DNA of 64,000 nucleotides. Origin: an uncultured bacterium (GTDB lineage Bacteria; Verrucomicrobiota; Lentisphaeria; Victivallales; UBA1829). Both the position numbers and the translations under genes were made by a program. The number at the start of each line of letters is the position of its first letter. Position 1 is the first letter of the stretch. Below the pieces are notes generated by a model, which worked only from the letters and a program-made list of their open reading frames with translations, did not search any database and was not told the origin of the DNA. The stretch is from assembly GCA_949297765.1 (NCBI GenBank), contig CASFTV010000027.1, positions 1 through 64,000 on the forward strand, given 5' to 3'. This document shows, piece by piece, positions 1-64,000 of the stretch.

Positions 1-39
1 CGCGCTCTTCTGGAAGCGAACGGAGCAATCGTTCCGTAA
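1..39 (+). CDS. 3' end of an unidentified CDS (partial)
   Basis: The first 39 bases read as an open frame ending RALLEANGAIVP and a TAA stop. It is followed 30 bases later by a strong hairpin terminator on the same strand, as expected for the end of a transcription unit. Too little is visible to name the product. Confidence 0.4.
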   Translation, partial: RALLEANGAIVP

Positions 40-68
40 CGGCCGTCCCGTCGTCGCAGCAGAAAACG

Positions 69-112
69 AAACCGCATCCGGGAAACAGACTCTCTCCGGA
101 TGCGGTTTTTTC
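69..112 (+). terminator. Rho-independent terminator, possibly bidirectional
   Basis: A 12-bp stem (AACCGCATCCGG at 70-81 pairing with 96-107) is followed by a run of T on the plus strand. It ends the upstream plus-strand gene. It could also serve the minus-strand ldhA, whose stop is 17 bases away. Confidence 0.8.
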
Positions 113-128
113 GACCGGACTTTTACAA

Positions 129-1208
129 TCAGGCTTTGGCGTGCCGGCAGGCGCTTCCGTTCGCCTTTCCGGGACAGGAACGACTGCCGTCGCACTCCCG
201 GCAGATCTCGTTGGCAAGCGGACGGTGGTAGAAATAGTCCAGAATGTTGTCCAGCGTGATCCGTGCGATGTTGCGTTCGGCCTCTCTGGTGAAGAACGCC
301 TGATGGGAGGTGATGAGGACGTTCGGGAAGGTCATCAGGCGGGCGAGGACATCGTCGTCGATGGCGGCATCCGAGCGGTCTTCGAAGAAATATTCGGTCT
401 CCTCCTCGTAGACGTCGAGTCCGGCAGCGCCGATCTGTTTTTTCTTGAGTCCCTTAATCAGGGCGGGAGTGTCGATGAGGGCGCCGCGGCTGGTATTCAG
501 CAGGAAGACGCCCGGTTTCATCATGGCGATGGTCTCCTTGTTGATCATGTAGCGGTTTTCCGGGGTCAGCGGACAGTGAAGCGAAATGATGTCGCTCTCC
601 CGGAAAAGACGCTCCAGCGGAACATATTCGAGATGCAGGCGCTCCGTCAGTTCGGCATTCGGATAGAGATCATAGGCAAGGAGTTTCATGCCGAATCCCT
701 GAAGCAGTTCCGCGAAGGTGCGGCCGATCTTCCCGGTTCCGACGATGCCGATCGTTTTCCCGTAGAGGTCGAATCCGAGGAATCCGTTGATCGAAAAATT
801 GTTTTCGCGGACCCGGCAGTAGGCACGGTGCAGATTGCGGTTCAGGGTCAGCAGGAGTCCGAGCGTATACTCGGCGACCGCGTGCGGAGAGTATTCGGGA
901 ACGCGGACCACCCGGAGTTTTCCGTAGGCCTCCGCAAGATTCACATTGTTGTATCCGGCGCAGCGCATGGCGATCAGTTCGACGCCGGCGTCGTGGAGGA
1001 TCCGGATCGCCTCCGCATCGAGATTGTCGTTCACAAACGCGCAGACGACCTTTGCGCCTTCGGCGATCCGGGCCGATGCGGCGGTCAGTCTTGTCTCGTA
1101 GAACTGGAGATCGAATCCGAAGCGGGCCTCGCTGTTGGCCTCCTCGAAAAAGAAGCGGTCATACGGTTTCGTGTCGAAAAATGCGATTCTGATCTTTGAA
1201 TGAATCAT
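129..1208 (-). CDS. ldhA: D-lactate dehydrogenase (NAD-dependent), LdhA type
   Basis: Reduces pyruvate to D-lactate with NADH, a fermentative cytoplasmic step that regenerates NAD+. The 359-residue protein follows E. coli LdhA along its length. It has the GTGKIG dinucleotide-binding loop (157-162), the HCPLTPEN block (211-218), and the Arg241, Glu270 and His302 positions expected for the catalytic relay of this 2-hydroxyacid dehydrogenase family. It is about 30 residues longer than E. coli LdhA. The extra C-terminal tail carries Cys336, Cys339, Cys345 and Cys354. The start is supported by an AGGAAAGGGGG ribosome site just upstream, and a good promoter lies at 1238-1266. It is a single-gene unit next to an AraC-type gene on the same strand. 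Confidence 0.93.
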   Translation of the reverse strand: MIHSKIRIAFFDTKPYDRFFFEEANSEARFGFDLQFYETRLTAASARIAEGAKVVCAFVNDNLDAEAIRILHDAGVELIAMRCAGYNNVNLAEAYGKLRVVRVPEYSPHAVAEYTLGLLLTLNRNLHRAYCRVRENNFSINGFLGFDLYGKTIGIVGTGKIGRTFAELLQGFGMKLLAYDLYPNAELTERLHLEYVPLERLFRESDIISLHCPLTPENRYMINKETIAMMKPGVFLLNTSRGALIDTPALIKGLKKKQIGAAGLDVYEEETEYFFEDRSDAAIDDDVLARLMTFPNVLITSHQAFFTREAERNIARITLDNILDYFYHRPLANEICRECDGSRSCPGKANGSACRHAKA

Positions 1209-1237
1209 ACCATCCCCCTTTCCTGTTGTATTGGGAG

Positions 1238-1266
1238 AATATATGCCGCGGAAGAGTGTTTTTCAA
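1238..1266 (-). promoter_or_regulatory. ldhA promoter (TTGAAA-17-TATATT)
   Basis: On the minus strand, TTGAAA (1266-1261) and TATATT (1243-1238) are separated by exactly 17 bp, about 30 bp before the ldhA start codon. Confidence 0.65.
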
Positions 1267-1308
1267 GTTTTTTCCGATTCCGTCGGATGACGCGTTTTCC
1301 CTGTCCGC

Positions 1309-2160
1309 TCAGCCGTTGGTTCCCGGGATGCGGAACTTCTGGTTTTTCAGATGTTTCTCCCGGTAGGCGAGCGGAGAGCACCCCAGATTGCGGCGGATGA
1401 AGCGGATAAACGAGGTCAGTTCGGGGAATCCGCACCGTTCCGCGATTCCGCCGACGGAAAGACTGGTTCCGAGGAGCAGGCTCTGAGCCTCCTGAAGACG
1501 GCGGTCCTGAATATAGCGGCCGGGAGTCGTGCCGATTTTTTCCCGGAACAGGCGGGTCAGCGTGCTGCGGCTGACCTTCAGATTGTCGCAGATGAATTCC
1601 AGATCCAGATTCCGGTCCGCCAGACGGCTCCGGATCAGCTCCATGCACTGTTTGACCAGCAGAGCGGAACGGCGCGGAGCCGCGCTGTCCGGGCAAAGAT
1701 TTGTCAGAATTTGACATAAAATGCCAGAAAGCCGCCGGATCTGGAACAGATCGGCATCCGCAATGGAGGTTTTAAGATCATCGAAAAGCCCGTCCTCCAG
1801 CTTTCCGCATCCGCTCTGATGGCGCGGATAGCGGCAGGAGAGCAGGCAGGCTTCCGCGAGCGGGCCGTCGAATGCAATCCAGCGGGTCACCCATGTTTCC
1901 GAGAGTGCGTGGTGGCGGTGCGCCTCGCCGGGAAGATAGAAGAAGACATCTCCCGGGTGAATCCGGAAGGTCTCGCCGAACAACGTCAGCTCTCCGACCC
2001 CCTCCATACCCCAGATGATTTCGGCAAACGGATTTTTCAGCACCCCCATCTCGGAAGTCTCGCCGGCGGAGAGTGTTTTTTCTCCGACGGAAAAAAGATA
2101 GAGCGGCAGCGGCGGTTCCCGGAGAATCTCCTGTGTCCGGCTGTAACAGTCATTGAACAT
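1309..2160 (-). CDS. AraC-family transcriptional regulator
   Basis: A 283-residue regulator. The N-terminal half (about 20-100) looks like the cupin-type AraC sensing domain, with LTLFGETFRIHPGDVFFYLPGE and an HRHH cluster at 81-84. Residues 170-270 form the double helix-turn-helix of the AraC/XylS family, ending in the typical GFPELTSFIRFIRRNLGCSP stretch. It is divergently transcribed from the GH130 phosphorylase gene, with 111 bp between them, so it probably senses a sugar and activates that gene. The ligand is unknown. The start codon lies directly opposite the shared intergenic region. Confidence 0.88.
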   Translation of the reverse strand: MFNDCYSRTQEILREPPLPLYLFSVGEKTLSAGETSEMGVLKNPFAEIIWGMEGVGELTLFGETFRIHPGDVFFYLPGEAHRHHALSETWVTRWIAFDGPLAEACLLSCRYPRHQSGCGKLEDGLFDDLKTSIADADLFQIRRLSGILCQILTNLCPDSAAPRRSALLVKQCMELIRSRLADRNLDLEFICDNLKVSRSTLTRLFREKIGTTPGRYIQDRRLQEAQSLLLGTSLSVGGIAERCGFPELTSFIRFIRRNLGCSPLAYREKHLKNQKFRIPGTNG

Positions 2161-2200
2161 CGTCAGAAATATGAAATAAAAAGCCTTGTTTTGATTTTTT

Positions 2201-2235
2201 TTGTCATTTGCCCTTTTCCGGCGTCATAGTATAGT
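2201..2235 (+). promoter_or_regulatory. Candidate promoter for the GH130 gene
   Basis: TTGCCC (2208-2213), 16 bp, TATAGT (2230-2235) is the best match. TTGTCA at 2201-2206 with CATAGT 18 bp later is an alternative. The T-rich tract just upstream lies where an AraC-type activator would bind. Confidence 0.45.
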
Positions 2236-2271
2236 ATTTCAAATGGAATTTTGCAAGCAGGAGGCTGAAAA

Positions 2272-3450
2272 ATGAGTGAATTTGAAGAGAAAAAAGCGCG
2301 GGTTCTCGAACGTTACGAGGCGCTTGTCACCCGGAAGAATGCGGTGGATCCCGACTGGTACAACGGCTGTTTCGACCGCTATGTGCATCCGGTTCTCACG
2401 GCGGAAATGGTTCCGCCGAGCTGGAAATTCGACTTCAATCCGGCGACAAATCCGTGGTTCATGGAGCGTCTCGGCGTCAACGCGGTCTTCAATGCGGGGG
2501 CCATCGAATGGAACGGGAAGATTTCGCTGGTCTGCCGGGTGGAAGGCAACGACCGCAAGTCGTTCTTCGCCGTGGCCGACTCCGAAAGCGGAGTGGACGG
2601 TTTCCGTTTCCGGGAAAAGCCGATTCTTCTTCCGGAAGTTTCCGAGCGCGACACCAACATCTACGACATGCGCCTGACCCGCCACGAGGACGGATGGATT
2701 TACGGACTTTTCTGTTCCGAGCGCAAGGATCCGGCAGCTCCGAAGGGCGATGAATCCTCCGCGGTTGCGGCGTGCGGTATCGTGCGGACAAAGGATCTGG
2801 AACACTGGGAGCGGCTGAACGATCTTGTCACGCCGTCGCCCCAGCAGCGCAACGTGGTGCTCCATCCGGAATTTGTCCACGGCAAATACGCCTTCTACAC
2901 CCGCCCGCAGGACGGATTCATTGACGCGGGAACCGGCGGCGGCATCGGATGGGGACTTTCCGACTCCATCGAACAGGCAAAACTGGATTCGGAAACCATC
3001 GTCGACCGGAAGATTTATCATACGGTCAAGGAAGTGAAAAACGGCTGCGGCGCGCCTCCGGTCAAAACGGAGAAAGGGTGGCTGCACATCGCCCACGGCG
3101 TGCGCAACACGGCGGCGGGAATGCGGTATGTGCTGTATGCGTTTCTCTGCGCGCCGGACGATCCCTCCCGCGTGATCCGTTCCCCCGGCGGATTCTTCCT
3201 CGCGCCGTACAAAGAGGAGCGCATCGGAGATGTTTCCAATGTGGTCTTCTGCAACGGTCTTGTCGCGCGGAAAAGCGGAGAGGTGTTCCTGTATTATGCC
3301 TCTTCCGACACCCGCATGCATGTTGCGACGACCTCGGTTGCCAAACTCCTCGACTGGGTGGAAAACACTCCCGAGGATCCTTTCTATTCCAGGGACTGCG
3401 TCGCGCAGAGAATCGCTCTGATCGAAGCCAACCGTCCCTTCCTCGGCTGA
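2272..3450 (+). CDS. GH130 4-O-beta-D-mannosyl-D-glucose phosphorylase
   Basis: Probably cleaves 4-O-beta-mannosyl-glucose with phosphate to mannose-1-phosphate and glucose (EC 2.4.1.281), an intracellular step of beta-mannan use. At 392 residues it tracks the GH130 subfamily 1 enzyme characterised from Bacteroides fragilis along its whole length. Shared blocks include [69 protein letters not shown] and [12 protein letters not shown]. Asp132 in the YDMRL block is the expected general acid. There is no signal peptide. An AGGAGG ribosome site (2259-2264 region) precedes the ATG. The divergent AraC gene is the likely regulator. The exact disaccharide is inferred from homology. Confidence 0.92.
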
Positions 3451-3477
3451 CGAGATTGTCGGATCTGCTTCTTTCCC

Positions 3478-3513
3478 CGGCCGGAATGTGCGTGACGCAT
3501 TCCGGCTTTTTTT
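3478..3513 (+). terminator. Terminator after the GH130 gene
   Basis: GCCGGAATG (3480-3488) pairs with CATTCCGGC (3498-3506), followed by seven T. Confidence 0.85.
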
Positions 3514-3633
3514 CTGCGAAAAATTTTTCTTTTTTCTTTTTTTTTTCGTATCACGACTGTATATTCTCTGAACGGATACGCCGGATCGGCGGCGGTGCGG
3601 ACTGGAACATTTACTAAATGAAGGAGTTGATGG

Positions 3634-5274
3634 ATGTTTTCTACGAAGATCTGCAGTTCACTGGTCAAGGTTTTACAGAAATCGGAGCCGACGCCCGGAG
3701 AACCTTTCCGTTCGGTCACGGTGCTGCGCGGAGAAATCCTTTCGTTTCAGGTCGCCTACCGCTCGGAGGAACAGGATGATCTTCTTTCCGTCAAAGCGCT
3801 CTCCCGGCTGAAGGATATTCAGATCCGTTCCGTGGAATGCGTTCCGGTCCGCAGTCTGGCGTGGGAACTGGATGACGATGCGCTGATCCGCGAACCCGGC
3901 CTGATGCCCGACCTCCTCGCCGATCTCTCCTTTCCGTTCTCCGTCCCGGAGAAAATCTGGCGCGCTCTCTGGATCACCGCAAGAATTCCCGGGAAAACCA
4001 CTCGGAAGGAATTCGATATTGCGCTTGAAATCAAAACGGAAAAGTCTGGAACCGTCCGGACGGCGCCGCTGAAAGTGGAGGTGCTTCCCGCCGTTCTTCC
4101 GCCGCAGAGACTCGTGCATACGGAGTGGTTCCATACCGATGCTCTTGCCGCTTATTACGACGTCCCGGTTTTCAGCGAGGAATACTGGTATCTGGTTGAA
4201 TCGTTCCTGCGGAACGCGGCGGACCATGGCGTCAATATGATTCTGACTCCCGTTTTCACGCCCCCGCTCGACACCGAGCGTGGAAAAGAACGGCCCACCG
4301 TTCAGCTCGTGGAAGTCCGGAAGACGGAACGTGGATATGAATTCCATTTCGACAAGCTCGCCCGATGGATCGCCCTCGCCCGCTCCGTCGGCATCCGGTA
4401 TTTTGAAATTTCCCATCTCGCCACCCAGTGGGGCGCTGAAAAAACGCCCAAAATCATGGCGGAAGTCAAGGGAAAAATGGAGCGGATTTTCGGATGGGAT
4501 GTCTCTTCCAATTCGCTGAAGTATCGGAAATTCCTCGCGGAGTTTCTTCCTGCTCTCACAGCGTTTGTCAAAGAAGCCGGCGTTGCGGACTGCGTCTACT
4601 TCCATACCTCCGACGAACCCCACGGGGAACAGATCCGCTCCTATCGGAAAATCGCCGCAACCATCCGCAAATATACGGAAGGATTCCGCCATCTGGACGC
4701 CCTTTCCGATCCAGACTTCTATCGCGAAGGAGTTGTTGAAATTCCCGTTCCGAACATTCATAAGATGGAGCCGTTTCTGGAAGAAAAACTCCCGGAACGG
4801 TGGACCTACTACTGCTGCGGTCCGGTCAAGGGAAGTACAAACCGCTTCATCCATCAGCCTTCGGCCGTTACAAGGATTCTTGGAATGCAGCTCTTCCGAT
4901 TCAATATCGAAGGATTCCTGCACTGGGGATTCAATTTTTATTTCTCGCGTCTTTCCAGAAAAGTGATTGATCCGTTCCAGACCGTCGATGCGGATTACAA
5001 ATTCCCCGCCGGCGATGCCTTCCTCGTCTATCCGGGACCCGAATGCGAACCCCTCGACTCCCTTCGGAATGAGCTGATCCGCGAAGCTCTTCAGGATCAG
5101 AGAGCGCTTGATCTGCTCGCCCGTCTGACCTCAAGAAAACAGGCGGAAAAATTCCTTGACCGCGCCTGCGGTGCCCCCCTGACGTTTAAAGTGTTTCCGC
5201 GCACGGAAAAGGATTTGCTGAAAATCCGCCGGAAGATTTATGCGGAAATTAAAAAGAAGCTCGCGCGCACCTGA
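3634..5274 (+). CDS. DUF4091 / GH123-like glycoside hydrolase family protein
   Basis: A 546-residue protein with a beta-sandwich-like N-terminal part (about 1-150), a TIM-barrel-like middle, and the C-terminal block GDAFLVYPGPECEPLDSLR...EALQDQRALDLL that marks DUF4091. DUF4091 is related to the catalytic domain of GH123 beta-N-acetylgalactosaminidases. An adjacent Asp327-Glu328 pair in TSDEPHGEQ matches the Asp-Glu pair used by GH123 enzymes. No signal peptide is visible, so it would act in the cytoplasm. The ATG is preceded by a GAAGGAG ribosome site. It follows the phosphorylase gene on the same strand but behind a terminator, so it is probably a separate unit. Substrate is not known. Confidence 0.75.
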   Translation: MFSTKICSSLVKVLQKSEPTPGEPFRSVTVLRGEILSFQVAYRSEEQDDLLSVKALSRLKDIQIRSVECVPVRSLAWELDDDALIREPGLMPDLLADLSFPFSVPEKIWRALWITARIPGKTTRKEFDIALEIKTEKSGTVRTAPLKVEVLPAVLPPQRLVHTEWFHTDALAAYYDVPVFSEEYWYLVESFLRNAADHGVNMILTPVFTPPLDTERGKERPTVQLVEVRKTERGYEFHFDKLARWIALARSVGIRYFEISHLATQWGAEKTPKIMAEVKGKMERIFGWDVSSNSLKYRKFLAEFLPALTAFVKEAGVADCVYFHTSDEPHGEQIRSYRKIAATIRKYTEGFRHLDALSDPDFYREGVVEIPVPNIHKMEPFLEEKLPERWTYYCCGPVKGSTNRFIHQPSAVTRILGMQLFRFNIEGFLHWGFNFYFSRLSRKVIDPFQTVDADYKFPAGDAFLVYPGPECEPLDSLRNELIREALQDQRALDLLARLTSRKQAEKFLDRACGAPLTFKVFPRTEKDLLKIRRKIYAEIKKKLART

Positions 5275-5334
5275 ACATGCAGTGTTCGGTGATGAATGAG
5301 AGGGGGAGGATGTCCCGGTTCCGCTGTGTGCGAA

Positions 5335-5369
5335 GAGGAAAAACCTTTTGAGGAAAGGTTTTTTCCTCC
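5335..5369 (+). terminator. Terminator after the DUF4091 gene
   Basis: GAGGAAAAACCTT pairs with AAGGTTTTTTCCTC, with a T-rich descending arm. Confidence 0.6.
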
Positions 5370-5402
5370 TCGCGCTCTTCCTTTTCCAAACCTTTTTCGA
5401 TG

Positions 5403-5430
5403 ATCTGCAATTGCTGCGCGAATTGCAGAT
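5403..5430. repeat. Perfect 10-bp inverted repeat, 8-bp loop
   Basis: ATCTGCAATT (5403-5412) and AATTGCAGAT (5421-5430) are exact inverted copies. There is no T-run. It lies between two convergent units, and its role is unknown. Confidence 0.5.
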
Positions 5431-5455
5431 AGAGGGAGATGGAAGGGGGATAAAT

Positions 5456-5485
5456 GAAAAAGCCCGGATTTTTCCGGGCTTTTTC
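5456..5485. terminator. Bidirectional terminator after tsf
   Basis: AAAGCCCGG and CCGGGCTTT form the stem, with A-run and T-run flanks on the two sides. It ends the minus-strand rpsB-tsf unit and can also stop plus-strand transcripts. Confidence 0.85.
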
Positions 5486-5506
5486 TGGATGAATCTGAGT
5501 TGTCGA

Positions 5507-6307
5507 TCAGAGTTCCTGTCCGACCGTCCAGCGGACAAATTTCTTGACCACCAGTTTCGGTGCGAGTTTCGCAAGGCAGGTTTTATCGTCATGGATCCAC
5601 GGCTGCTGCATCAGGCAGACTTCGGAATACCATTTGTTGATCTTTCCGCCGACAATTTTTTCGACCATGTTCGCAGGCTTGCCCTGGATCTGAGCTGCGG
5701 CGATCTCTTTTTCCTTCGCGACGGCCTCCGCGGGAATATCCGAAGGAACAATGTAGGCCGGGCTGAATGCGGCAATATGCATGCAGATATCCTTCAGGAG
5801 AGCCGGATCCTCGCATCCTTCGGCCTCGATCATGATGCCGATGCGGCCTTCGCCGTGCATATAAGTGCCGACCGCCGGAGCCTCGTAGCGGAGCGCTCTG
5901 CGGAGAACCATCTTCTCGCCGAACTTGACGAACAGTTCCGCGAGTTTTTCATTTTCGATGGCCTGAGCCTGTTCCGTGATGTCGCCCTCACCGCTGGTTC
6001 CGGCGAGAACGCGGGCCGCGGCTTCCTTGACGTAGTCGTAGAACTTTTCGTTCTTTGCGACAAAGTCCGTTTCGCAGAGGACCTCGATCATGACGGCTTT
6101 GTTTCCATCGACGGCGGCATAGATTTTGCCTTCCTTTGTCGCCTTGTCGGCGCGTTTTTCCGCCTTCGCCATACCGGATTTTCTCAGGTATTCGACTGCG
6201 GCTTCCATATCGCCGTTGGTTTCCGTGAGAGCTTTTTTGCAATCCATCATCCCCGCGTCGGTCTTGTCGCGGAGTTCTTTTACCATTGCTGCTGTGATAG
6301 CGGCCAT
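5507..6307 (-). CDS. tsf: Elongation factor Ts
   Basis: Guanine-nucleotide exchange factor that recycles EF-Tu-GDP. The protein is 266 residues. The N-terminal UBA-like domain with the diagnostic TDAGMMDC motif (16-23) is followed by the core exchange domain (VMIEVLCETDFVAKNEKF). The frame is open further upstream, but the start at 6307 is chosen because an AAGGAG ribosome site sits just before it and because homology begins at MAAITAAMVKELR. It lies 13 bp after rpsB and is co-transcribed with it. Confidence 0.97.
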   Translation of the reverse strand: MAAITAAMVKELRDKTDAGMMDCKKALTETNGDMEAAVEYLRKSGMAKAEKRADKATKEGKIYAAVDGNKAVMIEVLCETDFVAKNEKFYDYVKEAAARVLAGTSGEGDITEQAQAIENEKLAELFVKFGEKMVLRRALRYEAPAVGTYMHGEGRIGIMIEAEGCEDPALLKDICMHIAAFSPAYIVPSDIPAEAVAKEKEIAAAQIQGKPANMVEKIVGGKINKWYSEVCLMQQPWIHDDKTCLAKLAPKLVVKKFVRWTVGQEL

Positions 6308-6320
6308 TTGTCCGGACTCC

Positions 6321-7265
6321 TTATTTGGCTTCTTCCGCCGCGGGAGCAGCAGTTTCGGCTGCGGGAGCGGCTTTCTTTTTCGCAGGTTTCTTTGCGGCTT
6401 CCTCGCCTTCGGCGGCTGCGGGAGCGGCCTCGGCATCGGCTTTCTTCGGAGCGCGTTTCGCGGCCGGGCGTTTCACGGCGCCTTTCGCGGCCGGGCGTTT
6501 CTTCGGAGCGGCGGCTGTTTCCGTTTTTGCCTTCTCGGCCTTGGCGGCTTCGATCTTGGCGCGTTCCTCGGCGGCGCGTTTTCCGTAGAGTTCCAGAGCA
6601 TCCTTCACGGCCTCAAGGAAGGTGTCCATGATGACCTTGATGGATTTCACCGCATCGTCGTTTGCGGCGATGGGGTAGTCAATGCCCTCGGGATCGCCGT
6701 TGGTATCGACAATCGCAACGATCGGGATATTGAGCTTCTGGGCCTCTTTGACCGCATTGAAGTTGTGGCAGACGTCGATCACGATCAGCACGTCCGGAAG
6801 ACGTTTCATATCGGCGATGCCGTCCAGATCCCGGTGCAGTTTTTCCGACTGGCGGGTCAGGGTGACGATCTCTTTCTTCTTGAGTCCGGATGCGGAGTCG
6901 CCCGAAATGATCGCGTCGATTTCCTGCATCCGCTTGATGGACTTGCGGATTGTGACGTTGTTCGTGAGAATTCCGCCCATCCAGCGTTCGGAAACATAGT
7001 TCATTCCGGTTGCCTCGGCGGCCTCTTTCACAATCTGCTGCGCCTGGCGTTTCGTCCCGACGAAGAGAATGCTTCCGCCGTTCATCACCGTCCGCTGCAG
7101 GAAGTTGCAGGCATCGGCAATCTGATGGATGGTTTTCGTAAGATCAATGATGGAAATTCCGTTTTTGGAACCGTACACAAATTCCTTCATCTTGGGGTTC
7201 CAGCGTTTCGTCTGATGTCCGAAATGGCATCCGGCTTCGAGCAGATCTTTTACGGAGATCGGCAT
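6321..7265 (-). CDS. rpsB: 30S ribosomal protein S2 with a long Ala/Lys/Pro tail
   Basis: Small-subunit ribosomal protein, first gene of the rpsB-tsf operon. Residues 1-230 match S2 (GCHFGHQTKRWNPKM, FVGTKRQAQ, ERWMGGILTN, DTNGDPEGIDYPIAAND). Most S2 proteins end near residue 240. Here a low-complexity tail runs from about 231 to 314, made of Ala, Lys, Pro and Glu with repeats such as KKRPAAK and KRPAAKRAPKK. The tail resembles a histone-H1-like basic segment followed by a more acidic stretch. It is in frame and ends 13 bp before tsf, so it is a real part of the gene. The promoter lies at 7415-7443. Confidence 0.96.
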   Translation of the reverse strand: MPISVKDLLEAGCHFGHQTKRWNPKMKEFVYGSKNGISIIDLTKTIHQIADACNFLQRTVMNGGSILFVGTKRQAQQIVKEAAEATGMNYVSERWMGGILTNNVTIRKSIKRMQEIDAIISGDSASGLKKKEIVTLTRQSEKLHRDLDGIADMKRLPDVLIVIDVCHNFNAVKEAQKLNIPIVAIVDTNGDPEGIDYPIAANDDAVKSIKVIMDTFLEAVKDALELYGKRAAEERAKIEAAKAEKAKTETAAAPKKRPAAKGAVKRPAAKRAPKKADAEAAPAAAEGEEAAKKPAKKKAAPAAETAAPAAEEAK

Positions 7266-7414
7266 TCTGACACTCTCTTTCTTCTTTACGACGCTTTGCT
7301 CCGGCCCGCGGGTATCGCGGATGCCGTGAAGACGTCTTCTTTACGGGTGTTCCGCAAAGCTCCTCTGGAGAACGGACAGTCCCCGACCGTCCCTTCGCGG
7401 ATACATGAAACAAC

Positions 7415-7443
7415 AATATACCATCGCTCATCGGAAATTGCAA
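7415..7443 (-). promoter_or_regulatory. rpsB-tsf promoter (TTGCAA-17-TATATT)
   Basis: On the minus strand, TTGCAA (7443-7438), a 17-bp spacer and TATATT (7420-7415). The start codon is 150 bp downstream, leaving a long leader that could house autoregulation by S2. Within 7266-7580 no gene is seen, only this promoter and the rbr terminator. Confidence 0.65.
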
Positions 7444-7507
7444 GTTTTCTTTCCTGATTTCCGGGAATTTCCTTGCACCCGGCAGAGCCGGGCGGTCCGG
7501 AGCGCAT

Positions 7508-7550
7508 AAAAAACGATCCCGGAATTCCTTTCGGGGAAAATCCGGGATCG
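7508..7550 (-). terminator. Terminator after rubrerythrin
   Basis: CGATCCCGGA (7514-7523) pairs with TCCGGGATCG (7541-7550), followed on the minus strand by a run of T. Confidence 0.85.
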
Positions 7551-7580
7551 GTTCGAATCGCAGTCCGTTTCCGGAGACGG

Positions 7581-8117
7581 TCAATAGTTTTCCGCCTCAA
7601 TCTGGAAATAGGCTTTCGGATGCTTGCAGGTCGGGCACATTTCCGGAGCTTTCTCTCCGATGTAGATGTGGCCGCAGTTCATGCAGACCCATTTCTGCGG
7701 AGCAACGCGGACAAACACTTCGCCCTTCTTGACGTTCTCAAGAAGTTTCCGATACCGTTCCTCGTGATGCTTTTCAATCGCGGCGACGCGTTCAAACTGG
7801 CGGGCGATCTCATCATACCCTTCCTCTTTCGCCTCTTTTGCGAAGTTCGCATACATCTCGGTCCACTCTTCGTGTTCGCCGGCTGCGGCGGCTTCGAGAT
7901 TTGCCATCGTGTCGCCGATGCCGTTCAGGTGTTTGAACCAGAGTTTCGCGTGTTCCTTCTCATTTCCGGCGGTCTCTTCGAAAATCGCCGCAATCTGATT
8001 GTATCCCTCTTTGCGGGCGACGCTCGCAAAATAGGTGTACTTGTTCCGCGCCTGGGATTCCCCGGCAAATGCGTATGCAAGATTCTTCGCCGTCTTGCTT
8101 TCCATGAAATCTGCCAT
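7581..8117 (-). CDS. rbr: Rubrerythrin
   Basis: Non-haem iron peroxidase that detoxifies hydrogen peroxide in the cytoplasm of anaerobes. The 178-residue protein has an N-terminal ferritin-like four-helix domain with the diiron ligand motifs (Glu20; [10 protein letters not shown] with Glu53 and His56; Glu115 and His118). A C-terminal rubredoxin-type FeS4 site uses Cys145, Cys148, Cys161 and Cys164. The length is typical. A strong GAGGAGG ribosome site precedes the ATG. The promoter carries a perfect inverted repeat over the start site (8143-8162), suggesting dedicated regulation. The flavoprotein at 27029-28018 is of the rubredoxin-reductase type and could feed it electrons, but that is speculative. 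Confidence 0.97.
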
Positions 8118-8142
8118 TTTTCTCCTCCTCTTTGTTCTGTTG

Positions 8143-8196
8143 TTACGGAATGATTTCCGTAATAATTAATAATAATTCCTATTTTTATTTTTTCAA
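8143..8196 (-). promoter_or_regulatory. rbr promoter with palindromic operator
   Basis: On the minus strand, TTGAAA (8196-8191), 16 bp, TATTAT (8174-8169). Directly downstream, over the expected start site, TTACGGAA and TTCCGTAA (8143-8150 and 8155-8162) form a perfect inverted repeat with a 4-bp centre, well placed as a repressor operator. It does not look like the consensus PerR box. The -35 overlaps the end of the upstream TSCPD gene. Confidence 0.55.
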
Positions 8197-8465
8197 GCGG
8201 AAGTTTCTCTTTTTTTCAAAATTTCTTTGAGGGCGGACGCGAGCTGATCGGGGCAGGATGTGGGTTTGGGTCCGCAATGGACGCCCTCAAGCAGAGCGAT
8301 CACTTCTCCGGCCTTGCGGCCTTTGACCAGACGGGAAATACCGGTCAGGTTTCCGGGGCATCCGCCGAAAAACTCCACGGATTCGATCACGTCTCCATCC
8401 AGTTCCAGCGTGATTCTTCTGGAACAGACCATCGGCGACGGTGTAAATGTATATGCCTGTTTCAT
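8193..8465 (-). CDS. TSCPD domain protein (TIGR03905 family)
   Basis: A 90-residue protein made of a single TSCPD domain, with VCSRRITLELDGDVIESVEFFGGCPGNLTGISRLVKG and the signature PTSCPDQLASAL near the C terminus. The same domain occurs as a tail on some class II ribonucleotide reductases (NrdJ) and as stand-alone proteins; its biochemical role is not established. Four cysteines may bind metal. A promoter lies at 8498-8525. The gene sits directly upstream of rbr on the same strand. Confidence 0.85.
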   Translation of the reverse strand: MKQAYTFTPSPMVCSRRITLELDGDVIESVEFFGGCPGNLTGISRLVKGRKAGEVIALLEGVHCGPKPTSCPDQLASALKEILKKRETSA

Positions 8466-8497
8466 AAAAACTCCTGTCTCAGCGCAATCCGCTGATT

Positions 8498-8525
8498 AGT
8501 TTAATCCATTTTTGCGGGAAATCAA
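8498..8525 (-). promoter_or_regulatory. Promoter of the TSCPD gene (TTGATT-16-TAAACT)
   Basis: On the minus strand, TTGATT (8525-8520), 16 bp, TAAACT (8503-8498), about 35 bp before the start codon. Confidence 0.5.
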
Positions 8526-8590
8526 TGGAGATTTCTGAAAAAACTTTATTTACAGCAGAAAAAACACATTTCCGTTTTCCAGGATCTCCG

Positions 8591-8621
8591 CAAAAAAACC
8601 GCCGGAGGAATCCGGCGGTTC
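8591..8621 (-). terminator. Terminator after guaA
   Basis: AACCGCCGGA and TCCGGCGGTT make a 10-bp stem with a 4-nt loop, followed on the minus strand by seven T. Confidence 0.9.
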
Positions 8622-8636
8622 TGGAGGGAAACCCTC

Positions 8637-9914
8637 TTATTCCCACTCGATGGTTCCGGGGGGCTTGGGAGTCATGTCGTAGACGACGCGATTGACACCC
8701 TCGACTTCGCGGATAATGCGTTCGGTCATTGTGTCGAGCAGTTCCCACGGCAGACGGACAACCTGTGCTGTGACGGCGTCGACGCTGTTGATGGAACGGA
8801 TCGCGATCACATAATCATAGGTGCGTTTGTGATTCTTCATGCCGACCGTCTTGACCGGGACGAAAATCGCGAATGTCTGCCAGGTTTTATGATACCATCC
8901 GGATTTCAGCAGCTCTTCCGTGACGATGGCGTCGGCTTCGCGGAGGATCCGGAGGGTTTTCCGGTCGATCGCGCCGAGATGGCGGACGCCGAGGGAAGGA
9001 CCGGGGAACGGATGGCGGTCGATGAGTTCGGAGGGGAGTCCCAGCATCCGGCCGACCGCGCGGACCTCGTCCTTGAAGAGGCGTTCCAGCGGTTCCACCA
9101 GTTTGAATTTCAGGTCCTTGGGCAGTCCGCCGACATTGTGATGGCTCTTGATGACGCCCGCCGGATTCCCGTCGAGCGGAATGCTTTCGAGAATATCCGG
9201 ATAAATGGTTCCCTGTCCGAGGAAAGGTGCGTCGATTTTCGCCGCGGCCTCGGCAAAAACGTCGATGAACTCCTTGCCGATGATCTTGCGTTTCTGTTCC
9301 GGATCCGTGACGCCCTGAAGTTTGTCGAGGAAGCGGTCGGACGCGTCGATGTAGCAGAGGTTCATGTCGAAATTCCGGGCGAAGACCTCCTGCACCATTT
9401 CCGGTTCGTTCTTCCGCAGAAGCCCGTGGTTGACGAACACGCAGGTCAGCTGTTTGCCGACCGCCTTGTGAATCAGCGCCGCCACGACGGAGGAATCCAC
9501 TCCGCCGGAAAGCCCGAGGATCACTTTCTTATCGCCGACCTGTGCCCGGATATCGGCAATAGCCTCCTCGATAAATTTCTCCATGGTCCAGGAGCCGGAG
9601 CATCCGCATTCCGTTTTGCAGAACTCCACAGCCCGGTCCACAAGTGCGGCGGTGTTGTCGTCCGCTCCGACCGTCATCCGGAAGACCGGAAGACCGAGCG
9701 AAAGAAAACGTTTTTCCTCCTCTTCATGAGCGGGCGCTCCGGCGTCGGCGCAGAGGATGAGCCCGACCGGCTTCTCCTGCATGAGACGTTCCGCGCTCAC
9801 CGTGTACGGCATGACCATCGTATAGATGTGACGGTCCCGGATGGAGCGTGCGATCTTCTGAATCCCGTCGCAGACAAAATTCAGAAGCACGACTGTTTCT
9901 GGTGTTTGTTTCAT
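8637..9914 (-). CDS. guaA: GMP synthase with a collapsed glutaminase domain
   Basis: Converts XMP to GMP using ATP. Residues from about 103 (GCSGSWTMEKFI) to 425 are a normal ATP-pyrophosphatase and dimerisation module: P-loop SGGVDSS at 136-142, VNHGLLRKNE, GTIYPDILES, RHPFPGPSLGVR, and the C-terminal PKPPGTIEWE. The N-terminal glutamine amidotransferase is only about 100 residues instead of about 190. It keeps the first strands but has FRMTVGADD where the nucleophile elbow GxCYG should be, and the HPE segment is missing altogether. Catalytic Cys, His and Glu are therefore absent. The frame is continuous, with no stop or frameshift. It probably uses free ammonia or a separate glutaminase. 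Confidence 0.95.
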   Translation of the reverse strand: MKQTPETVVLLNFVCDGIQKIARSIRDRHIYTMVMPYTVSAERLMQEKPVGLILCADAGAPAHEEEEKRFLSLGLPVFRMTVGADDNTAALVDRAVEFCKTECGCSGSWTMEKFIEEAIADIRAQVGDKKVILGLSGGVDSSVVAALIHKAVGKQLTCVFVNHGLLRKNEPEMVQEVFARNFDMNLCYIDASDRFLDKLQGVTDPEQKRKIIGKEFIDVFAEAAAKIDAPFLGQGTIYPDILESIPLDGNPAGVIKSHHNVGGLPKDLKFKLVEPLERLFKDEVRAVGRMLGLPSELIDRHPFPGPSLGVRHLGAIDRKTLRILREADAIVTEELLKSGWYHKTWQTFAIFVPVKTVGMKNHKRTYDYVIAIRSINSVDAVTAQVVRLPWELLDTMTERIIREVEGVNRVVYDMTPKPPGTIEWE

Positions 9915-9947
9915 TCATCTCTCCTGATCTTGAAACACGTTTGAATC

Positions 9948-9976
9948 AAAATACACGTTTTTTGCAGATTCGTCAA
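9948..9976 (-). promoter_or_regulatory. guaA promoter (TTGACG-17-TATTTT)
   Basis: On the minus strand, TTGACG (9976-9971), 17 bp, TATTTT (9953-9948). The 388-bp gap 9915-10302 holds this promoter, the V-ATPase promoter and AT-rich sequence. No convincing gene is seen in it. Confidence 0.55.
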
Positions 9977-10218
9977 ATGCCGGAGCGTATTTTTTTGCAA
10001 TTTTTACCATTTCCCGGCGGAGTTTCCGGAGAAACCCGGCCGCCCCCCTTCCGCCGGAACCGCGCCGAAAGGGACAGTGCCGCACCGGTTCTGCTGTGAA
10101 AAATAAACATATCCGGATTCACAATCGGTTCCGATGCTCTTTTTTCTCTGTATTTTCCGCTCAAACAGGATTCTTTTTTCCAAATAATTAATTTTTATTA
10201 ACTTTATTCTTTTTTTTC

Positions 10219-10246
10219 TTGTATTTTCCTAAATCCTCATTATATT
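10219..10246 (+). promoter_or_regulatory. V-ATPase operon promoter (TTGTAT-16-TATATT)
   Basis: TTGTAT (10219-10224), 16 bp, TATATT (10241-10246), preceded by an A/T-rich tract that could act as an UP element. It lies 57 bp before the first gene. Confidence 0.55.
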
Positions 10247-10302
10247 AACCGGAATGATATTGGAAAAGAAAAACAGAATCATATTTATGGAAGGAGAACA
10301 AT

Positions 10303-10911
10303 ATGGCGGAAGAACTGCAGGGACTTCTGGACCGCATCCAGACGGAAGGAATCGAAAAGGCGGAAGCGGAAAAAGCGACCATTCTCGGGAACGCGAAAGC
10401 GGAAGCCGCAAAGATCATCGAAAAAGCCAAAGAGGAAGCGGCCACCATCGTAAAGAAAGCCAATGAAGAAGCGGAAATCAGCGTGAACAAAGGCAATGCG
10501 GCGATCCGCCAGGCGGCGCGCGATGTGCTCATTGCGCTCCGCGCAGACATCGAAGCCCGTCTGAAAGCGCTCGTGACGGAAAGCATCGGGCAGGCAATGA
10601 CCCCCGATGTCATGGGAAAGATCATTCTGGAAATGGTGAAGGCATACCGGGAAAAGAATCCGACCGGCGATGCGACCGTGGAACTTCTGCTTCCCCAGAG
10701 CGAAGCGGGACAGATGGCGGAACTGCTGAAAGGTTCGCTTCTGGCGAATCTGCGTGCAAATCCGGTGATCCGGATCAACGCCGACGCGGCATCCGGGCTT
10801 CAGATCGGCTTCAAGGACTCCGACGTGTTTCTGGATTTCACCGACGAAGCGCTTTCCGATGTGATCTGCGCGTATGTGGGCCCCAAACTTGCAGCGGCGC
10901 TCAAAGGCTGA
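10303..10911 (+). CDS. atpE: V-type ATP synthase subunit E
   Basis: Peripheral-stalk subunit of the V-type ATPase, holding the catalytic head against rotation. The 202-residue protein has a long charged N-terminal helix (about 5-80, rich in Ala, Lys and Glu, coiled-coil-like: EKAEAEKATILGNAKAEAAKIIEKAKEEA) and a globular C-terminal half. It is the first gene of the seven-gene operon E-DUF2764-A-B-D-I-K. A GGAGA ribosome site precedes the ATG. Confidence 0.88.
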   Translation: MAEELQGLLDRIQTEGIEKAEAEKATILGNAKAEAAKIIEKAKEEAATIVKKANEEAEISVNKGNAAIRQAARDVLIALRADIEARLKALVTESIGQAMTPDVMGKIILEMVKAYREKNPTGDATVELLLPQSEAGQMAELLKGSLLANLRANPVIRINADAASGLQIGFKDSDVFLDFTDEALSDVICAYVGPKLAAALKG

Positions 10912-10932
10912 CGCCGGGATCGGAGCTGAAGC

Positions 10933-11472
10933 ATGGTCCTGTTTGCCCTGATCGCCTCGCTGCCCCAGCTGAAGTGGGACGAAGCGCCGTTCCTCACGAT
11001 GGAGGAACTGCAGGATGCGACGTCTCTCTATCTGGACACGACGCATTCCGGTCTGTTCCGGAAACTGAGTCTCTCTGCGGAGGCGGGAGAGTTTCCGAAA
11101 AAGACTCTTGCGTCGAATTATCTTGCCTGGGAGACCGCGTTCCGCAACACCATCGCCAGACTCCGGGCGGCCCGTCTGAACGTGGATGCGGCAGCCTACC
11201 TCCATGCGGACGGATCCTATGAGACCGATGCGGACCGGTCCGTCCGGGAGGCGTTCGCCGCGGGGAATCCGCTGGAACGGGAAAAGCTGCTGGATCTCGC
11301 CCGCTGGCGGAAAATCGAGGAATTTGAATTTGGAAACCGGTTCAACTTCAATGTTCTCTGCGCGTATAAACTGAAGTTGGAACTGTTGCTGAAGTGGAAG
11401 GCGAGAGACGCGGAACGTTCGCAGAAGAATCTGGATCTCGCCGCGGCGGAGGTCCGCAAAGAGGCCGTCTGA
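10933..11472 (+). CDS. DUF2764 protein of the V-ATPase operon
   Basis: A 179-residue protein of the DUF2764 family, found between the E and A genes in bacterial V-ATPase operons of Bacteroidetes, Chlamydiae and spirochaetes. It begins MVLFALIASLPQLKWDEAPFLTMEEL and is helical and charged. Chlamydia has a gene of unknown function in the same operon position. By position it could replace subunit C, which couples the central stalk to the membrane ring and has no other gene here; that is inference. It is 21 bp after subunit E and 43 bp before subunit A. Confidence 0.78.
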   Translation: MVLFALIASLPQLKWDEAPFLTMEELQDATSLYLDTTHSGLFRKLSLSAEAGEFPKKTLASNYLAWETAFRNTIARLRAARLNVDAAAYLHADGSYETDADRSVREAFAAGNPLEREKLLDLARWRKIEEFEFGNRFNFNVLCAYKLKLELLLKWKARDAERSQKNLDLAAAEVRKEAV

Positions 11473-11515
11473 CGGCTTTCCGGTATCGCAACTAAGAAAA
11501 GGGAGATTGAATCCT

Positions 11516-13255
11516 ATGCTCGAAAACAAGAAAATGGGCCGGATTGTCGGCGTCAACGGCAACCTTCTGACCGTTGAGTTCGACACCAGCGTCACACAGA
11601 ACGAAGTCGCCTACGCACTTGTCGGCGACAGCAGACTCAAATGCGAAGTCATCCGGGTAAGAGGCTCCAGAGCCGACCTTCAGATCTTCGAAAGCTCCGC
11701 CGGACTCAAAGTCGGCGACAATGTCGAATTCACGGATGCGCTTCTGAGCGTCAAACTGGGTCCCGGACTGCTCCGGCAGGTGTACGACGGCCTTCAGAAC
11801 CCGCTCGAAAAACTCGCCGAGAAAGCCGGCTTCTTCCTGAAACGCGGACTCTATCTGGATCCGCTCGACTATGAATCCGCCTGGGCGTTCACCCCGACCG
11901 CCAAAGTCGGCGACAAGCTCTCGGCCTCCGACAAGATCGGCTGGGTTCCGGAAGGCATCTTCCAGCACAGCATCATGCTCCCCTTCTCCTTCAAGGGAGT
12001 CTGGGAGATCACCGAGATCGCTTCCGCGGGAACCTACAAGCTCAATGACACAATGGCAAAGGTCCGGAATTCCAAAGGCGAGGAACGCATCGTCACCATG
12101 GTACAGGAATGGCCGGTGAAAATTCCGATCTCCTGCTACAAGGAAAAACTCATGCCGACCGAGCCGATGATCACCCAGATGCGGACGATCGACACCTTCT
12201 TCCCGGTTGCCAAGGGCGGTACCTTCTGCACCCCCGGACCCTTCGGTGCGGGCAAAACCGTGCTTCAGCACTCTCTCAGCCGGAATGCCGAGGCGGATGT
12301 GGTCATCATCGCAGCCTGCGGCGAGCGGGCGGGCGAAGTGGTGGAAATCCTGCGCGAGTTTCCGCATCTGGAAGACCCGCGGACCGGCAAGCCGCTGATC
12401 GACCGCTCCATCATCATCTGCAACACCAGTTCGATGCCGGTGGCGGCCCGTGAAGCGTCGGTCTACACGGCGGTGACGCTGGCGGAGTACTACCGGCAGA
12501 TGGGACTCAACGTTCTGCTGCTTGCGGACTCCACGTCCCGGTGGGCGCAGGCGCTCCGCGAGATGTCGGGCCGTCTGGAGGAGATCCCGGGCGAGGAAGC
12601 GTTCCCGGCCTATCTGGAGTCGCTGATCGCCAGCTTCTACGAACGGGCGGGACTGGTGGTTCTGAACGACGGGACCCGGGGTTCGGTGACCATCGGCGGC
12701 GCGGTGAGTCCGGCAGGAGGAAACTTCGAAGAGCCGGTCACGCAGGCGACCCTGAAGGTGGTCGGCGCGTTTCTGGGGCTCTCGCGGGAACGTTCCTCGG
12801 CGCGGCGCTATCCGGCAATCCATCCGCTGGAGAGCTGGAGCCATTACAAGAGCATCGTCGAAGAAGGCGAGATCAAGCGGGCGCGGGAGATTCTCCGCCG
12901 CGGCAATGAGATCAACCAGATGATGAAAGTGGTCGGCGAGGAAGGCACCCATATTGATGATTTCGTGATCTATCTCAAGAGCGAATTCCTCGACTTTGTC
13001 TATCTTCAGCAGAACACGTTCGACGAGGTCGACGCGGCCTGCAGCGCGGAACGCCAGAAGTATGTGTTCCGGCACGTGGTCGGCGTGCTGAACGATGAAT
13101 TCCGCTTCGACGACAAGGACGCCGCACGAAGATTCTTCCTTGAACTGAGACAGCTGTTCACCGACTGGAACTATTCTCCGTTCAACTCCGATAAGTTCAA
13201 ACAGGGCGAAGAAGCCATCGCCGCGAAAATCAAGGAGAGACTCGTCAATGCGTAA
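11516..13255 (+). CDS. atpA: V-type ATP synthase subunit A (catalytic)
   Basis: Catalytic nucleotide-binding subunit of the V1 head. The 579 residues match the family length. The Walker A is GPFGAGKT (Gly244-Thr248 core), and the family-specific non-homologous insert lies before it. Also visible are [12 protein letters not shown] and [26 protein letters not shown]. The frame extends nine bases upstream to a TTG, but the ATG at 11516 is preferred because a GGGAGA ribosome site ends ten bases before it and would abut the TTG. The 3' end overlaps the start of subunit B by 8 bp. Confidence 0.97.
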
Positions 13256-14540
13256 GGTTTATCACAAAATCATTCAGATTGCCGGCAACGTGATTACGGT
13301 CGAGGCGGACAATGTTGCATACAACGACCTTGCGGAGGTCACGAGCGCCCGCGGGACGTCGCTTGCGCAGGTGATCCGTCTTCAGGACAACAAAGTCTAT
13401 CTTCAGGTGTTTGCGGGCTCCCGCGGCATCAGCACCGGCGACGAAGTCCGCTTCCTGGGCTACCCGATGAAGGTCTCCTCTTCGACCGATCTTCTCGGCC
13501 GCGTGTTCAACGGAGCGGGACGGCCCCGCGACATGCGTCCGGAGATCACGTCCGACATGATCGAGATCGGCGGACCGTCTGTGAATCCGGCGAAGCGCAT
13601 CATTCCCCGGAAGATGATCCGGACCGGTATTCCGATGATCGACCTGTTCAATACGCTGGTGGAATCGCAGAAACTGCCGATCTTCTCGGTTGCGGGAGAG
13701 CCGTACAACCAGCTGCTCGCCCGGATCGCGATGCAGGCGGAGGTCGATGTGATCATCCTCGGCGGAATGGGACTCAAATACGACGACTACCTCTATTTCC
13801 GGAATGTTCTGGATGAACACGGAGCGCTCTCGCGTTCGGTGCTGTTCATTCACACGGCGGCGGACCCGATCGTGGAGTGCCTGCTGGTTCCGGACATGTG
13901 CCTTGCGGTGGCGGAAAAATATGCGCTGGAGAAGAAGCGCGTGCTTGTGCTGCTCACCGACATGACCAACTTTGCCGATGCGATGAAGGAAATCGCCATC
14001 ACGATGGAACAGATTCCGTCCAACCGCGGTTATCCGGGCGATCTCTATTCGCAGCTGGCGTCGCGTTACGAGAAGGCGGTCGACTTCGACGGAGCCGGCT
14101 CCATCACGATTCTGACGGTCACCACGATGCCGGGCGACGACGTCACCCACCCGATCCCCGACAACACCGGATACATCACCGAAGGCCAGTTCTATCTGAA
14201 GAACGGACGCATTGAACCGTTCGGTTCGCTGAGCCGTCTCAAACAGCAGGTCAACGGCAAAACCCGCGAAGACCACCGCGCCATCATGGACACCATGATC
14301 CGCTTCTACGCCGACTACAAGGAGACGCTGGAGAAGCAGTCGATGGGCTTCCAGATGAGCAACTGGGACAAGAAACTCCTCCGCTACGGCGTGGCGTTCG
14401 AAAAGCAGATGATGGACCTCTCGGTCAACATTCCGCTGGAGGAGGCTCTTGATGAAGGCTGGAAAATCCTTGCGGAGTGCTTCGACAAAACCGAAACGGG
14501 CATCAAAACCGAACTGGTCGAAAAATTCTGGCCGAAATGA
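13248..14540 (+). CDS. atpB: V-type ATP synthase subunit B (non-catalytic)
   Basis: Regulatory nucleotide-binding subunit that alternates with A in the hexameric head. The 430 residues align with bacterial and archaeal V/A-type B subunits: [53 protein letters not shown], and [20 protein letters not shown]. As usual for B, there is no intact Walker A. The start codon lies inside the end of the A gene (8-bp overlap), implying translational coupling. Confidence 0.97.
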
Positions 14541-14555
14541 CCGGGAGAGTGCGCA

Positions 14556-15164
14556 ATGCCGAAAGTCAAATTAACCAAAACAGCCTTGAAGCAGGAGCGG
14601 GATTCGCTGAAGCAGTTTCAGAGATTCCTGCCGACGCTTCAGCTGAAAAAACAGCAGCTCCAGATGGAAATGCGGACCTGCCTGGACCGCATTGAGCGGA
14701 ACCGGGAGATCGAACGCGAAACCAAGGAAGCTCTTGCGTCGTGGACCGCGCTGTTCGGCGACCCGGAATCGGTGGAAAAGATCCGGCGCAATCTCTCGGT
14801 GAGCGAAGTGATCACCGGAGAGCAGAACATTGCGGGCGTCGACGTTCCGGTGTTCAAGGAGGTGGTTTTCGACTACAGGCCGTTCGATCTTTATGCGGAC
14901 GATCCCTGGCTCGACGACGCGGCGGAGTCCGTCAAGAAGATCGTTTCCATTCAGGAGGAGCGCGCCGTCATCCGAAAACAGTATGAGCTGATCGCCGATG
15001 AACTGCGGGTCACAACCCAGCGGGTCAATCTGTTCGAAAAGGTCAAGATCCCCGAATGCAAGGAGAACATCCGCGCCATTCAGATCTATCTTGGAGACAT
15101 GGACACGGCGGCGGTTGCCCGCTCTAAAATCGCGAAAAAGAAACTGCAGGAGACCGTGGCATGA
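14556..15164 (+). CDS. atpD: V-type ATP synthase subunit D (central stalk)
   Basis: Rotor shaft subunit. The 202 residues start with the characteristic basic helix (KVKLTKTALKQERDSLKQFQRFLPTLQLKKQQLQME) and end with a second long helix (LRVTTQRVNLFEKVKIPECKENIRAIQIYLGDMDTAAVARSKIAKKKL), the antiparallel coiled coil of the shaft. The stop overlaps the start of subunit I as ATGA. Confidence 0.95.
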   Translation: MPKVKLTKTALKQERDSLKQFQRFLPTLQLKKQQLQMEMRTCLDRIERNREIERETKEALASWTALFGDPESVEKIRRNLSVSEVITGEQNIAGVDVPVFKEVVFDYRPFDLYADDPWLDDAAESVKKIVSIQEERAVIRKQYELIADELRVTTQRVNLFEKVKIPECKENIRAIQIYLGDMDTAAVARSKIAKKKLQETVA

Positions 15165-17029
15165 TTATTCCGATGAAAAAAATCACGGTTCTCTGTCTGG
15201 AATCCGACAGAATCCGGACTCTTGAGAAGCTCCGCGAGCTTTCCATTCTGCACACCTCGGTTTCCGCGACGGCGGAGACCGCCGATGCCGCCTCGGCCGC
15301 CAAACGGCTTGCCGAAGTAAACCGCGCCGGACTGGCGCTGCTCGAACGCAAAAGCGTCTCCAAGGCGCCGGCGATCGACGCGGAAAAGGCGGTCGACCGG
15401 GTCAACGAAATCCTGGATGCCCGCAACGCGGCGGAAAAGTCGCTGGAGAATCTTTCCAAGGAGTATGACCGCCTTCAGCCGTGGGGGAATTTCTCTCCGG
15501 CGCAGATCCATGAACTGGAGAAGAAGGGAATTTTTGTAGTTCTCTGCACGGCTTCGCCGAAATTCATGCCGGAGATTCCGGAAGGGGTTTCCGCAACGGA
15601 GATTGCAAGGAGTTCCGCTCAGGTCTGTCTTGCGCTGATTTCGCGCGAGCCGATTGACACAAAAAATCTGAACACGGTTCAGCTTCCGGAACGGTCGATG
15701 AAGGAAATCGCGGATGAAATGGAAGAACATCGTGCGGAACTGCGCGAACTGGACGGGAAACTGGAAGAGCTGACCGCGTCTCTGGATGCGATCCGCGCCT
15801 ACCGGACGGAGGTCGAAGACGAACTCACGTTCCTCCGGAACCGCGACGGAATGGCGGAGGACCGCGCAGTGGCCTATCTGAACGGCTACGTCCCGGAAGA
15901 CAGAGTTGCGGAACTTCGGAAAGCGGCTTCCGCAAACGGATGGGCGCTGCTGATCACCGATCCGGACCCGGGCGACGATCAGGTCCCGACCTGCATCCGC
16001 AAGCCGAAATGGCTGGACATCATGGATCCCCTGTTCGACTTCATCGGCGTCACGCCGGGATACCGGGAGAATGATGTGAATCTGTTTTTCCTGATCTTCT
16101 TCCCGATCTTTTTCGGAATGCTGATCGGGGATGCGGGATACGGAGTGCTGTTTATCGCAACGGCGCTGATCTGCAAATACACGGTCTGCCGGGGCAAGGA
16201 GGGAGCACGTCTTCCGCTGAATCTGTTCCTGATGCTGTCGTGCATGTCGCTGATCTGGGGATGGCTGAACGGTTCATGGTTCGGGATTCCCCGCGCTTCG
16301 CTGCCGGCATTCATGCGGGGAATCGACTTCCTGGCGGATCCCGCGAACAGTCCGCTCGCGTGTGAGCTGGCGGAAAAGCTGAAGCAGAATCCGGCCGGAT
16401 TGAAAGACAAGTTCATTCAATGGCTCTGTTTTCTGCTGGCGGCGCTGCAGCTTTCGGCGGCGCGGCTGTTCAAAACGATCGTGGATCTGCGGCACAGCTG
16501 GCGCGCGCTGGGAAATCTCGGGTGGGCGCTGCTGATCTGGGGCAACTTCTTCACGGCGGTGAATCTGATCGTCTTTTCCGGAACGTTTCCGACGTTCGCG
16601 TATTATTTCTACGGGATCGGCGTGGTGCTGATCATCGGAACCATTACGCTGGAAGCGGCGCTCAATCTTCCGTTCGCGCTGATCGGAAGTTTTGTGGATG
16701 TGCTCTCCTACATCCGTCTGTTTGCGGTGGGGCTTTCCGGAACCTATATTGCGGAAAACTTCAACAAGATGGGCGGAATGGTGCTGGACGCCCTGCCCCG
16801 GAATCTGTTTGTCATCGGACTGATCTGTCTGATTCTTGTGGCGGTGTTCGGGCATATCCTGAATATCGCGCTCGGATTCCTCGGCGTTCTGGTCCATGCG
16901 ATCCGACTCAACACGCTGGAATTCTCGAACCACATGGAAATGCAGTGGGCGGGAATCCGATATAAACCCTTCTCAAAGACCAAAAACCCAATCAAAGAGA
17001 ATAACAGCAAAACAGGAGAAAAACAATGA
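15161..17029 (+). CDS. atpI: V-type ATP synthase subunit I (membrane a-subunit)
   Basis: Stator membrane subunit that forms the ion half-channels against the K ring. The 622 residues comprise a cytoplasmic N-terminal half (about 1-290, with a coiled coil around 180-230) and a C-terminal half with about seven membrane segments. The first segment starts near VNLFFLIFFPIFFGMLIGDAGYGVLF. SFVDVLSYIRLFAVGLSG contains the conserved arginine facing the rotor carboxylate. Its 3' end overlaps subunit K by 4 bp (ATGA). Confidence 0.95.
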   Translation: MIIPMKKITVLCLESDRIRTLEKLRELSILHTSVSATAETADAASAAKRLAEVNRAGLALLERKSVSKAPAIDAEKAVDRVNEILDARNAAEKSLENLSKEYDRLQPWGNFSPAQIHELEKKGIFVVLCTASPKFMPEIPEGVSATEIARSSAQVCLALISREPIDTKNLNTVQLPERSMKEIADEMEEHRAELRELDGKLEELTASLDAIRAYRTEVEDELTFLRNRDGMAEDRAVAYLNGYVPEDRVAELRKAASANGWALLITDPDPGDDQVPTCIRKPKWLDIMDPLFDFIGVTPGYRENDVNLFFLIFFPIFFGMLIGDAGYGVLFIATALICKYTVCRGKEGARLPLNLFLMLSCMSLIWGWLNGSWFGIPRASLPAFMRGIDFLADPANSPLACELAEKLKQNPAGLKDKFIQWLCFLLAALQLSAARLFKTIVDLRHSWRALGNLGWALLIWGNFFTAVNLIVFSGTFPTFAYYFYGIGVVLIIGTITLEAALNLPFALIGSFVDVLSYIRLFAVGLSGTYIAENFNKMGGMVLDALPRNLFVIGLICLILVAVFGHILNIALGFLGVLVHAIRLNTLEFSNHMEMQWAGIRYKPFSKTKNPIKENNSKTGEKQ

Positions 17030-17568
17030 GCATGTTACTCGCGGCAGCGGCAGACGCTGCAAACGCAGCCCAGGCTGCGGCCACCATCGTCCCGGACTAC
17101 GCACAGAAGGCGCTCGTCTTCGCAGCGGCGTTCTCCTCCATCGGTTTCGCGGCCATCGGTTCCGCCTACGGCGCCGGTGCTGCCGGATGCGCCGCCATCG
17201 GAGCGTGGAAAAAATGCTATGCGCAGAACAAGCCCGCTCCCTTCCAGCTGCTGATCTTCGCCGGAGCCCCGCTCTCTCAGACCATTTATGGTATGATTAT
17301 TATGTTCATTATCATGGGTGCGGCGGGGGATGCGACGCTGCTGGCCTCCAAGCCGGGAATCTGGTTTGTGTATATGATGGTCGGTATTCTTTCCGGTATT
17401 TCCATGGGAATTTCCGCCCTCTGGCAGGGACTTTCCGCTGCGGCATCCGCCGATGCGTTCGCGGAAACGGGGAAAGGATTTACCAATCAGCTGATGGTTC
17501 TCGGTATCGTCGAAACCGTCGCGATCTTCGTGATGGCGTTCGCAATCGTTCTTCTCAGCTCGTTCTGA
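17026..17568 (+). CDS. atpK: V-type ATP synthase subunit K (rotor ring)
   Basis: Double-hairpin proteolipid of the rotor ring with four membrane helices (180 residues). The ion-binding carboxylate is Glu163 in the last helix (LGIVETVAIF), and the first hairpin carries Gln instead of an acid, as in V-type rings. The residues Ser84-Gln85, Tyr88, Gln134 (SALWQG) and Glu163 line up with the Na+ ligands Thr64, Gln65, Tyr68, Gln110 and Glu139 of Enterococcus hirae NtpK. This suggests sodium rather than proton coupling; it is inferred, not shown. It is the last gene of the operon, followed by a terminator. Confidence 0.95.
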   Translation: MSMLLAAAADAANAAQAAATIVPDYAQKALVFAAAFSSIGFAAIGSAYGAGAAGCAAIGAWKKCYAQNKPAPFQLLIFAGAPLSQTIYGMIIMFIIMGAAGDATLLASKPGIWFVYMMVGILSGISMGISALWQGLSAAASADAFAETGKGFTNQLMVLGIVETVAIFVMAFAIVLLSSF

Positions 17569-17600
17569 GGCTGGGGAAACTGAACGTTTTTGCGGATACT

Positions 17601-17640
17601 CAAAAAGCGGACTTCCTTCAAAGGGGGTCCGCTTTTTTTG
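17601..17640 (+). terminator. Terminator of the V-ATPase operon
   Basis: AAAAGCGGAC (about 17603-17612) pairs with GTCCGCTTTT (17627-17636) and continues into a run of seven T. Confidence 0.9.
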
Positions 17641-17673
17641 TTTCAGTGGATTGGAATAATGGGAGTGCGGCTT

Positions 17674-17764
17674 GGATTTCGTGCTTTGCACGACCAGCGT
17701 TTCGCCGCTGGACCGCGACAAGGACGGAGTCCTTGACCCGGGAAAATGCGACTGCATTTTCCCG
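17674..17764 (-). repeat. Four-hairpin repeat element, copy 1
   Basis: A 91-bp unit, 83/91 identical to 53008-53098. It holds four successive hairpins: CGTGC/GCACG, CCAGCG/CGCTGG, CAAGGAC/GTCCTTG, and a 10-bp stem GGGAAAATGC/GCATTTTCCC. On the minus strand it begins 8 nt after the stop of the acetyltransferase gene. It falls between the ends of two convergent units (the V-ATPase operon and this gene). Confidence 0.85.
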
Positions 17765-17772
17765 TTCCGGAG

Positions 17773-18672
17773 TCAGCGGCCGGTGATGTCGTGTTTCACG
17801 ATGTCGCCGGGCATGGTGCACTGATCCGCCCAGATTTTGCGGCCGGGGTAGATGGATGTGTGGATGCCGGTATGGACGTTTTCGCCGATGATTGAGCCGA
17901 ATTTGCGTCGGCCGGTATCCAGAAGTTTGCCGCAGACTTTGCTGGTATGGTTTTTGCCGTCGTGGCGGAAATTCGATGTGATCGTTCCGGCGCCGAAGTT
18001 GGTGAAGGAGCCGACGATGCTGTCGCCGATATAGCTGAGGTGTCCGGCGGAAACCTTGTTCATCAGAATGGAGTTTTTGATTTCGACCGCCTGTCCGACA
18101 TGGCAGTTGTCGCCCAGCGACGTATTGCCGCGGAAGTAGCAGTTCGGACCGATCTTGCAGTTTTTCCCGATGACCGTCACACCTTCCATATAAACTCCGG
18201 GAAGCACCACGGATCCCTCTCCGAGAATTAGGATTCCATCAATATGAGCCCCTTCCCGGACCGTTCCGGAGATCTTGCTTTCCGTGATTTCGGAAAGCAC
18301 CTCTTCGTGAACCCGGAGCAGATCCCAGGGATAGCGGATCCGGAAACTGGCCTCGTCGGCCGGAATGGTCACCGCCCCGGACGGAAGTTCTCCGGAGGGA
18401 GAACGCCAGGCAAGCGGCTGCTGTTCCGCATCCAGAAGAATGTACGGTCCCGGAAGCGCGGCCAGCCGTTCCAGAAGAGCTTTGGAAGGCCAGAATGCGA
18501 TCGTTGCCGTAATCATATCGGAACTGTTGAAATCGCAGACCGCCCCTTCCCAGCGGGAGAGGATCACATCGTTGACATTGGTTCCCGCCATTTCCAGTTC
18601 CGCAAGCGAGCGGTGGCAGCAGAGCGGAGCAAGGGTCTCACGGGTTTCGTTGCGGAGAATTTGAATCAGCAT
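17773..18672 (-). CDS. GlmU-like left-handed beta-helix sugar-phosphate acyltransferase
   Basis: A 299-residue protein. The C-terminal two thirds (about 130-299) are hexapeptide-repeat beta-helix with the GlmU-type block AGHLSYIGDSIVGSFTNFGAGTITSNFRHDGKNHTSKV, whose His, Tyr and Asn match the glucosamine-1-phosphate acetyltransferase active site. The N-terminal 120 residues are far too short for a full pyrophosphorylase domain and lack its GxGTR-type motif. The start at 18672 overlaps the glmM stop as ATGA, so the pair is translationally coupled. Likely role: acetylation of the GlmM product towards UDP-GlcNAc, with a separate uridylyltransferase elsewhere. A structured repeat follows its stop codon. 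Confidence 0.82.
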   Translation of the reverse strand: MLIQILRNETRETLAPLCCHRSLAELEMAGTNVNDVILSRWEGAVCDFNSSDMITATIAFWPSKALLERLAALPGPYILLDAEQQPLAWRSPSGELPSGAVTIPADEASFRIRYPWDLLRVHEEVLSEITESKISGTVREGAHIDGILILGEGSVVLPGVYMEGVTVIGKNCKIGPNCYFRGNTSLGDNCHVGQAVEIKNSILMNKVSAGHLSYIGDSIVGSFTNFGAGTITSNFRHDGKNHTSKVCGKLLDTGRRKFGSIIGENVHTGIHTSIYPGRKIWADQCTMPGDIVKHDITGR

Positions 18673-20009
18673 CAGCAGAGTTCCTTTTGAATATGGCTGC
18701 AGAGAGTTTTGATCCAGCGGTCGGCCAGTTCGGCGGACTTGCATTCGACCAGGACGCGGATTTTGTTTTCTGTTCCGGAATAGCGGATGACGACCCGGCC
18801 GTCGTCACCGAACTCCTGTTCGGCGCGGGCGATCAGATCGGAAAGGCCGGGGATTTCGGCAACAGGGACTTTTTCGCGGACCTTCATGCTCTCCAGATGC
18901 TGGGGATACTCCTCCATGAACGACGCCATTTCCGCGAGCGTCATGTTTTTCTCCTTCATCAGTTTGAGGACATGGAGCGCGGAGATGATTCCGTCGCCCG
19001 TGGTGGCGTAGTCCAGGAAGATGAGGTGGCCGGACTGTTCTCCGCCGAGTTTGATGTTTTTCTCTTTCATCCGTTCGATCACATAGCGGTCGCCGACTGC
19101 GGTGACCTCCACCTGAATTCCGGCCTGCTTCATTGCAGCGATGAGTCCCATATTGCTCATGCTGGTCACGGCGATCGAATCGGACGTGAGTTTGCCTTCC
19201 GCCTTGTAATCGAGTGCGCAGAGGCCGATGATGCGGTCGCCGTTGACGACATTGCCCTCTGCGTCGGAGAAGATCACGCGGTCGGCATCCCCGTCGAGAG
19301 AAATTCCGACATCGGCATGGTGTTCCCGGACCAGGCGGCACATCTCCTCCGGATGCGTCGCTCCGCAGTTTTCGTTGATGTTGGTGCCGTTCGGCGACGT
19401 GGAAACGGAAATCACTTCGACGCCGAGTTCCTTGAGAATCAGCGGCGCGATGTAGTAGGCGGCGCCGTTCGCGCAGTCGAGCACGGCCTTGATTCCTTTG
19501 AGACTGCGGTTCTGGATGGAGCTTTTCGCAAATTCGATATACCGTCCGCGGGCATCTTCGATGCGGTACGCTTTTCCAATGCGGCGGGGGGTGATTTCCG
19601 GAACTTCGCCGAGGATGATCTTTTCGATTTCGTCCTCGGTTTCGTCGGGGAGTTTGAATCCGTCGGCGCTGAAGATTTTGATTCCGTTGTCGTCGGAGGG
19701 GTTGTGGGAGGCGGTGATCATGATCCCGCAGTCCGCCCCCATCGACCGGACCAGATGGGCGACCGCAGGAGTCGGCATCGGTCCGATTTCGAGCACGTCC
19801 ATTCCCATGCTGAGCATTCCGCTGGTGAGCGCGGTTTCGAGCATATATCCGGAAAGGCGCGTATCCTTGCCGATGACGGCTTTTGCCGTCCCGCTGGACT
19901 TCGCATAGATCTGTGCAACCGCCTTTCCGACTTTGAGAGCAATTTCAGGGGTGATCGGGTATTCGTTCGCTTTTCCGCGGATTCCGTCCGTGCCAAATAA
20001 TCTAGCCAT
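18672..20009 (-). CDS. glmM: Phosphoglucosamine mutase
   Basis: Interconverts glucosamine-6-phosphate and glucosamine-1-phosphate for peptidoglycan and lipopolysaccharide precursors. The 445 residues match the family: MARLFGTDGIRGKAN at the start, active-site Ser101 in TASHNPSDDNGIKIF, the metal loop SLDGDADR, the sugar-binding GGEQSGHLIF, and the phosphate-binding RYSGTENKIRVLVE near the C terminus. It is first gene of a two-gene operon with the beta-helix acyltransferase, overlapping by 4 bp. The promoter is at 20059-20087. Confidence 0.97.
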   Translation of the reverse strand: MARLFGTDGIRGKANEYPITPEIALKVGKAVAQIYAKSSGTAKAVIGKDTRLSGYMLETALTSGMLSMGMDVLEIGPMPTPAVAHLVRSMGADCGIMITASHNPSDDNGIKIFSADGFKLPDETEDEIEKIILGEVPEITPRRIGKAYRIEDARGRYIEFAKSSIQNRSLKGIKAVLDCANGAAYYIAPLILKELGVEVISVSTSPNGTNINENCGATHPEEMCRLVREHHADVGISLDGDADRVIFSDAEGNVVNGDRIIGLCALDYKAEGKLTSDSIAVTSMSNMGLIAAMKQAGIQVEVTAVGDRYVIERMKEKNIKLGGEQSGHLIFLDYATTGDGIISALHVLKLMKEKNMTLAEMASFMEEYPQHLESMKVREKVPVAEIPGLSDLIARAEQEFGDDGRVVIRYSGTENKIRVLVECKSAELADRWIKTLCSHIQKELC

Positions 20010-20058
20010 CTTCGGATCTTGTCCTTTCTGAAAAATTCATCGAAAAATTCTGACTGGT

Positions 20059-20087
20059 AAGATACTCCTCCGCGCTCGAAAAAACAA
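20059..20087 (-). promoter_or_regulatory. glmM promoter (TTGTTT-17-TATCTT)
   Basis: On the minus strand, TTGTTT (20087-20082), 17 bp, TATCTT (20064-20059), 50 bp before the start codon. Confidence 0.55.
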
Positions 20088-20223
20088 CCGGGCAATGAAA
20101 AAATTTACGCAAAAAACGATTACAATCCGGCAATCCGGAGAGACCGCGGACCGGGAAAAATCTCCGGTAGGCGCGGACACGCTGTTTCACCGGGAGAAAT
20201 TCGGATAAAAATTTTCTTTTCAC

Positions 20224-20252
20224 TTGCGCTTTTCCCGAACCGAAGCTACATT
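20224..20252 (+). promoter_or_regulatory. Promoter of the CBM9-like gene (TTGCGC-17-TACATT)
   Basis: TTGCGC (20224-20229), 17 bp, TACATT (20247-20252), about 50 bp before the ATG at 20305. Nothing else is seen in 20088-20223. Confidence 0.45.
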
Positions 20253-20304
20253 TCCGGAAACCAAGAGAAATTCCGGACCGCTCACCTCCGGAGGAAAGGA
20301 CGCC

Positions 20305-20916
20305 ATGCTGCAGCAACTGATTGATCTTCTGGATTCCGGAGTCACGCTTCCCGGGGGGAGCGCCTGCGTTTCCGGGGGACCGATGACGTTTTTCCGTCTT
20401 CAGGACGGGATGCCGCCGGATGAGAACGGCGCGGCCGCGCTGTTTGTGGAGAAGGATGCGCTCCGTGTCCTGGGAGCCTTCCGCGACTCCGATATCGGAA
20501 ACGCCGCCCGGAAGAACAACGAGCAGACCTGGAAAACCGGAGATGTCATGGAATGCTTTGTCCAGCTTCCGGGAAAAGAAGATTATTTTGAGTTTCATGT
20601 GACTCCGGAGAACTATACGCTTCAGCTCCATCTTCCCTCGGAAAGCCGGAAGAGCGAAGGGAGCTTTGAAGAGAAGCTCTGTGAAACCGGGCTCCGGACG
20701 ACGACCCGCTGTGAACCGGAGCGGAACCTCTGGTGCGGAGAGCTGGTCATCCCGTTTGCGGGAATCGGGCTGACGGAAGAACTGCTGAACGGGCTCTCCT
20801 TCGCGATCTGCCGGTACAACTACAACGGGGGAAAGGAGCCGGAAATCTCGTCAACCGTCAGCTTTTCCGGGGAGACCTTCCACGCACCGGCGCAATGGCA
20901 TGTCCTCCGGGCCTGA
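20305..20916 (+). CDS. CBM9-like carbohydrate-binding fold protein
   Basis: A 203-residue protein that is essentially one family-9-like carbohydrate-binding domain: AALFVEKDALRVLGAFRDSDIGNAARKNNEQTWKTGDVMECFVQLPGKEDYFEFHVTPENYTLQLHLP, the typical DEPAAF-like pattern of this fold. It has no signal peptide and no catalytic domain, so it would be cytoplasmic if the start is right. The ATG at 20305 is chosen over an upstream in-frame ATG because GGAGGAAAGG sits just before it and homology starts later. The ligand is unknown. It stands alone, ahead of a promoter for the lipoprotein gene. Confidence 0.7.
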   Translation: MLQQLIDLLDSGVTLPGGSACVSGGPMTFFRLQDGMPPDENGAAALFVEKDALRVLGAFRDSDIGNAARKNNEQTWKTGDVMECFVQLPGKEDYFEFHVTPENYTLQLHLPSESRKSEGSFEEKLCETGLRTTTRCEPERNLWCGELVIPFAGIGLTEELLNGLSFAICRYNYNGGKEPEISSTVSFSGETFHAPAQWHVLRA

Positions 20917-20943
20917 ACATTCCCGGAAAGTTGAAAGAAGGAC

Positions 20944-20972
20944 TTTAAAACCGCGGGAAGAAGGAGTATATT
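20944..20972 (+). promoter_or_regulatory. Promoter of the lipoprotein operon (TTTAAA-17-TATATT)
   Basis: TTTAAA (20944-20949), 17 bp, TATATT (20967-20972), 37 bp before the ATG at 21010. Confidence 0.5.
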
Positions 20973-21009
20973 ACTTCCGAATTCTTGTGAATGAATTAAG
21001 GAAAACGCC

Positions 21010-21912
21010 ATGACTTCTGGAAAAATTTTTTCACTGCTTCCGCTGTTTCTTCTGCTCCTGCTTGCAGCGGCCTGTCAGACCGATTACAGGACAAATGCGG
21101 CGGAACGCGCCCGTTCCTACGCGCTTGAGCGCACCCGGGATCTTCCGGAATCGGACCGGAACTTCATCCGCTACAATGATCCGATTCTGATGTCCAATCT
21201 TATGTTTGCCTTCCGTCCGCCGGTTTTCACATCGCTCGGGGACGGCCCCAGCCGGTTCAACGACCGGGCTCCGGAACGGAACAGCAACTATGATTTCATG
21301 CACTCTGCATTTGTCTGGCATCTTCCGAAATCCGGATTTTCAGTTGTGGTGGACGGCGCGGGCGAACGCGATCAGCGCGGATGGGTGCCAACGCAGATGC
21401 TCTATAAGAAATTCATTCCGGAAAACACGGCATTTTCCGCGACGAAAATCAAAGCAGCCGGTTTCCTGGCGAATTTTTTTCCGGATCTGAAGATTGCGGA
21501 AATCAACGAAGTCCGATTCAACGAACCGCGGGTCGCTGTGACGGGCTTTCTGCTGACGCCTCCTGAATCCGCAAATCGCGACATCCAGGTCAGGAAATGG
21601 ATGGATTACATCCGCGGCGATGTCGGCCCCAAATCCGGCAAAGTCCAGATTTCCCTGATCTGGACCAGTCCGCTGGACGGGAAACAGATGGTTGTCACTG
21701 GAGAGGCTCCGAAAAAGAACCTGTACGGCTGGAAGCCCGTCAAGGCCTATCTGCTGGACCGCAAGGAACTGGACGAACAGATTCTCGACACCGCAATCTC
21801 CCTGAAAGATCCGAAAAATGAAGAAGGGGAGACCATTCTCACGCCGGAAGAGGAGGCGGATCCGCTGACCGATGAACCCGCCTTCCATGAAATGCAGCCC
21901 CGTCCGAGATAA
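21010..21912 (+). CDS. Predicted lipoprotein of unknown function
   Basis: A 300-residue protein with a lipoprotein signal: MTSGKIFSLL, a Leu-rich core and the lipobox LAAAC, giving a lipidated Cys22. The mature part has blocks such as DRNFIRYNDPILMSNLMFAFRPPVFTSLGD and ends in an acidic, Pro-rich tail. I do not recognise the family. It is followed eight bases later by a membrane protein and then a radical SAM gene, overlapping start to stop, so the three look like one envelope-related operon. Confidence 0.75.
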   Translation: MTSGKIFSLLPLFLLLLLAAACQTDYRTNAAERARSYALERTRDLPESDRNFIRYNDPILMSNLMFAFRPPVFTSLGDGPSRFNDRAPERNSNYDFMHSAFVWHLPKSGFSVVVDGAGERDQRGWVPTQMLYKKFIPENTAFSATKIKAAGFLANFFPDLKIAEINEVRFNEPRVAVTGFLLTPPESANRDIQVRKWMDYIRGDVGPKSGKVQISLIWTSPLDGKQMVVTGEAPKKNLYGWKPVKAYLLDRKELDEQILDTAISLKDPKNEEGETILTPEEEADPLTDEPAFHEMQPRPR

Positions 21913-21919
21913 CCCCGCC

Positions 21920-22510
21920 ATGCGCCAGGAGAATTTTCGTGCGTGCCGCACGGCTGCGGTCCTTCTGGGACTCTCCCTTCTGCTGCCCGCGGCGGGAATC
22001 GCGGCGGGACAGCGTCTCGCGGGAGGAGACTGGAATACGCTTCTGGCGTTCTGGAAGACGGAATCCGGACTGCGCCTGCTGCTGTTTTTCCCGCTCGGAC
22101 TCGGGATTCCGCTGATTCAGAGCATCTGGCTGCTGCGGACACGGCCGAAACGGGTGATGCTGCTTCCGGCGTCGGCGGCGCTTCCTGCATTGTTGCCGCT
22201 TCTGCTGTTTCGGATCAATGTGCTGTTTGTACTGTTTGTGTGTCTGGCGCTGCTGTCGCTGGGCTTTCTTCTGACGCCCCGGCTGTCGCCGGGCGGACGA
22301 TTCGGAGATTTTGAACGGATTCCGCCGGTTCTGGCGCTGAAGGGATTCTGTCTTCTGGAGGCGACGGGAACTGCACTGTCCCTGTTTCCCCTGCTCGGGA
22401 GCGGGGAATGGCGGATGCAGTTCCTGACAGGGGAAGTTCTGTTTCTTGGATTTCTCGGACTTCTCTATTTTGGCGTGTCACCGCTTCTTCGGCGGAGTCC
22501 GGGCGGATGA
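21920..22510 (+). CDS. Integral membrane protein of unknown function
   Basis: A 196-residue hydrophobic protein with about five predicted membrane segments (starting near AAVLLGLSLLLPAAGIAA, LRLLLFFPLGLGIPLIQSIWLL, VMLLPASAALPALLPLLLF, VLFVLFVCLALLSLGFLL and a last one near 170-190). The start at 21920 is preferred since it is the first ATG after the lipoprotein stop. No family is recognised. The stop overlaps the radical SAM start as ATGA, which supports it being a real, coupled gene. Confidence 0.65.
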   Translation: MRQENFRACRTAAVLLGLSLLLPAAGIAAGQRLAGGDWNTLLAFWKTESGLRLLLFFPLGLGIPLIQSIWLLRTRPKRVMLLPASAALPALLPLLLFRINVLFVLFVCLALLSLGFLLTPRLSPGGRFGDFERIPPVLALKGFCLLEATGTALSLFPLLGSGEWRMQFLTGEVLFLGFLGLLYFGVSPLLRRSPGG

Positions 22511-23349
22511 CAAAGCGATTCCGGACCGCCTATCTGGAACTGACGAACATCTGCAACCGGCGGTGTACGTTCTGCCGGGGAAGCAGCCGGCCGCCGGACT
22601 GCATGCCGGTTTCCCTGTTTGCCGGACTGGCGCCTCAGACTGCGGAACTGGCCGACATGGCCTATCTGCATATTCTAGGTGAAGCGCTTCTGCATCCGGA
22701 ACTGAAGGAGATCACCTCCATTGCCCGCCGGTCAGGACTTCCGCTCGGCATGACGACCAACGGGACCTTGTTCGGCCATCCGAACGCCGCCGTTCTGAAC
22801 GATCCTGTCTACCGGCGCCTGAACATTTCCCTGCATTCCGGCGTGGAGGAGTTTCTGGAGGAAATTTTTGATTTTTCCGGACAGCTGCTTTCCTGCAATC
22901 CGAATCTGCGGATCGACTATCGGCTCTGGGATGCGGGGGAGTTCCGCCAGGTGCGGGAACGGATTGCCGGGCACTATCGCCTTTCTCCGGAAAAGCTCAC
23001 CCGGAGCGGCGGACGGGTCCTTCTGGCGGATCGTCTTTTTCTGCACATGGATGCTTTTTTTGAATGGCCCTCCCCCGATGCTCCGATCCGTTCGGGGAAA
23101 GGATTCTGTCACGGCGGGATCCGTCAGTTCGGAGTTCTTCTGGACGGGCGCGTCACCGCATGCTGTCTGGATGCGGATGGCGTCATGAACTTCGGCAATG
23201 CCGCGGAAGAGCGTCTTTCCCGGATCCTCTTCTCCCGTCGGTTTGAGCAGATGCGCAATGGATTCCTGCGGGGAGAGGTGCTGGAAAATCTCTGTCTGCG
23301 CTGCCGTTACCGGGAACGGTTCCATGGAACGGTTTCCATCTCCCGATGA
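22507..23349 (+). CDS. Radical SAM/SPASM protein
   Basis: A 280-residue radical SAM enzyme. The CxxxCxxC cluster motif is Cys16, Cys20 and Cys23 in LTNICNRRCTFC. Typical barrel blocks follow (HILGEALLHPEL, GMTTNGTLF, RLNISLHSG). The C-terminal SPASM-like region holds further cysteines (GFCHGG, TACCLDADGVMNFGN, CLRCRYR) for an auxiliary cluster. SPASM enzymes often modify peptides, but no precursor peptide is seen nearby. Neighbours are a membrane protein (4-bp overlap) and a lipoprotein. Substrate unknown. Confidence 0.83.
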   Translation: MTKRFRTAYLELTNICNRRCTFCRGSSRPPDCMPVSLFAGLAPQTAELADMAYLHILGEALLHPELKEITSIARRSGLPLGMTTNGTLFGHPNAAVLNDPVYRRLNISLHSGVEEFLEEIFDFSGQLLSCNPNLRIDYRLWDAGEFRQVRERIAGHYRLSPEKLTRSGGRVLLADRLFLHMDAFFEWPSPDAPIRSGKGFCHGGIRQFGVLLDGRVTACCLDADGVMNFGNAAEERLSRILFSRRFEQMRNGFLRGEVLENLCLRCRYRERFHGTVSISR

Positions 23350-23371
23350 CCGGGAAGGAGGTTCTTTGCGG

Positions 23372-24739
23372 TCAGCCTTCCGCGTGCAGGATCATTCCGG
23401 AAGGATTCTCTCTCCGGAGACGGCGCATGGTGCGGCAGTAGTCCCATGCGAGAATCGCAGTGGCGCCGACCCATGCGAGCGGATTGGAAAGGCAGACCCC
23501 CAGATATCCCAGCCAGCCCGCCAGCCCGAAAGCACCCGCAACCCGCAGCACCAGCTCCACCACGCCCGCCATGAACGGAATAAACGCAAACCCCATCCCC
23601 TGCTGAACATTCCGGTAGATCAGCAGCATGGCCAGAATGGTGTAGCAGCTTGCGCTGGTGTTCAGGAAGATCTGGGAACAGCGGATGACTCCGGCATTCT
23701 GTTCTCCGATGAACCATGCGGTCAGCAGTGAACCGAAGGTAATCAGCAGGGCGCCCGCAATGAGGCTGAACGCGATCGCCATTGCAGAACACTGATACAG
23801 TCCCTTGCGGATGCGGGCGATATTTCCCGCGCCATAGTTCTGGGCGGCGAAGGTCGCCATTGCGATGCTGAAGGAAAAAAGCGGCTGAACGCAAAGCTGG
23901 TCGATGCGGCATGCGGCGGTATATCCCGCCACAGCGACCGGCCCGAAACCGTTCAGCGCCCGCTGCAGGATCAGGACGCCGACTGCCGTAACGGAGAACT
24001 GAAACGCCATCGGCAGCGCCACACGCAGATGTTCCCGGTAAAAAGCCCCGTTGAACTCCCAGTCGCGCAGATGGAGACGCAGGATCGGGAATTTCCGGAT
24101 CATGAAAATCAGACACAGAAATCCGGAGAGGCCCTGAGCGATCACAGTTGCCCACGCGGCGCCGGCGACTCCGCTTTTCATGTTCAGGATGAAGTAAAGA
24201 TCCAGAATCACGTTGACGATGGAGGAGACGATCAGGAAATAGAGCGGAGTCCGGCTGTCCCCGAGCGCACGGATGATGCTGGAAAGCATTCCGTAGAACA
24301 CGAGGGTCCATGCGCCGTAAAAGATGACGACCAGGTAATTGCAGGTATCGTTGAAGATCTCTTCCGGCGTATCCATCAGGCGGAGAATGAAGCGCATTCC
24401 GCCGACGCAGAGCAGAGTCACCAGCAGCGTGACGGCGGAGCAGATGACCGTTGACGTTGCAACGGATCTCCGAACGCCTTCCTCGTCATGAGCGCCGAAC
24501 CTCTGCGCCGTGATGACGGCCAGTCCGCTGGTGAGTCCGAAAAAGAAACCGAAGACCAGGAACATGATCGAACCGGACGATCCGCCGACCGCGGCCAGCG
24601 CCTTGTATCCGAGGGTGCGTCCGACGATAATGGTATCGGCCATATTGTAGAGCTGCTGAAACACATTTCCGGCGAGAAGTGGAAGAGTGAACCCCAGGAT
24701 CAGCTTTGCGGGGTTTCCCACCGTCATATCTTTGATCAT
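23372..24739 (-). CDS. MATE-family efflux transporter
   Basis: A 455-residue inner-membrane protein with about twelve membrane segments and the MATE pattern: MTVGNPAKLILGFTLPLLAGNVFQQLYNMADTIIVGRTLG at the start and a second half beginning near FQFSVTAVGVLILQRALN. Members export drugs or metabolites using Na+ or H+ gradients. Its start overlaps the stop of the HAD gene by 4 bp, so both are one unit. Substrate unknown. Confidence 0.92.
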   Translation of the reverse strand: MIKDMTVGNPAKLILGFTLPLLAGNVFQQLYNMADTIIVGRTLGYKALAAVGGSSGSIMFLVFGFFFGLTSGLAVITAQRFGAHDEEGVRRSVATSTVICSAVTLLVTLLCVGGMRFILRLMDTPEEIFNDTCNYLVVIFYGAWTLVFYGMLSSIIRALGDSRTPLYFLIVSSIVNVILDLYFILNMKSGVAGAAWATVIAQGLSGFLCLIFMIRKFPILRLHLRDWEFNGAFYREHLRVALPMAFQFSVTAVGVLILQRALNGFGPVAVAGYTAACRIDQLCVQPLFSFSIAMATFAAQNYGAGNIARIRKGLYQCSAMAIAFSLIAGALLITFGSLLTAWFIGEQNAGVIRCSQIFLNTSASCYTILAMLLIYRNVQQGMGFAFIPFMAGVVELVLRVAGAFGLAGWLGYLGVCLSNPLAWVGATAILAWDYCRTMRRLRRENPSGMILHAEG

Positions 24740-25563
24740 GCGGACACCCGGCGGCTCCTGAGTTCTTTCTGCAGTTCCCGGCGGACGGTCTCCCAGACAC
24801 CGTCATGCTCGTTGTCCGCCTCCGTGATATGTGCGGCGATCTCCTTGAGGCCGGGATGCGCGTTGGCCATTGCATAGCTGTTCGGATATTTCAGGAACAT
24901 GGAGGAATCGTTCAGGTAGTCGCCGAACACCATGCACTCTCCGGAAGAAATTCCGAGCCGGTTCCGCAGAAAATCCAGTGCCGCCCCTTTGGAAACCTCG
25001 GGATTCATGATATCGACCCAGGTCATGCCGGAAAGCACCACGGAAAAGGCGGAGGAAAGAACTCGCAGAGCCGGATAGACCACCGCTTCCGCATCCCGGG
25101 CGGAGAAGGCGGCGATCTTGCAGATCCGGTCCGCCTCCAGCACCTCGCGGATCGCGGAAACGGGAATTCGTTCCAGGCGGTCATTATAAAACCGGGCATT
25201 GCGGACGAATTCCGGATCGTCGTCCACGATGTATGCGCTGTTCAATCCGCAGAGAATCGGATAGACACGGGGAAGCCGGTGAATTTCCTCCAGGATCCGT
25301 TCCGCGCCGGACCGGGGAAGTTCGCTGAAAAACAGATTCTCCTTTCCGCGGAATACGATCGCGCCGTTTTCGGAACAGTAGCAGATCCGGTCCGCCACGT
25401 CTCCGAAGAGGTTGTAAAGATTGTAATACTGCCGTCCGCTCGCCACGACAAAAGCGATTCCGCGTTCACAGAGAGTTTCGATCATCCGGAACGTTTCTTC
25501 TGGGAGTTGCTTTCTGCTGTCGAGCAGGGTCCCGTCCATATCGGAGGCGATGAGTCTGATCAT
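24736..25563 (-). CDS. Cof-type HAD-superfamily phosphatase
   Basis: A 275-residue HAD hydrolase of the Cof/type IIB group. The catalytic motif DMDGTLLD spans residues 8-15, followed by motif II VVASGRQYYNL, a conserved Lys in the cap region (VSKGAALDFL), and motif IV GDYLNDSSMF. Such enzymes dephosphorylate sugar phosphates or cofactors in the cytoplasm. The start at 25563 fits the family start; an upstream in-frame ATG lies outside homology. The promoter is at 25591-25618. Co-transcribed with the MATE gene. Confidence 0.9.
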   Translation of the reverse strand: MIRLIASDMDGTLLDSRKQLPEETFRMIETLCERGIAFVVASGRQYYNLYNLFGDVADRICYCSENGAIVFRGKENLFFSELPRSGAERILEEIHRLPRVYPILCGLNSAYIVDDDPEFVRNARFYNDRLERIPVSAIREVLEADRICKIAAFSARDAEAVVYPALRVLSSAFSVVLSGMTWVDIMNPEVSKGAALDFLRNRLGISSGECMVFGDYLNDSSMFLKYPNSYAMANAHPGLKEIAAHITEADNEHDGVWETVRRELQKELRSRRVSA

Positions 25564-25590
25564 GATTCCGCGGCTTTCATTGAGATCGGT

Positions 25591-25618
25591 AATATAGCAC
25601 ATCCCGCATCAAATTCAA
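25591..25618 (-). promoter_or_regulatory. Promoter of the HAD-MATE unit (TTGAAT-16-TATATT)
   Basis: On the minus strand, TTGAAT (25618-25613), 16 bp, TATATT (25596-25591), 28 bp before the HAD start codon. Confidence 0.6.
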
Positions 25619-25659
25619 CTTTTTTCCGGACCTCGGCGGAGAGGAAAGCGGCTGTGCGG

Positions 25660-26145
25660 TCAGTTTCCCTGCCAGGAGGAGTAGGGATTTTCGGCGAGGA
25701 CGGAATTGGAGTAGCGATAGTCGCCGGTCACTTCCTCGCCGAGCCAGGGGGGGATCGGGAAACGCTGATTTTCCGACTCCAGTTCCAGTTCGGCAACGAT
25801 CAGTCCGGCGTTTTCTCCGAGGAATTCATCGATTTCCCAGCGGTACCCGAGATATTCCACGGTGTGCCGGATTTTGGAAACCGTATTTCCTGTGCAGAAA
25901 CGCTCCAGCATCTGCTCGGCATCCTCAAGCGGGATTTCATACTCGAACTCATCGCGGGAAAACCCTTTTACGGCGCTCTTGATTGTAATCCATGCGCGGG
26001 AACCGGCAATGCGGATGCGGCCGGAAAGGTGTTCCGGTCCGGAGCGGAACGGCAGATAGCGCTGTTTAAAAACGGCGGAGGCGCTCACACCGGAACGCCA
26101 CGAATCGTCACGCAGCAGGAATTTTCGTTCAATTTCAATTCCCAT
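25660..26145 (-). CDS. CYTH-domain protein (triphosphatase-like)
   Basis: A 161-residue CYTH domain with the signature EIERKF (4-9) followed by alternating charged strands (YLPFRSGPEHLSGRIRI, WITIKSA, EYEIPLEDAEQML, WEIDEFLGENAGLIVAELELESE). The acidic and basic residues match the tunnel that binds triphosphates with divalent metal, so an inorganic or organic triphosphatase activity is likely. It overlaps the Nudix gene by 11 bp. Confidence 0.9.
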   Translation of the reverse strand: MGIEIERKFLLRDDSWRSGVSASAVFKQRYLPFRSGPEHLSGRIRIAGSRAWITIKSAVKGFSRDEFEYEIPLEDAEQMLERFCTGNTVSKIRHTVEYLGYRWEIDEFLGENAGLIVAELELESENQRFPIPPWLGEEVTGDYRYSNSVLAENPYSSWQGN

Positions 26146-26632
26146 GGACGGAATTCTCCCTTCGCGAAAGGATCAATGTTTTCAAATTGCGCAGGACCTC
26201 GGCGGACTCTTCGGTCTTCATGATCCGGATGGCGCGGTCGATCTGGAAAAGGCGGCGGCTGCGCACCCCTTCCTCCTCCCAGCGGGGGAGAATCCGTCGG
26301 ATTTCCAGAGGATAGATCCGGGCGGAAGCGACATCGTCCGGCGTTTTGCTGATGTTGACGGTCCCGAGAACATGATTTTCACACTCTCCGACCACGCCGG
26401 CCTCCTCCAGGGCCTCTTTGGCGGCGGATGTCAATGTATCCAGCCGCTTAGCGATGTTTCCCTTCGGAAGGATCCATCCTCCTCCTGCGGAGGGGGTCAC
26501 CAGCATCACCCGGATTTCGGAACCGTAGACAATATAGGGAGCGCTTCCGGACTGGAGGATCCGTTTTGCTTTCCGGGAAATTTTTTTTTCCGGACGGCTC
26601 CGGACGGCGGCTTTCAGGTTAACCGTTTTCAC
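26135..26632 (-). CDS. Nudix hydrolase
   Basis: About 165 residues with a Nudix box, GNIAKRLDTLTSAAKEALEEAGVVG, close to the GX5EX7REUXEEXGU consensus (Lys replaces the usual Arg). The preceding GGGWILPKG strand is also typical. The start is uncertain: no ATG fits, and the best choice is the GTG at 26632, which lies inside the end of the upstream membrane-protein gene. The substrate is probably a nucleoside diphosphate derivative. It overlaps the CYTH triphosphatase gene, an attractive pairing for (poly)phosphate or nucleotide clean-up. Confidence 0.83.
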   Translation of the reverse strand: MKTVNLKAAVRSRPEKKISRKAKRILQSGSAPYIVYGSEIRVMLVTPSAGGGWILPKGNIAKRLDTLTSAAKEALEEAGVVGECENHVLGTVNISKTPDDVASARIYPLEIRRILPRWEEEGVRSRRLFQIDRAIRIMKTEESAEVLRNLKTLILSRRENSVHGN

Positions 26633-27032
26633 GATTGGCGTCGCCGGTATTCGTCTTGAATTGTTCCAATGCGGCAGCGAGGCGGTCATAGAGGCGGTAA
26701 AGTCCCACGCGGTCGGTGATGGACGCCGAAAGCATCCGGCGCGAGGCACCATCTTTGAAGACAACCTTCAGTTCCACATACCGGGAAAATTCGACCTTCA
26801 GCCAGATGAACACACATCCTGCCACAAGGATAATGAATCCGGGCATGTAATAAAGGCATGCCAGCGATCCGAGCAGGAACAGGAGAAATGCCGTTGTACA
26901 GGCGAATGCGCGGTGATCCACCTGAAAACTTTCCACGTCCTTCAGAGCAACCGGACGGCCGGGGAAGTGGACGATTCCATCCTGAACCGTAATTTCGGAA
27001 TAATTTTTTCTTCGATGCAGTCTAATCTTCAT
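26619..27032 (-). CDS. Small membrane protein, family not recognised
   Basis: A 137-residue protein with a short N-terminal beta-rich part (KNYSEITVQDGIVHFPGRPVALKDVESFQV), two adjacent membrane segments (about 48-80: TTAFLLFLLGSLACLYYMPGFIILVAGCVFIWL) and a cytoplasmic C-terminal part. The layout resembles small proteins of the DUF6232 type, but I am not certain. It overlaps the flavoprotein stop by 4 bp and the Nudix start, so it belongs to that operon. Confidence 0.65.
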   Translation of the reverse strand: MKIRLHRRKNYSEITVQDGIVHFPGRPVALKDVESFQVDHRAFACTTAFLLFLLGSLACLYYMPGFIILVAGCVFIWLKVEFSRYVELKVVFKDGASRRMLSASITDRVGLYRLYDRLAAALEQFKTNTGDANRENG

Positions 27033-28018
27033 GCTTGTGCCGCCAATCTGATCTCTTTGAGCTTGACTCCCGGAATCTTCAGAGATGGTTCATATACCGG
27101 GGCTGTAAATGTTTCGCGAGTTCCGGCAAAGATTTCCGCCAGGGCGGTTCCCTGATCTTTCGATGCCAGCCACAAACCGTATACGATTCCACCCAGCTGA
27201 GCGCAGTCGCCGATTGCATACACATCCGGCAGGGAGGTCTCAAACCGGTTGTTCACAACAATTCCGCGTTCGACCGCCGCCCCGGCCTCTTTTGCAAGAG
27301 AGGTTCTGGGACGGATTCCTGCGGAAATCAGCACGAGTCCGCTCCGGATCTCTGTTCCGTCGTCCAGGCGGAGAATCCATTCGTTTTCCGAGCGGGTCAG
27401 GGATTTCGGAGCGTGTCCGGTAAAGATCCGGTATCCGAGCTCTTCGAACTTTGCCTGAAGGATCGCCGATTCCTTTTCGGAGAGCTGTCTGGGCAGGAGA
27501 CGCGGCATGTATTCCGCGATTGCCACCTTCAGTCCGCGCTCCCGGAGGGCGTTGGCGGCCTCCAGACCGAGGAGACCGCCGCCGATCACGGTTGCGGTCT
27601 GCACCTGTTTCACGAGTTCCGCGCAGCGTTTCATATCTTCCAGGGAACGCAGGGTCATCTCCGGGAGGGCGCCTTCGATCGGAGGGATCGACGCATCCGC
27701 CCCGGCTGCCAGAACAAGACGGTCATAGGCGAGGACACTGGAATCGGAAAGAGTCACCGTCTTCCGGTCCGGCTGAATGGAGACGGCCTCTGTTCCGGCG
27801 ATGAACCGGATTCCGAGTTCCCGGATCGCCTCCGGAGATGCCAGAATCAGTTTTTCTTCCGGAAGAGTTCCGGCAAGAGCTTCGGGGAGACGCATTCTGG
27901 AATACAATCCATGCGTTCCTCCGTCGATGAGAGTGATCTCGGAAGATGGAGCTTTTTCTCTGAGAGTTTTTGCCGCGGTGAAGCCGGCGATTCCGCATCC
28001 GATAATGACTGTATTCAT
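27029..28018 (-). CDS. NAD(P)/FAD-dependent oxidoreductase, rubredoxin/nitrite-reductase type
   Basis: A 329-residue flavoprotein disulphide-reductase-fold enzyme. The first FAD-binding motif GCGIAGFTAAKTL is near residue 8, the NAD-binding motif is TVIGGGLLGLEAANAL, and VYAIGDCAQ is the FAD motif near the C terminus. This arrangement is that of rubredoxin-NAD+ reductases and the N-terminal part of NirB. It could reduce rubredoxin-type partners such as the rubrerythrin at 7581-8117, but the genes are far apart. The start at 28018 is supported by an AGGA ribosome site and the family start; the frame is open upstream. Confidence 0.88.
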   Translation of the reverse strand: MNTVIIGCGIAGFTAAKTLREKAPSSEITLIDGGTHGLYSRMRLPEALAGTLPEEKLILASPEAIRELGIRFIAGTEAVSIQPDRKTVTLSDSSVLAYDRLVLAAGADASIPPIEGALPEMTLRSLEDMKRCAELVKQVQTATVIGGGLLGLEAANALRERGLKVAIAEYMPRLLPRQLSEKESAILQAKFEELGYRIFTGHAPKSLTRSENEWILRLDDGTEIRSGLVLISAGIRPRTSLAKEAGAAVERGIVVNNRFETSLPDVYAIGDCAQLGGIVYGLWLASKDQGTALAEIFAGTRETFTAPVYEPSLKIPGVKLKEIRLAAQA

Positions 28019-28184
28019 GCGCGTCCTGCTGCTGATTCGAGTTCCTGTCCGGGAAAATTTCTTTAACTCTTTCCGATGCAAAAACTTAACGCGCTGGACC
28101 TCGTTTCAAGCTGTTTTCACCGGAAAAATACATTGTTTAAATATAGACAGGATCTTAAAAAAATCAATAAAAGTTAAGAAAAAA

Positions 28185-28221
28185 AAGCAAAAAAAACCGG
28201 TTCCCGAAGAGGAACCGGTCT
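28185..28221 (-). terminator. Terminator after rpsS
   Basis: ACCGGTTCC (28196-28204) pairs with GGAACCGGT (28211-28219), followed on the minus strand by eight T. It ends the ribosomal cluster at an unusual point, before rplV. Confidence 0.9.
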
Positions 28222-28244
28222 GTCGCAGGGACAATGGGAAACCG

Positions 28245-28520
28245 TCAGACGGTCTTTCCGCTGATGACGCCGTGACCTTTGAATGTACGGGTCGGAGCAA
28301 ACTCGCCGAGTCTGTGGCCGACCATATTTTCGGTCACGAAGATGGAGACGAAGGTTTTTCCGTTATGCACATTGAAGGTATGTCCGACGAAATCCGGAAT
28401 CACCATGGAACGGCGGGACCAGGTCTTGATCGGAGCCTTCTTGCCGGATTTCTCCATTTTCTCGATCTTTTCGATCAGATAATAGTCCACGAAGGGACCT
28501 TTTTTGATAGATCTGGGCAT
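28245..28520 (-). CDS. rpsS: 30S ribosomal protein S19
   Basis: Small-subunit head protein that contacts S13 and tRNA. The 91 residues begin with the conserved [12 protein letters not shown] and contain [27 protein letters not shown] and [12 protein letters not shown]. It is the last gene of the cluster; its start touches the rplB stop (1-bp overlap). In most bacteria rplV follows, but here a terminator does. Confidence 0.97.
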
Positions 28521-29347
28521 TATTTCTTCCTCCGTTCAACGATGAAGCGTTTGCTGTTCTTTCTCGGGCAGCGGGTCTTCTTGCCTTTGGCGAGCTGACC
28601 CCAGGGCGAGACGGGATGACCGCCGCCGCTTGTTCTGCCTTCACCGCCGCCCATCGGATGGTCAACCGGGTTCATGGCAAGACCGCGGACATGAGGTCTT
28701 CTTCCGAGATAGCGTTTCTTTCCGGCTTTTCCGAGGGAGACATTCATGTGATCGCCGTTTCCGACCTTTCCGATCGTTGCTTTGCAGGCGAGGTTGACGA
28801 GACGGACTTCACCGCTCGGCAGTTTGACCTGAGCATAATCTCCGTCCTTGGAACGGAGAAGGGCGACCTGCCCTGCGGAACGGACCATTTTGGCTCCGCG
28901 TCCGGGAATGAGTTCGATGTTGTGGATTTCGAGACCGACCGGAATATTGCGCAGAAGCATCGCGTTTCCGGGCTTCACCTCCGCCTGATCGCCGGAGAGA
29001 ACCGTCTGGCCGACGGTCATGCCTTCCGGGGCGAGGATGTAGTTTTTCTCTCCGTCAGCATACGCCAGAAGGGCGATGAAGGCGGAGCGGTTCGGATCGT
29101 ACTCGATCTGCTGCACGACGGCGGGAATGCCGTCTTTTGCGCGCTTGAAGTCGATCGCCCGGTAGCGGCGTTTGTTTCCGTTTCCGCGGAAACGGCTGGT
29201 GACGCGGCCGGCGTTATTGCGCCCGCCGGAGGATTTCCGGCCTTTTGTCAGGCTCTTTTCCGGAGCGGTGCGGGTCAGTTCGGCATAGTCAAGGACCGTG
29301 ATGTATCTGCGGCTCTTGGTAATCGGATTATAAGATTTTGTCGGCAT
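28520..29347 (-). CDS. rplB: 50S ribosomal protein L2
   Basis: Large-subunit protein near the peptidyl-transferase centre. The 275 residues show the N-terminal [15 protein letters not shown], the OB-like middle, and the conserved [21 protein letters not shown] region with the functionally important His. Gene order rplC-rplD-rplW-rplB-rpsS is standard. Confidence 0.98.
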
Positions 29348-29357
29348 GTTGTTCTCC

Positions 29358-29639
29358 TTACGCGAGGTCGATCGAGCCTTCGGCGAGAGAAATGACGGCC
29401 TTCTTCCAGTCGGGGCGTTTGCCCGGGCGGGGAGATCTTCCGGAACGTTTCATCTTGCCTTTGCAGTGGATGATGTTAACAGACTTCACCTTGACGCCGT
29501 AGATTTCCTCGATGGCGTCGGCGACCTCAAGTTTGGTTGCCTTGGGAGCCACCTTGAAAGCATACTGGTTGGCTTCTTTCAGAACCGCGCTTTTCTCTGT
29601 TACGAGAATATTTCGAATGATTTCATAAGCCTTGGACAT
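29358..29639 (-). CDS. rplW: 50S ribosomal protein L23
   Basis: Exit-tunnel protein that docks signal recognition particle and trigger factor. It is 93 residues ([46 protein letters not shown]). The start at 29639 is chosen over an in-frame ATG 24 bases upstream, which would overlap rplD further. GAGGAGG lies about nine bases before it. Confidence 0.95.
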
Positions 29640-29655
29640 TTTCGCGTGCCTCCTC

Positions 29656-30285
29656 TCAGGCAAGACGCTTGACGAATTCGTCGAGCGCTTCCTTGGTGAA
29701 CATCAACTTGTCGGAGTAGAGCACCTGATAGGTGTTCACCGACGCGGCCTTGATGAGAATCGCGAGAGGCAGATTGCCGGTCGCCCGCAGCTGGTTGTCC
29801 TCATACTCCTTAACGGCGATCAGGACTTTGGAAGCCTCCGCCTTGAAGGCTTTCAGAACAGCGACCGCGCTTTTGGTCTTGCAATCCTGCAGATCAAGAT
29901 TTTCGAGAACGATCACGGAACCTTCCTTCACCTTCTCGGAGAAGGAGCGCTTGAGAGCGAGACGTTTGACTTTCGCATTCAGCTTGGTCGCGAAGCTGCG
30001 CGGCTTCGGTCCGAACGCGACACCGCCGTGGCGCCACACCGGATTCCGGGTGCTTCCCGCACGGGCGCGGCCGAGACCTTTCTGCTTGAACGGCTTCTTG
30101 CCGCTTCCGGCAACTTCCGCTCTGGTTTTCGTGGATGCTGTTCCGGCGCGGAGTTCCGCAAGGAAACCGACCACGGTATCGTGCACGGCCTGTGCACCTT
30201 TGTCAAATTCAAGACAGGAATCATCCAGCGTATAATCGCCGACCTTCTCCCCCTTGATATTGAAGATGTCAATATTCATGGACAT
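29656..30285 (-). CDS. rplD: 50S ribosomal protein L4
   Basis: Tunnel-lining protein, and in E. coli the repressor of the S10 operon. The 209 residues carry the extended-loop sequence GSGKKPFKQKGLGRARAGSTRNPVWRHGGVAFGPKPR. An AGGTGAT ribosome site fits the first ATG (30285). Confidence 0.96.
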   Translation of the reverse strand: MSMNIDIFNIKGEKVGDYTLDDSCLEFDKGAQAVHDTVVGFLAELRAGTASTKTRAEVAGSGKKPFKQKGLGRARAGSTRNPVWRHGGVAFGPKPRSFATKLNAKVKRLALKRSFSEKVKEGSVIVLENLDLQDCKTKSAVAVLKAFKAEASKVLIAVKEYEDNQLRATGNLPLAILIKAASVNTYQVLYSDKLMFTKEALDEFVKRLA

Positions 30286-30327
30286 TGTATCACCTGTTGT
30301 TTCGTTGTTGAGGGTTTCCGCCGCGGA

Positions 30328-30960
30328 TTATTTCTTCTTGGCCTGCTTGACGAACAGTGTTCCGCCGTTCGGTCCCGGGACGGCGCCTCTTACGAACAGC
30401 AGATTCTCCTCCGCCGAGACGCTGACGATGCGAAGATTCTGAACGGTCCGGGAAGCATTTCCCAGCTGACCGGCCATCTTCTTGCCCTTGATGATATTGC
30501 CAGGCCACTCGCGGCATCCGATGGAGCCCGGCTTTCTGTGCCAGCCGCCGCCGTGACCGTCGCGTCCGCCTTTGAAGTGGTGACGGACCATAACGCCGTT
30601 GTAACCTTTACCTTTGGTGGTGCCTGTGATATCGAGGAATTCTCCTGCGGCAAAGATATCCGCCTTCACCACGGAACCGACGGTCAGATTGCAGTCGCCT
30701 TCCGTGCGGAACTCCTTGATCACTGCCGGCGGATTCTTTTCCAGACCGGCCTTCGCAACCATGCCGAGAACCTGTTTCGTGACATTCTTGACTTTTCGTG
30801 AGCCGAATCCAACCTGAACGGCGGTGTAGCCGTCCCTCTCCTGCGTCTTGACGTCAAGAACGACGCACGGGCCGGCCTCAATGACCGTAACCGGAACAAG
30901 TGTTCCTTTTTCGTCGTAGACCTGCGTCATTCCGACTTTTTTTCCGATGATCCCTTTCAT
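30328..30960 (-). CDS. rplC: 50S ribosomal protein L3
   Basis: Early-assembly large-subunit protein. The 210 residues begin MKGIIGKKVGMTQVYDEKGTLVPVTVIEAGPCVVL. They contain the loop GRDGHGGGWHRKPGSIGCREWPGNIIKGKKMAGQLGN that reaches the peptidyl-transferase centre. The start at 30960 has AAGGAG just upstream; the frame is open into the preceding gap but without homology. Confidence 0.97.
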   Translation of the reverse strand: MKGIIGKKVGMTQVYDEKGTLVPVTVIEAGPCVVLDVKTQERDGYTAVQVGFGSRKVKNVTKQVLGMVAKAGLEKNPPAVIKEFRTEGDCNLTVGSVVKADIFAAGEFLDITGTTKGKGYNGVMVRHHFKGGRDGHGGGWHRKPGSIGCREWPGNIIKGKKMAGQLGNASRTVQNLRIVSVSAEENLLFVRGAVPGPNGGTLFVKQAKKK

Positions 30961-30972
30961 TCTGCTCCTTCC

Positions 30973-31007
30973 GGGCACTTGCCCTCTCGGAAAAGGCCTT
31001 GGTGCCC
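30973..31007 (-). other. Hairpin in the rpsJ-rplC gap
   Basis: GGGCAC and GTGCCC (30973-30978 and 31002-31007) can pair, with the 3' arm adjoining the rplC ribosome site on the minus strand. It might modulate rplC translation; the evidence is weak. Confidence 0.3.
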
Positions 31008-31054
31008 AAGCTTGTTTCTCCTCCCTCGCAGGAGGAGGTTTTCTGCTGGAATTC

Positions 31055-31390
31055 TTATTTTCCAACCTTCAGTAAAATATCAACACCCGCGGGAAGATTC
31101 AGCTTCTTGAGTTCATCCACTGTCTTCGCTGTCGGATTGATGATATCCATCAGACGTTTATGTGTCCGGCTTTCGAACTGATCCATCGATTTCTTGTCAA
31201 CATGCGGGGAGCGGTTGACGGTGTAGCGCTGGATGCGGGTCGGAAGCGGGATCGGTCCCGCAACCATGGACCCTGTTCTGCGAGCGGTGTTGAGAATCTC
31301 CGCAACAGACTGATCCAGGATACGATGCTCGTAAGCCTGAAGTTTGATACGGATCTTCTGGACGGGCTTTGCACTCGGTTTTGTGCTCAT
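31055..31390 (-). CDS. rpsJ: 30S ribosomal protein S10
   Basis: Small-subunit protein, also the transcription factor NusE in antitermination with NusB and NusG. The 111 residues are slightly longer at the N terminus than usual. Motifs are [48 protein letters not shown] and VDILLKVG. The start overlaps the fusA stop by 4 bp (ATGA). Confidence 0.97.
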
Positions 31391-33513
31391 TTTTTATTCT
31401 TCTCCACAATTTTTTCTTGGACTTGACTCGGCACACGTTCAAACACATTCGGCTCCATCACATACGAGGCGCGCCCTTTCGAAAGAGAGCGGATCGCCGT
31501 GGCATATCCGAACAGTTCGGAGAGCGGAACATTCGCCACAATTTTCGTCGAACCATTTTCCGGCGTCAGTTCCGCAATCTGACCGCGGCGTTTGGTGATA
31601 TCGCCGATGATGTCGCCCTGGTTTTCATCCGGGCAGGTGACTTCCACCTTCATAATCGGCTCAAGAAGACAGAGTCCCGCTTTCTTCGCAGCCTCTTTCA
31701 GGCCCATCGACGCGGCAATCTTGAACGCCATTTCCGAAGAGTCGACCGGGTGATACGATCCGTCCACGATATCGACGTTGAAGTCGATGATCGGATAACC
31801 GGCGAGAACTCCGGTCTGCGCGGCTTCGCGGATTCCCTGTTCGATCGGTTTGATGTATTCCTTCGGAATCGCTCCGCCGACGATCTTGTTCTGAATTGTA
31901 ATTCCGTGTCCCTGCTCCATCGGCTGAACGTTCAGCACGCAATGGCCGTACTGACCGCGTCCGCCGGACTGGCGCACAAACTTCGAATCGTGGGATGCGG
32001 GTTTGAGCATCGCTTCGCGGTAGGCAACCTCCGGCTGACCGGCGACCGCTTCCACATGGAACTCACGAACCAGACGGTCCATGATGATTTCAAGGTGGAG
32101 TTCGCCCATTCCGGAGATGATGGTCTGTCCGGTTTCCTGATCGGACTTCATCGTGAAGGTCGGGTCTTCCTGGGCAAGAGCGATCAGCGCATTGGAGAGC
32201 TTGTCGCGGTCCGCGGTCGTTTTCGGCTCGACCGCAATGGAGATCACCGGATCCGGGAAGTGCATGGATTCCAGAACAATCGGATTCTTCTCATCGCAGA
32301 GTGTGTCGCCGGTGGTCACGTTTTTCAGGCCGACCGCCGCGGCAATGTCGCCGCAGAAGATCTGTTCGCGTTCCTCGCGGGAGTTCGCGTGCATCTGAAG
32401 AAGACGGCCGAACCGCTCGCTCTTTCCGGTACGGGGATTCAGAAGAGTCTGACCGCAGGTGGCGGTTCCCGCATAAATCCGGAAGAAGAAGAGTTTGCCG
32501 ACATAGGGATCTGTCGCAATCTTGAAGGCAAGGGCCGTGAACGGCTGATCGTCCCCGCAGTGGACTTTCACTTCTTCGTCCATGTTGTAGGGATTGTGGC
32601 CGACGGTTTCCCAGATGTCGACCGGGGAAGGAAGGTAGTCCGCCACCGCGTCGAGCAGCGACTGAACGCCTTTGTTTTTGAAAGCTGAACCGCAGAACGC
32701 AGGGACCAGTTTGCCGGCCAGAACGGCTTTCCGGATGACCGGACGCAGTTCTTCCGCCGGGATATCCTCTCCTTCAAGGAAGCGCATCGCGATATCATCG
32801 TCGAAATCCGCCAGCTTCTCAACGAGTTCGTCATGATATTTCTTTGCAAGGTCCATCATATCCGCGGGGATAGGAATATCAAGCGGTTTTTCTCCATTGT
32901 CTCCGTTGAATTGAATGGCCTTCATCTCAAGGATGTCGATCAGACCAGTGAAATTGGCTTCCGCGCCGATCGGAATCTCCAGAGGCATGGCATTGACTTT
33001 CAGTTTCTTGCGCATGTCCTCGACGACTTTGAAGAAATTCGCTCCGGTACGGTCCATCTTGTTGACGAACGCCATGCAGGGGACGTGATATTTCTTCGCC
33101 TGTCTCCAGACGGTTTCCGACTGAGGCTGAACCCCGCCGACCGCACAGAAAACGCCGACCGCTCCGTCAAGAACGCGGAGGGAACGTTCCACTTCCGCTG
33201 TAAAGTCCACATGTCCCGGGGTGTCGATCAGATTGATTCTGTGCTTTCTGCCGTGACGCATCCAGAAGCAGGTGGTGGCGGCGGAGGTGATTGTAATGCC
33301 GCGTTCCTGTTCCTGAACCATCCAGTCCATCGTTGCGGCACCGTCGTGAACCTCTCCCATCTTGTGGGTCTTGCCGGTATAGAAAAGGATTCGTTCGGAA
33401 AGCGTCGTCTTTCCCGCATCGATGTGAGCCATGATTCCGATGTTTCGCGTATTGACGATCGACGCAATACGTTTCGGAGACTCGTTACAGGTACGTGCTG
33501 GTTCTGCTGTCAT
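31387..33513 (-). CDS. fusA: Elongation factor G
   Basis: GTPase that drives ribosomal translocation. The 708 residues contain the P-loop AHIDAGKTT (from about 29), the switch I block [12 protein letters not shown], the G3 motif [13 protein letters not shown] for guanine specificity, and domain [12 protein letters not shown]. It lies between rpsG and rpsJ. The usual tuf copy after fusA is absent; tuf is located upstream of rpmG instead. Confidence 0.98.
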
Positions 33514-33551
33514 AATTCAGTCTTTCAATGAGCATTTATTTGAAGTTCAAA

Positions 33552-34022
33552 TTACCATCTGTAATGGGCAAACGCCTTGTTGGCCTGCGCCATTTTATGT
33601 GTATCGTCTTTCTTCTTGATCGAAGCGCCCTGATTGTCGAATGCGTCGAGCAGTTCGCTGGCAAGGGCTTCTGTCATGGATTTTCCTTTTTTCGCCTGGG
33701 AATAGGTCGTGATCCAGCGCATCGCGAGCGCGACCTGGCGCTCCGCAGGAACTTCGATCGGAACCTGATATGTGGCTCCGCCGACTCGACGGCTCTTCAC
33801 TTCCAGTTTCGGCTTGATGTTCTCGACCGCCTGAATGAAAACCTCCAGCGGCTCCATCTCTTTCTTTTTGGCTTTGAGCATGTCGAACGCGCCGTAGACG
33901 ATGCTCTGGGCAACAGATTTCTTGCCGTTGCGCATGATCGTGTTGATCAGGCGGGCAACAAGTTCACTGTTATACTTGACATCCGGCGTCAGTTCTCTTT
34001 TCGTTATCTTGCGTCTTCTCAT
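33552..34022 (-). CDS. rpsG: 30S ribosomal protein S7
   Basis: Assembly-initiating protein of the 30S head, and in E. coli the repressor of the str operon. The 156 residues begin [39 protein letters not shown] and include [14 protein letters not shown]. Co-transcribed with rpsL and fusA. Confidence 0.97.
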
Positions 34023-34037
34023 TTCAACTCATCCTGA

Positions 34038-34439
34038 TTATTTTTTCTTTTTGCCCGCAGCTTCGCCGGCTTTCGGAACCTTGGCGCCGTATTTGGAACG
34101 GCCCTGTTTGCGTCCTTCGACGCCGAGACTGTCCAACGCTCCTCTGACGATATGATAACGAACACCGGGAAGGTCACGCACACGGCCGCCCTTCACAAGA
34201 ACCACGGAGTGCTCCTGAAGATTGTGGCCTTCTCCGCCGATGTAGGCGGTCACTTCCTGACCGTTGGTCAGGCGGACTTTCGCGATCTTGCGCAGCGCGG
34301 AGTTCGGCTTTTTCGGCGTTCTGGTTGTAACCTGCAGGCAGACTCCACGTCTCTGCGGGCATTTGGTAAGAGCCTTGGATTTGCTCTTGGCGACTTTCGG
34401 TCTGCGACCGGACTTTACCAGTTGGTTGATTGTCGGCAT
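34038..34439 (-). CDS. rpsL: 30S ribosomal protein S12
   Basis: Decoding-centre protein. The 133 residues contain [11 protein letters not shown] with the wild-type Lys at the position where changes give streptomycin resistance, and the loop [13 protein letters not shown]. It is the first gene of the str unit, with its own promoter at 34495-34522. Confidence 0.97.
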
Positions 34440-34494
34440 CTTTTTTCCTTCACCTGTGTCCTTTATACATTTGAGTTACAGCAAACAGGCATTT

Positions 34495-34522
34495 AATATA
34501 ATGCACCATTTGCTGTTTTCAA
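34495..34522 (-). promoter_or_regulatory. rpsL (str operon) promoter (TTGAAA-16-TATATT)
   Basis: On the minus strand, TTGAAA (34522-34517), 16 bp, TATATT (34500-34495). It lies in the 126-bp gap between rpoC and rpsL. Confidence 0.65.
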
Positions 34523-34565
34523 GTGTACAGGTAACTTTTTTTAACGATTTTCTCAGCTTTCCGTC

Positions 34566-38896
<4,331 letters not shown>

Positions 38897-38900
<4 letters not shown>

Positions 38901-41900
38901 TGTTCAGTCCCTCCGGCTATTTCATTCTTCGGTAAATCCGAGTGTTTCACAGTACGCACATCCAAACCGAGACTCTGCATTTCCTTGAGCAGCACGTTGA
39001 AGGATTCCGGACGGCCGGCCTCCAGAACGTTCTGGCCCTTGACGATGGATTCGTAGATCTTGGCTCTTCCCGAGACGTCGTCGCTCTTGACCGTGAGCAT
39101 TTCCTGCAGGGTATGAGCGGCGCCGTAGGCTTCGAGCGCCCAGACTTCCATTTCTCCGAAACGCTGACCTCCGTGCTGCGCCTTGCCTCCCAGCGGCTGC
39201 TGGGTGACGAGCGAGTAGGGGCCGACCGAGCGGGCATGAATCTTGTTTGCCACCAGGTGGTCGAGCTTCAGCATGTAGATCTGACCGACCATGACGCGCT
39301 GATCGAATTTGTTTCCGGTCCGGCCGTCATAGAGATCGGTTTTTCCGTCGAAGACGCGTTCGCCGTTGACCTCACGGAATCCCCATTTGAAGTCTTCGCC
39401 GGTCTTCTCGGTGATCTTCTCGTTGGCCTCTTTCATCATCTTGACGATGGTCTCTTCGGTCACGCCGTCGAACACCGGGGTGGCGACTTTGAAGCCGAGC
39501 ATCTTTGCCGCCCATCCGAGATGGGTTTCGAGCACCTGTCCGACGTTCATTCGGGACGGCACGCCCAGAGGATTCAGAACGATGTCGACCGGGGTTCCGT
39601 CCGGCAGGAAGGGCATATCCTCCACCGGAACGATCCGGGAGACGATACCTTTGTTTCCGTGGCGTCCCGCCATCTTGTCGCCGACCTGGACCTTCCGTTT
39701 GGACGCAATGTAGACTTTCACTTTCTTGATCGCGCCGAGATCGTCCCCGTCGCCGTTTTCAAGAGCGTCGATGGACTCATATTTCATCCGTTCGATGCTT
39801 TCGAAGCGGGATTTATAGGAACCGATGATCTCGTCGATCGTGTGCTTGATCTCGCAGTCGTCCATGCGGTAGGAGTCGTACTTGTTCGCGAGTTTGGCGA
39901 TGGAGGCGGTCGTCACCTTCCGGTTGGCCGAAACGAGGATCACATCGTCGCGGGAGGAGGAGGTGTCGTAGATCGGGCACGGAAGTTTCTGTCCGTTCAG
40001 GACGGCTTCCAGCTTCTCGGTCATCTCGTCGATCAGGACGGTATACTGTTCCTTGTACTGGTCCTTGCTGTGCTTGATCTGTTTTCTGCGCTCGGACTTG
40101 GTCATGGACTGCCGCGACGGATCCTTCGCGTATTCGATGCGGACATCCATTACAATGCCGCCTTTTCCGCTCGGGACCACCAGACTGGAGTCTTTGACGT
40201 CCGCGGCCTTTTCACCGAAGATTGCGCGGAGCAGACGCTCTTCCGGAGCGAGTTCCGTTTCCGATTTCGGCGTGATCTTGCCGACCAGGATATCGCCGGG
40301 CTTGACCTCTGCGCCGAGACGGACCACGCCGTCCGGACCGAGATTGCGCAGAACTTCGTCGCTGACGTTCGGAATATCGCGGGTGATCTCTTCGGGGCCG
40401 AGCTTCGTTTCTCGGCTGGTGATTTCGAATTCATCCACATGAACGCTGGTGTAGACATCCTCCTTCACCAGACGCTCGCTGAGGACGATCGCGTCTTCGA
40501 AGTTGTATCCGCACCACGGCATGAAAGCGACGAACACATTCTTTCCGAGAGCGAGTTCGCCATGATCGGTGGCGGAACCGTCGGCAATCGCATCGCCGAC
40601 CTTCACGGTCTGTCCGCTGCGGACGATCGGGCGCTGATTGACGCAGGTGCCCGCGTTGCTCCGGAGGAATTTCACCATCTTGTAGACAGCCGGATTCGGA
40701 TCGACGGTTTCCTTCCGGGTTTTTCCGTCGGATGTCACCACGACCTCCGCGGCGGAAACTTCCGCCACGATTCCCTCGGTCCGGGAAGCGACCACGGCGC
40801 GGGAGTCGAACGCAACCTTCTTTTCCAGACCGGTTCCCACATACGGCGACTCGGTCACCATCAGAGGAACGGCCTGGCGCTGCATGTTCGATCCCATCAG
40901 AGCGCGGTTTGCGTCGTCGTGTTCGAGGAAGGGGACGAGTCCGGCCGCCGCGCTGACAAGCTGTTTCGGAGAGACATCCATGTACTGGACATCTTCGCGC
41001 GGACGCTCGGCAGGCTCTCCCTGAAGACGGGACATCACGGTCGGATTGATGAAATTGTTGTTCTCATCCAGCGGAGCGTTGGCCTGAGCGATCACGAAGC
41101 GCTCCTCCTTGTCCGCGGAGAGATAGTCGATCTGATCGGTCACATGGCAGTTTTCCACCCGGCGGTAGGGCGTCTCAAGGAAACCGAACTCGTTGATCTT
41201 CGCATAAAGGGAGAGCGAGGAGATCAGACCGATGTTCGGACCTTCCGGCGTCTCGATCGGGCAGATTCTTCCATAATGGCTGTTATGCACGTCTCGGACT
41301 TCGAAACCGGCGCGTTCGCGGCTCAGTCCGCCGGGTCCGAGAGCGGAAAGACGTCTCTTGTTCGTCAGTTCCGAGAGCGGATTGACCTGATCCATGAACT
41401 GAGAGAGCTGATTGCGGGCGAAGAAGTCGCGGATCACTCCGGCGAATGCCTTCTGATTGATGAGCTTGGACGGCGTGGTGTTGGCATCGTCCGAATCCAG
41501 CAGCGACATGCGTTCGCGGATCAGCCGTTCCGTCCGGAGCAGACCGACGCGGCAGTGGTTCTGAAGCAGTTCGCCGACCGTTCTCACGCGGCGGCTTCCG
41601 AGGTGGTCGATATCGTCCGTCTGTCCTCCGGTGTTGCTGCGCAGCTTCATCAGGGCTTTGGTGGCGCCCATCAGATCGCTCTTGTCGAGGATCCGCTCGG
41701 TCAGCGGCAGGGAGGATTTCAGGCGTTCGTTCAGTTTGTAGCGGCCGACCACGCCGAGATCGTAGCGTTTGACGTCGAAGAAGAGGCGTTTGAGCAGCTG
41801 TTTGGCGTTGGTCACGCTCGGCGGATCGCCGGGCCGCATTCTGCGGTAGATCTCCTTGAGCGCATCGTCCGGGGTCCGGGCGGGATCGCGCTGGAGACAG

Positions 41901-42748
41901 TTGATGAGGTAGGCGTCGCCATCCGGGATATAGGCGAGTTCCACGCTCTTGATTTTTGCTTCGACCATGGATTTGACATGGGACTCGTTCAGCTGGAGGA
42001 ACTCCTGCACGACCACGGACCCGTTGGAATCAAGAACGGGTTCGAAGGTATAGTAAGCCGAAATGTCGTCCTGTTTGAGGAGCTGGCCCGGCGTCATGGT
42101 CTTGAGTTCATAAGCGGAACCGATGATGTCCCGGTTGGTGTCGTAGCCGATCGCGCGAAGGAAAGTTGTAATGAGGAACTTGCGGCGTCTGCGCTTGCGG
42201 TCAAGATAAATGTAAATCAGATCGTTGATATCGAACTGGACCTCCATCCAGGAGCCCCGGTCGGGAATGATTCGATAGGAGAAGAGCGTTCTGCCGCTGG
42301 AATGACGGGTCTTTTCAAAGCAGATGCCCGGAGATCTGTGCAGCTGGCTGATGATTACACGCTCCGCGCCATTGATGATAAAGGTTCCGCGCTCGGTCAT
42401 CATCGGGATTTCGCCGATGTAGACATTTTCATTGACAATGGCGTCTTTATTTTTAAATCTGAAATCAACATGAAGGGAGGCGCTGTAGGTATTCCCATCC
42501 TTGATGCAGTCAACGATGTCCTGTTTCGGAAGGCCGAGAGAATAGGAAACGAATTCCAGGACCATCTGTTTATCGAAACTTTCGATCGGGAACACTTCGT
42601 TGAAAACTTCCTGGAGACCCTGGTTCTTGCGCTGGTCTTCTGGGACGTCGAGCTGCAGGAAGGACTTATAGGAGTCGATTTGAATACCGATCAGATCCGG
42701 TATCTCCAGCACGTCCTTCAATTTTCCGAAATTCACACGTTCAGGCAT
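38897..42748 (-). CDS. rpoB: RNA polymerase subunit beta
   Basis: Second-largest polymerase subunit (1283 residues): [34 protein letters not shown], the rifampicin-site block [91 protein letters not shown]. Asn463, encoded at 41360-41362, occupies the place of E. coli His526 in the rifampicin pocket. The frame also offers a GTG nine bases upstream, but the ATG at 42748 is preferred because AAGGTGG lies at the right distance from it and overlaps the GTG. Confidence 0.99.
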
Positions 42749-42833
42749 TGATTCCACCTTGCTATTGATTCGAGAGGAGCTGTCTTGTTAAGCGGTCCAC
42801 ATCAAAAATCGAATGATCTTTAATGTGACAAAT

Positions 42834-42918
42834 ACCTGCGGTGCAGAATCTGCTCCGCAGGTTCATTATTGAAGACACAGAAGCGGCGGGGGCTTCCTCC
42901 CGGGGATTTCCCCGCCGC
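42834..42918 (-). other. Two hairpins in the rplL-rpoB gap
   Basis: ACCTGCGG/CCGCAGGT (42834-42841 with 42855-42862) and GCGGCGGGG/CCCCGCCGC (42883 region with 42910-42918) can form consecutive stems in the 212-bp gap. Neither is followed by a T-run on the minus strand. A partial attenuator or RNase III processing site, as in E. coli rplL-rpoB, is the obvious comparison. No gene is seen here. Confidence 0.5.
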
Positions 42919-42960
42919 AACATCAAGTCTTAATAATTCCAGAAACCTGATGCGAGGAAT

Positions 42961-43371
42961 TTACTTAACCTCGACCTTGGCTCCCGCAGCCTCAAGCTGC
43001 TCCTTGATCTTCTGAGCGTCCTCTTTGGAGATGCCTTCCTTGACAGCCTTCGGAGCGGCTTCGACAAGGTCCTTGGCATCCTTCAGTCCGAGACCGGTGA
43101 TGGCGCGGACTTCCTTGATGACGTTGATCTTGCTGGCGCCCGCTTCCGCGAGGATCACGGTGAATTCGGTCTGCTCTTCAGCAGCCGCAGCCGGAGCCGC
43201 GCCCGCAGCAGCCGGAGCCGCCGCAACAGCGACCGGAGCCGCCGCGCTCACGCCGAGACGATCTTCCAACGCTTTGACGAGTTTGGAGAGCTCAAGAACC
43301 GAGAGCTTCTCAACGTAGGAGATGAACTGCTCCATTTCCTGCGAAACTTCCACATTAGCCTGTTCAGACAT
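42961..43371 (-). CDS. rplL: 50S ribosomal protein L7/L12
   Basis: Flexible stalk protein that recruits translation GTPases. It is 136 residues: an N-terminal dimerisation helix, an Ala-rich hinge ([21 protein letters not shown]), and the C-terminal domain [36 protein letters not shown]. The start at 43371 has GGAGG upstream; upstream in-frame ATG is not homologous. Confidence 0.97.
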
Positions 43372-43405
43372 TATATTGTCCTCCGTTATTGATTGAACTG
43401 TTTGT

Positions 43406-43933
43406 TCAGTTTGCTTCTTCAAGCTTGTTTTTGTACGCGTTTATGACGTTGACGATACTGGAAACCTTCGCATTGAGCACACGGACCAGTCCGGTCGGCA
43501 CCGCGGCGAGCAGTCCGAGCAGCTGCGCACGCAGCTGATCCTTCGAAGGCAGGGCGGCAATCGCCTTGACTTCGGCATCGGTCAACATCGCGCCCTCGAA
43601 GTATCCGCACTTCGGAGCAATCACACCCTTCGTCGAGGTTGTGAAATCATCAATGACTTTCGCCACCGCACTTGCATCGCCCTGGCCGACAACCACTGCG
43701 GTGTCGCCCGTGATCCTGGCGTTTGCAAGAACTTCCAGGCCGTTCAGTTCCGCGACCTTGCGAACCATCCGGTTCTTCAGGACGTGGCAGACGGCACCAG
43801 CTTCGAAAAGTTTGTCCCGGAACGCATTCAGTTCCTTGTTCTTCAGCCCCTTGTAGGAAATGAAGTAGACAAACTGGGCCCCGACGATCAGGTTGGCGAT
43901 ATCATTCGCGAGCTGGATTTTTTCCGGTCTCAT
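43406..43933 (-). CDS. rplJ: 50S ribosomal protein L10
   Basis: Base of the L7/L12 stalk. The 175 residues include the rRNA-binding N-terminal domain ([40 protein letters not shown]) and the C-terminal L12-binding helix. The start touches the rplA stop (1-bp overlap). Confidence 0.95.
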
Positions 43934-44640
43934 TATGCCATCTCCTTCGCAATGTCGCGGGTTTCGACTTTCACTCCGGGAGTCATCGTCGCGGAAAGTG
44001 TGCAGCTCTGAATGTACACACCCTTCGCGGATGCCGGTTTCGCCTTGATAATCGCCTTGATGATCGCCGTACAGTTCTCTGCGAGATCCTCCGCGGAGAA
44101 GGAGAGCTTCCCGGCGGGAACCTGAACACAGGCACCCTTGTCGGCGCGGAACTCAACCCGTCCGGCTTTCGCCTCCGCGACGGCATGCCCGATCTTCTCG
44201 GTCACGGTTCCCGTCTTCGGATTCGGCATCAGGCCTTTCGGACCGAGCTGACGACCCAGCGGACGGATCTGGCTCATCGCCGACGGTGTGGCAATCAGGA
44301 CATCGAAGTCCACCCATCCGCCTTTGATCTTCGCGATGATATCGTCGAATCCGACAAAATCAGCGCCGGCCTCGACCGCCTGCTGTTTCAATGCCTCGTC
44401 ATCTGCGATGACAGTCACGACAACTTTCTTTCCTGTGCCTTTCGGAAGGGGAACCGCTCCGCGGACGGTCTGATCCGTCTGCTTCGGGTCCACTCCAAGC
44501 TTAAAGGACAATTCCACCGTCTGATCAAACTTCACCGCCGGCATCTCTTTCAGTGTCTTGAGCGCGTCGATGAGGGAGTAGACAGCCTGTTTGTCGTACT
44601 TGGCAATTTGCGATTTGTAGAGTTTGCTTCTCTTAGCCAT
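43933..44640 (-). CDS. rplA: 50S ribosomal protein L1
   Basis: L1-stalk protein involved in E-site tRNA release. The 235 residues show [57 protein letters not shown] and the Lys-rich RNA-binding face. It overlaps the end of rplK by 8 bp. Confidence 0.97.
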
Positions 44641-45040
44641 CGATCACCTCAACTCCCATACTGCGAGCAGTGCCTGCGATAATCTTGATCGCGGCTTCTT
44701 CACTGCGGGCGTTGATGTCGCTCTTTTTCGTCTGGATCGTGATCTTTCCCGCGCTTTCGCGTCCGGGATTGTGAGATCCGCTCGCCAGTCCGGCAACCTT
44801 CTTGATCAGAACAGCGGCCGGCGGAGATTTGGTCACAAACGTAAATGAGCGGTCCTGGTAGACGGTGATCACAACCGGAATGATCATTCCGGCCTGCGAC
44901 TGCGTTGCGGCATTAAACTGCTTGCAGAATTCCATGATGTTCACACCAGCCTGACCAAGCGCCGGTCCCACAGGGGGTGCCGGATTGGCCGCGCCGGCGG
45001 GAATCTGCAAACGGATTTCCGCTGTCACCTTTTTCGCCAT
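44633..45040 (-). CDS. rplK: 50S ribosomal protein L11
   Basis: GTPase-centre protein, 135 residues: [36 protein letters not shown], the linker, and the C-terminal rRNA-binding domain ([18 protein letters not shown]). A candidate promoter overlaps the nusG stop at 45133-45138. Confidence 0.97.
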
Positions 45041-45132
45041 TTGTTCCTCCGTTTCCGCAACGTGGTCAGAAAGGGCAGGATTTCTCCCACGTCACGACGT
45101 CATTATTCTATGAACGACTCTTCGTACCGAAC

Positions 45133-45138
45133 ATTATA
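45133..45138 (-). promoter_or_regulatory. Possible -10 of an rplK promoter
   Basis: A perfect TATAAT on the minus strand over the nusG stop codon, with only a weak CTGGCA 17 bp upstream as -35. The 93-bp leader to rplK holds no other clear signal. Confidence 0.35.
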
Positions 45139-45706
45139 ACTGTTCGCGAACGACCTGCCAGAATTCCAATTCCACCGGAGTCGAGCGGCCGAAAATCGAA
45201 ACTTCCAATTCCAGCTTCCCGCGCTCCGAGTCAATTTTGCGGACAATGCCTTCGAAATTCTCGAATGCACCATCCTTGATCCGTACGGTCTCTCCGATCT
45301 CGTACTGAATCTTCGGCTTCGCCTTCTCCTCCGGCTCCGCCGTCTGCATGAGAATGTAATCAATCTCCTGCTGCGACAGCGGCTGAGGACGCTCACTGCC
45401 GCCGATAAATCCGATCACTCCCTGAATCCCGCGGATGAAGTACCACACCCGCTCGTCAAGCGAACCGTCGGGCTTGTAAAGATCCATCCGGGCAAGAACA
45501 TAACCGGGGAAAAACTTCCGGACGGAAATGGTCGACTTCTTGTTGTTCTTCCGGAATTCAGAAACTTTCTCCGTCGGAATCAGCACTTCGTAAACCGGAA
45601 GAGCTGTCTCCTCCTGACGAAGCGCCATCTCAATGTTCTCTTTGACTTTGTTCTCATGCCCGGAGAGAGCGTGCAATACGAACCACTGTCCAGCGTTCCT
45701 GTCCAT
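45134..45706 (-). CDS. nusG: Transcription termination/antitermination protein NusG
   Basis: Binds RNA polymerase and couples it to Rho or the ribosome (S10). The 190 residues comprise an N-terminal NGN domain (WFVLHALSGHENKVKENIE ... FPGYVLARMDL ... GVIGFIGG) and a C-terminal KOW domain (GETVRIKDGAFENFEGIVRKID). It follows secE by 25 bp. Confidence 0.97.
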   Translation of the reverse strand: MDRNAGQWFVLHALSGHENKVKENIEMALRQEETALPVYEVLIPTEKVSEFRKNNKKSTISVRKFFPGYVLARMDLYKPDGSLDERVWYFIRGIQGVIGFIGGSERPQPLSQQEIDYILMQTAEPEEKAKPKIQYEIGETVRIKDGAFENFEGIVRKIDSERGKLELEVSIFGRSTPVELEFWQVVREQL

Positions 45707-45731
45707 GATGAAAACTCCCCTGGGATATCTG

Positions 45732-45929
45732 TCAGAATGTTATGACAAGCTGAATGGCGCGGAAAAGAATCTGATCCACTCCGGCCACAAAAATGGAAGT
45801 GATGACAAGGGCGATAATTACCAGCAGTGTCGATTCCAGCACCTGATCCTTCGTGGGCCATGTGCATTTCGTCATCTCATCGATCGTCGACCGGATGAAA
45901 GACCGTAATCCTCCGACCAGCTTTGTCAT
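45732..45929 (-). CDS. secE: Preprotein translocase subunit SecE
   Basis: Essential small subunit of the SecYEG channel. The 65-residue short form has one amphipathic helix with EMTKCTWPTKDQVLEST and one membrane segment (LLVIIALVITSIFVAGVDQI). It sits between tRNA-Trp and nusG, as in many bacteria. Confidence 0.95.
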   Translation of the reverse strand: MTKLVGGLRSFIRSTIDEMTKCTWPTKDQVLESTLLVIIALVITSIFVAGVDQILFRAIQLVITF

Positions 45930-45971
45930 GGTACCCTACCCTTCTCTTCCTTGCCTTGATGATTGATATGA

Positions 45972-46047
<76 letters not shown>

Positions 46048-46083
46048 GTAATTTTCGAATGAATGCCGCACGTTCCTGTGCGA

Positions 46084-46233
46084 TTACTTGGTCTCTTTAT
46101 GAACCGTGTGTTTGCGGTCAAACTTACAATATTTCTTCTTCTCAAGACGGCCCGGAGTGTTTCTCTTCTCCTTGGTCGTTGTATAGTTTCTGCGCTTGCA
46201 TTCGGTGCATTCCAATGTGATGATCTCACGCAT
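46084..46233 (-). CDS. rpmG: 50S ribosomal protein L33
   Basis: A 49-residue ribosomal protein: [21 protein letters not shown] ... [15 protein letters not shown]. The first zinc CxxC (Cys9, Cys12) is kept, but the second pair is reduced to one Cys followed by Lys-Phe-Asp, so the zinc site may be incomplete. The start at 46233 is set by homology; a longer in-frame ATG runs into the tuf-rpmG hairpin. Confidence 0.95.
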
Positions 46234-46258
46234 TTTTAGCTCCGTAAATCCGGATTCA

Positions 46259-46284
46259 GAAATGCGGCATTTCTGCCGCATTTC
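46259..46284 (-). other. Perfect 11-bp hairpin between tuf and rpmG
   Basis: GAAATGCGGCA and TGCCGCATTTC enclose a 4-nt loop. There is no T-run on the minus strand, so it may be a processing or mRNA-stability hairpin that separates the abundant tuf message from rpmG, or a Rho-assisted terminator. Confidence 0.6.
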
Positions 46285-46311
46285 TGATCATCCGGTCTGT
46301 TTGAATTCCGA

Positions 46312-47520
46312 TTACTTCAGAATTTCCGTCACGCGTCCGGAAGCAACCGTACGGCCGCCTTCGCGGATTGCGAAACGCTGAGTCTTCTCCATCGCGATCG
46401 GGGCAATGAGTTCCACTTCGATGGAAACCTTGTCGCCCGGCATCACCATCTCAACACCTTCCGGCAGCTTGATCACGCCGGTCACGTCGGTCGTTCTGAA
46501 GTAGAACTGAGGACGATAGTTGCTGAAGAACGGGCTGTGACGGCCGCCTTCCTCTTTGGAGAGGACGTAGATCTCAGCGGTGAACGTCGTGTGCGGGGTG
46601 ATGGTTCCCGGCTTCGCAAGAACCTGACCGCGCTCAACCTGATCTTTTCTGGTGCCGCGGAGGAGGCAGCCGATGTTGTCGCCAGCCTGACCTTTGTCCA
46701 GTTCCTTGTGGAACATCTCGACACCGGTGATGGTCGTCTTGTCGGTCGGCTTGATGCCGACGATCTCAACCACATCGCCGACTTTGACTTCTCCGCGCTC
46801 GACACGGCCGGTCACAACGGTTCCGCGGCCTTCAATCGAGAAGACGTCTTCGATCGGCATCAGGAACGGCTTGTCAACTTCGCGCTGCGGCTCCGGAACC
46901 CAGCTGTCGATCGCATCCATCAGATCCTGAATGCATTTGCACTCCGGCGCGTTCGCATCGGTCGCCTGAAGGGCGGGATACGCGGCACCTTTCACGATCG
47001 GGGTGTTGTCGCCGTCGAAATCATATTTGCTCAGAAGCTCGCGGATTTCCATCTCGACGAGGTCCAGGAGCTCGGGATCGTCCACAAGATCAACCTTGTT
47101 CAGGAAAACGACGATCTTCGGAACACCGACCTGTTTCGCCAGAAGGATGTGTTCGCGGGTCTGCGGCATCGGGCCGTCAACCGCACTGACAACGAGGATC
47201 GCTCCGTCCATCTGAGCGGCGCCGGTGATCATGTTCTTCACATAGTCCGCATGTCCCGGGCAGTCAACGTGCGCATAGTGGCGCTTGTCGCTCTGGTACT
47301 CAACATGGGAGGTTGCAATCGTCAGGATCTTCGTCGAGTCACGGCGGCCCTGGGATTCCGAGGCCTTCGCAACCTGGTCGTACGGAATGTAGTCCGCAAG
47401 ACCCTTCAGATTCTGCACATGCGTGATCGCAGCGGTCAGGGTGGTTTTGCCGTGGTCAACGTGACCGATTGTTCCCACGTTGACGTGGGGCTTCTCTCTT
47501 ACAAACTTCTCTTTTGCCAT
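46312..47520 (-). CDS. tuf: Elongation factor Tu with variant switch I
   Basis: Delivers aminoacyl-tRNA to the ribosome. The 402 residues contain the P-loop GHVDHGKTT (19-27), [12 protein letters not shown], and NKVDL. Domains 2 and 3 are intact ([34 protein letters not shown]). The switch I region (58-70) reads [13 protein letters not shown] instead of the near-universal ARGITINT. The Mg2+-contacting Thr (Thr67) is kept, but the Arg-Gly before it is Lys-Ile, and the Asn is Ala. It follows tRNA-Thr and precedes rpmG. An AGGAGG ribosome site is present. Confidence 0.98.
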
Positions 47521-47609
47521 CTCGGGGCCTCCTTCTGGTGACTATAATGGCTTATTGTTTACCGTTTTGCAAACGTCCGTTTCGTCTTCCTCATCGCAGA
47601 CAAAAAAAC

Positions 47610-47685
<76 letters not shown>

Positions 47686-47728
47686 ACGATTGTCTGCCGT
47701 TTCCCCGTTCAAAAGGAAACGAGTCTAT

Positions 47729-47756
47729 ACTATACAGCGTTTCCGCCACAATTCAA
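47729..47756 (-). promoter_or_regulatory. Promoter of tRNA-Thr/tuf (TTGAAT-16-TATAGT)
   Basis: On the minus strand, TTGAAT (47756-47751), 16 bp, TATAGT (47734-47729), about 43 bp before the tRNA-Thr 5' end. Confidence 0.6.
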
Positions 47757-47863
47757 ATCAACAGACGGACTTTTTATAAAAAAAATCCTCTTTCAGACTC
47801 AATTTATCCGGGACAAAAATTCTCCCGAGGCCTCCGGGAAAGACTCCGCACCGTACAAAAAAA

Positions 47864-47947
47864 TGGTGCTCGAGGGGAGACTCGAACTCCCACGGATCGC
47901 TCCACTAGCACCTCAAGCTAGCGCGTCTGCCATTCCGCCACCCGAGC
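47864..47947 (-). tRNA. tRNA-Leu (GAG), copy 1
   Basis: A minus-strand class II tRNA of 84 nt including encoded CCA: acceptor GCTCGGG, anticodon loop TTGAGGT (GAG), long variable arm, T-arm GGGAGTTCGAGTCTCCC. Its sequence is identical to the copy at 48058-48141. Confidence 0.96.
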
Positions 47948-48057
47948 ATCTCGCAGTACGGCTCCGCCGGATTCGGCGGATCTCAGGAGCTCTTTCACTC
48001 CCTGCTTTCCCAAAAATCAAATCAAGCTCCATCCCCGCGGGATTCGCATCCCGGAGA

Positions 48058-48141
48058 TGGTGCTCGAGGGGAGACTCGAACTCCCACGGATCGCTCCACT
48101 AGCACCTCAAGCTAGCGCGTCTGCCATTCCGCCACCCGAGC
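48058..48141 (-). tRNA. tRNA-Leu (GAG), copy 2
   Basis: Identical to the copy at 47864-47947, 110 bp away, in the same orientation. It is the promoter-proximal copy; a promoter lies at 48171-48198. Confidence 0.96.
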
Positions 48142-48170
48142 ATCTTGCTTTGACATTTGCTGCGTCGTAT

Positions 48171-48198
48171 AAGATACTGCCGAATTTCATTTTTGCAA
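48171..48198 (-). promoter_or_regulatory. Promoter of the tRNA-Leu pair (TTGCAA-16-TATCTT)
   Basis: On the minus strand, TTGCAA (48198-48193), 16 bp, TATCTT (48176-48171), about 30 bp before the tRNA. The rest of 48199-48340 is pyrimidine-rich with no clear signal for the next plus-strand gene. Confidence 0.5.
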
Positions 48199-48340
48199 AT
48201 TCTCTTTCCCCTCTATTTTGAACTTTTTTCCATTTTTTCTGCTTTTTCTCTTGCTTTTTCCCGCCCGGGCCGCTATCTTCCTCCAGGTTTCTACCCCGAT
48301 TTCCGGAAATAACCTCACCTTTTCCCTGGGAGCTTTGTAA

Positions 48341-50344
48341 ATGAATAAAACAAGGATCGTTCTGCCGGCGCTGACCGCCGCCCTCGCCCTCTCCGCGGAA
48401 GTGAAACTCTCTCCGATTATCAGCGATCACATGGTTCTCCAGCGCTCCTCCGCAACCGCAGTCTGGGGAACCGCTTCCCCCGGGGAAAAAATCCTCGTTC
48501 AACTCGAAAACGCCAAGGCGGGGACCGTCACGGCTTCCGACGGCTCCTGGATCGTTCACCTCGATCTCGCAGCCGTTCCCGGAAACGGGCCTTTCTCCAT
48601 GACCGTCCAGGGGAAAAACACTCTCCAGGTCCGCGATGTGCTTCTCGGAGAAGTCTGGCTTGCCGGCGGCCAGTCCAACATGGAAAAGATCATCGGACCC
48701 CGTCCCAACCAGTTCCCGTGCATCAACTGGGAAGAAGCGGTCCGCCAGTCCATCGGGAAGCCGATCCGCGTCTTCCGGGTCCCCTACAATAGCTCCCCTT
48801 CCCCGAGAAAGGATCTCCGTTCCGGAAGCTGGAAAAAACCTTCGCAGGTCAACACGCCGAAATTCACTGCGGCGGGATATTTCTTTGCGGAACGGTTGAA
48901 CCGCGAACTCCATGTCCCGATCGGAATCATCGACAACTCCGTCGGCGGCACTTCCGTCTTCCAGTGGACCGGACGGGACGCTCTGCTCGCCCGTCCCGAC
49001 ACCGCGCGGCAGCTGAACAAGCAGGATTCCGATCTCGCCGCCCAGCAGAAGTTCGTCGACTGGTGCCGCTCCGTCAAGGCTCTCTATCAGCCTTACCGTC
49101 TCCAGAGTCCGAAAACGGTTCTCGCCTCCGGGGAATGGACTCCGATTGAACTCAAAGGGACTCTCCGGCCCGCACGCGGAGTCCACTGGTTCCGCACGAC
49201 AGTCAGCATTCCGCCGGAACTGCAGAACGCATCCTTTGCCCTCCGGGGACTGAAGGTCCGCAACATGTACCGGAAAGTCCTCTGCAACGGACGGGACATC
49301 GAATATGTCGACGGTCGCCATCATACGGCGATCAGCGAGCAGGCGGTCTCCCGTCCGTTTATTCCGGGCAGAACGGCGGACGGACGTTACACGATCGCCC
49401 TCCGGCTCACCGGACCGACCCCCGACGGCGCCATCCTCGCTCCGGACGGCGTCACCCTCCGCTCCGGCAAACACGAAATCCCGCTGAAATGGGAGACCAG
49501 AACCGAACTTGTCTATCCCCCGCTCCCCGCGGGAACCGCTCCGTATCCGACGTTCGAGCCGCCGACCAACTGGACGCTCCTCCGCAACGGAATGTTCTCC
49601 CCTCTCCGCAATATGACCATTGCGGGCATCATCTGGTATCAGGGCGAGCAGGACTTCGGGATTCCGGATGCCTACCGCCGCCATTTCTCCTGCATGATCG
49701 CCGACTGGAGGAATGAATTCAAACGGCCGGATCTCCCCTTCTATTTCTGTCAGCTCCCGGGGTTCGGTCCCGTTCCCCGCGATCCGAATGCGAATCCCGC
49801 GTGGGCAAGACTGCGCAACAGTCAGCTTCTCACCTCGAAAACGGTCCCCGGGACCGCGATGGCGGTCCTGATTGACCTCGGGGAGACCTCCGACATTCAT
49901 CCCCGGCGGAAACGGGAAGTCGGCGAACGTCTGGCGGCAATCGCGCTTGCCAGGCACTATGGGCGGAAAATCCCCTTCTCCGGACCCGTCTTCCGCAAGG
50001 CAGAAACGGAAAACGGTAAAATCCGGATCCAATTCGACTTCGCCCGGGGACTGCGTGCCGCCGAAGTCGCAAAAACCTATGAAATCCGCGAAGGGAAAAC
50101 ACCCGGCATCGTCAAACGGATGAGTCCCGGAAGTCCTCTGGAGGGTTTCGCCATCCGCGGAGCCGACGGGAAATGGCGCTGGGCGCAGGCGGAAATCGAC
50201 GGAGAGACCGTTCTCGTCTCCCATCCGGATGTGAAAAATCCGACTGCGGTCCGCTACAACTGGGGCAGCACCGTGTTCGGCAATCTGACCAACGAAAGCG
50301 CTCTGCCCGCCTCCCCCTTTACGACGGAGTCCCCTGCGGAATGA
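48341..50344 (+). CDS. Sialate O-acetylesterase-like SGNH hydrolase
   Basis: A 667-residue exported esterase of the SASA family, expected to remove acetyl groups from sialic acids or other acetylated glycans. An N-terminal signal peptide (MNKTRIVLPALTAALALSA) leads to a small beta domain, then block VWLAGGQSNME with nucleophile Ser112. The chain is interrupted by a jelly-roll-like insert (about 250-370). The C-terminal catalytic Asp-His pair is in GETSDIHPRRKREVGERLAAIA. The GGGAGC ribosome site is close to the ATG. No partner gene on the same strand; the intracellular sialidase-like gene at 62120 may be functionally related. Confidence 0.9.
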   Translation: MNKTRIVLPALTAALALSAEVKLSPIISDHMVLQRSSATAVWGTASPGEKILVQLENAKAGTVTASDGSWIVHLDLAAVPGNGPFSMTVQGKNTLQVRDVLLGEVWLAGGQSNMEKIIGPRPNQFPCINWEEAVRQSIGKPIRVFRVPYNSSPSPRKDLRSGSWKKPSQVNTPKFTAAGYFFAERLNRELHVPIGIIDNSVGGTSVFQWTGRDALLARPDTARQLNKQDSDLAAQQKFVDWCRSVKALYQPYRLQSPKTVLASGEWTPIELKGTLRPARGVHWFRTTVSIPPELQNASFALRGLKVRNMYRKVLCNGRDIEYVDGRHHTAISEQAVSRPFIPGRTADGRYTIALRLTGPTPDGAILAPDGVTLRSGKHEIPLKWETRTELVYPPLPAGTAPYPTFEPPTNWTLLRNGMFSPLRNMTIAGIIWYQGEQDFGIPDAYRRHFSCMIADWRNEFKRPDLPFYFCQLPGFGPVPRDPNANPAWARLRNSQLLTSKTVPGTAMAVLIDLGETSDIHPRRKREVGERLAAIALARHYGRKIPFSGPVFRKAETENGKIRIQFDFARGLRAAEVAKTYEIREGKTPGIVKRMSPGSPLEGFAIRGADGKWRWAQAEIDGETVLVSHPDVKNPTAVRYNWGSTVFGNLTNESALPASPFTTESPAE

Positions 50345-50354
50345 GAGATTTCAT

Positions 50355-50377
50355 CCGGCGGATTCCTTCTCCGCCGG
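50355..50377. terminator. Hairpin between convergent genes
   Basis: CCGGCGGA (50355-50362) pairs with TCCGCCGG (50370-50377) between the two convergent stops. It has no T-run, so termination is uncertain. Confidence 0.4.
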
Positions 50378-50384
50378 CTCCGGC

Positions 50385-51791
50385 TCACGTTTCGTGGAAC
50401 ACGATTGCTTCGAACACTTCAAATGAGGCGTCCTTCCGCCATGCGTCGGCATCCAGACCGGCTTTCAGGGAAAGATGAGTCAGGGTCTCTTCGAGGCTCC
50501 ATCCCTGTTCCGGAGCGACCTGGGGCAGGAATACCGCCCCCGCCTCCCCTTTCTGCAGCAGGATTCCATGTTTCCCCAGTTCGATTTCCCGCCATGACGC
50601 AATCGGATGCGGCGGTGTCAGCGCGGAAATCTCTATTGTAATCTGCCCCAGCTCCGACTCCCGGAGCGGGAAAAAGCGGGGATCATGGAAGGCGGCGGAA
50701 AGCGCACGCGCCGCAACGCCCTTCACCAGCGGGCGGACCGGAAGGATCTCGCCGATGCAGCCGCGCAGGGAGTCGCCGATGTTCAGTGTGACAAACACGC
50801 CGCATTTCCGGTGTGCGGCGGGCGAAAGGGCCTTCAGGTCCGGAAGCGGGTGATCGGGATGGAATTTGCGGACAAGGGTGGCGCGGGCGAGTTCAAGAAG
50901 AAGCTTTTTGTCGGAATCCGTCAGACTCCCGCTGTCGGGGGAGTTCCCGGCGGCGATACGGAACGATGCGCCCAGATAGCTGACGCTGTTGGAGAAATCT
51001 CCTGTCACATCGCCGGAGGTGTAGTATGCGTCCAGCGAACACTCGGCGTTTTCCGGAAGAAGGCGGAGCAGGAGTTCGATCGGCTGGGCGCCGCAGATCG
51101 TTGCTCCTGTTGTTTCGATGTAGGAGCGGAAGCGGTCCGGATTTTTTTCTTCGATGCGGTCGAATGCGCCGAAATCGAGGTTCTTCAGATTTTCCCGGAT
51201 CTTTTCCCGGAACGGAAGATAGCCGTATCCGGCGCCGTAATGGGTGAAATCGGAGCTGGCGACCAGCAGAGTGGCGGGCGTCACCAGAGGCTTCAGTTCC
51301 GCGGCGGCTGCGCGCAGAGTCTCCGCGGAGCAGTTCCCGACAATCACGGGAAGGACGGAAAAGGAGCCGGAAAGCATCTCCTGCAGAAAGGGAAGTTCGA
51401 GCTGGGCGGCGTGTTCTCCCCGCTGGATGCGGTCATCCTCCGTGAAGAGCGGGGAACGGAGCAGGGTGGCGACCGCATCCGTATCCACCGGAACCTTTCC
51501 GAGCGGCGTTTCAAATGCCGGTGCCGACGGCACACAGAAGCGGTTCTCCAGATACGCGCGGTGCGAGGGCGCAAGAAGAATCACCCGGTCGAAATGCAGT
51601 CCGCGCACGGTTGCCGCCGTGAGGGCCGCCGCCGTGCCGGAGTAGACGTATCCGGCGTGGGGAAGGATCAGTGCGACGGTTCCGGGAACAGATTTCCTGT
51701 CTCCGGCGGCCTCCGCAAAAAAGGCTTTCAGCTCGGCGGGATCGGCGGAATACCAGCTTCCCGCGAACGGGGAACGGATCACATCAGACAT
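50385..51791 (-). CDS. AmmeMemoRadiSam system: Memo-AMMECR1 fusion protein
   Basis: A 468-residue fusion. Residues 1 to about 285 are a Memo domain (MSDVIRSPFAGSWYSADPAELKAFF, LILPHAGYVYSG with the metal-type His, VILLAPSHR, GEHAAQLELPFLQ, VASSDFTHYGAGYGY). Residues about 295-468 are AMMECR1 (CGVFVTLNIGDSLRGCIGEILPVRPLV, AFHDPRFFPL, ITIEISALTPP, GKHGILLQKGEAGAVFLPQVAPEQGW). These two, with a radical SAM protein, make up the conserved AmmeMemoRadiSam set, whose reaction is unknown. The radical SAM member is not next to it here. The start at 51791 is set by GGAGGTG and homology. Confidence 0.92.
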   Translation of the reverse strand: MSDVIRSPFAGSWYSADPAELKAFFAEAAGDRKSVPGTVALILPHAGYVYSGTAAALTAATVRGLHFDRVILLAPSHRAYLENRFCVPSAPAFETPLGKVPVDTDAVATLLRSPLFTEDDRIQRGEHAAQLELPFLQEMLSGSFSVLPVIVGNCSAETLRAAAAELKPLVTPATLLVASSDFTHYGAGYGYLPFREKIRENLKNLDFGAFDRIEEKNPDRFRSYIETTGATICGAQPIELLLRLLPENAECSLDAYYTSGDVTGDFSNSVSYLGASFRIAAGNSPDSGSLTDSDKKLLLELARATLVRKFHPDHPLPDLKALSPAAHRKCGVFVTLNIGDSLRGCIGEILPVRPLVKGVAARALSAAFHDPRFFPLRESELGQITIEISALTPPHPIASWREIELGKHGILLQKGEAGAVFLPQVAPEQGWSLEETLTHLSLKAGLDADAWRKDASFEVFEAIVFHET

Positions 51792-51819
51792 ATCGGCACC
51801 TCCAGCTTCTCGTTTCCGG

Positions 51820-51848
51820 AACATATCACGCGGCGGGGAAAAATACAA
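51820..51848 (-). promoter_or_regulatory. Promoter of the Memo-AMMECR1 gene (TTGTAT-17-TATGTT)
   Basis: On the minus strand, TTGTAT (51848-51843), 17 bp, TATGTT (51825-51820), about 30 bp before the start codon. Confidence 0.5.
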
Positions 51849-51849
51849 G

Positions 51850-51891
51850 AAGAAAGCGGCGGAAAATCTCCTTTCCGGACTTTCCGCCGCT
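51850..51891 (-). terminator. Terminator of the Hsp20 operon
   Basis: AGCGGCGGAAA (51855-51865) pairs with TTTCCGCCGCT (51881-51891), followed by a T-rich stretch on the minus strand. Confidence 0.7.
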
Positions 51892-51926
51892 GACTATGTG
51901 AACCCTTTTACGGGAGAGATGGAGGA

Positions 51927-52271
51927 TTATTCCACCGTGATTTTGTGGACTCTGGCGCTGTCGGCTTTCGGCAGGTTCAGGGTCAGAACGCCGTCCTGGG
52001 TCTTCGCCGTGATCTTTTCAACGTCGATCCCGTCGGAGAGCTGGAATTCGCGTTTGAAGACGACCATCTGTCCGTCTCTGCGGAGCGAGCTGGCGGCCTT
52101 CATCGTCATGATCCGGTCCTTGACCTCGATCTCGACCGTTTTGCTGTTGGCGCCGGGGACCTCGAACCACATTGTGACGCCGTCCTCGCCATCCAGAATA
52201 TCCACCAGCGGCATCAGGACAAGAGCCTCATGTTCCGCTCCGGTTTCCACTTTGACTGTATTTTCGCTCAT
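51927..52271 (-). CDS. Small heat-shock protein (Hsp20/alpha-crystallin), second of pair
   Basis: ATP-independent holdase that binds unfolding proteins. It is 114 residues, nearly all alpha-crystallin domain: LMPLVDILDGEDGVTMWFEVPGANSKTVEIEVKDRIMTMKA ... FKREFQLSDGIDVEKITAKTQDGVLTLNLPKAD, with the conserved GVL motif. There is no C-terminal IXI beyond VHKITVE. The start at 52271 has GAGGAGAT upstream. It is 43 bp after the first hsp20 gene, same operon. Confidence 0.95.
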   Translation of the reverse strand: MSENTVKVETGAEHEALVLMPLVDILDGEDGVTMWFEVPGANSKTVEIEVKDRIMTMKAASSLRRDGQMVVFKREFQLSDGIDVEKITAKTQDGVLTLNLPKADSARVHKITVE

Positions 52272-52314
52272 GATTGCATCTCCTCTCAAAAGTTTTTGCA
52301 GGTATGGATTGAAG

Positions 52315-52773
52315 TTACTGGACGCTGACAACATGGGAAGCGGGTTTCACTTCGCCTTCCCGCGGCATTGTGATTGTCAGAACGCCGTCGGTGCATTTTG
52401 CCTTCGACTCGGCACCTTTGACCTTCACCGGAAGTTTGACCGTCTCTTCGTAGCTTTCGAAAGAGCGCTCACGCCGGATGTAGTGCTTGCCCTCTGCCGG
52501 TTCGACCGTATCGGAGCGTTTCGCCTTCACGGTCAGGTAGTCGCCGAGCACCTCGACGCTGACATCGGAAGCCTTGCATCCCGGAACCGCAAGCCGCGCC
52601 GTAACGTTCTCCCGGCCAACCTCAACTTCCAGGCGTCTGTGATGCGGTGTATTCAGAAATTCCGGTGCAAATTCGCTCATCGGGCCGAACATTTCATTGA
52701 GCAGCTCGTCAAATCCGTAAAGAGTCGGCTGATAGCGGTTTCCTTTTCTCTGCCATTTTGTCATGTGATGCAT
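52315..52773 (-). CDS. Small heat-shock protein (Hsp20/alpha-crystallin), first of pair
   Basis: A 152-residue Hsp20. Residues 1-45 form a variable N-terminal arm (WQRKGNRYQPTLYGFDELLNEMFG). The alpha-crystallin domain follows (RLEVEVGRENVTARLAVPGCKASDVSVEVLGDYLTVKA ... YIRRERSFESYEETVKLPVKVKG ... CTDGVLTITMPRE). The AGGAGG ribosome site fits the first ATG (52773). Two different Hsp20 proteins in one operon are common for hetero-oligomeric holdases. Upstream, a -24/-12 element and paired repeats point to sigma-54 control. Confidence 0.95.
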   Translation of the reverse strand: MHHMTKWQRKGNRYQPTLYGFDELLNEMFGPMSEFAPEFLNTPHHRRLEVEVGRENVTARLAVPGCKASDVSVEVLGDYLTVKAKRSDTVEPAEGKHYIRRERSFESYEETVKLPVKVKGAESKAKCTDGVLTITMPREGEVKPASHVVSVQ

Positions 52774-52869
52774 ATCGAACCTCCTGTTTTATGTTTGTTC
52801 TTGTTTTTGTGTTTGTGTTTATTTTTTTATTGGCTGTTTCGCTTTTCCAGGTCGCACACTTTTCGATAG

Positions 52870-52885
52870 AGCAGATCGCGTGCCA
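52870..52885 (-). promoter_or_regulatory. Candidate sigma-54 (-24/-12) promoter of the Hsp20 operon
   Basis: On the minus strand 52885-52870 reads TGGCACGCGATCTGCT, matching the sigma-54 consensus TGGCACG-N4-TTGCW at all but one of the specified bases, with the invariant GG and GC exactly ten bases apart. The start site would be near 52858, about 85 bp before the first hsp20 codon. No good sigma-70 promoter is seen in 52774-52960. Confidence 0.6.
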
Positions 52886-52925
52886 AAACTTTTTCCCGCT
52901 GCAAAGAGGGAAAATTTTCGGGAAA

Positions 52926-52978
52926 TTGGGACAAAATGGCGCAGATTTTATTTTTTAAAGTTGGGTCAAAATGGCGCA
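52926..52978 (-). promoter_or_regulatory. Paired 18-bp direct repeats, candidate activator sites
   Basis: TTGGGACAAAATGGCGCA (52926-52943) and TTGGGTCAAAATGGCGCA (52961-52978) differ at one base and are 35 bp apart. They would lie at about -68 to -85 and -103 to -120 from the sigma-54-type start, the usual range of enhancer-binding-protein sites. Confidence 0.65.
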
Positions 52979-53007
52979 AAAAAATGTCAAAGGAATGGAA
53001 TGGCGGG

Positions 53008-53098
53008 GGATTTCGTGCTCCGCACGACCAGCGTTTCGCCGCTGGACCGCGACAAGGACAGAGTCCTTGACCCGGAAAAATGCCGATGCATTTTTCCG
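53008..53098 (-). repeat. Four-hairpin repeat element, copy 2
   Basis: Matches 17674-17764 at 83 of 91 positions, with the same four hairpins. On the minus strand it begins 7 nt after the stop of the HTH gene. The 4th stem has an A-T pair where copy 1 has G-C, a compensatory change. Confidence 0.85.
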
Positions 53099-53105
53099 TA
53101 ACGGA

Positions 53106-53513
53106 TCAGTCGCGGAGTTTTTCCAGGATTCGTTGCAGCGTCGCGAGGCTGAGCTCCGCTATTTCGAAAATGCAGGCTCTTTGGCCGGGGTGCGGAATCG
53201 TTTTCGCGTGTTCCCAGTTGCCGACGGAAAAGCGGGTTGCATCCGTAAGGCGGCCGAACTTTGTCTGGGAAAGGCAGAGGGTTTTCCGCAATGCGAGAAT
53301 GTCGGAAGAGCGGATCTGAGACCAGAGTTTTCTTTTCCCGTTTTCGCCGAGCATTCCGGCGACAATTCTTTCCAGATCAGCGGTTTTCCGTTCCAGCTCG
53401 CCGACCGTGTCAAGGTTCCCGATCATTCTGGAAAGCAGCGGTGCAAGCATGGGACGGGTCCTGACTGAAACATGGCGCAGAATTCCGCGCTTTAAAATCC
53501 GTGTTTCTTCCAT
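53106..53513 (-). CDS. Small XRE-type helix-turn-helix protein
   Basis: A 135-residue protein whose C-terminal half is an XRE/Cro-like HTH: SDILALRKTLCLSQTKFGRLTDATRFSVGNWEHAKTIPHPGQRACIFEIAEL. This type is often seen in antitoxins and small regulators. The N-terminal half is a charged helix. No toxin-like gene adjoins it. The start at 53513 has a GGGGAG ribosome site; the frame is open upstream but AT-rich and unlike protein. The four-hairpin repeat follows its stop. Confidence 0.72.
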   Translation of the reverse strand: MEETRILKRGILRHVSVRTRPMLAPLLSRMIGNLDTVGELERKTADLERIVAGMLGENGKRKLWSQIRSSDILALRKTLCLSQTKFGRLTDATRFSVGNWEHAKTIPHPGQRACIFEIAELSLATLQRILEKLRD

Positions 53514-53672
53514 AAACGCTCCCCGGGTGTAAAAAATTCGGATTTTGTAAAATACTGCATTTTCATTTTTTTTCAAATGGGAGGGAAAAGATTTTTCTGG
53601 TCTTAAGCGGAAAAGGATTCGCGGATCCGGAGAAAAAACATACAAAAAGCTCTTTTTTTTTCGGCTCCGGGG

Positions 53673-53701
53673 TTGACTTCAGGGAAAAAATGTTGTATAC
53701 T
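53673..53701 (+). promoter_or_regulatory. Promoter of the pseudopilin pair (TTGACT-17-TATACT)
   Basis: TTGACT (53673-53678), 17 bp, TATACT (53696-53701), 45 bp before the ATG at 53747; one of the best sigma-70 matches in the window. Confidence 0.7.
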
Positions 53702-53746
53702 CTTTCACAGGAACAGAAAACTGCGAAAAAGAAGGAGTGTTTCGCA

Positions 53747-54427
53747 ATGAAAAGAAGAGATTATACGCTGGTGGAAATCCTGATGGTGGTCGGAATCATC
53801 GCGATTCTGGTCGGATTGGCGATTCCGGTCCTGAACAGCGCCCGCTCAAGCGCAAGACTCAACAAGGCTTCCGCCGAATGCAACGCGATCGCTCTTGCCA
53901 TCAAGAATTTTGAATCGGAATACGGCCAGATGCCGAACCCGATGGCAACATCGGACGGATCGGCCGCCCCGTCTGCCACAAGCGGCTTCACCGGAACCGT
54001 CGCCCTGACGGGAAATGACGTCAAAAAGGAAAGCGATGTCGGAAGCACCTCGGATTACTACAAGTTCTTCACCATGCTGACGATGTACGATCCGAGCGAC
54101 CATACGCAAAAAATCACATCGGGCCACAAAAACAATGTCAAGAAAATGATTTTCCTGGATGCGCCCCCGTCCTATGCGGAGGGAAAGACCTATCTGGATC
54201 CGTGGGGAAAACCCTATACGGTTCTGTACCGGGTGGACGGAGAATCCAGCATGGAGTTCTCCCTGTATGCGGGGTCTTCCACGGTAAACAATCGGAAAAT
54301 CAAACTTCTGACGCCCGTTGCGGTCTATACAGGAGAAGGTCTTCCAGGCAATCTCACATCGACCGCTCTCCAGGACGCCACGCGCTATGCGACCTCCTGG
54401 GGCGGAGTCATCACAAAACCGGAATAA
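53747..54427 (+). CDS. Type II secretion-like pseudopilin
   Basis: A 226-residue protein with an N-terminal prepilin signal: short basic leader MKRRD, then YTLVEILMVVGIIAILVGLAIPVLN, with the conserved Glu at +5 of the mature protein. The residue before the predicted cleavage is Asp, not the usual Gly, and +1 is Tyr. The rest has the GspG-like layout, an alpha spine followed by a globular part with LDPWGKPYTVLYRVDG. It probably assembles in, or is exported by, a pilus-like system at the envelope. The start has GAAGGAG upstream. Operon with the next pseudopilin. Confidence 0.88.
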   Translation: MKRRDYTLVEILMVVGIIAILVGLAIPVLNSARSSARLNKASAECNAIALAIKNFESEYGQMPNPMATSDGSAAPSATSGFTGTVALTGNDVKKESDVGSTSDYYKFFTMLTMYDPSDHTQKITSGHKNNVKKMIFLDAPPSYAEGKTYLDPWGKPYTVLYRVDGESSMEFSLYAGSSTVNNRKIKLLTPVAVYTGEGLPGNLTSTALQDATRYATSWGGVITKPE

Positions 54428-54448
54428 TCTAACAGAAGGATTTGAACC

Positions 54449-55183
54449 ATGAAAAAACATCCTTTCACTCTGACGGAACTCCTCGTTGTAATTTCCATCA
54501 TTGCCATTCTGGCGGGTCTGATGCTGCCGGCGCTGAACCGCTCCCGGATCAGTGCGCTGGCAACCGCCTGTTCCAGCAATCTGAAGCAGGTCGGAGCCTC
54601 CTTCACCCTGTTTGCCAATGACAATGAGGACAAGCTCCCGCCGGCGGATTTCGGCGGAACGATCGGCACCATCGGAACACAGCTGACCACGGAAGACGGA
54701 CTCCTCCAGACAACGGGGAACACCCGTCCGTGGTACGGGGAACTGGCACGGAAGAAATATCTGGACAAGGCTCCCTTCGCCGATGCCCGGAAAACCGACA
54801 GAACCGTTGTGAACTGTCCGGTCCTTTCCGGAAACAATCCCGGAGCCTTCAATGCCTACGGTGTTCCGAAAGGAACTGCCGCCTATGGAACGCTGGTCGG
54901 ATCCGGCATTTACTACCGCATCCGGACGGAAATGGATTCCTCCTTTGCCCTGGCGGCAGACTCCGCATATAAAGGAGACGTCAAAAAAGAGTGTTACGTT
55001 CTCGGAGAAGAAGAGGAGTCTTCCTCCGACTACACGGCAGCTCTCCGGCACAATTTCCGCGGCAACTTCCTGATGGCCGACGGCCGCGTCGAGGGGATGG
55101 ATAAATCCAAGGCGGAAGCAACGTTCAAATACAAAAACTCTTCCTCCGACAAGCAGCGTTATGAATATACGGAAGAGGAGTAA
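54449..55183 (+). CDS. Pseudopilin with C-terminal H-X9-DG motif
   Basis: A 244-residue prepilin-like protein: MKKHP, then FTLTELLVVISIIAILAGLMLPALN with Glu+5 and Pro (not Gly) at -1. Near the C terminus RHNFRGNFLMADGRVEG gives His, nine residues, Asp-Gly, the H-X9-DG motif of a family expanded in Lentisphaerae, Planctomycetes and Verrucomicrobia. Its function is unknown; some related proteins are thought to be surface displayed. It follows the first pseudopilin by 21 bp. Confidence 0.9.
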   Translation: MKKHPFTLTELLVVISIIAILAGLMLPALNRSRISALATACSSNLKQVGASFTLFANDNEDKLPPADFGGTIGTIGTQLTTEDGLLQTTGNTRPWYGELARKKYLDKAPFADARKTDRTVVNCPVLSGNNPGAFNAYGVPKGTAAYGTLVGSGIYYRIRTEMDSSFALAADSAYKGDVKKECYVLGEEEESSSDYTAALRHNFRGNFLMADGRVEGMDKSKAEATFKYKNSSSDKQRYEYTEEE

Positions 55184-55217
55184 CATTCCATTCGGATAAA
55201 CAAAACCGGTATGCAGC

Positions 55218-55262
55218 AGAAAGCCCGCCGGATACGTTCCCTGCATCCGGCGGGCTTTCTCG
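55218..55262. terminator. Strong terminator between convergent genes
   Basis: AAAGCCCGCCGGAT (55220-55233) pairs with ATCCGGCGGGCTTT (55245-55258), a 14-bp stem with T-run on one side and an A-rich flank on the other. It serves both the pseudopilin unit and the oxidoreductase gene. Confidence 0.9.
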
Positions 55263-55280
55263 TTGTCTTCCGGGAAATCG

Positions 55281-56441
55281 TTATTTCTGGAAAGACTTCG
55301 AGAAATCAACGGTTTCCGAGGGAGCGACGGTCTTTTTGACGTAGCGGGATTTGGCAATCAGCTTGTCCATGATCTTTGCGAACGCCTGCGAATCAATGGG
55401 CAGTTCGACGGTTTTCTTTTTCAGTCCGGAGAGGAGCATGGCATTGCCGAGTTCGAGTCCGCGGATTCCTTCGGTGGCGGGAGCGATCAGCGGAGTGCCT
55501 TTGAGGATCGCGTTGCAGAAGTTTTCGATGATGTCGCGATGCTGATGGGAGCCGTCGTTGTTGACGGGGATTTCGATCTCCCAGGTGTCCGGGCGGTCGA
55601 ACTGAGTTTTGGTTTCCCGGCAGAATTTGGAGGTCGGGATTTCGTTGCGTTTGAAGCGGAGTTTTCCGTCTTCGAAGACCAGGCGTCCGCGTTCAGCGGC
55701 GATTTCGAGGCGGTTGGTTCCCGGGGCTTCGCCGGTGGTCGCGACGAAGACGCCGGTTGCGCCGTTCGGGTACTCCAGAACCGCGGTCACATCGTCCTCC
55801 ACCTCGATGTCATGATATTTTCCGAGGGTCAGGACTGCCGAGACCTTTTCGGGCATGCCGAAGAACCACTGCATCAGGTCGAGCTGATGGGGGCACTGGT
55901 TCAGAAGGACACCGCCGCCCTCTCCGCGCCAGCTTGCGCGCCAGTCGCCGGAGTCGTAATATGCCTGAGAGCGGAACCAGTCGGTGATGATCCAGTTGAC
56001 GCGGCGGATTTCGCCGAGTTCGCCGCTGTCGATGAGCTGTTTGATTTTCCGATGGGCGGGAAGGGTTCTCTGATTGAACATCGCGGCGAGTTTAAGTTTC
56101 GGATATTTCTTTGCCGCCTTCACGAGTTCCTCCGCCAGAGCCTTGTGGACGGAGATGGGTTTTTCGACGATGACGTGCTTTTTGTTCTTCAGGGCTTCGA
56201 TGGCGAGCGGAACGTGGAAATAGTGGGGGGTTGCCACGATTACGGCGTCGATATCCGCTTTCCGGAAGAAGGTTGCCGAGTCGGTGAACAGCTGAATTTC
56301 CTTGGGATTGTAGCGTTTGAGTTTTTCCGGGTTGATGTCGCAGATGGCCGTCACTTTCGCGTTTGCAAGCTGACCGATGCTGACGACATGGGCGCTGCCC
56401 ATGTTTCCAACGCCGATAATGCCGATCTTAACCTGATCCAT
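55281..56441 (-). CDS. Gfo/Idh/MocA-family sugar oxidoreductase
   Basis: A 386-residue NAD(P)-dependent dehydrogenase acting on sugars or cyclitols. The Rossmann motif GVGNMG is at 10-15 and the EKPIS motif starts at 93. The C-terminal half is the beta-sheet substrate domain (GGGVLLNQCPHQLDLMQWFFG with the catalytic Asp/His region, then EVEDDVTAVLEYPNGATGVF). No Tat signal, so it is cytoplasmic. The start at 56441 is set by homology. It is divergent from the GntR gene, which probably regulates it. Confidence 0.93.
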   Translation of the reverse strand: MDQVKIGIIGVGNMGSAHVVSIGQLANAKVTAICDINPEKLKRYNPKEIQLFTDSATFFRKADIDAVIVATPHYFHVPLAIEALKNKKHVIVEKPISVHKALAEELVKAAKKYPKLKLAAMFNQRTLPAHRKIKQLIDSGELGEIRRVNWIITDWFRSQAYYDSGDWRASWRGEGGGVLLNQCPHQLDLMQWFFGMPEKVSAVLTLGKYHDIEVEDDVTAVLEYPNGATGVFVATTGEAPGTNRLEIAAERGRLVFEDGKLRFKRNEIPTSKFCRETKTQFDRPDTWEIEIPVNNDGSHQHRDIIENFCNAILKGTPLIAPATEGIRGLELGNAMLLSGLKKKTVELPIDSQAFAKIMDKLIAKSRYVKKTVAPSETVDFSKSFQK

Positions 56442-56495
56442 GTCTGAGTCCTTTCTTTTCGGTTGAGGATGAAATGATTTCCCTGATACGGAAAT

Positions 56496-56524
56496 AAGAT
56501 AAATCCCGGAAGTGTGCTTTGCAA
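56496..56524 (-). promoter_or_regulatory. Promoter of the Gfo/Idh/MocA gene (TTGCAA-17-TATCTT)
   Basis: On the minus strand, TTGCAA (56524-56519), 17 bp, TATCTT (56501-56496), in the 201-bp divergent gap shared with the GntR gene. Confidence 0.55.
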
Positions 56525-56588
56525 TGCGCATCCCGGGAAAAAAGGGAAATAAGTTGTCTTCTTGTCTTGCTTTTCGGGAATCCGGGGA

Positions 56589-56616
56589 TTGAAAAGCGGA
56601 AAACTTGTATTATTTT
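56589..56616 (+). promoter_or_regulatory. Promoter of the GntR gene (TTGAAA-16-TATTTT)
   Basis: TTGAAA (56589-56594), 16 bp, TATTTT (56611-56616), 27 bp before the start codon. Confidence 0.55.
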
Positions 56617-56642
56617 CCCGAAGGGACGGAAGGAATGCGGAA

Positions 56643-57662
56643 ATGCTGAACAAGACAGATTACATCCAGAACAAAATTCTTGCGGAACTGCTGGAACATG
56701 GAGCGGGAAAGGGAGATCCGATCCCGTCGCGCCACCAGCTCTGCCGGAAATACCGCTGTTCCCGGACGACCGTGGAGCGGGCGATCCGGAATCTGGTGGA
56801 TTCAGGCTATCTGTGCGCCCGGCAGGGAGCGCGGACCTATGTGAATGAAATGCATCCGGACAAGCGGATTCACACGCTCTATCTGGTTGCGGACACCCAG
56901 CCGAGTCAGGAACTTTCGCTCAGTCTGCGGGAGCTTCTGTTTCAGGGAGGACTTTCGGACATTCAGGTCATCGGGATCAGTGCCGGTCAGCTGAGTGCGG
57001 CGTTTTCCCGGATCTGTCTTCCGGGGAATGCGGTTGTATGGCTGATGCCGTCGATGAGCAGCATTCACATCATGGATTTTTTTGCGGCCAGCAAGGTCCC
57101 CCAGCTTCTTCTGAACCGGAAATACAAGAACTACAGCCATGTCATCACGGATTCGAAAGCGAGCATCCGGGAGGGAATGGAGTGGCTGATCCGGAAAGGG
57201 GGGACGGAAGTCACGCTGATTGCGCAGGCGGCGGGAACGATGCATCCGTATCAGTACGACCGGATTCTGGCGTTTTTTGAATCGGCCGTGGAACTGGGAG
57301 CCGTTTTGAAGCCGGATTCGCTGTTCATCCGGGAATTCCGGGATATTCCCGGCGAGATTTCTGAAATTGCCGCCGCGTTGTTCCGCCGGGAAAAATGTCC
57401 GGGGGCGATTTTCATTCTGGGATCGAATCTTGTCATTCCGTTCATTACGGCGTCGCGCTCTTTCGGTCTGAATCCGGGAGAGGAGTTCAAGCTGCTCTGC
57501 TTTGACCATCTGGATTCGCTGGACGGCTATCCGGGAATCTGCATGCTGGGCCAGAGATTCGATCAGATCTACCAGGAGATCCAGCGCTGGATTCAGATTT
57601 GTCTGACTCCGGAGGGGGAGGCCTTTCATTCCGAGATAAAAACAGAACTGATCGAATTTTAA
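56643..57662 (+). CDS. GntR-family regulator with LacI-like sugar-sensing domain
   Basis: A 339-residue regulator. Residues about 5-75 are a GntR winged helix (TDYIQNKILAELLEHGAGKGDPIPSRHQLCRKYRCSRTTVERAIRNLVDSGYL). Residues 85-339 are a periplasmic-binding-protein-like domain as in LacI/GalR and AraR-type repressors (VITDSKASIREGMEWLIRKGGTEVTLIAQ, CPGAIFILGSNLVIPFI, FKLLCFDHLDSL). The effector is probably a sugar linked to the divergent oxidoreductase. The start at 56643 follows a GAAGGAATGCGG stretch and the family start. Confidence 0.87.
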   Translation: MLNKTDYIQNKILAELLEHGAGKGDPIPSRHQLCRKYRCSRTTVERAIRNLVDSGYLCARQGARTYVNEMHPDKRIHTLYLVADTQPSQELSLSLRELLFQGGLSDIQVIGISAGQLSAAFSRICLPGNAVVWLMPSMSSIHIMDFFAASKVPQLLLNRKYKNYSHVITDSKASIREGMEWLIRKGGTEVTLIAQAAGTMHPYQYDRILAFFESAVELGAVLKPDSLFIREFRDIPGEISEIAAALFRREKCPGAIFILGSNLVIPFITASRSFGLNPGEEFKLLCFDHLDSLDGYPGICMLGQRFDQIYQEIQRWIQICLTPEGEAFHSEIKTELIEF

Positions 57663-57681
57663 CTTTTTTTCAGAACGGCAT

Positions 57682-57709
57682 TTGCATTTTCCGGAATCCG
57701 CGGTATATT
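57682..57709 (+). promoter_or_regulatory. tRNA-Lys promoter (TTGCAT-16-TATATT)
   Basis: TTGCAT (57682-57687), 16 bp, TATATT (57704-57709), 15 bp before the mature 5' end of tRNA-Lys. Confidence 0.65.
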
Positions 57710-57723
57710 AGATCTTATCTGAT

Positions 57724-57799
57724 GCGCCCATAGCTCAGTCGGTAGAGCAAATGACTCTTAATCATTGGGTCCAAGGTTCGAGTCCTTGTGGGCGCACCA
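57724..57799 (+). tRNA. tRNA-Lys (CTT)
   Basis: A complete 76-nt cloverleaf: acceptor GCGCCCA/TGGGCGC, D-arm TAGCTCAGTCGGTAGAGC, anticodon loop CTCTTAA (CTT), T-loop GTTCGAG, encoded CCA. Confidence 0.97.
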
Positions 57800-57814
57800 T
57801 CTTATGGATTTTAG

Positions 57815-57848
57815 GCCGGGCAGGAAACTGTCCGGCATTTTTTTTTTG
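57815..57848 (+). terminator. tRNA-Lys terminator
   Basis: GCCGGGCAG and CTGTCCGGC form a nine-pair stem (one G-T) around a GAAA loop, followed by at least ten T. Confidence 0.92.
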
Positions 57849-57878
57849 CAGTTTTTGCAGGAAAATGCCTGCAACCGC

Positions 57879-58871
57879 TTATGCGGTCGGCGGAACGATC
57901 AGACGCGGATTGACAAATACTCTGGACCGCTCATCCTGCGGGTGCTCCCCGTGGATCTGATGGAACAATTCCCGGCAGGCATACTCCGCAAGAACCTCGT
58001 CCCCGAGATCCACCGACGCCGGCCGAGGCTCAAGACCGACAAGAAACGCCGGCGAATGATTCCCGAACACCACACGGGGAAAAGATCTCTCCCGATAAGA
58101 CCGGTGAAGCGCCTGATACAATACCGCGGCCGGATAGCTTTCCGGACAGAACAATCCGTCAAATCCGTTGAACAGTTTCCTGCGGCCGAACTCTGAAAAG
58201 CAGTTCTCCAGCGCCTCGAACCCGACCGTTTCCAGACACGGCATCTCCAGCGGAATTTCCGCACAGGGAATTTTCTGCGCAAAGAACTCGAACCGGAATC
58301 CTTCGCATCGCGCCGCAACCCCCGGATTGGCACAGGGAATTTCCAGGCATGCGGATTTTCTGCATCCTTCCCGGATCAGATAACGGGCCGCAAGACGTCC
58401 CGCAAGCTCATTGCCCATCAATACATCCGTGTAACCGTTTTCCCGGATCCGGCTGTTGATCCAGACATGCGGTATTTTCCGGAGAACCGTTTCCAGCTCC
58501 GCCCCGACCTCGGAAAATCCATGGATCAGAAGGCCGTCGATTTCATTCCGGCTGTAAAAAAGCTCCAGCCGGGAGGCCGGAAGATTCGCCGGAAGAAGAA
58601 TCAGTTTCCAGTCCGCCCCAAAAATCCGCAGAAAGACTTTCACTTTCTCCAGAAAATTCCACGGATAGAGCGGGGTGTGGGAAAGAAGAAGACCGATGCT
58701 GCCGCATCTCTGTTTCCGTTTCCCGCGCCGTTCCCCCGGATGCTGTTCCACAATCCGGTAAATCCGGCGGCAGGTTTCTTCGCTCATTCCCTGCTGTCCG
58801 TTCAGGGCGCGCGAAACGGTCGCCGGAGAGACTCCGGCCAGACGGGCAATTTCCCGAACCGTCAGCTTCAT
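57879..58871 (-). CDS. LacI-family repressor of the divergent glycan operon
   Basis: A 330-residue LacI/GalR-type protein: the N-terminal HTH LTVREIARLAGVSPATVSRALNG (2-24), a hinge region, and a periplasmic-binding-like sensor domain (LLLSHTPLYPWNFLEKV ... IDGLLIHGFSE ... GRLAARYLIREGCRKSACLEIPC ... GFDGLFCPESYPAAVLYQAL). It is divergent from the FAD oxidoreductase/MFS/BNR operon. A perfect palindrome inside its own promoter (58905-58925) is the likely operator, implying autorepression and possibly control of the operon. AAGGAGA precedes the ATG. Confidence 0.93.
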   Translation of the reverse strand: MKLTVREIARLAGVSPATVSRALNGQQGMSEETCRRIYRIVEQHPGERRGKRKQRCGSIGLLLSHTPLYPWNFLEKVKVFLRIFGADWKLILLPANLPASRLELFYSRNEIDGLLIHGFSEVGAELETVLRKIPHVWINSRIRENGYTDVLMGNELAGRLAARYLIREGCRKSACLEIPCANPGVAARCEGFRFEFFAQKIPCAEIPLEMPCLETVGFEALENCFSEFGRRKLFNGFDGLFCPESYPAAVLYQALHRSYRERSFPRVVFGNHSPAFLVGLEPRPASVDLGDEVLAEYACRELFHQIHGEHPQDERSRVFVNPRLIVPPTA

Positions 58872-58898
58872 CGTTCATCTCCTTGTTTCAACGGGGAA

Positions 58899-58927
58899 AA
58901 TATAGAAATGTTTACGAAACATTTCAA
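58899..58927 (-). promoter_or_regulatory. lacI-type gene promoter and 21-bp palindromic operator
   Basis: On the minus strand, TTGAAA (58927-58922), 17 bp, TATATT (58904-58899). A perfect inverted repeat with half-site GAAATGTTT and a 3-bp centre spans 58905-58925, filling the spacer and entering the -35. A bound repressor would block polymerase here. It is also 33 bp upstream of the -35 of the divergent operon. Confidence 0.75.
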
Positions 58928-58957
58928 ACGATTTTAAGAAAAATTTTTATAAATTTC

Positions 58958-58986
58958 TTGATTCCCTTTTTCGTTTCTTCTATATT
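58958..58986 (+). promoter_or_regulatory. Promoter of the FAD-MFS-BNR operon (TTGATT-17-TATATT)
   Basis: TTGATT (58958-58963), 17 bp, TATATT (58981-58986), 40 bp before the ATG at 59026. A GAAAGGAG ribosome site follows. Confidence 0.65.
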
Positions 58987-59025
58987 TCCGGTAAAGCAAA
59001 TCAGAAAGGAGCGGGAAAAGAGCAG

Positions 59026-60765
59026 ATGGTTGTTGCAGATCGGAATCTGAGCTTTGATGTAGTTGTTGTGGGAGGGGGGATCGCCGGACTCTGTGCCGCG
59101 GTCGCCGCGGCGCGGCACGGAGCGAAAACAGGGATCATTCAGGACCGTCCCATGCTCGGCGGAAACGCCTCCAGCGAAATCCGGATGTGGATCTACAATG
59201 CGCGCGGGGAAAACCGCAAGGAAACCGGACTGCTGGAAGAACTCCAGCTTGACAACATTTTCTACAATCCGGCCATGAAATATACGCTCTGGGACTACGC
59301 GATGTACTCGTTTGTCAAAGCGGAAAAGAATCTCACGCTTCTGCTGAACACCGCCGTGGAATCCTGCACCACATCCGGGGATGTCATTACCGGAATCTGC
59401 GGCTGGAATCTGATTGAATACGTCCGGTATCATATTACGGGGAAGATTTTCATCGACTGTTCCGGCGACGGCATTCTGCGTCTTTCCGGCGCGGCCGCCC
59501 GCCGCGGGCGCGAAGCGAAAAATGAGTTCGGCGAATCTTATGCGCCGGATCGGGCCGACAACTGTACGCTGAGCAGTTCCATCGTAATGCAGCTGCGCAG
59601 ATCCGGAGAGGCGGATCGTCCGTTCCGCGTTCCGGCATGGGCGTATGTCTTCACCGATGAAACGATCCCGCCCCGGAGCCTGCATCCGGAAGGAAACAAT
59701 TTCTGGTGGGTCTCGTTCGGCGGCGTCAAAGACACCTGGTGGGTCTCGTTCGGCGGCGTCAAAGACACGCTGCATGACGCGGAGGAGATCCGGGAGGAGC
59801 TGTTCAAGATCGCCTACGGCGCATGGGCGTACATCAAAAACCATCCGGACGGACGGGGAAAGGGATGGACTCTCGACTGGATCGGCAGTCTGCCGGGAAA
59901 ACGGGAGAGCTGGCGCTTCGAGGGCGACCATATCCTCACGCAGTGCGACATCGAAGCCGGAGGAATTTTTCCCGACACCGTCGCACACGGCGGATGGAAT
60001 ATGGATGAACACATGCCCGAAGCATTTTATTTCAAAGGGAAACCCTCGATTCTGCATCCGACGCCGTCGCCGTTCGGGATTCCGTACCGGAGCCTCTATT
60101 CCCGCAACATCCGCAATCTGCTGTTCGCGGGACGCCAGATTTCCGCCTCGCACATGGCGCAGAGTTCGATCCGGGTCATGGGAACGTGCGCGGTGACAGG
60201 ACAGGCGGCGGGGACCGCCGCCGCTCTGGCGGTCAAATACGGAACGTTCCCGCGGGAGGTCGGATCGGCGCATCTTGCGGAACTGCGGGAAACGCTGCTG
60301 GAGGACGATCAGTTCATTCCGGGCCTCCGCCGGACGCCGTCGCCTCTCTCGCTCCTCGGGACCCCCTCCCACGAGACGCTCCGCGACGGGATGGACCGCG
60401 ACTGGGACGACGGATCTCACGGAATCACGCTTGCGCCGGGAGACTCCTGCGGATACTCGTTCAGCGAACCCGTGGAGATTTCCGGAATCCGCATCGTCTT
60501 CGACAGCGACCTTTCGGACAACAAACGTCTCTCCTGCGAGGAGGGTCGGCCGGCGCGGGAGATGCCGGGATGCCTGTTCCGCCGCTACCGGGTCGAAATT
60601 CAGAACGGGGACGGCGCATGGGTCACGGTCCGGGAGGAGACGGAAAACCGTCATCGCCTGGTCCGGATGCACTGGCCGCCGGTCACGGCGCGAGCGATCC
60701 GGATTCTTCCCCTTGAAGCATGGGGAGGAAACGGGGGACGCATCTTTTCCGTGGATGTTCTCTGA
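59026..60765 (+). CDS. FAD-dependent oxidoreductase with an 11-residue tandem duplication
   Basis: A 579-residue flavoprotein of the FAD_oxidored (PF12831) type. The N-terminal GGGIAGLCAAVAAARHGAKTGIIQDRPMLGGNASSEIRMW binds FAD; near residue 365 NLLFAGRQISASHMAQSSIRVMGTCAVTGQAAGTAAALA closes the FAD site. A beta-rich C-terminal domain (about 440-579) resembles a discoidin-like carbohydrate-binding fold. At residues 227-248, WWVSFGGVKDT occurs twice in succession from an exact in-frame 33-bp duplication (59704-59736, 59737-59769). No signal peptide. First gene of an operon with a transporter and BNR protein. Reaction unknown; oxidation of a sugar or glycoside is plausible. Confidence 0.87.
   Translation: MVVADRNLSFDVVVVGGGIAGLCAAVAAARHGAKTGIIQDRPMLGGNASSEIRMWIYNARGENRKETGLLEELQLDNIFYNPAMKYTLWDYAMYSFVKAEKNLTLLLNTAVESCTTSGDVITGICGWNLIEYVRYHITGKIFIDCSGDGILRLSGAAARRGREAKNEFGESYAPDRADNCTLSSSIVMQLRRSGEADRPFRVPAWAYVFTDETIPPRSLHPEGNNFWWVSFGGVKDTWWVSFGGVKDTLHDAEEIREELFKIAYGAWAYIKNHPDGRGKGWTLDWIGSLPGKRESWRFEGDHILTQCDIEAGGIFPDTVAHGGWNMDEHMPEAFYFKGKPSILHPTPSPFGIPYRSLYSRNIRNLLFAGRQISASHMAQSSIRVMGTCAVTGQAAGTAAALAVKYGTFPREVGSAHLAELRETLLEDDQFIPGLRRTPSPLSLLGTPSHETLRDGMDRDWDDGSHGITLAPGDSCGYSFSEPVEISGIRIVFDSDLSDNKRLSCEEGRPAREMPGCLFRRYRVEIQNGDGAWVTVREETENRHRLVRMHWPPVTARAIRILPLEAWGGNGGRIFSVDVL
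59704..59769 (+). repeat. In-frame 33-bp tandem duplication inside the FAD oxidoreductase gene
   Basis: Two 33-bp units (59704-59736 and 59737-59769) match at 32 of 33 positions; only the last base differs. They encode WWVSFGGVKDT twice. The near identity indicates a recent event or an assembly artefact. Confidence 0.9.
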
Positions 60766-60777
60766 GTCTGGTTCGAT

Positions 60778-62100
60778 ATGATTCCGGCATCTCCAGAGGA
60801 ACCCGGCCGCGGGCGGATCCGGATTGCGGATTTCCAGCGAATCCGGCGGATGCTTGCGTACGCGTCAACATGGTTCGGCTGCACGGCGGATCTTCTGCTG
60901 GACAGCAGCGCGATCCTCATTTTGTATATGAGCCGTCTGGGGGGATCGGCGTCGCTGATTCTTCTTGCGGGCGGCATCAGCAGTCTGGTCACGATGTTTC
61001 TGCAGATTCCCGCGGGATCAATCGTCGACCGTCTCGGAGCGAAACGGGGAATCTTTCTTTCCTGCGGGATCGTGATGGGATCCTTTTTTCTGATTGCGTC
61101 CGCACCGTTCTGGGGAAGCGCGGGCAACGCAGCGGTGATCGCGGGAGTGGGATTTCATGCGGTTTCGAAAGCGCTGTGGAATGTTTCGTGGTATCTGATT
61201 CTCGGCGGCATTCTGCGTCCGCGCGAACGGGGAATGTTTCTCGGGACCATGCGGTTTTCCTATTATCTGCTGAATGCGGTTGTTTTTTTCCTGCTGGGAG
61301 TGGCGCTGAAATCCATTTCGTCGATTGAATTTCTTCAGGCGGTTTTTGTCGGAGTCGGACTGCTCTCGATCGGGAGGATTCTTGCGATTGCCGGGATCAG
61401 GCTGAATGTCCGCTCGTCCGGGACGCCGCCGAAACGGCCTCTGAAGGAGGCGTTCATGATCTCGCTTTCCAACAGTTCTCTTGTCGGAGCGGCGATCTAT
61501 ACGGCGCTGGTGAGTTTTGCGTTTGCCCCGGTCCTGCAGCTTGCGCTGATCTACTTCAAGAACACCATGAAATTCGATGGCGGAAGTGTTCAGCTGATCT
61601 CCTCCGTCGGGCTGGCGGGGAACATCTGCGCGGCGCTGGTGTACGGGAAACTGCTGAAGATCTTCGGGATGCGGTTCTTTCAAATTGCCATGCACCTTTC
61701 CTTTCTGGTCGTGTGCGTGGGATTTTCGCTCTGCTCGCCGGGAATGCCGGCGGAGGCAACGCTGTGCAGCGGACTTTTCTTCTGCGCCTGCTTTGCATTT
61801 ACCTGTTTCGGATGTAATGTATCCCGGGAGATGCTGGCGCTGGCGCGGCCGGGAAACGAATCCATGGCGACCTCGTTCAGTCTGACGTATCAGATGTTCG
61901 GGACAGCGGCGGGCAGACTTGCCGGTTCGCAGTTGCTGGGATGCGGCTGTCTGAGTTCCTCCTGGGTGCTGGCGGGACATCGTGTGACGGCGTCTCAGAC
62001 CCTGTTCCTCTGCTGCGGCGCGCTGCTGTTTTTCCTTCTGATTCTGCTGCCGCTCCTTCCGAGCGTGGTGCCGAAACACAACGATTATTATAAACCGTAA
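60778..62100 (+). CDS. MFS transporter, probably sugar uptake
   Basis: A 440-residue major facilitator protein with about twelve membrane segments and the loop 2-3 type motif GSIVDRLGAKRGIF. It is 12 bp after the FAD oxidoreductase and 19 bp before the BNR gene. Because both neighbours lack signal peptides, the transporter probably imports the oligosaccharide or glycoside they process. Substrate unknown; export is not excluded. Confidence 0.88.
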   Translation: MIPASPEEPGRGRIRIADFQRIRRMLAYASTWFGCTADLLLDSSAILILYMSRLGGSASLILLAGGISSLVTMFLQIPAGSIVDRLGAKRGIFLSCGIVMGSFFLIASAPFWGSAGNAAVIAGVGFHAVSKALWNVSWYLILGGILRPRERGMFLGTMRFSYYLLNAVVFFLLGVALKSISSIEFLQAVFVGVGLLSIGRILAIAGIRLNVRSSGTPPKRPLKEAFMISLSNSSLVGAAIYTALVSFAFAPVLQLALIYFKNTMKFDGGSVQLISSVGLAGNICAALVYGKLLKIFGMRFFQIAMHLSFLVVCVGFSLCSPGMPAEATLCSGLFFCACFAFTCFGCNVSREMLALARPGNESMATSFSLTYQMFGTAAGRLAGSQLLGCGCLSSSWVLAGHRVTASQTLFLCCGALLFFLLILLPLLPSVVPKHNDYYKP

Positions 62101-62119
62101 TCAAACAGGGGTGAAATGT

Positions 62120-63931
62120 ATGAGAGAAGCTGTCAGGAAATCCACGTTTGAAAAGATCCGGGAACCGCAGATTGTCGGCAATCCCGGCACGCCGGCGCAC
62201 ATTGATCTGGTCAAACTCGACAGCGGAGAGATCCGCCACTACGGAATTCATATTTTCGAACACGAGAACGGATCCAAAGAGTTTGAGTTCGTCATGAAGC
62301 AGAGCTTCGACTACGGACTGAGCTGGGAGGAAACTCCGATCCGCACCGACCATCCGGGTCCTTCGGTCAAAAGTCCGTGGTCCGGCGATTTTCTCGTCCT
62401 GCGCACGGTTGTTCTTCCGACCTACAAGGATCTGAGCATCTCCCCAAGCCGGATCTATCCCGCGGTACAGAACATCACGGAGAACGGCATCTGGTGTTTC
62501 CGGTCTGCGAACGGACCGGACGGACCGTTTGAAAAAACCCGCATCCGGGAAGATCTTCCGCATATTCAGCGTCTGCCGCTCCCGCTGAAACAGAAAAAGC
62601 GCTGGATCGTTCCCGGAGAAGAGTGGATCGGAAAGATCCAGCATCCGGTCGTCCTCTTTTCGGACGACGACGGAGTCTCATGGAAGAAACTTGTTCTTCC
62701 TCCGGTTCCGCGGATGGAAAAAATCGAGTGGCCGCACAAGGGAATGCGCTGGTCGCAGTGCGGCTGCGAGCCGGTCATAGCGGAACTTCCGGACGGACGG
62801 CTTCAGATGCTGGTCCGGACCTCCGCCGATTTTCACTATCAGAGTTTCTCGAATGACTGCGGGGAAACCTGGAGTGCGATGGAACGGTCGCCGTTTTACA
62901 GTGTCGCGACCATGCCGAATCTTGTGACTCTTTCCGACGGACGGCTTCTGGCGGTCTGGAACAATACAACTCCTCTGGCGGAGTTTGACCAGAGGACCTC
63001 TCCGGACTGCACCGACGATCTGGTGAAAGGCATCTGGGAGGATGTCTTCACCAATCGGGACGCCCTGCATGCCGCGATCTCCGAAGATTGCGGGCGCACC
63101 TGGATCGGATTCCGGGAAATCGCGCTGAATCCGCTTCGGAACGCCGTCGATTTCCGGACCGCCGGAGGATATTACGCGCTGCATGACAAGAGCGTCCATC
63201 AGAATCAGGTGCTCGAACTGCCGGACAATAAAGTTCTGGTTTCGTATGGACAGCATCCGGTCTGTCAGGCGCTGATGATTTTCGATCTTGATTTCCTCTA
63301 TGCGGACGGGCGCAGGGAGGATTTCCGTTCCGGACTCGAAGCGTGGTCGGTGCATCAGTATTTCAAGGGACACATCGGCGGATTCCGGTGGGCCGGCCAT
63401 TGCGCATGGAACCGGCGGGCGGGCGCGCGGCTGATGCCGTCGCCGGACAATTCTCCGAGGGAATCGCTGCTGATCGGATGTCATCCCGATCCGGATCTCT
63501 ACTCCAGCCGCGAAGGCGCCGTCTGGAACTTCCCCGCGGCCGCAGACGGGGAAATCTCGCTCGACATGACTCTGCGCAGCGGGACAAAAGGCCTGCAGGC
63601 CGCACTCTGTGACCGCTGGATCAATCCCAGTGATCCGCTGGCCGGTTACTATGCCGGATTTGTCCTGCGGATCGATGGAGACGGGCGCATCGGAGAAACG
63701 CCCGCCTTCGCCCCCGGACAGACCGGAACGCTCCATTTGACCTTCTCTCTGGCAGAGAAGAAACTGGTCTGGAAGGCTCCTCTCGGAAGCGCATCCGTCC
63801 CGCTGACGGGGAAAATCACCGGGCAGCTCAGCTATCTGCATCTGCAGTCGCCCGCCGAAGAGGCCGACTATGCCGGGGTCATGATCGACTCCGTGGAAAT
63901 GCGGAAAGGAAAACCGGGAACCCCGTGCTGA
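62120..63931 (+). CDS. Intracellular BNR-repeat sialidase-like protein
   Basis: A 603-residue six-bladed-propeller-type protein. Four Asp-box repeats (S-x-D-x-G-x-x-W) lie near residues 62 (SFDYGLSW), 181 (SDDDGVSW), 244 (SNDCGETW) and 321 (SEDCGRTW). CEPVIAELPDGRLQMLVRT and LSDGRLLAVWNN are typical of the neuraminidase group. A C-terminal part (about 395-603) looks like a concanavalin-type beta domain. No signal peptide. It may be an exo-sialidase or a hydrolase of another acidic or deoxy sugar; the Arg triad cannot be confirmed by eye. The ATG at 62120 is preferred over a GTG nine bases upstream, since AGGGGTG overlaps the GTG. Confidence 0.85.
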   Translation: MREAVRKSTFEKIREPQIVGNPGTPAHIDLVKLDSGEIRHYGIHIFEHENGSKEFEFVMKQSFDYGLSWEETPIRTDHPGPSVKSPWSGDFLVLRTVVLPTYKDLSISPSRIYPAVQNITENGIWCFRSANGPDGPFEKTRIREDLPHIQRLPLPLKQKKRWIVPGEEWIGKIQHPVVLFSDDDGVSWKKLVLPPVPRMEKIEWPHKGMRWSQCGCEPVIAELPDGRLQMLVRTSADFHYQSFSNDCGETWSAMERSPFYSVATMPNLVTLSDGRLLAVWNNTTPLAEFDQRTSPDCTDDLVKGIWEDVFTNRDALHAAISEDCGRTWIGFREIALNPLRNAVDFRTAGGYYALHDKSVHQNQVLELPDNKVLVSYGQHPVCQALMIFDLDFLYADGRREDFRSGLEAWSVHQYFKGHIGGFRWAGHCAWNRRAGARLMPSPDNSPRESLLIGCHPDPDLYSSREGAVWNFPAAADGEISLDMTLRSGTKGLQAALCDRWINPSDPLAGYYAGFVLRIDGDGRIGETPAFAPGQTGTLHLTFSLAEKKLVWKAPLGSASVPLTGKITGQLSYLHLQSPAEEADYAGVMIDSVEMRKGKPGTPC

Positions 63932-64000
63932 GGATTCTCCGAACATGCCTTCCGGAAAAAGGAAACAGAAAGAAAAGAACGGGATTTCGTGTCCTGCCCC

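Follow-up and report, generated by a model that had tools for sequence, protein, structure and literature searches.

A Dispersed Four-Hairpin Repeat at Gene Ends of Lentisphaerota That Looks Like a Relative of REP/BIME Elements

Introduction

What is a 91-bp unit that folds into four successive hairpins doing behind the stop codons of two genes in one stretch of bacterial DNA? The stretch, referred to below as the window, comprises 64,000 nucleotides of contig CASFTV010000027.1 from an uncultured member of the Victivallales. A preliminary description, made from the letters of the window, saw in the two copies a sign of selection for structure, and offered a REP/BIME-like mobile element aimed at gene ends, a 3'-UTR stability or termination element, and a small RNA as possible explanations. 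Here, we follow the unit through its source genome and related genomes, and weigh these and other readings.

Results

The Two Copies in the Window

Copy 1 (positions 17674..17764, + strand) and copy 2 (53008..53098, + strand) both belong to subfamily A of the unit. Their 91-bp alignment is gap-free and contains 8 mismatches, the distribution of which was confirmed as first described. Six differences fall in loops: two in the loop of hairpin 1 (TTT/TCC), one in that of hairpin 3 (GGA/AGA), and three in that of hairpin 4 (GACT/CGAT). The remaining two constitute one compensated pair of stem 4, changed from G-C to A-T. The hairpins of copy 1, delimited by sequence and covariation and all read on the + strand, are hairpin 1 at 17679..17693 (TCGTGC-TTT-GCACGA), hairpin 2 at 17694..17711 (CCAGCG-TTTCGC-CGCTGG), hairpin 3 at 17719..17735 (CAAGGAC-GGA-GTCCTTG), and hairpin 4 at 17739..17764 (CGGGAAAATGC-GACT-GCATTTTCCCG). 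When 121-nt segments carrying the window copies were folded, their stability exceeded that of shuffled sequences on either strand (z from -3.5 to -4.6). Minimum free energy folds that include the flanks also use competing long-range pairs, and the four-hairpin form is therefore based on covariation, not on energy.

Copy 1 is flanked on one side by an ATP synthase subunit C-like gene, behind which an intrinsic-terminator-like hairpin with a T-run (17602..17637, + strand) is located outside the repeat. On the other side is a hexapeptide acyltransferase gene (17773..18672, - strand), initially termed GlmU-like, which is adjoined by a phosphoglucomutase/phosphomannomutase gene. Copy 2 is followed by an open reading frame at 53106..53645 (- strand), for which the gene caller prefers a later start (53106-53450); the label of an HTH gene that it had been given was not upheld, since the frame has no Pfam match. 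Hairpin 4 is separated from the minus-strand stop codon by 8 nt in copy 1 and by 7 nt in copy 2, and the orientation of the two copies is identical. No promoter-like site was found near either copy. Two other repeats were observed in the window, namely a tRNA gene present in two near-identical (99%) versions, 194 bp apart, at 47863-48148, and a 33-bp stretch (11 codons) inside open reading frames that is duplicated exactly, head-to-tail, at 59703-59768.

Copy Number and Distribution

The source genome (4.23 Mb in 92 contigs) contains 40 copies of the unit detectable by BLAST, with a best non-self E-value of 5e-33, far above chance, while the covariance models matched 48 times (model R1) and 51 times (the broader model R2). 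Three genomes of the same genus carry 28-37 copies each, and two genomes from another genus of the family carry 106-119 and 79 copies; no copies were found in most other genera of the family. The search through the whole genome and through Lentisphaerota has thus taken the unit far beyond the two copies first seen. When 195 genomes from the phylum were sampled, 14 proved to be carriers, all belonging to the same order. A scan of GTDB genomes for the scaffold pattern (see below) matched records of Lentisphaeria and Victivallales, among them that of Victivallis vadensis DSM 14823, in which about 10 divergent copies are present; the pattern is short, and many of its other GTDB matches, in GC-rich genomes, are due to chance. 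Three unrelated control genomes produced zero model matches. In a metagenome-assembled genome named Ruminococcus sp. RGIG4760 (loci L166 and L198), 22 model matches were observed, which implies either that the bin is misnamed or that the unit has reached another phylum.

A search of phages and plasmids revealed no match to the four-hairpin unit, and a phage or plasmid origin was rejected on these grounds. The scaffold pattern was matched in 34 viral contigs, where a short inverted repeat at hairpin 1 occurs only in near-identical stretches of four of them, and the rest of the scaffold is absent. Rfam searches recovered only tRNAs in the window and nothing credible over the element up to an E-value of 10, so that membership in a known Rfam family was rejected at curated and loose thresholds alike. 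In an open-access library, no relevant literature on such repeats in Victivallis or Lentisphaerae was found. The preliminary description had not recognised the unit, and these searches bear it out.

Covariation, Scaffold, and Subfamilies

The inference of selection for structure and the covariation test proposed for it could be taken up with larger alignments, and both gave clear support. Among 85 copies from many subfamilies, changes on both sides were seen in 29 of 30 base pairs, 97.4% of cells were paired (0 of 500 shuffles), and the covariation score was 0.489, versus 0.132 for shuffled alignments and at most 0.076 for slid partners; this alignment was fitted to the covariance model and leans toward structure. 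An excess of covariation over shuffles is also clear in a MAFFT alignment of the source genome copies, in which 11 of 30 pairs show both-side changes and 97.3% of cells are paired. The observation that no stem is disrupted holds between the two window copies, but not for further copies in the source genome: there, 2.7% of cells contain broken pairs, and hairpin 4 is lost or altered in L039 and L040.

The stems are set in a constant scaffold (TTTCG..CGACCAGC..GCTGGACCG), with TTTCG at the start of the unit. In subfamily A, GACC is found behind each of hairpins 1-3, in 38, 39, and 39 of 40 copies, respectively. Between subfamilies, stems are exchanged wholesale with the scaffold unchanged. Subfamily B is characterised by other stems; adjacent A-B pairs are arranged head-to-head in 14 of 14 cases, and A-A and B-B neighbours are mostly in tandem. 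In genus g3, the units are combined with other palindromes into arrays, some of them built as tandem repeats of 407 bp. Loci L086 and L084 of that genus are tandem arrays with a period of 407-410 bp that contain subfamily A and inverted subfamily B, and they also hold further multi-armed palindromic modules with matched stem changes of their own. At L088, L325, L362, L363, and L367, short tandem repeats of the hairpin 1 5' arm (GATTTCGTGCTTCGCA...) directly precede the unit.

A possible, if doubtful, reading of interchangeable stems on a constant scaffold is that the unit represents a new class of gene-end element that insulates convergent transcripts, and that a dedicated, lineage-specific factor recognises its linkers together with the shape of its hairpin array. 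Such a factor would ignore the letters of the stems, so that subfamilies could exchange whole stems and yet the array would be kept more tightly than neighbouring genes.

Location and Orientation Relative to Genes

Genes were called using a simple codon-usage caller trained on the 64-kb window. The copies are intergenic, with one cluster overlapping a predicted open reading frame that is itself a weak call. In four genomes, 46 of 90 clusters are located between convergent genes, compared with 41 of 300 ordinary gaps that are 60 nt or longer (p 2e-12), and 7 of 90 are located between divergent genes, compared with 73 of 300 such gaps (p 3e-4). The convergent excess is weaker in the source genome alone (12/37, p 0.007). 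This excess and the number of copies agree with the REP/BIME-like dispersal toward gene ends that had been suggested. Given its unrelated neighbours and the differences in site between species, the unit was rejected as a gene-specific regulator.

The distance of 7-8 nt between hairpin 4 and the stop codon does not extend beyond the two window copies as a rule; the median distance to the stop codon of the facing gene is 29 nt, with a wide spread. The orientation relative to the gene, common to both window copies, is not general either. In tandem spacers of the source genome, 17 copies point with and 3 against transcription, whereas the corresponding numbers in the relatives are 3 and 14, and a consistent with-transcription orientation, which fails in the congeners, was rejected. 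In 28 of the 46 convergent cases, hairpin 4 lies no more than 35 nt from the stop codon without a terminator-like site between, and a hairpin barrier at gene ends is therefore favoured. We infer that the hairpins are probably constrained at transcript 3' ends as a barrier. The left flanks of many source genome copies (e.g., L003, L010, and L028) carry purine-rich, GGGATGG-like simple sequence, located between the upstream gene and hairpin 1.

The unit shares with intrinsic terminators the presence of hairpins at gene 3' ends, but differs from them in having no U-tail behind a GC stem. A terminator-like pattern in the unit itself was detected in 4 of 109 copies on the + strand and in 0 of 109 on the - strand; since no U-run directly follows the GC stem, the unit was rejected as an intrinsic terminator, and the proposal of a termination element is weak in this form. 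A separate terminator is present at some convergent or tandem sites of the source genome. In the three congeners, many copies lie directly behind a separate, conserved terminator-like hairpin with a T-run, forming a composite of ~230 bp. The composite is conserved before hairpin 1 at L342, L331, L346, and other loci of G001-G003, and consists of a GCCTTTGCG..CGCAAAGGC hairpin followed by a long terminator-like hairpin ending in CTCCTCTCGCATTTTTT. The simple terminator detector allows no bulges and misses this long hairpin, and the left-side terminator counts are therefore too low.

One-sided stem changes at orthologous sites comprise 13 wobble and 27 disruptive changes (10 of them A-C), without wobble enrichment, and within the genus neither strand is consistently favoured by wobble pairs. 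In A3, G-T pairs outnumber A-C pairs by 42 to 15, but this apparent excess is due to the alignment being fitted by a G-U-favouring model. Because one-sided changes show no preference for wobble, there is room for a role at the DNA level, and a role of a single RNA strand gains no support.

A DNA-level element, whose palindromes would act as duplex, cruciform, or single-stranded DNA with RNA folding being incidental, is an unlikely alternative that would nevertheless fit several of these results. Candidate examples are sites for gyrase or nucleoid proteins that would relieve supercoiling between convergent genes; some BIMEs have been described as such binding sites. It is compatible with the strong enrichment in convergent spacers, in which positive supercoils meet, with the lack of a fixed orientation relative to genes, and with the finding that, within the genus, wobble pairs are biased toward neither strand. 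What argues against it is that the hairpin stems are short and separate, and that the proximity of hairpin 4 to the stop codon at most convergent sites would be superfluous for the relay of supercoils. A barrier at transcript ends must in turn be reconciled with an orientation that flips between species, with the separate terminators at some of the source genome sites, and with the lack of the wobble enrichment that a single-strand RNA role would favour.

Site History and Divergence

Of the 40 copies in the source genome, 37 have no gene end in common with the compared copies of three congeners, and 3 do. In the subset of source genome sites for which orthologous gene ends were fetched in G001-G003, the element was absent with one exception, a shared gene end behind the permease-like gene at L010. 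One convergent spacer harbours the unit in G001 and G003; in G002 it is empty (occupied by unrelated sequence) and too diverged for a target-site duplication to be read. Among G001-G003 themselves the majority of sites are orthologous, and constant site turnover was rejected for this reason. Two pairs of loci have near-identical flanks, pointing to either recent transfer or assembly cross-contamination: L325 (G001:C136) and L362 (G002:C15), at 99.8-99.9% identity in draft genomes that otherwise differ by 15-20%, and L027 (G000:C55) and L364 (G002:C6), at 98.7% over 1.5 kb.

Divergence was calculated for 13 orthologous pairs among the relatives G001-G003, with each copy used once. Per site, it amounted to 0.281 in loops, 0.067 in stems, and 0.058 in linkers, compared with 0.156 in coding DNA and 0.337 across 25 nt on the right side of the unit. 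Orthologous copies resemble each other slightly more than non-orthologous copies do (values as low were obtained in 67 of 5000 permutations for loops and in 3 of 5000 for stems), and therefore descend from common insertions. Homogenisation between copies may add to the conservation of stems; this, and the small size of the difference between orthologous and other copies, count against constraint as a barrier.

An element that is purely selfish, non-autonomous, and without a host role appears improbable. Its bias toward gene ends would reflect loss of insertions in genes and promoters, and its stems would be conserved because active source copies need them. The dispersal, the differences in site between species, the single empty site, the depletion in divergent spacers, and the subfamily mosaics would all be accounted for. 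Such an element is disfavoured because constraint persists at fixed sites, where stems and linkers diverge less than coding DNA and about four-fold less than loops. In addition, the excess of convergent over tandem spacers exceeds what avoidance of promoters would give.

It is more improbable still that a mutational bias, rather than selection on structure, produced the paired changes, by way of quasipalindrome correction during hairpin-templated repair or replication. Both-side changes often come without intermediates, as at one base pair that is A-U in 28 and G-C in 12 source genome copies with zero intermediates; several matched changes in stem 4 are found within single copies (L015, L021, L026, and L036); and the lack of wobble enrichment among one-sided changes points the same way. 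Yet wobble intermediates (9 G-U) are present at another base pair, and missing intermediates are explained equally well by founder subfamilies that multiplied. That the linkers, which are unpaired, are as conserved as the stems speaks against palindrome repair as the whole cause.

A family of trans-acting small RNAs, or another defined RNA class with its own promoter, would suit the strong covariation and the conserved unpaired linkers, but is very improbable given the lack of even a loose Rfam match or a promoter-like site near the window copies, the dozens of copies in unrelated spacers, and the absence of strand bias within the genus.

Comparison with Known Repeats

REP/BIME-type repeats are best known from Proteobacteria, and have been associated with a tyrosine transposase and with the tag GTAG. 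GTAG or CTAC was found in 0 of the 40 source genome copies. The associated REP-type transposase that had been anticipated did not materialise: no RAYT or IS200-type mobiliser was found beside the element, no significant match to the element was present near 22 Y1_Tnp loci, and such an enzyme was rejected as the mobiliser. The sole Y1_Tnp match in the source genome resembles an IS200/IS605 transposase, and G001 and G002, which are copy-rich incomplete drafts, yielded no Y1_Tnp match. Terminal inverted repeats, a criterion for MITEs, are absent, the ends TTTCG.. and ..CCG not being mutually inverted. Because it has neither the GTAG tag nor an associated RAYT transposase, the unit is not a classical REP. 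The failure to find a mobilising enzyme also counts against our preferred account of a repeat that spreads and acts as a barrier.

REP/BIME elements are high-copy intergenic palindromes, located mostly downstream of genes in convergent or unidirectional spacers, and form mosaics of inverted neighbours (PMC3733652, PMC2817692). Like them, the four-hairpin unit is palindromic, intergenic, present in high copy number (40-51), and located at gene ends and in convergent spacers, and its clusters alternate in orientation as BIME mosaics do, with all A-B neighbours head-to-head. Unlike them, it is not one palindrome of 20-40 bp but 91 bp with four different hairpins. REPs with a CGTC tag are gene-end palindromes without a dedicated transposase (PMC3733652). 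The unit resembles these in its location and in seemingly having no transposase of its own, but the tag is not found at a fixed end: CGTC or GACG occurs somewhere in 24 of 40 source genome copies, and in those inspected it involves the hairpin 3 loop, which is variable; neither sequence has a fixed place at a hairpin foot. The bcr1-type repeats of the Bacillus cereus group are longer, dispersed, multi-hairpin elements in which the fold is conserved and changes are paired. The unit, likened to them by description only, shares the conservation of fold and the paired changes, but belongs to another phylum and has no match in Rfam.

Discussion

As far as we have searched, the four-hairpin unit appears to be a previously undescribed repeat related to the REP/BIME elements known from gene ends. 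Our preferred reading, to which we assign a probability of about 0.5, is that it is a modular palindromic repeat, non-coding and dispersed in genomes of Victivallales-type Lentisphaerota, REP/BIME-like in character and acting at transcript 3' ends. According to this reading, short structured DNA of the REP/BIME kind would have been spread through the genome by some mobilising machinery, and would have accumulated at transcript ends, above all between convergent genes. Once inserted, the hairpin array would act on the end of the adjoining transcript, and may serve as a barrier to 3' exonucleases and to read-through where a stop codon has no ordinary terminator behind it. The array may be recognised in part via its constant linkers.

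The unit represents a larger, four-hairpin gene-end family in another phylum than the one from which such repeats are best known, without the GTAG tag or the tyrosine transposase. Its covariance model can be used for scanning other genomes. The higher conservation of stems and linkers than of adjacent coding DNA at fixed orthologous sites makes the old question of whether palindromes at gene ends are parasites or working parts directly testable.

Follow-up and report, generated by a model that had tools for sequence, protein, structure and literature searches.

Textbook control of bacterial heat-shock genes relies on sigma-32, on HrcA and CIRCE or on similar repressors. A sigma-54 promoter is known at a small heat-shock gene, Escherichia coli ibpB, where it is secondary to sigma-32. 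The enhancer-binding protein (EBP) NtrC acts at glnA and ntrBC through paired 17-bp palindromes upstream of sigma-54 promoters, and also represses its own sigma-70 promoter. For heat-shock genes, PMC9109919 (citing Ueki and Inouye 2002) describes the Myxococcus xanthus HsfBA system, in which an NtrC-like response regulator directly activates lonD. In Chlamydia trachomatis, the CtcB/CtcC system (AtoS/AtoC) and a sigma-54 promoter on hrcA-grpE have been reported (PMC7482065, PMC8762339). Furthermore, dnaK, groES/EL, grpE, dnaJ and ibpA are enriched for predicted sigma-54 promoters in Bacteroidota and Planctomycetota and, in some classes, so are Hsp90 and ATP-dependent protease genes, according to PMC12316311. 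A study of PVC regulators reports that Lentisphaerae, Verrucomicrobia and Planctomycetes lack HrcA and that AtoC is conserved throughout the superphylum (PMC4989314), so that chaperone control in these three groups has been an open question.

The locus analysed here is an hsp20 operon on the minus strand of a 64-kb window, which is the whole stretch of DNA under study. It encodes two Hsp20 family small heat-shock proteins, the first of 152 aa (52315-52773; Pfam HSP20, E 9.7e-17) and the second of 114 aa (51927-52271; E 1.1e-13), whose gene starts 43 bp past the first. The initial annotation had placed a sigma-54-type element with GG-N10-GC spacing upstream of the operon, and we found both its position (52885-52870, minus strand) and its spacing to be correct. 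The element, TGGCACGCGATCTGCT, is close to TGGCAC-N5-TTGCW with the -24 GG and the -12 GC 10 bp apart, and predicts a transcript start near 52859 on the minus strand. It is the sole match to a relaxed -24/-12 consensus in the window and has no mismatches. Nonetheless, with one mismatch allowed, about 2.2 such matches are expected by chance per 64 kb and the match alone is therefore weak, insignificant evidence. The same expectation speaks for one alternative, namely that the match and the repeats described below are coincidental and that an ordinary sigma-70 promoter drives hsp20.

Two near-identical 18-bp repeats lie further upstream, and the coordinates (52926-52943 and 52961-52978) and 35-bp start-to-start distance given in the initial annotation are exact. 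The annotation had called them direct repeats at an enhancer position; upstream sites of the EBP type they appear to be, but as putative dyad operators and not as plain direct repeats. Each contains an imperfect 17-bp palindrome, TGNGNCA-N3-TGNCNCA, whose inverted halves are 3 bp apart, and Fis-type HTH dimers, that of NtrC among them, recognise sites of this form. The palindromes are thus of the kind bound by dimeric EBPs, and binding is predicted at both. The proximal putative operator (TGGGACA-AAA-TGGCGCA, 52927-52943) is centred at about -76 from the predicted start and the distal one (TGGGTCA-AAA-TGGCGCA, 52962-52978) at about -111, 35 bp from the first; they score 18.8 and 17.7, respectively, with a position weight matrix whose null distribution has its 99% point at 9.9. 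The palindrome pattern matches twice in the window, both times at these repeats, against 0.07 matches expected, and the window holds no further copy of the 18-bp repeat at up to three mismatches (0.30 expected).

Two copies of a dispersed, roughly 100-bp element made of successive hairpins are present on the minus strand, at 52998-53105 and at about 17650-17770, and share long identical stretches. The first copy stops some 20 bp short of the distal operator, on its upstream side, and its stretch 53003-53078 folds much more stably than shuffled sequences (z -4.4). Beyond the hsp20 promoter region, two adjoining proteins with prepilin-type N-termini are encoded on the plus strand at 53690-54427 and 54449-55183.

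In the 4.2-Mb genome the exact 18-mer is confined to the hsp20 promoter, and we rejected it as a genome-wide motif, its three-mismatch matches being no commoner than those of the control. Two of these matches, at clpB and at a histidine kinase gene, led to the palindrome, which occurs eight times in the genome versus three for a reversed-pattern control. Two of the eight are the hsp20 sites and one each is found at clpB, at a zinc-ribbon gene preceding htpG, at an orphan gene and at the kinase gene. The other two, on contigs C25 and C44, are inside unrelated coding regions with no -24/-12 element nearby, and were taken as chance.

For the sigma-54 elements themselves, the genome was scanned with TGGCA-N6-YTGCT and the sites were checked one by one; most of the 25 matches look like chance. 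At hsp20, clpB, the orphan gene and the zinc ribbon-htpG pair, a good -24/-12 element separates the palindrome from the gene, and dnaK likewise has a good element together with a palindrome carrying one mismatch. The association of the upstream motif with -24/-12 sites, for which the initial annotation had proposed a scan, is accordingly found once the motif is read as a palindrome, both across this genome and across the family. By contrast, the palindrome (up to two mismatches, within 260 bp upstream) is absent at the other sigma-54 promoters, namely those of glnB, of C3:110975 and of two sites in the rtc region, which are a useful internal control.

The gene order extends the target list. 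Downstream of clpB are grpE and dnaJ, and groES starts some 0.6 kb past the part of dnaK covered by the match, hence only a short way beyond the dnaK end; groEL normally follows groES, and GroEL was not located in this genome. We infer from this order that each chaperone gene set forms one transcript. DnaK, GroES, ClpB, GrpE, DnaJ, HtpG and the two Hsp20 proteins, which are nearly all main protein-folding chaperones of this bacterium, appear, on the predicted sites, to be under one promoter plan. The orphan gene (L046:9948-10634; contig C3, 179947-180633) lies at a contig end and carries a good -24/-12 element as well as two palindromes; its 228-aa product matches no family and its predicted structure has a pLDDT of 35.

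Next we compared 36 genomes of the family from 10 genera, a set in which close relatives are included so that the counts are not independent. Upstream of dnaK, the palindrome (up to one mismatch) and the -24/-12 element are present together in 27 of 27 genomes, and upstream of clpB in 30 of 30. At hsp20, 13 of 16 genes are preceded by an equivalent -24/-12 element and 12 of the 16 genomes have both elements, the exceptions being genus g7 (G010-G012), whose best hsp20 match has neither, and G002, which has the -24/-12 element without a good palindrome. Genus g7 keeps both elements at dnaK and clpB despite their absence at hsp20 (L020, L022, L023). The 35-bp pair of palindromes recurs at hsp20 in G033, G007 and G006, and in G001 with a weaker second site; other spacings, of 25-26 and 46-47 bp, differ from it by roughly one turn of the helix. 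Site positions, spacings and sequences differ between genomes while the promoter plan persists. In simulated sequences with the same dinucleotide make-up, both features fall in one region with a probability of about 0.0003 (about 0.03%). The two together are found again in front of orthologous chaperone genes in each of the ten genera, which contradicts a coincidental -24/-12 match and chance repeats in front of an ordinary sigma-70 promoter and leaves that explanation hardly credible.

We then asked which protein would act at these sites. The genome has one match to rpoN (E 9.4e-61) and, among its matches to Sigma54_activat, only three full EBPs. The first is RtcR (L004), which scores above the curated cut-off and lies beside rtcA; the second is a NifA-like protein with a GAF domain (L002), below the NifA cut-off. 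The third, on contig C8, is a 451-aa response regulator with the order receiver, Sigma54_activat AAA+ and Fis-type HTH, in which the GAFTGA motif, Walker A, Walker B and the receiver aspartate are intact, as in NtrC-type EBPs. Its gene follows that of a soluble PAS-HisKA-HATPase kinase, and the palindrome overlaps the start of this kinase-EBP operon. AtoS and AtoC are the nearest named models, with 496 of 714 bits for the regulator (NF008469) and 225 of 646 bits for the kinase (NF008468). Because both scores are well below the equivalog cut-offs, we describe the pair as AtoSC-like and do not file it as AtoSC. The sigma-54 factor and the AAA+ activator on which the initial annotation had made its proposal depend are thus both encoded in the genome.

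It could be argued that the palindromes are enhancers for the NifA-like protein or for RtcR, since all three EBPs have a sigma-54 interaction domain and the target set of the NifA-like protein is not fixed by experiment. We consider this very unlikely. RtcR exceeds its curated cut-off and has rtcA as a neighbour, and the likely nitrogen targets of the NifA-like protein (glnB and C3:110975) have no palindrome. The C8 operon is the sole one of the three EBP loci known to have the palindrome at its own promoter, where it is kept in most of the family. With RtcR and the NifA-like protein unlikely controllers of chaperones, the AtoC-like EBP is left as the candidate, and sigma-54-dependent control of the chaperone promoters by the C8 regulator is, on the combined sequence evidence, very probable. 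As a separate observation, contig C13 has two near-identical minus-strand sigma-54 promoters, at 34014 and 35270 (L049), beside an rtcA-like gene and the RtcR regulator, and this RNA-repair locus is predicted to be under its own EBP.

The kinase-EBP pair occurs in nearly every genome of the family. A kinase ortholog at E <= 1e-89 is present in 32 of 36 genomes and a partial one in G028, and the EBP adjoins the kinase in 30 of 30 loci examined. A clear kinase ortholog was not found in G002, G003 and G025, which are incomplete assemblies (completeness 78, 56 and 77, respectively); G002 and G003 retain the dnaK and clpB sites.

The operon may also control itself. A palindrome with at most one mismatch is found upstream of the kinase gene in 23 of 29 cases, in many genomes directly 3′ of a TATATT or TATAGT box with a TTGACT-like -35 element about 17 bp before it, although in the genome of the window the -10 box is less clear. 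Because a dimer bound just downstream of a sigma-70 promoter would block the polymerase, this arrangement implies putative autorepression of the kinase-EBP operon at its own sigma-70 promoter, and NtrC blocks sigma-70 polymerase at its own gene in the same way. In several genomes (L077, L078, L083) a second, weaker palindrome follows the first at a distance of about 37 bp, close to the kinase start codon, suggesting a possible two-site autorepression module. Site layout and self-repression plan would thus be those of NtrC, with a different half-site and with chaperone genes as targets.

Based on the protein families and the target list, we hypothesize that proteotoxic or heat stress would activate the soluble PAS kinase, which would in turn phosphorylate the C8 regulator. 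Regulator dimers would then bind the 17-bp TGNGNCA-N3-TGNCNCA palindromes and oligomerise across paired sites and, by the mechanism of the family, their ATP hydrolysis would drive open-complex formation by sigma-54 RNA polymerase at the -24/-12 element. Besides hsp20, the regulator would activate dnaK-groES, clpB-grpE-dnaJ and the zinc ribbon-htpG operon, and through the palindrome that immediately follows the -10 box it would repress its own sigma-70 promoter. The activator-driven stress circuit suggested in the initial annotation is therefore supported by the sites, by rpoN and by the activator, but its predicted scope is wider than the hsp20 operon to which it had been assigned.

The stress signal is the part of this scheme on which another explanation bears. 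The same sites and regulator could respond neither to heat nor to misfolded protein but to, for instance, a metabolic, metal or envelope cue, with the chaperones merely co-induced. The nearest models, AtoS/AtoC and ZraS/ZraR (all below equivalog cut-offs), belong to systems that sense signals of this type, and the ligand of the sensor PAS domain is unspecified. However, the targets found are nearly all cytosolic chaperones, no transporter or metabolic gene is among the palindrome-bearing promoters, and the kinase shows no obvious transmembrane segment.

The dedicated heat-shock regulators also appear to be missing, which likewise argues against a signal unrelated to protein damage. HrcA was found in none of the 36 family genomes, whereas 7 of 14 control genomes yielded it in the same search. 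None of the 36 reaches the TIGR02392 cut-off for RpoH, the best matches scoring about half of it, with a model that is proteobacterial and that a divergent RpoH may escape. The promoter type is shared with E. coli ibpB, but here with no RpoH-type factor at cut-off. As the initial annotation had noted for the window, CIRCE is lacking: an exact copy is present in no family locus, versus 5 of 80 named dnaK loci of other bacteria among the matches listed. On the other side, a second sigma-70-family protein is encoded at C3:38998; it could also serve stress, and this counts against our main interpretation. On balance we regard a different signal as unlikely, and consider it likely that the chaperone regulon of this Victivallales-like lineage has the C8 two-component EBP as its master activator, the stress signal included.

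The 80 named dnaK loci, a broad sample of other groups among the matches listed and not one of nearest relatives, were used as an out-group control and also indicate how far the promoter plan may extend. Among these listed loci, both features are present in a Victivallales MAG, a Lentisphaerae MAG, two MAGs labelled Verrucomicrobia, Pedosphaera and a Verrucomicrobiales MAG, and weakly in a Poribacteria record; six other listed loci have the -24/-12 match only. The top two named DnaK matches, among the matches listed, are the Victivallales and Lentisphaerae MAGs, which makes a Victivallales-like bacterium the most likely source of the window. A broader hypothesis is that sigma-54 with an AtoC-like activator is the ancestral master heat-shock system on the Lentisphaerota/Verrucomicrobiota side of the PVC superphylum, replacing sigma-32/HrcA, with the PAS kinase sensing proteotoxic stress directly. 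We put this forward tentatively and lean somewhat against it; were it true, the sigma-54 promoter of the chlamydial hrcA-grpE operon would be a relic.

The chlamydial case is similar in that a member of the PVC superphylum combines an activator of the AtoC type and a heat-shock operon bearing a sigma-54 promoter. It differs in that CtcC has no DNA-binding domain, whereas the EBP described here keeps its Fis-type HTH and has predicted operators. Chlamydial hrcA-grpE also has an additional sigma-66 promoter and HrcA repression, and heat lowers rpoN, while HrcA was not found here. HsfBA shares an NtrC-type two-component activator at a heat-shock gene, predicted here from sequence. HsfB is however a hybrid kinase, as opposed to a simple soluble PAS kinase with no Pfam receiver domain, and the known heat-shock target of HsfBA is one protease gene, its others being secondary-metabolite and pilus genes, whereas core chaperones are the predicted targets here. 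The accessible text of PMC12316311 names no regulator or operator and does not mention Lentisphaerae; here a candidate regulator, an operator and autoregulation are assigned.

Taken together, sigma-54 at single heat-shock genes is known, but a whole core regulon with an assigned regulator and operator appears to be new; a limited literature search found no published regulator and operator for a whole sigma-54 chaperone regulon. With a candidate regulator, an operator and a target list named, the question of chaperone control in these bacteria becomes directly testable. Sigma-54 systems are all-or-none and ATP-driven, while the release of sigma-32 or HrcA control is graded, and the heat-shock response of this lineage should therefore differ in shape from that of bacteria relying on sigma-32 or HrcA.
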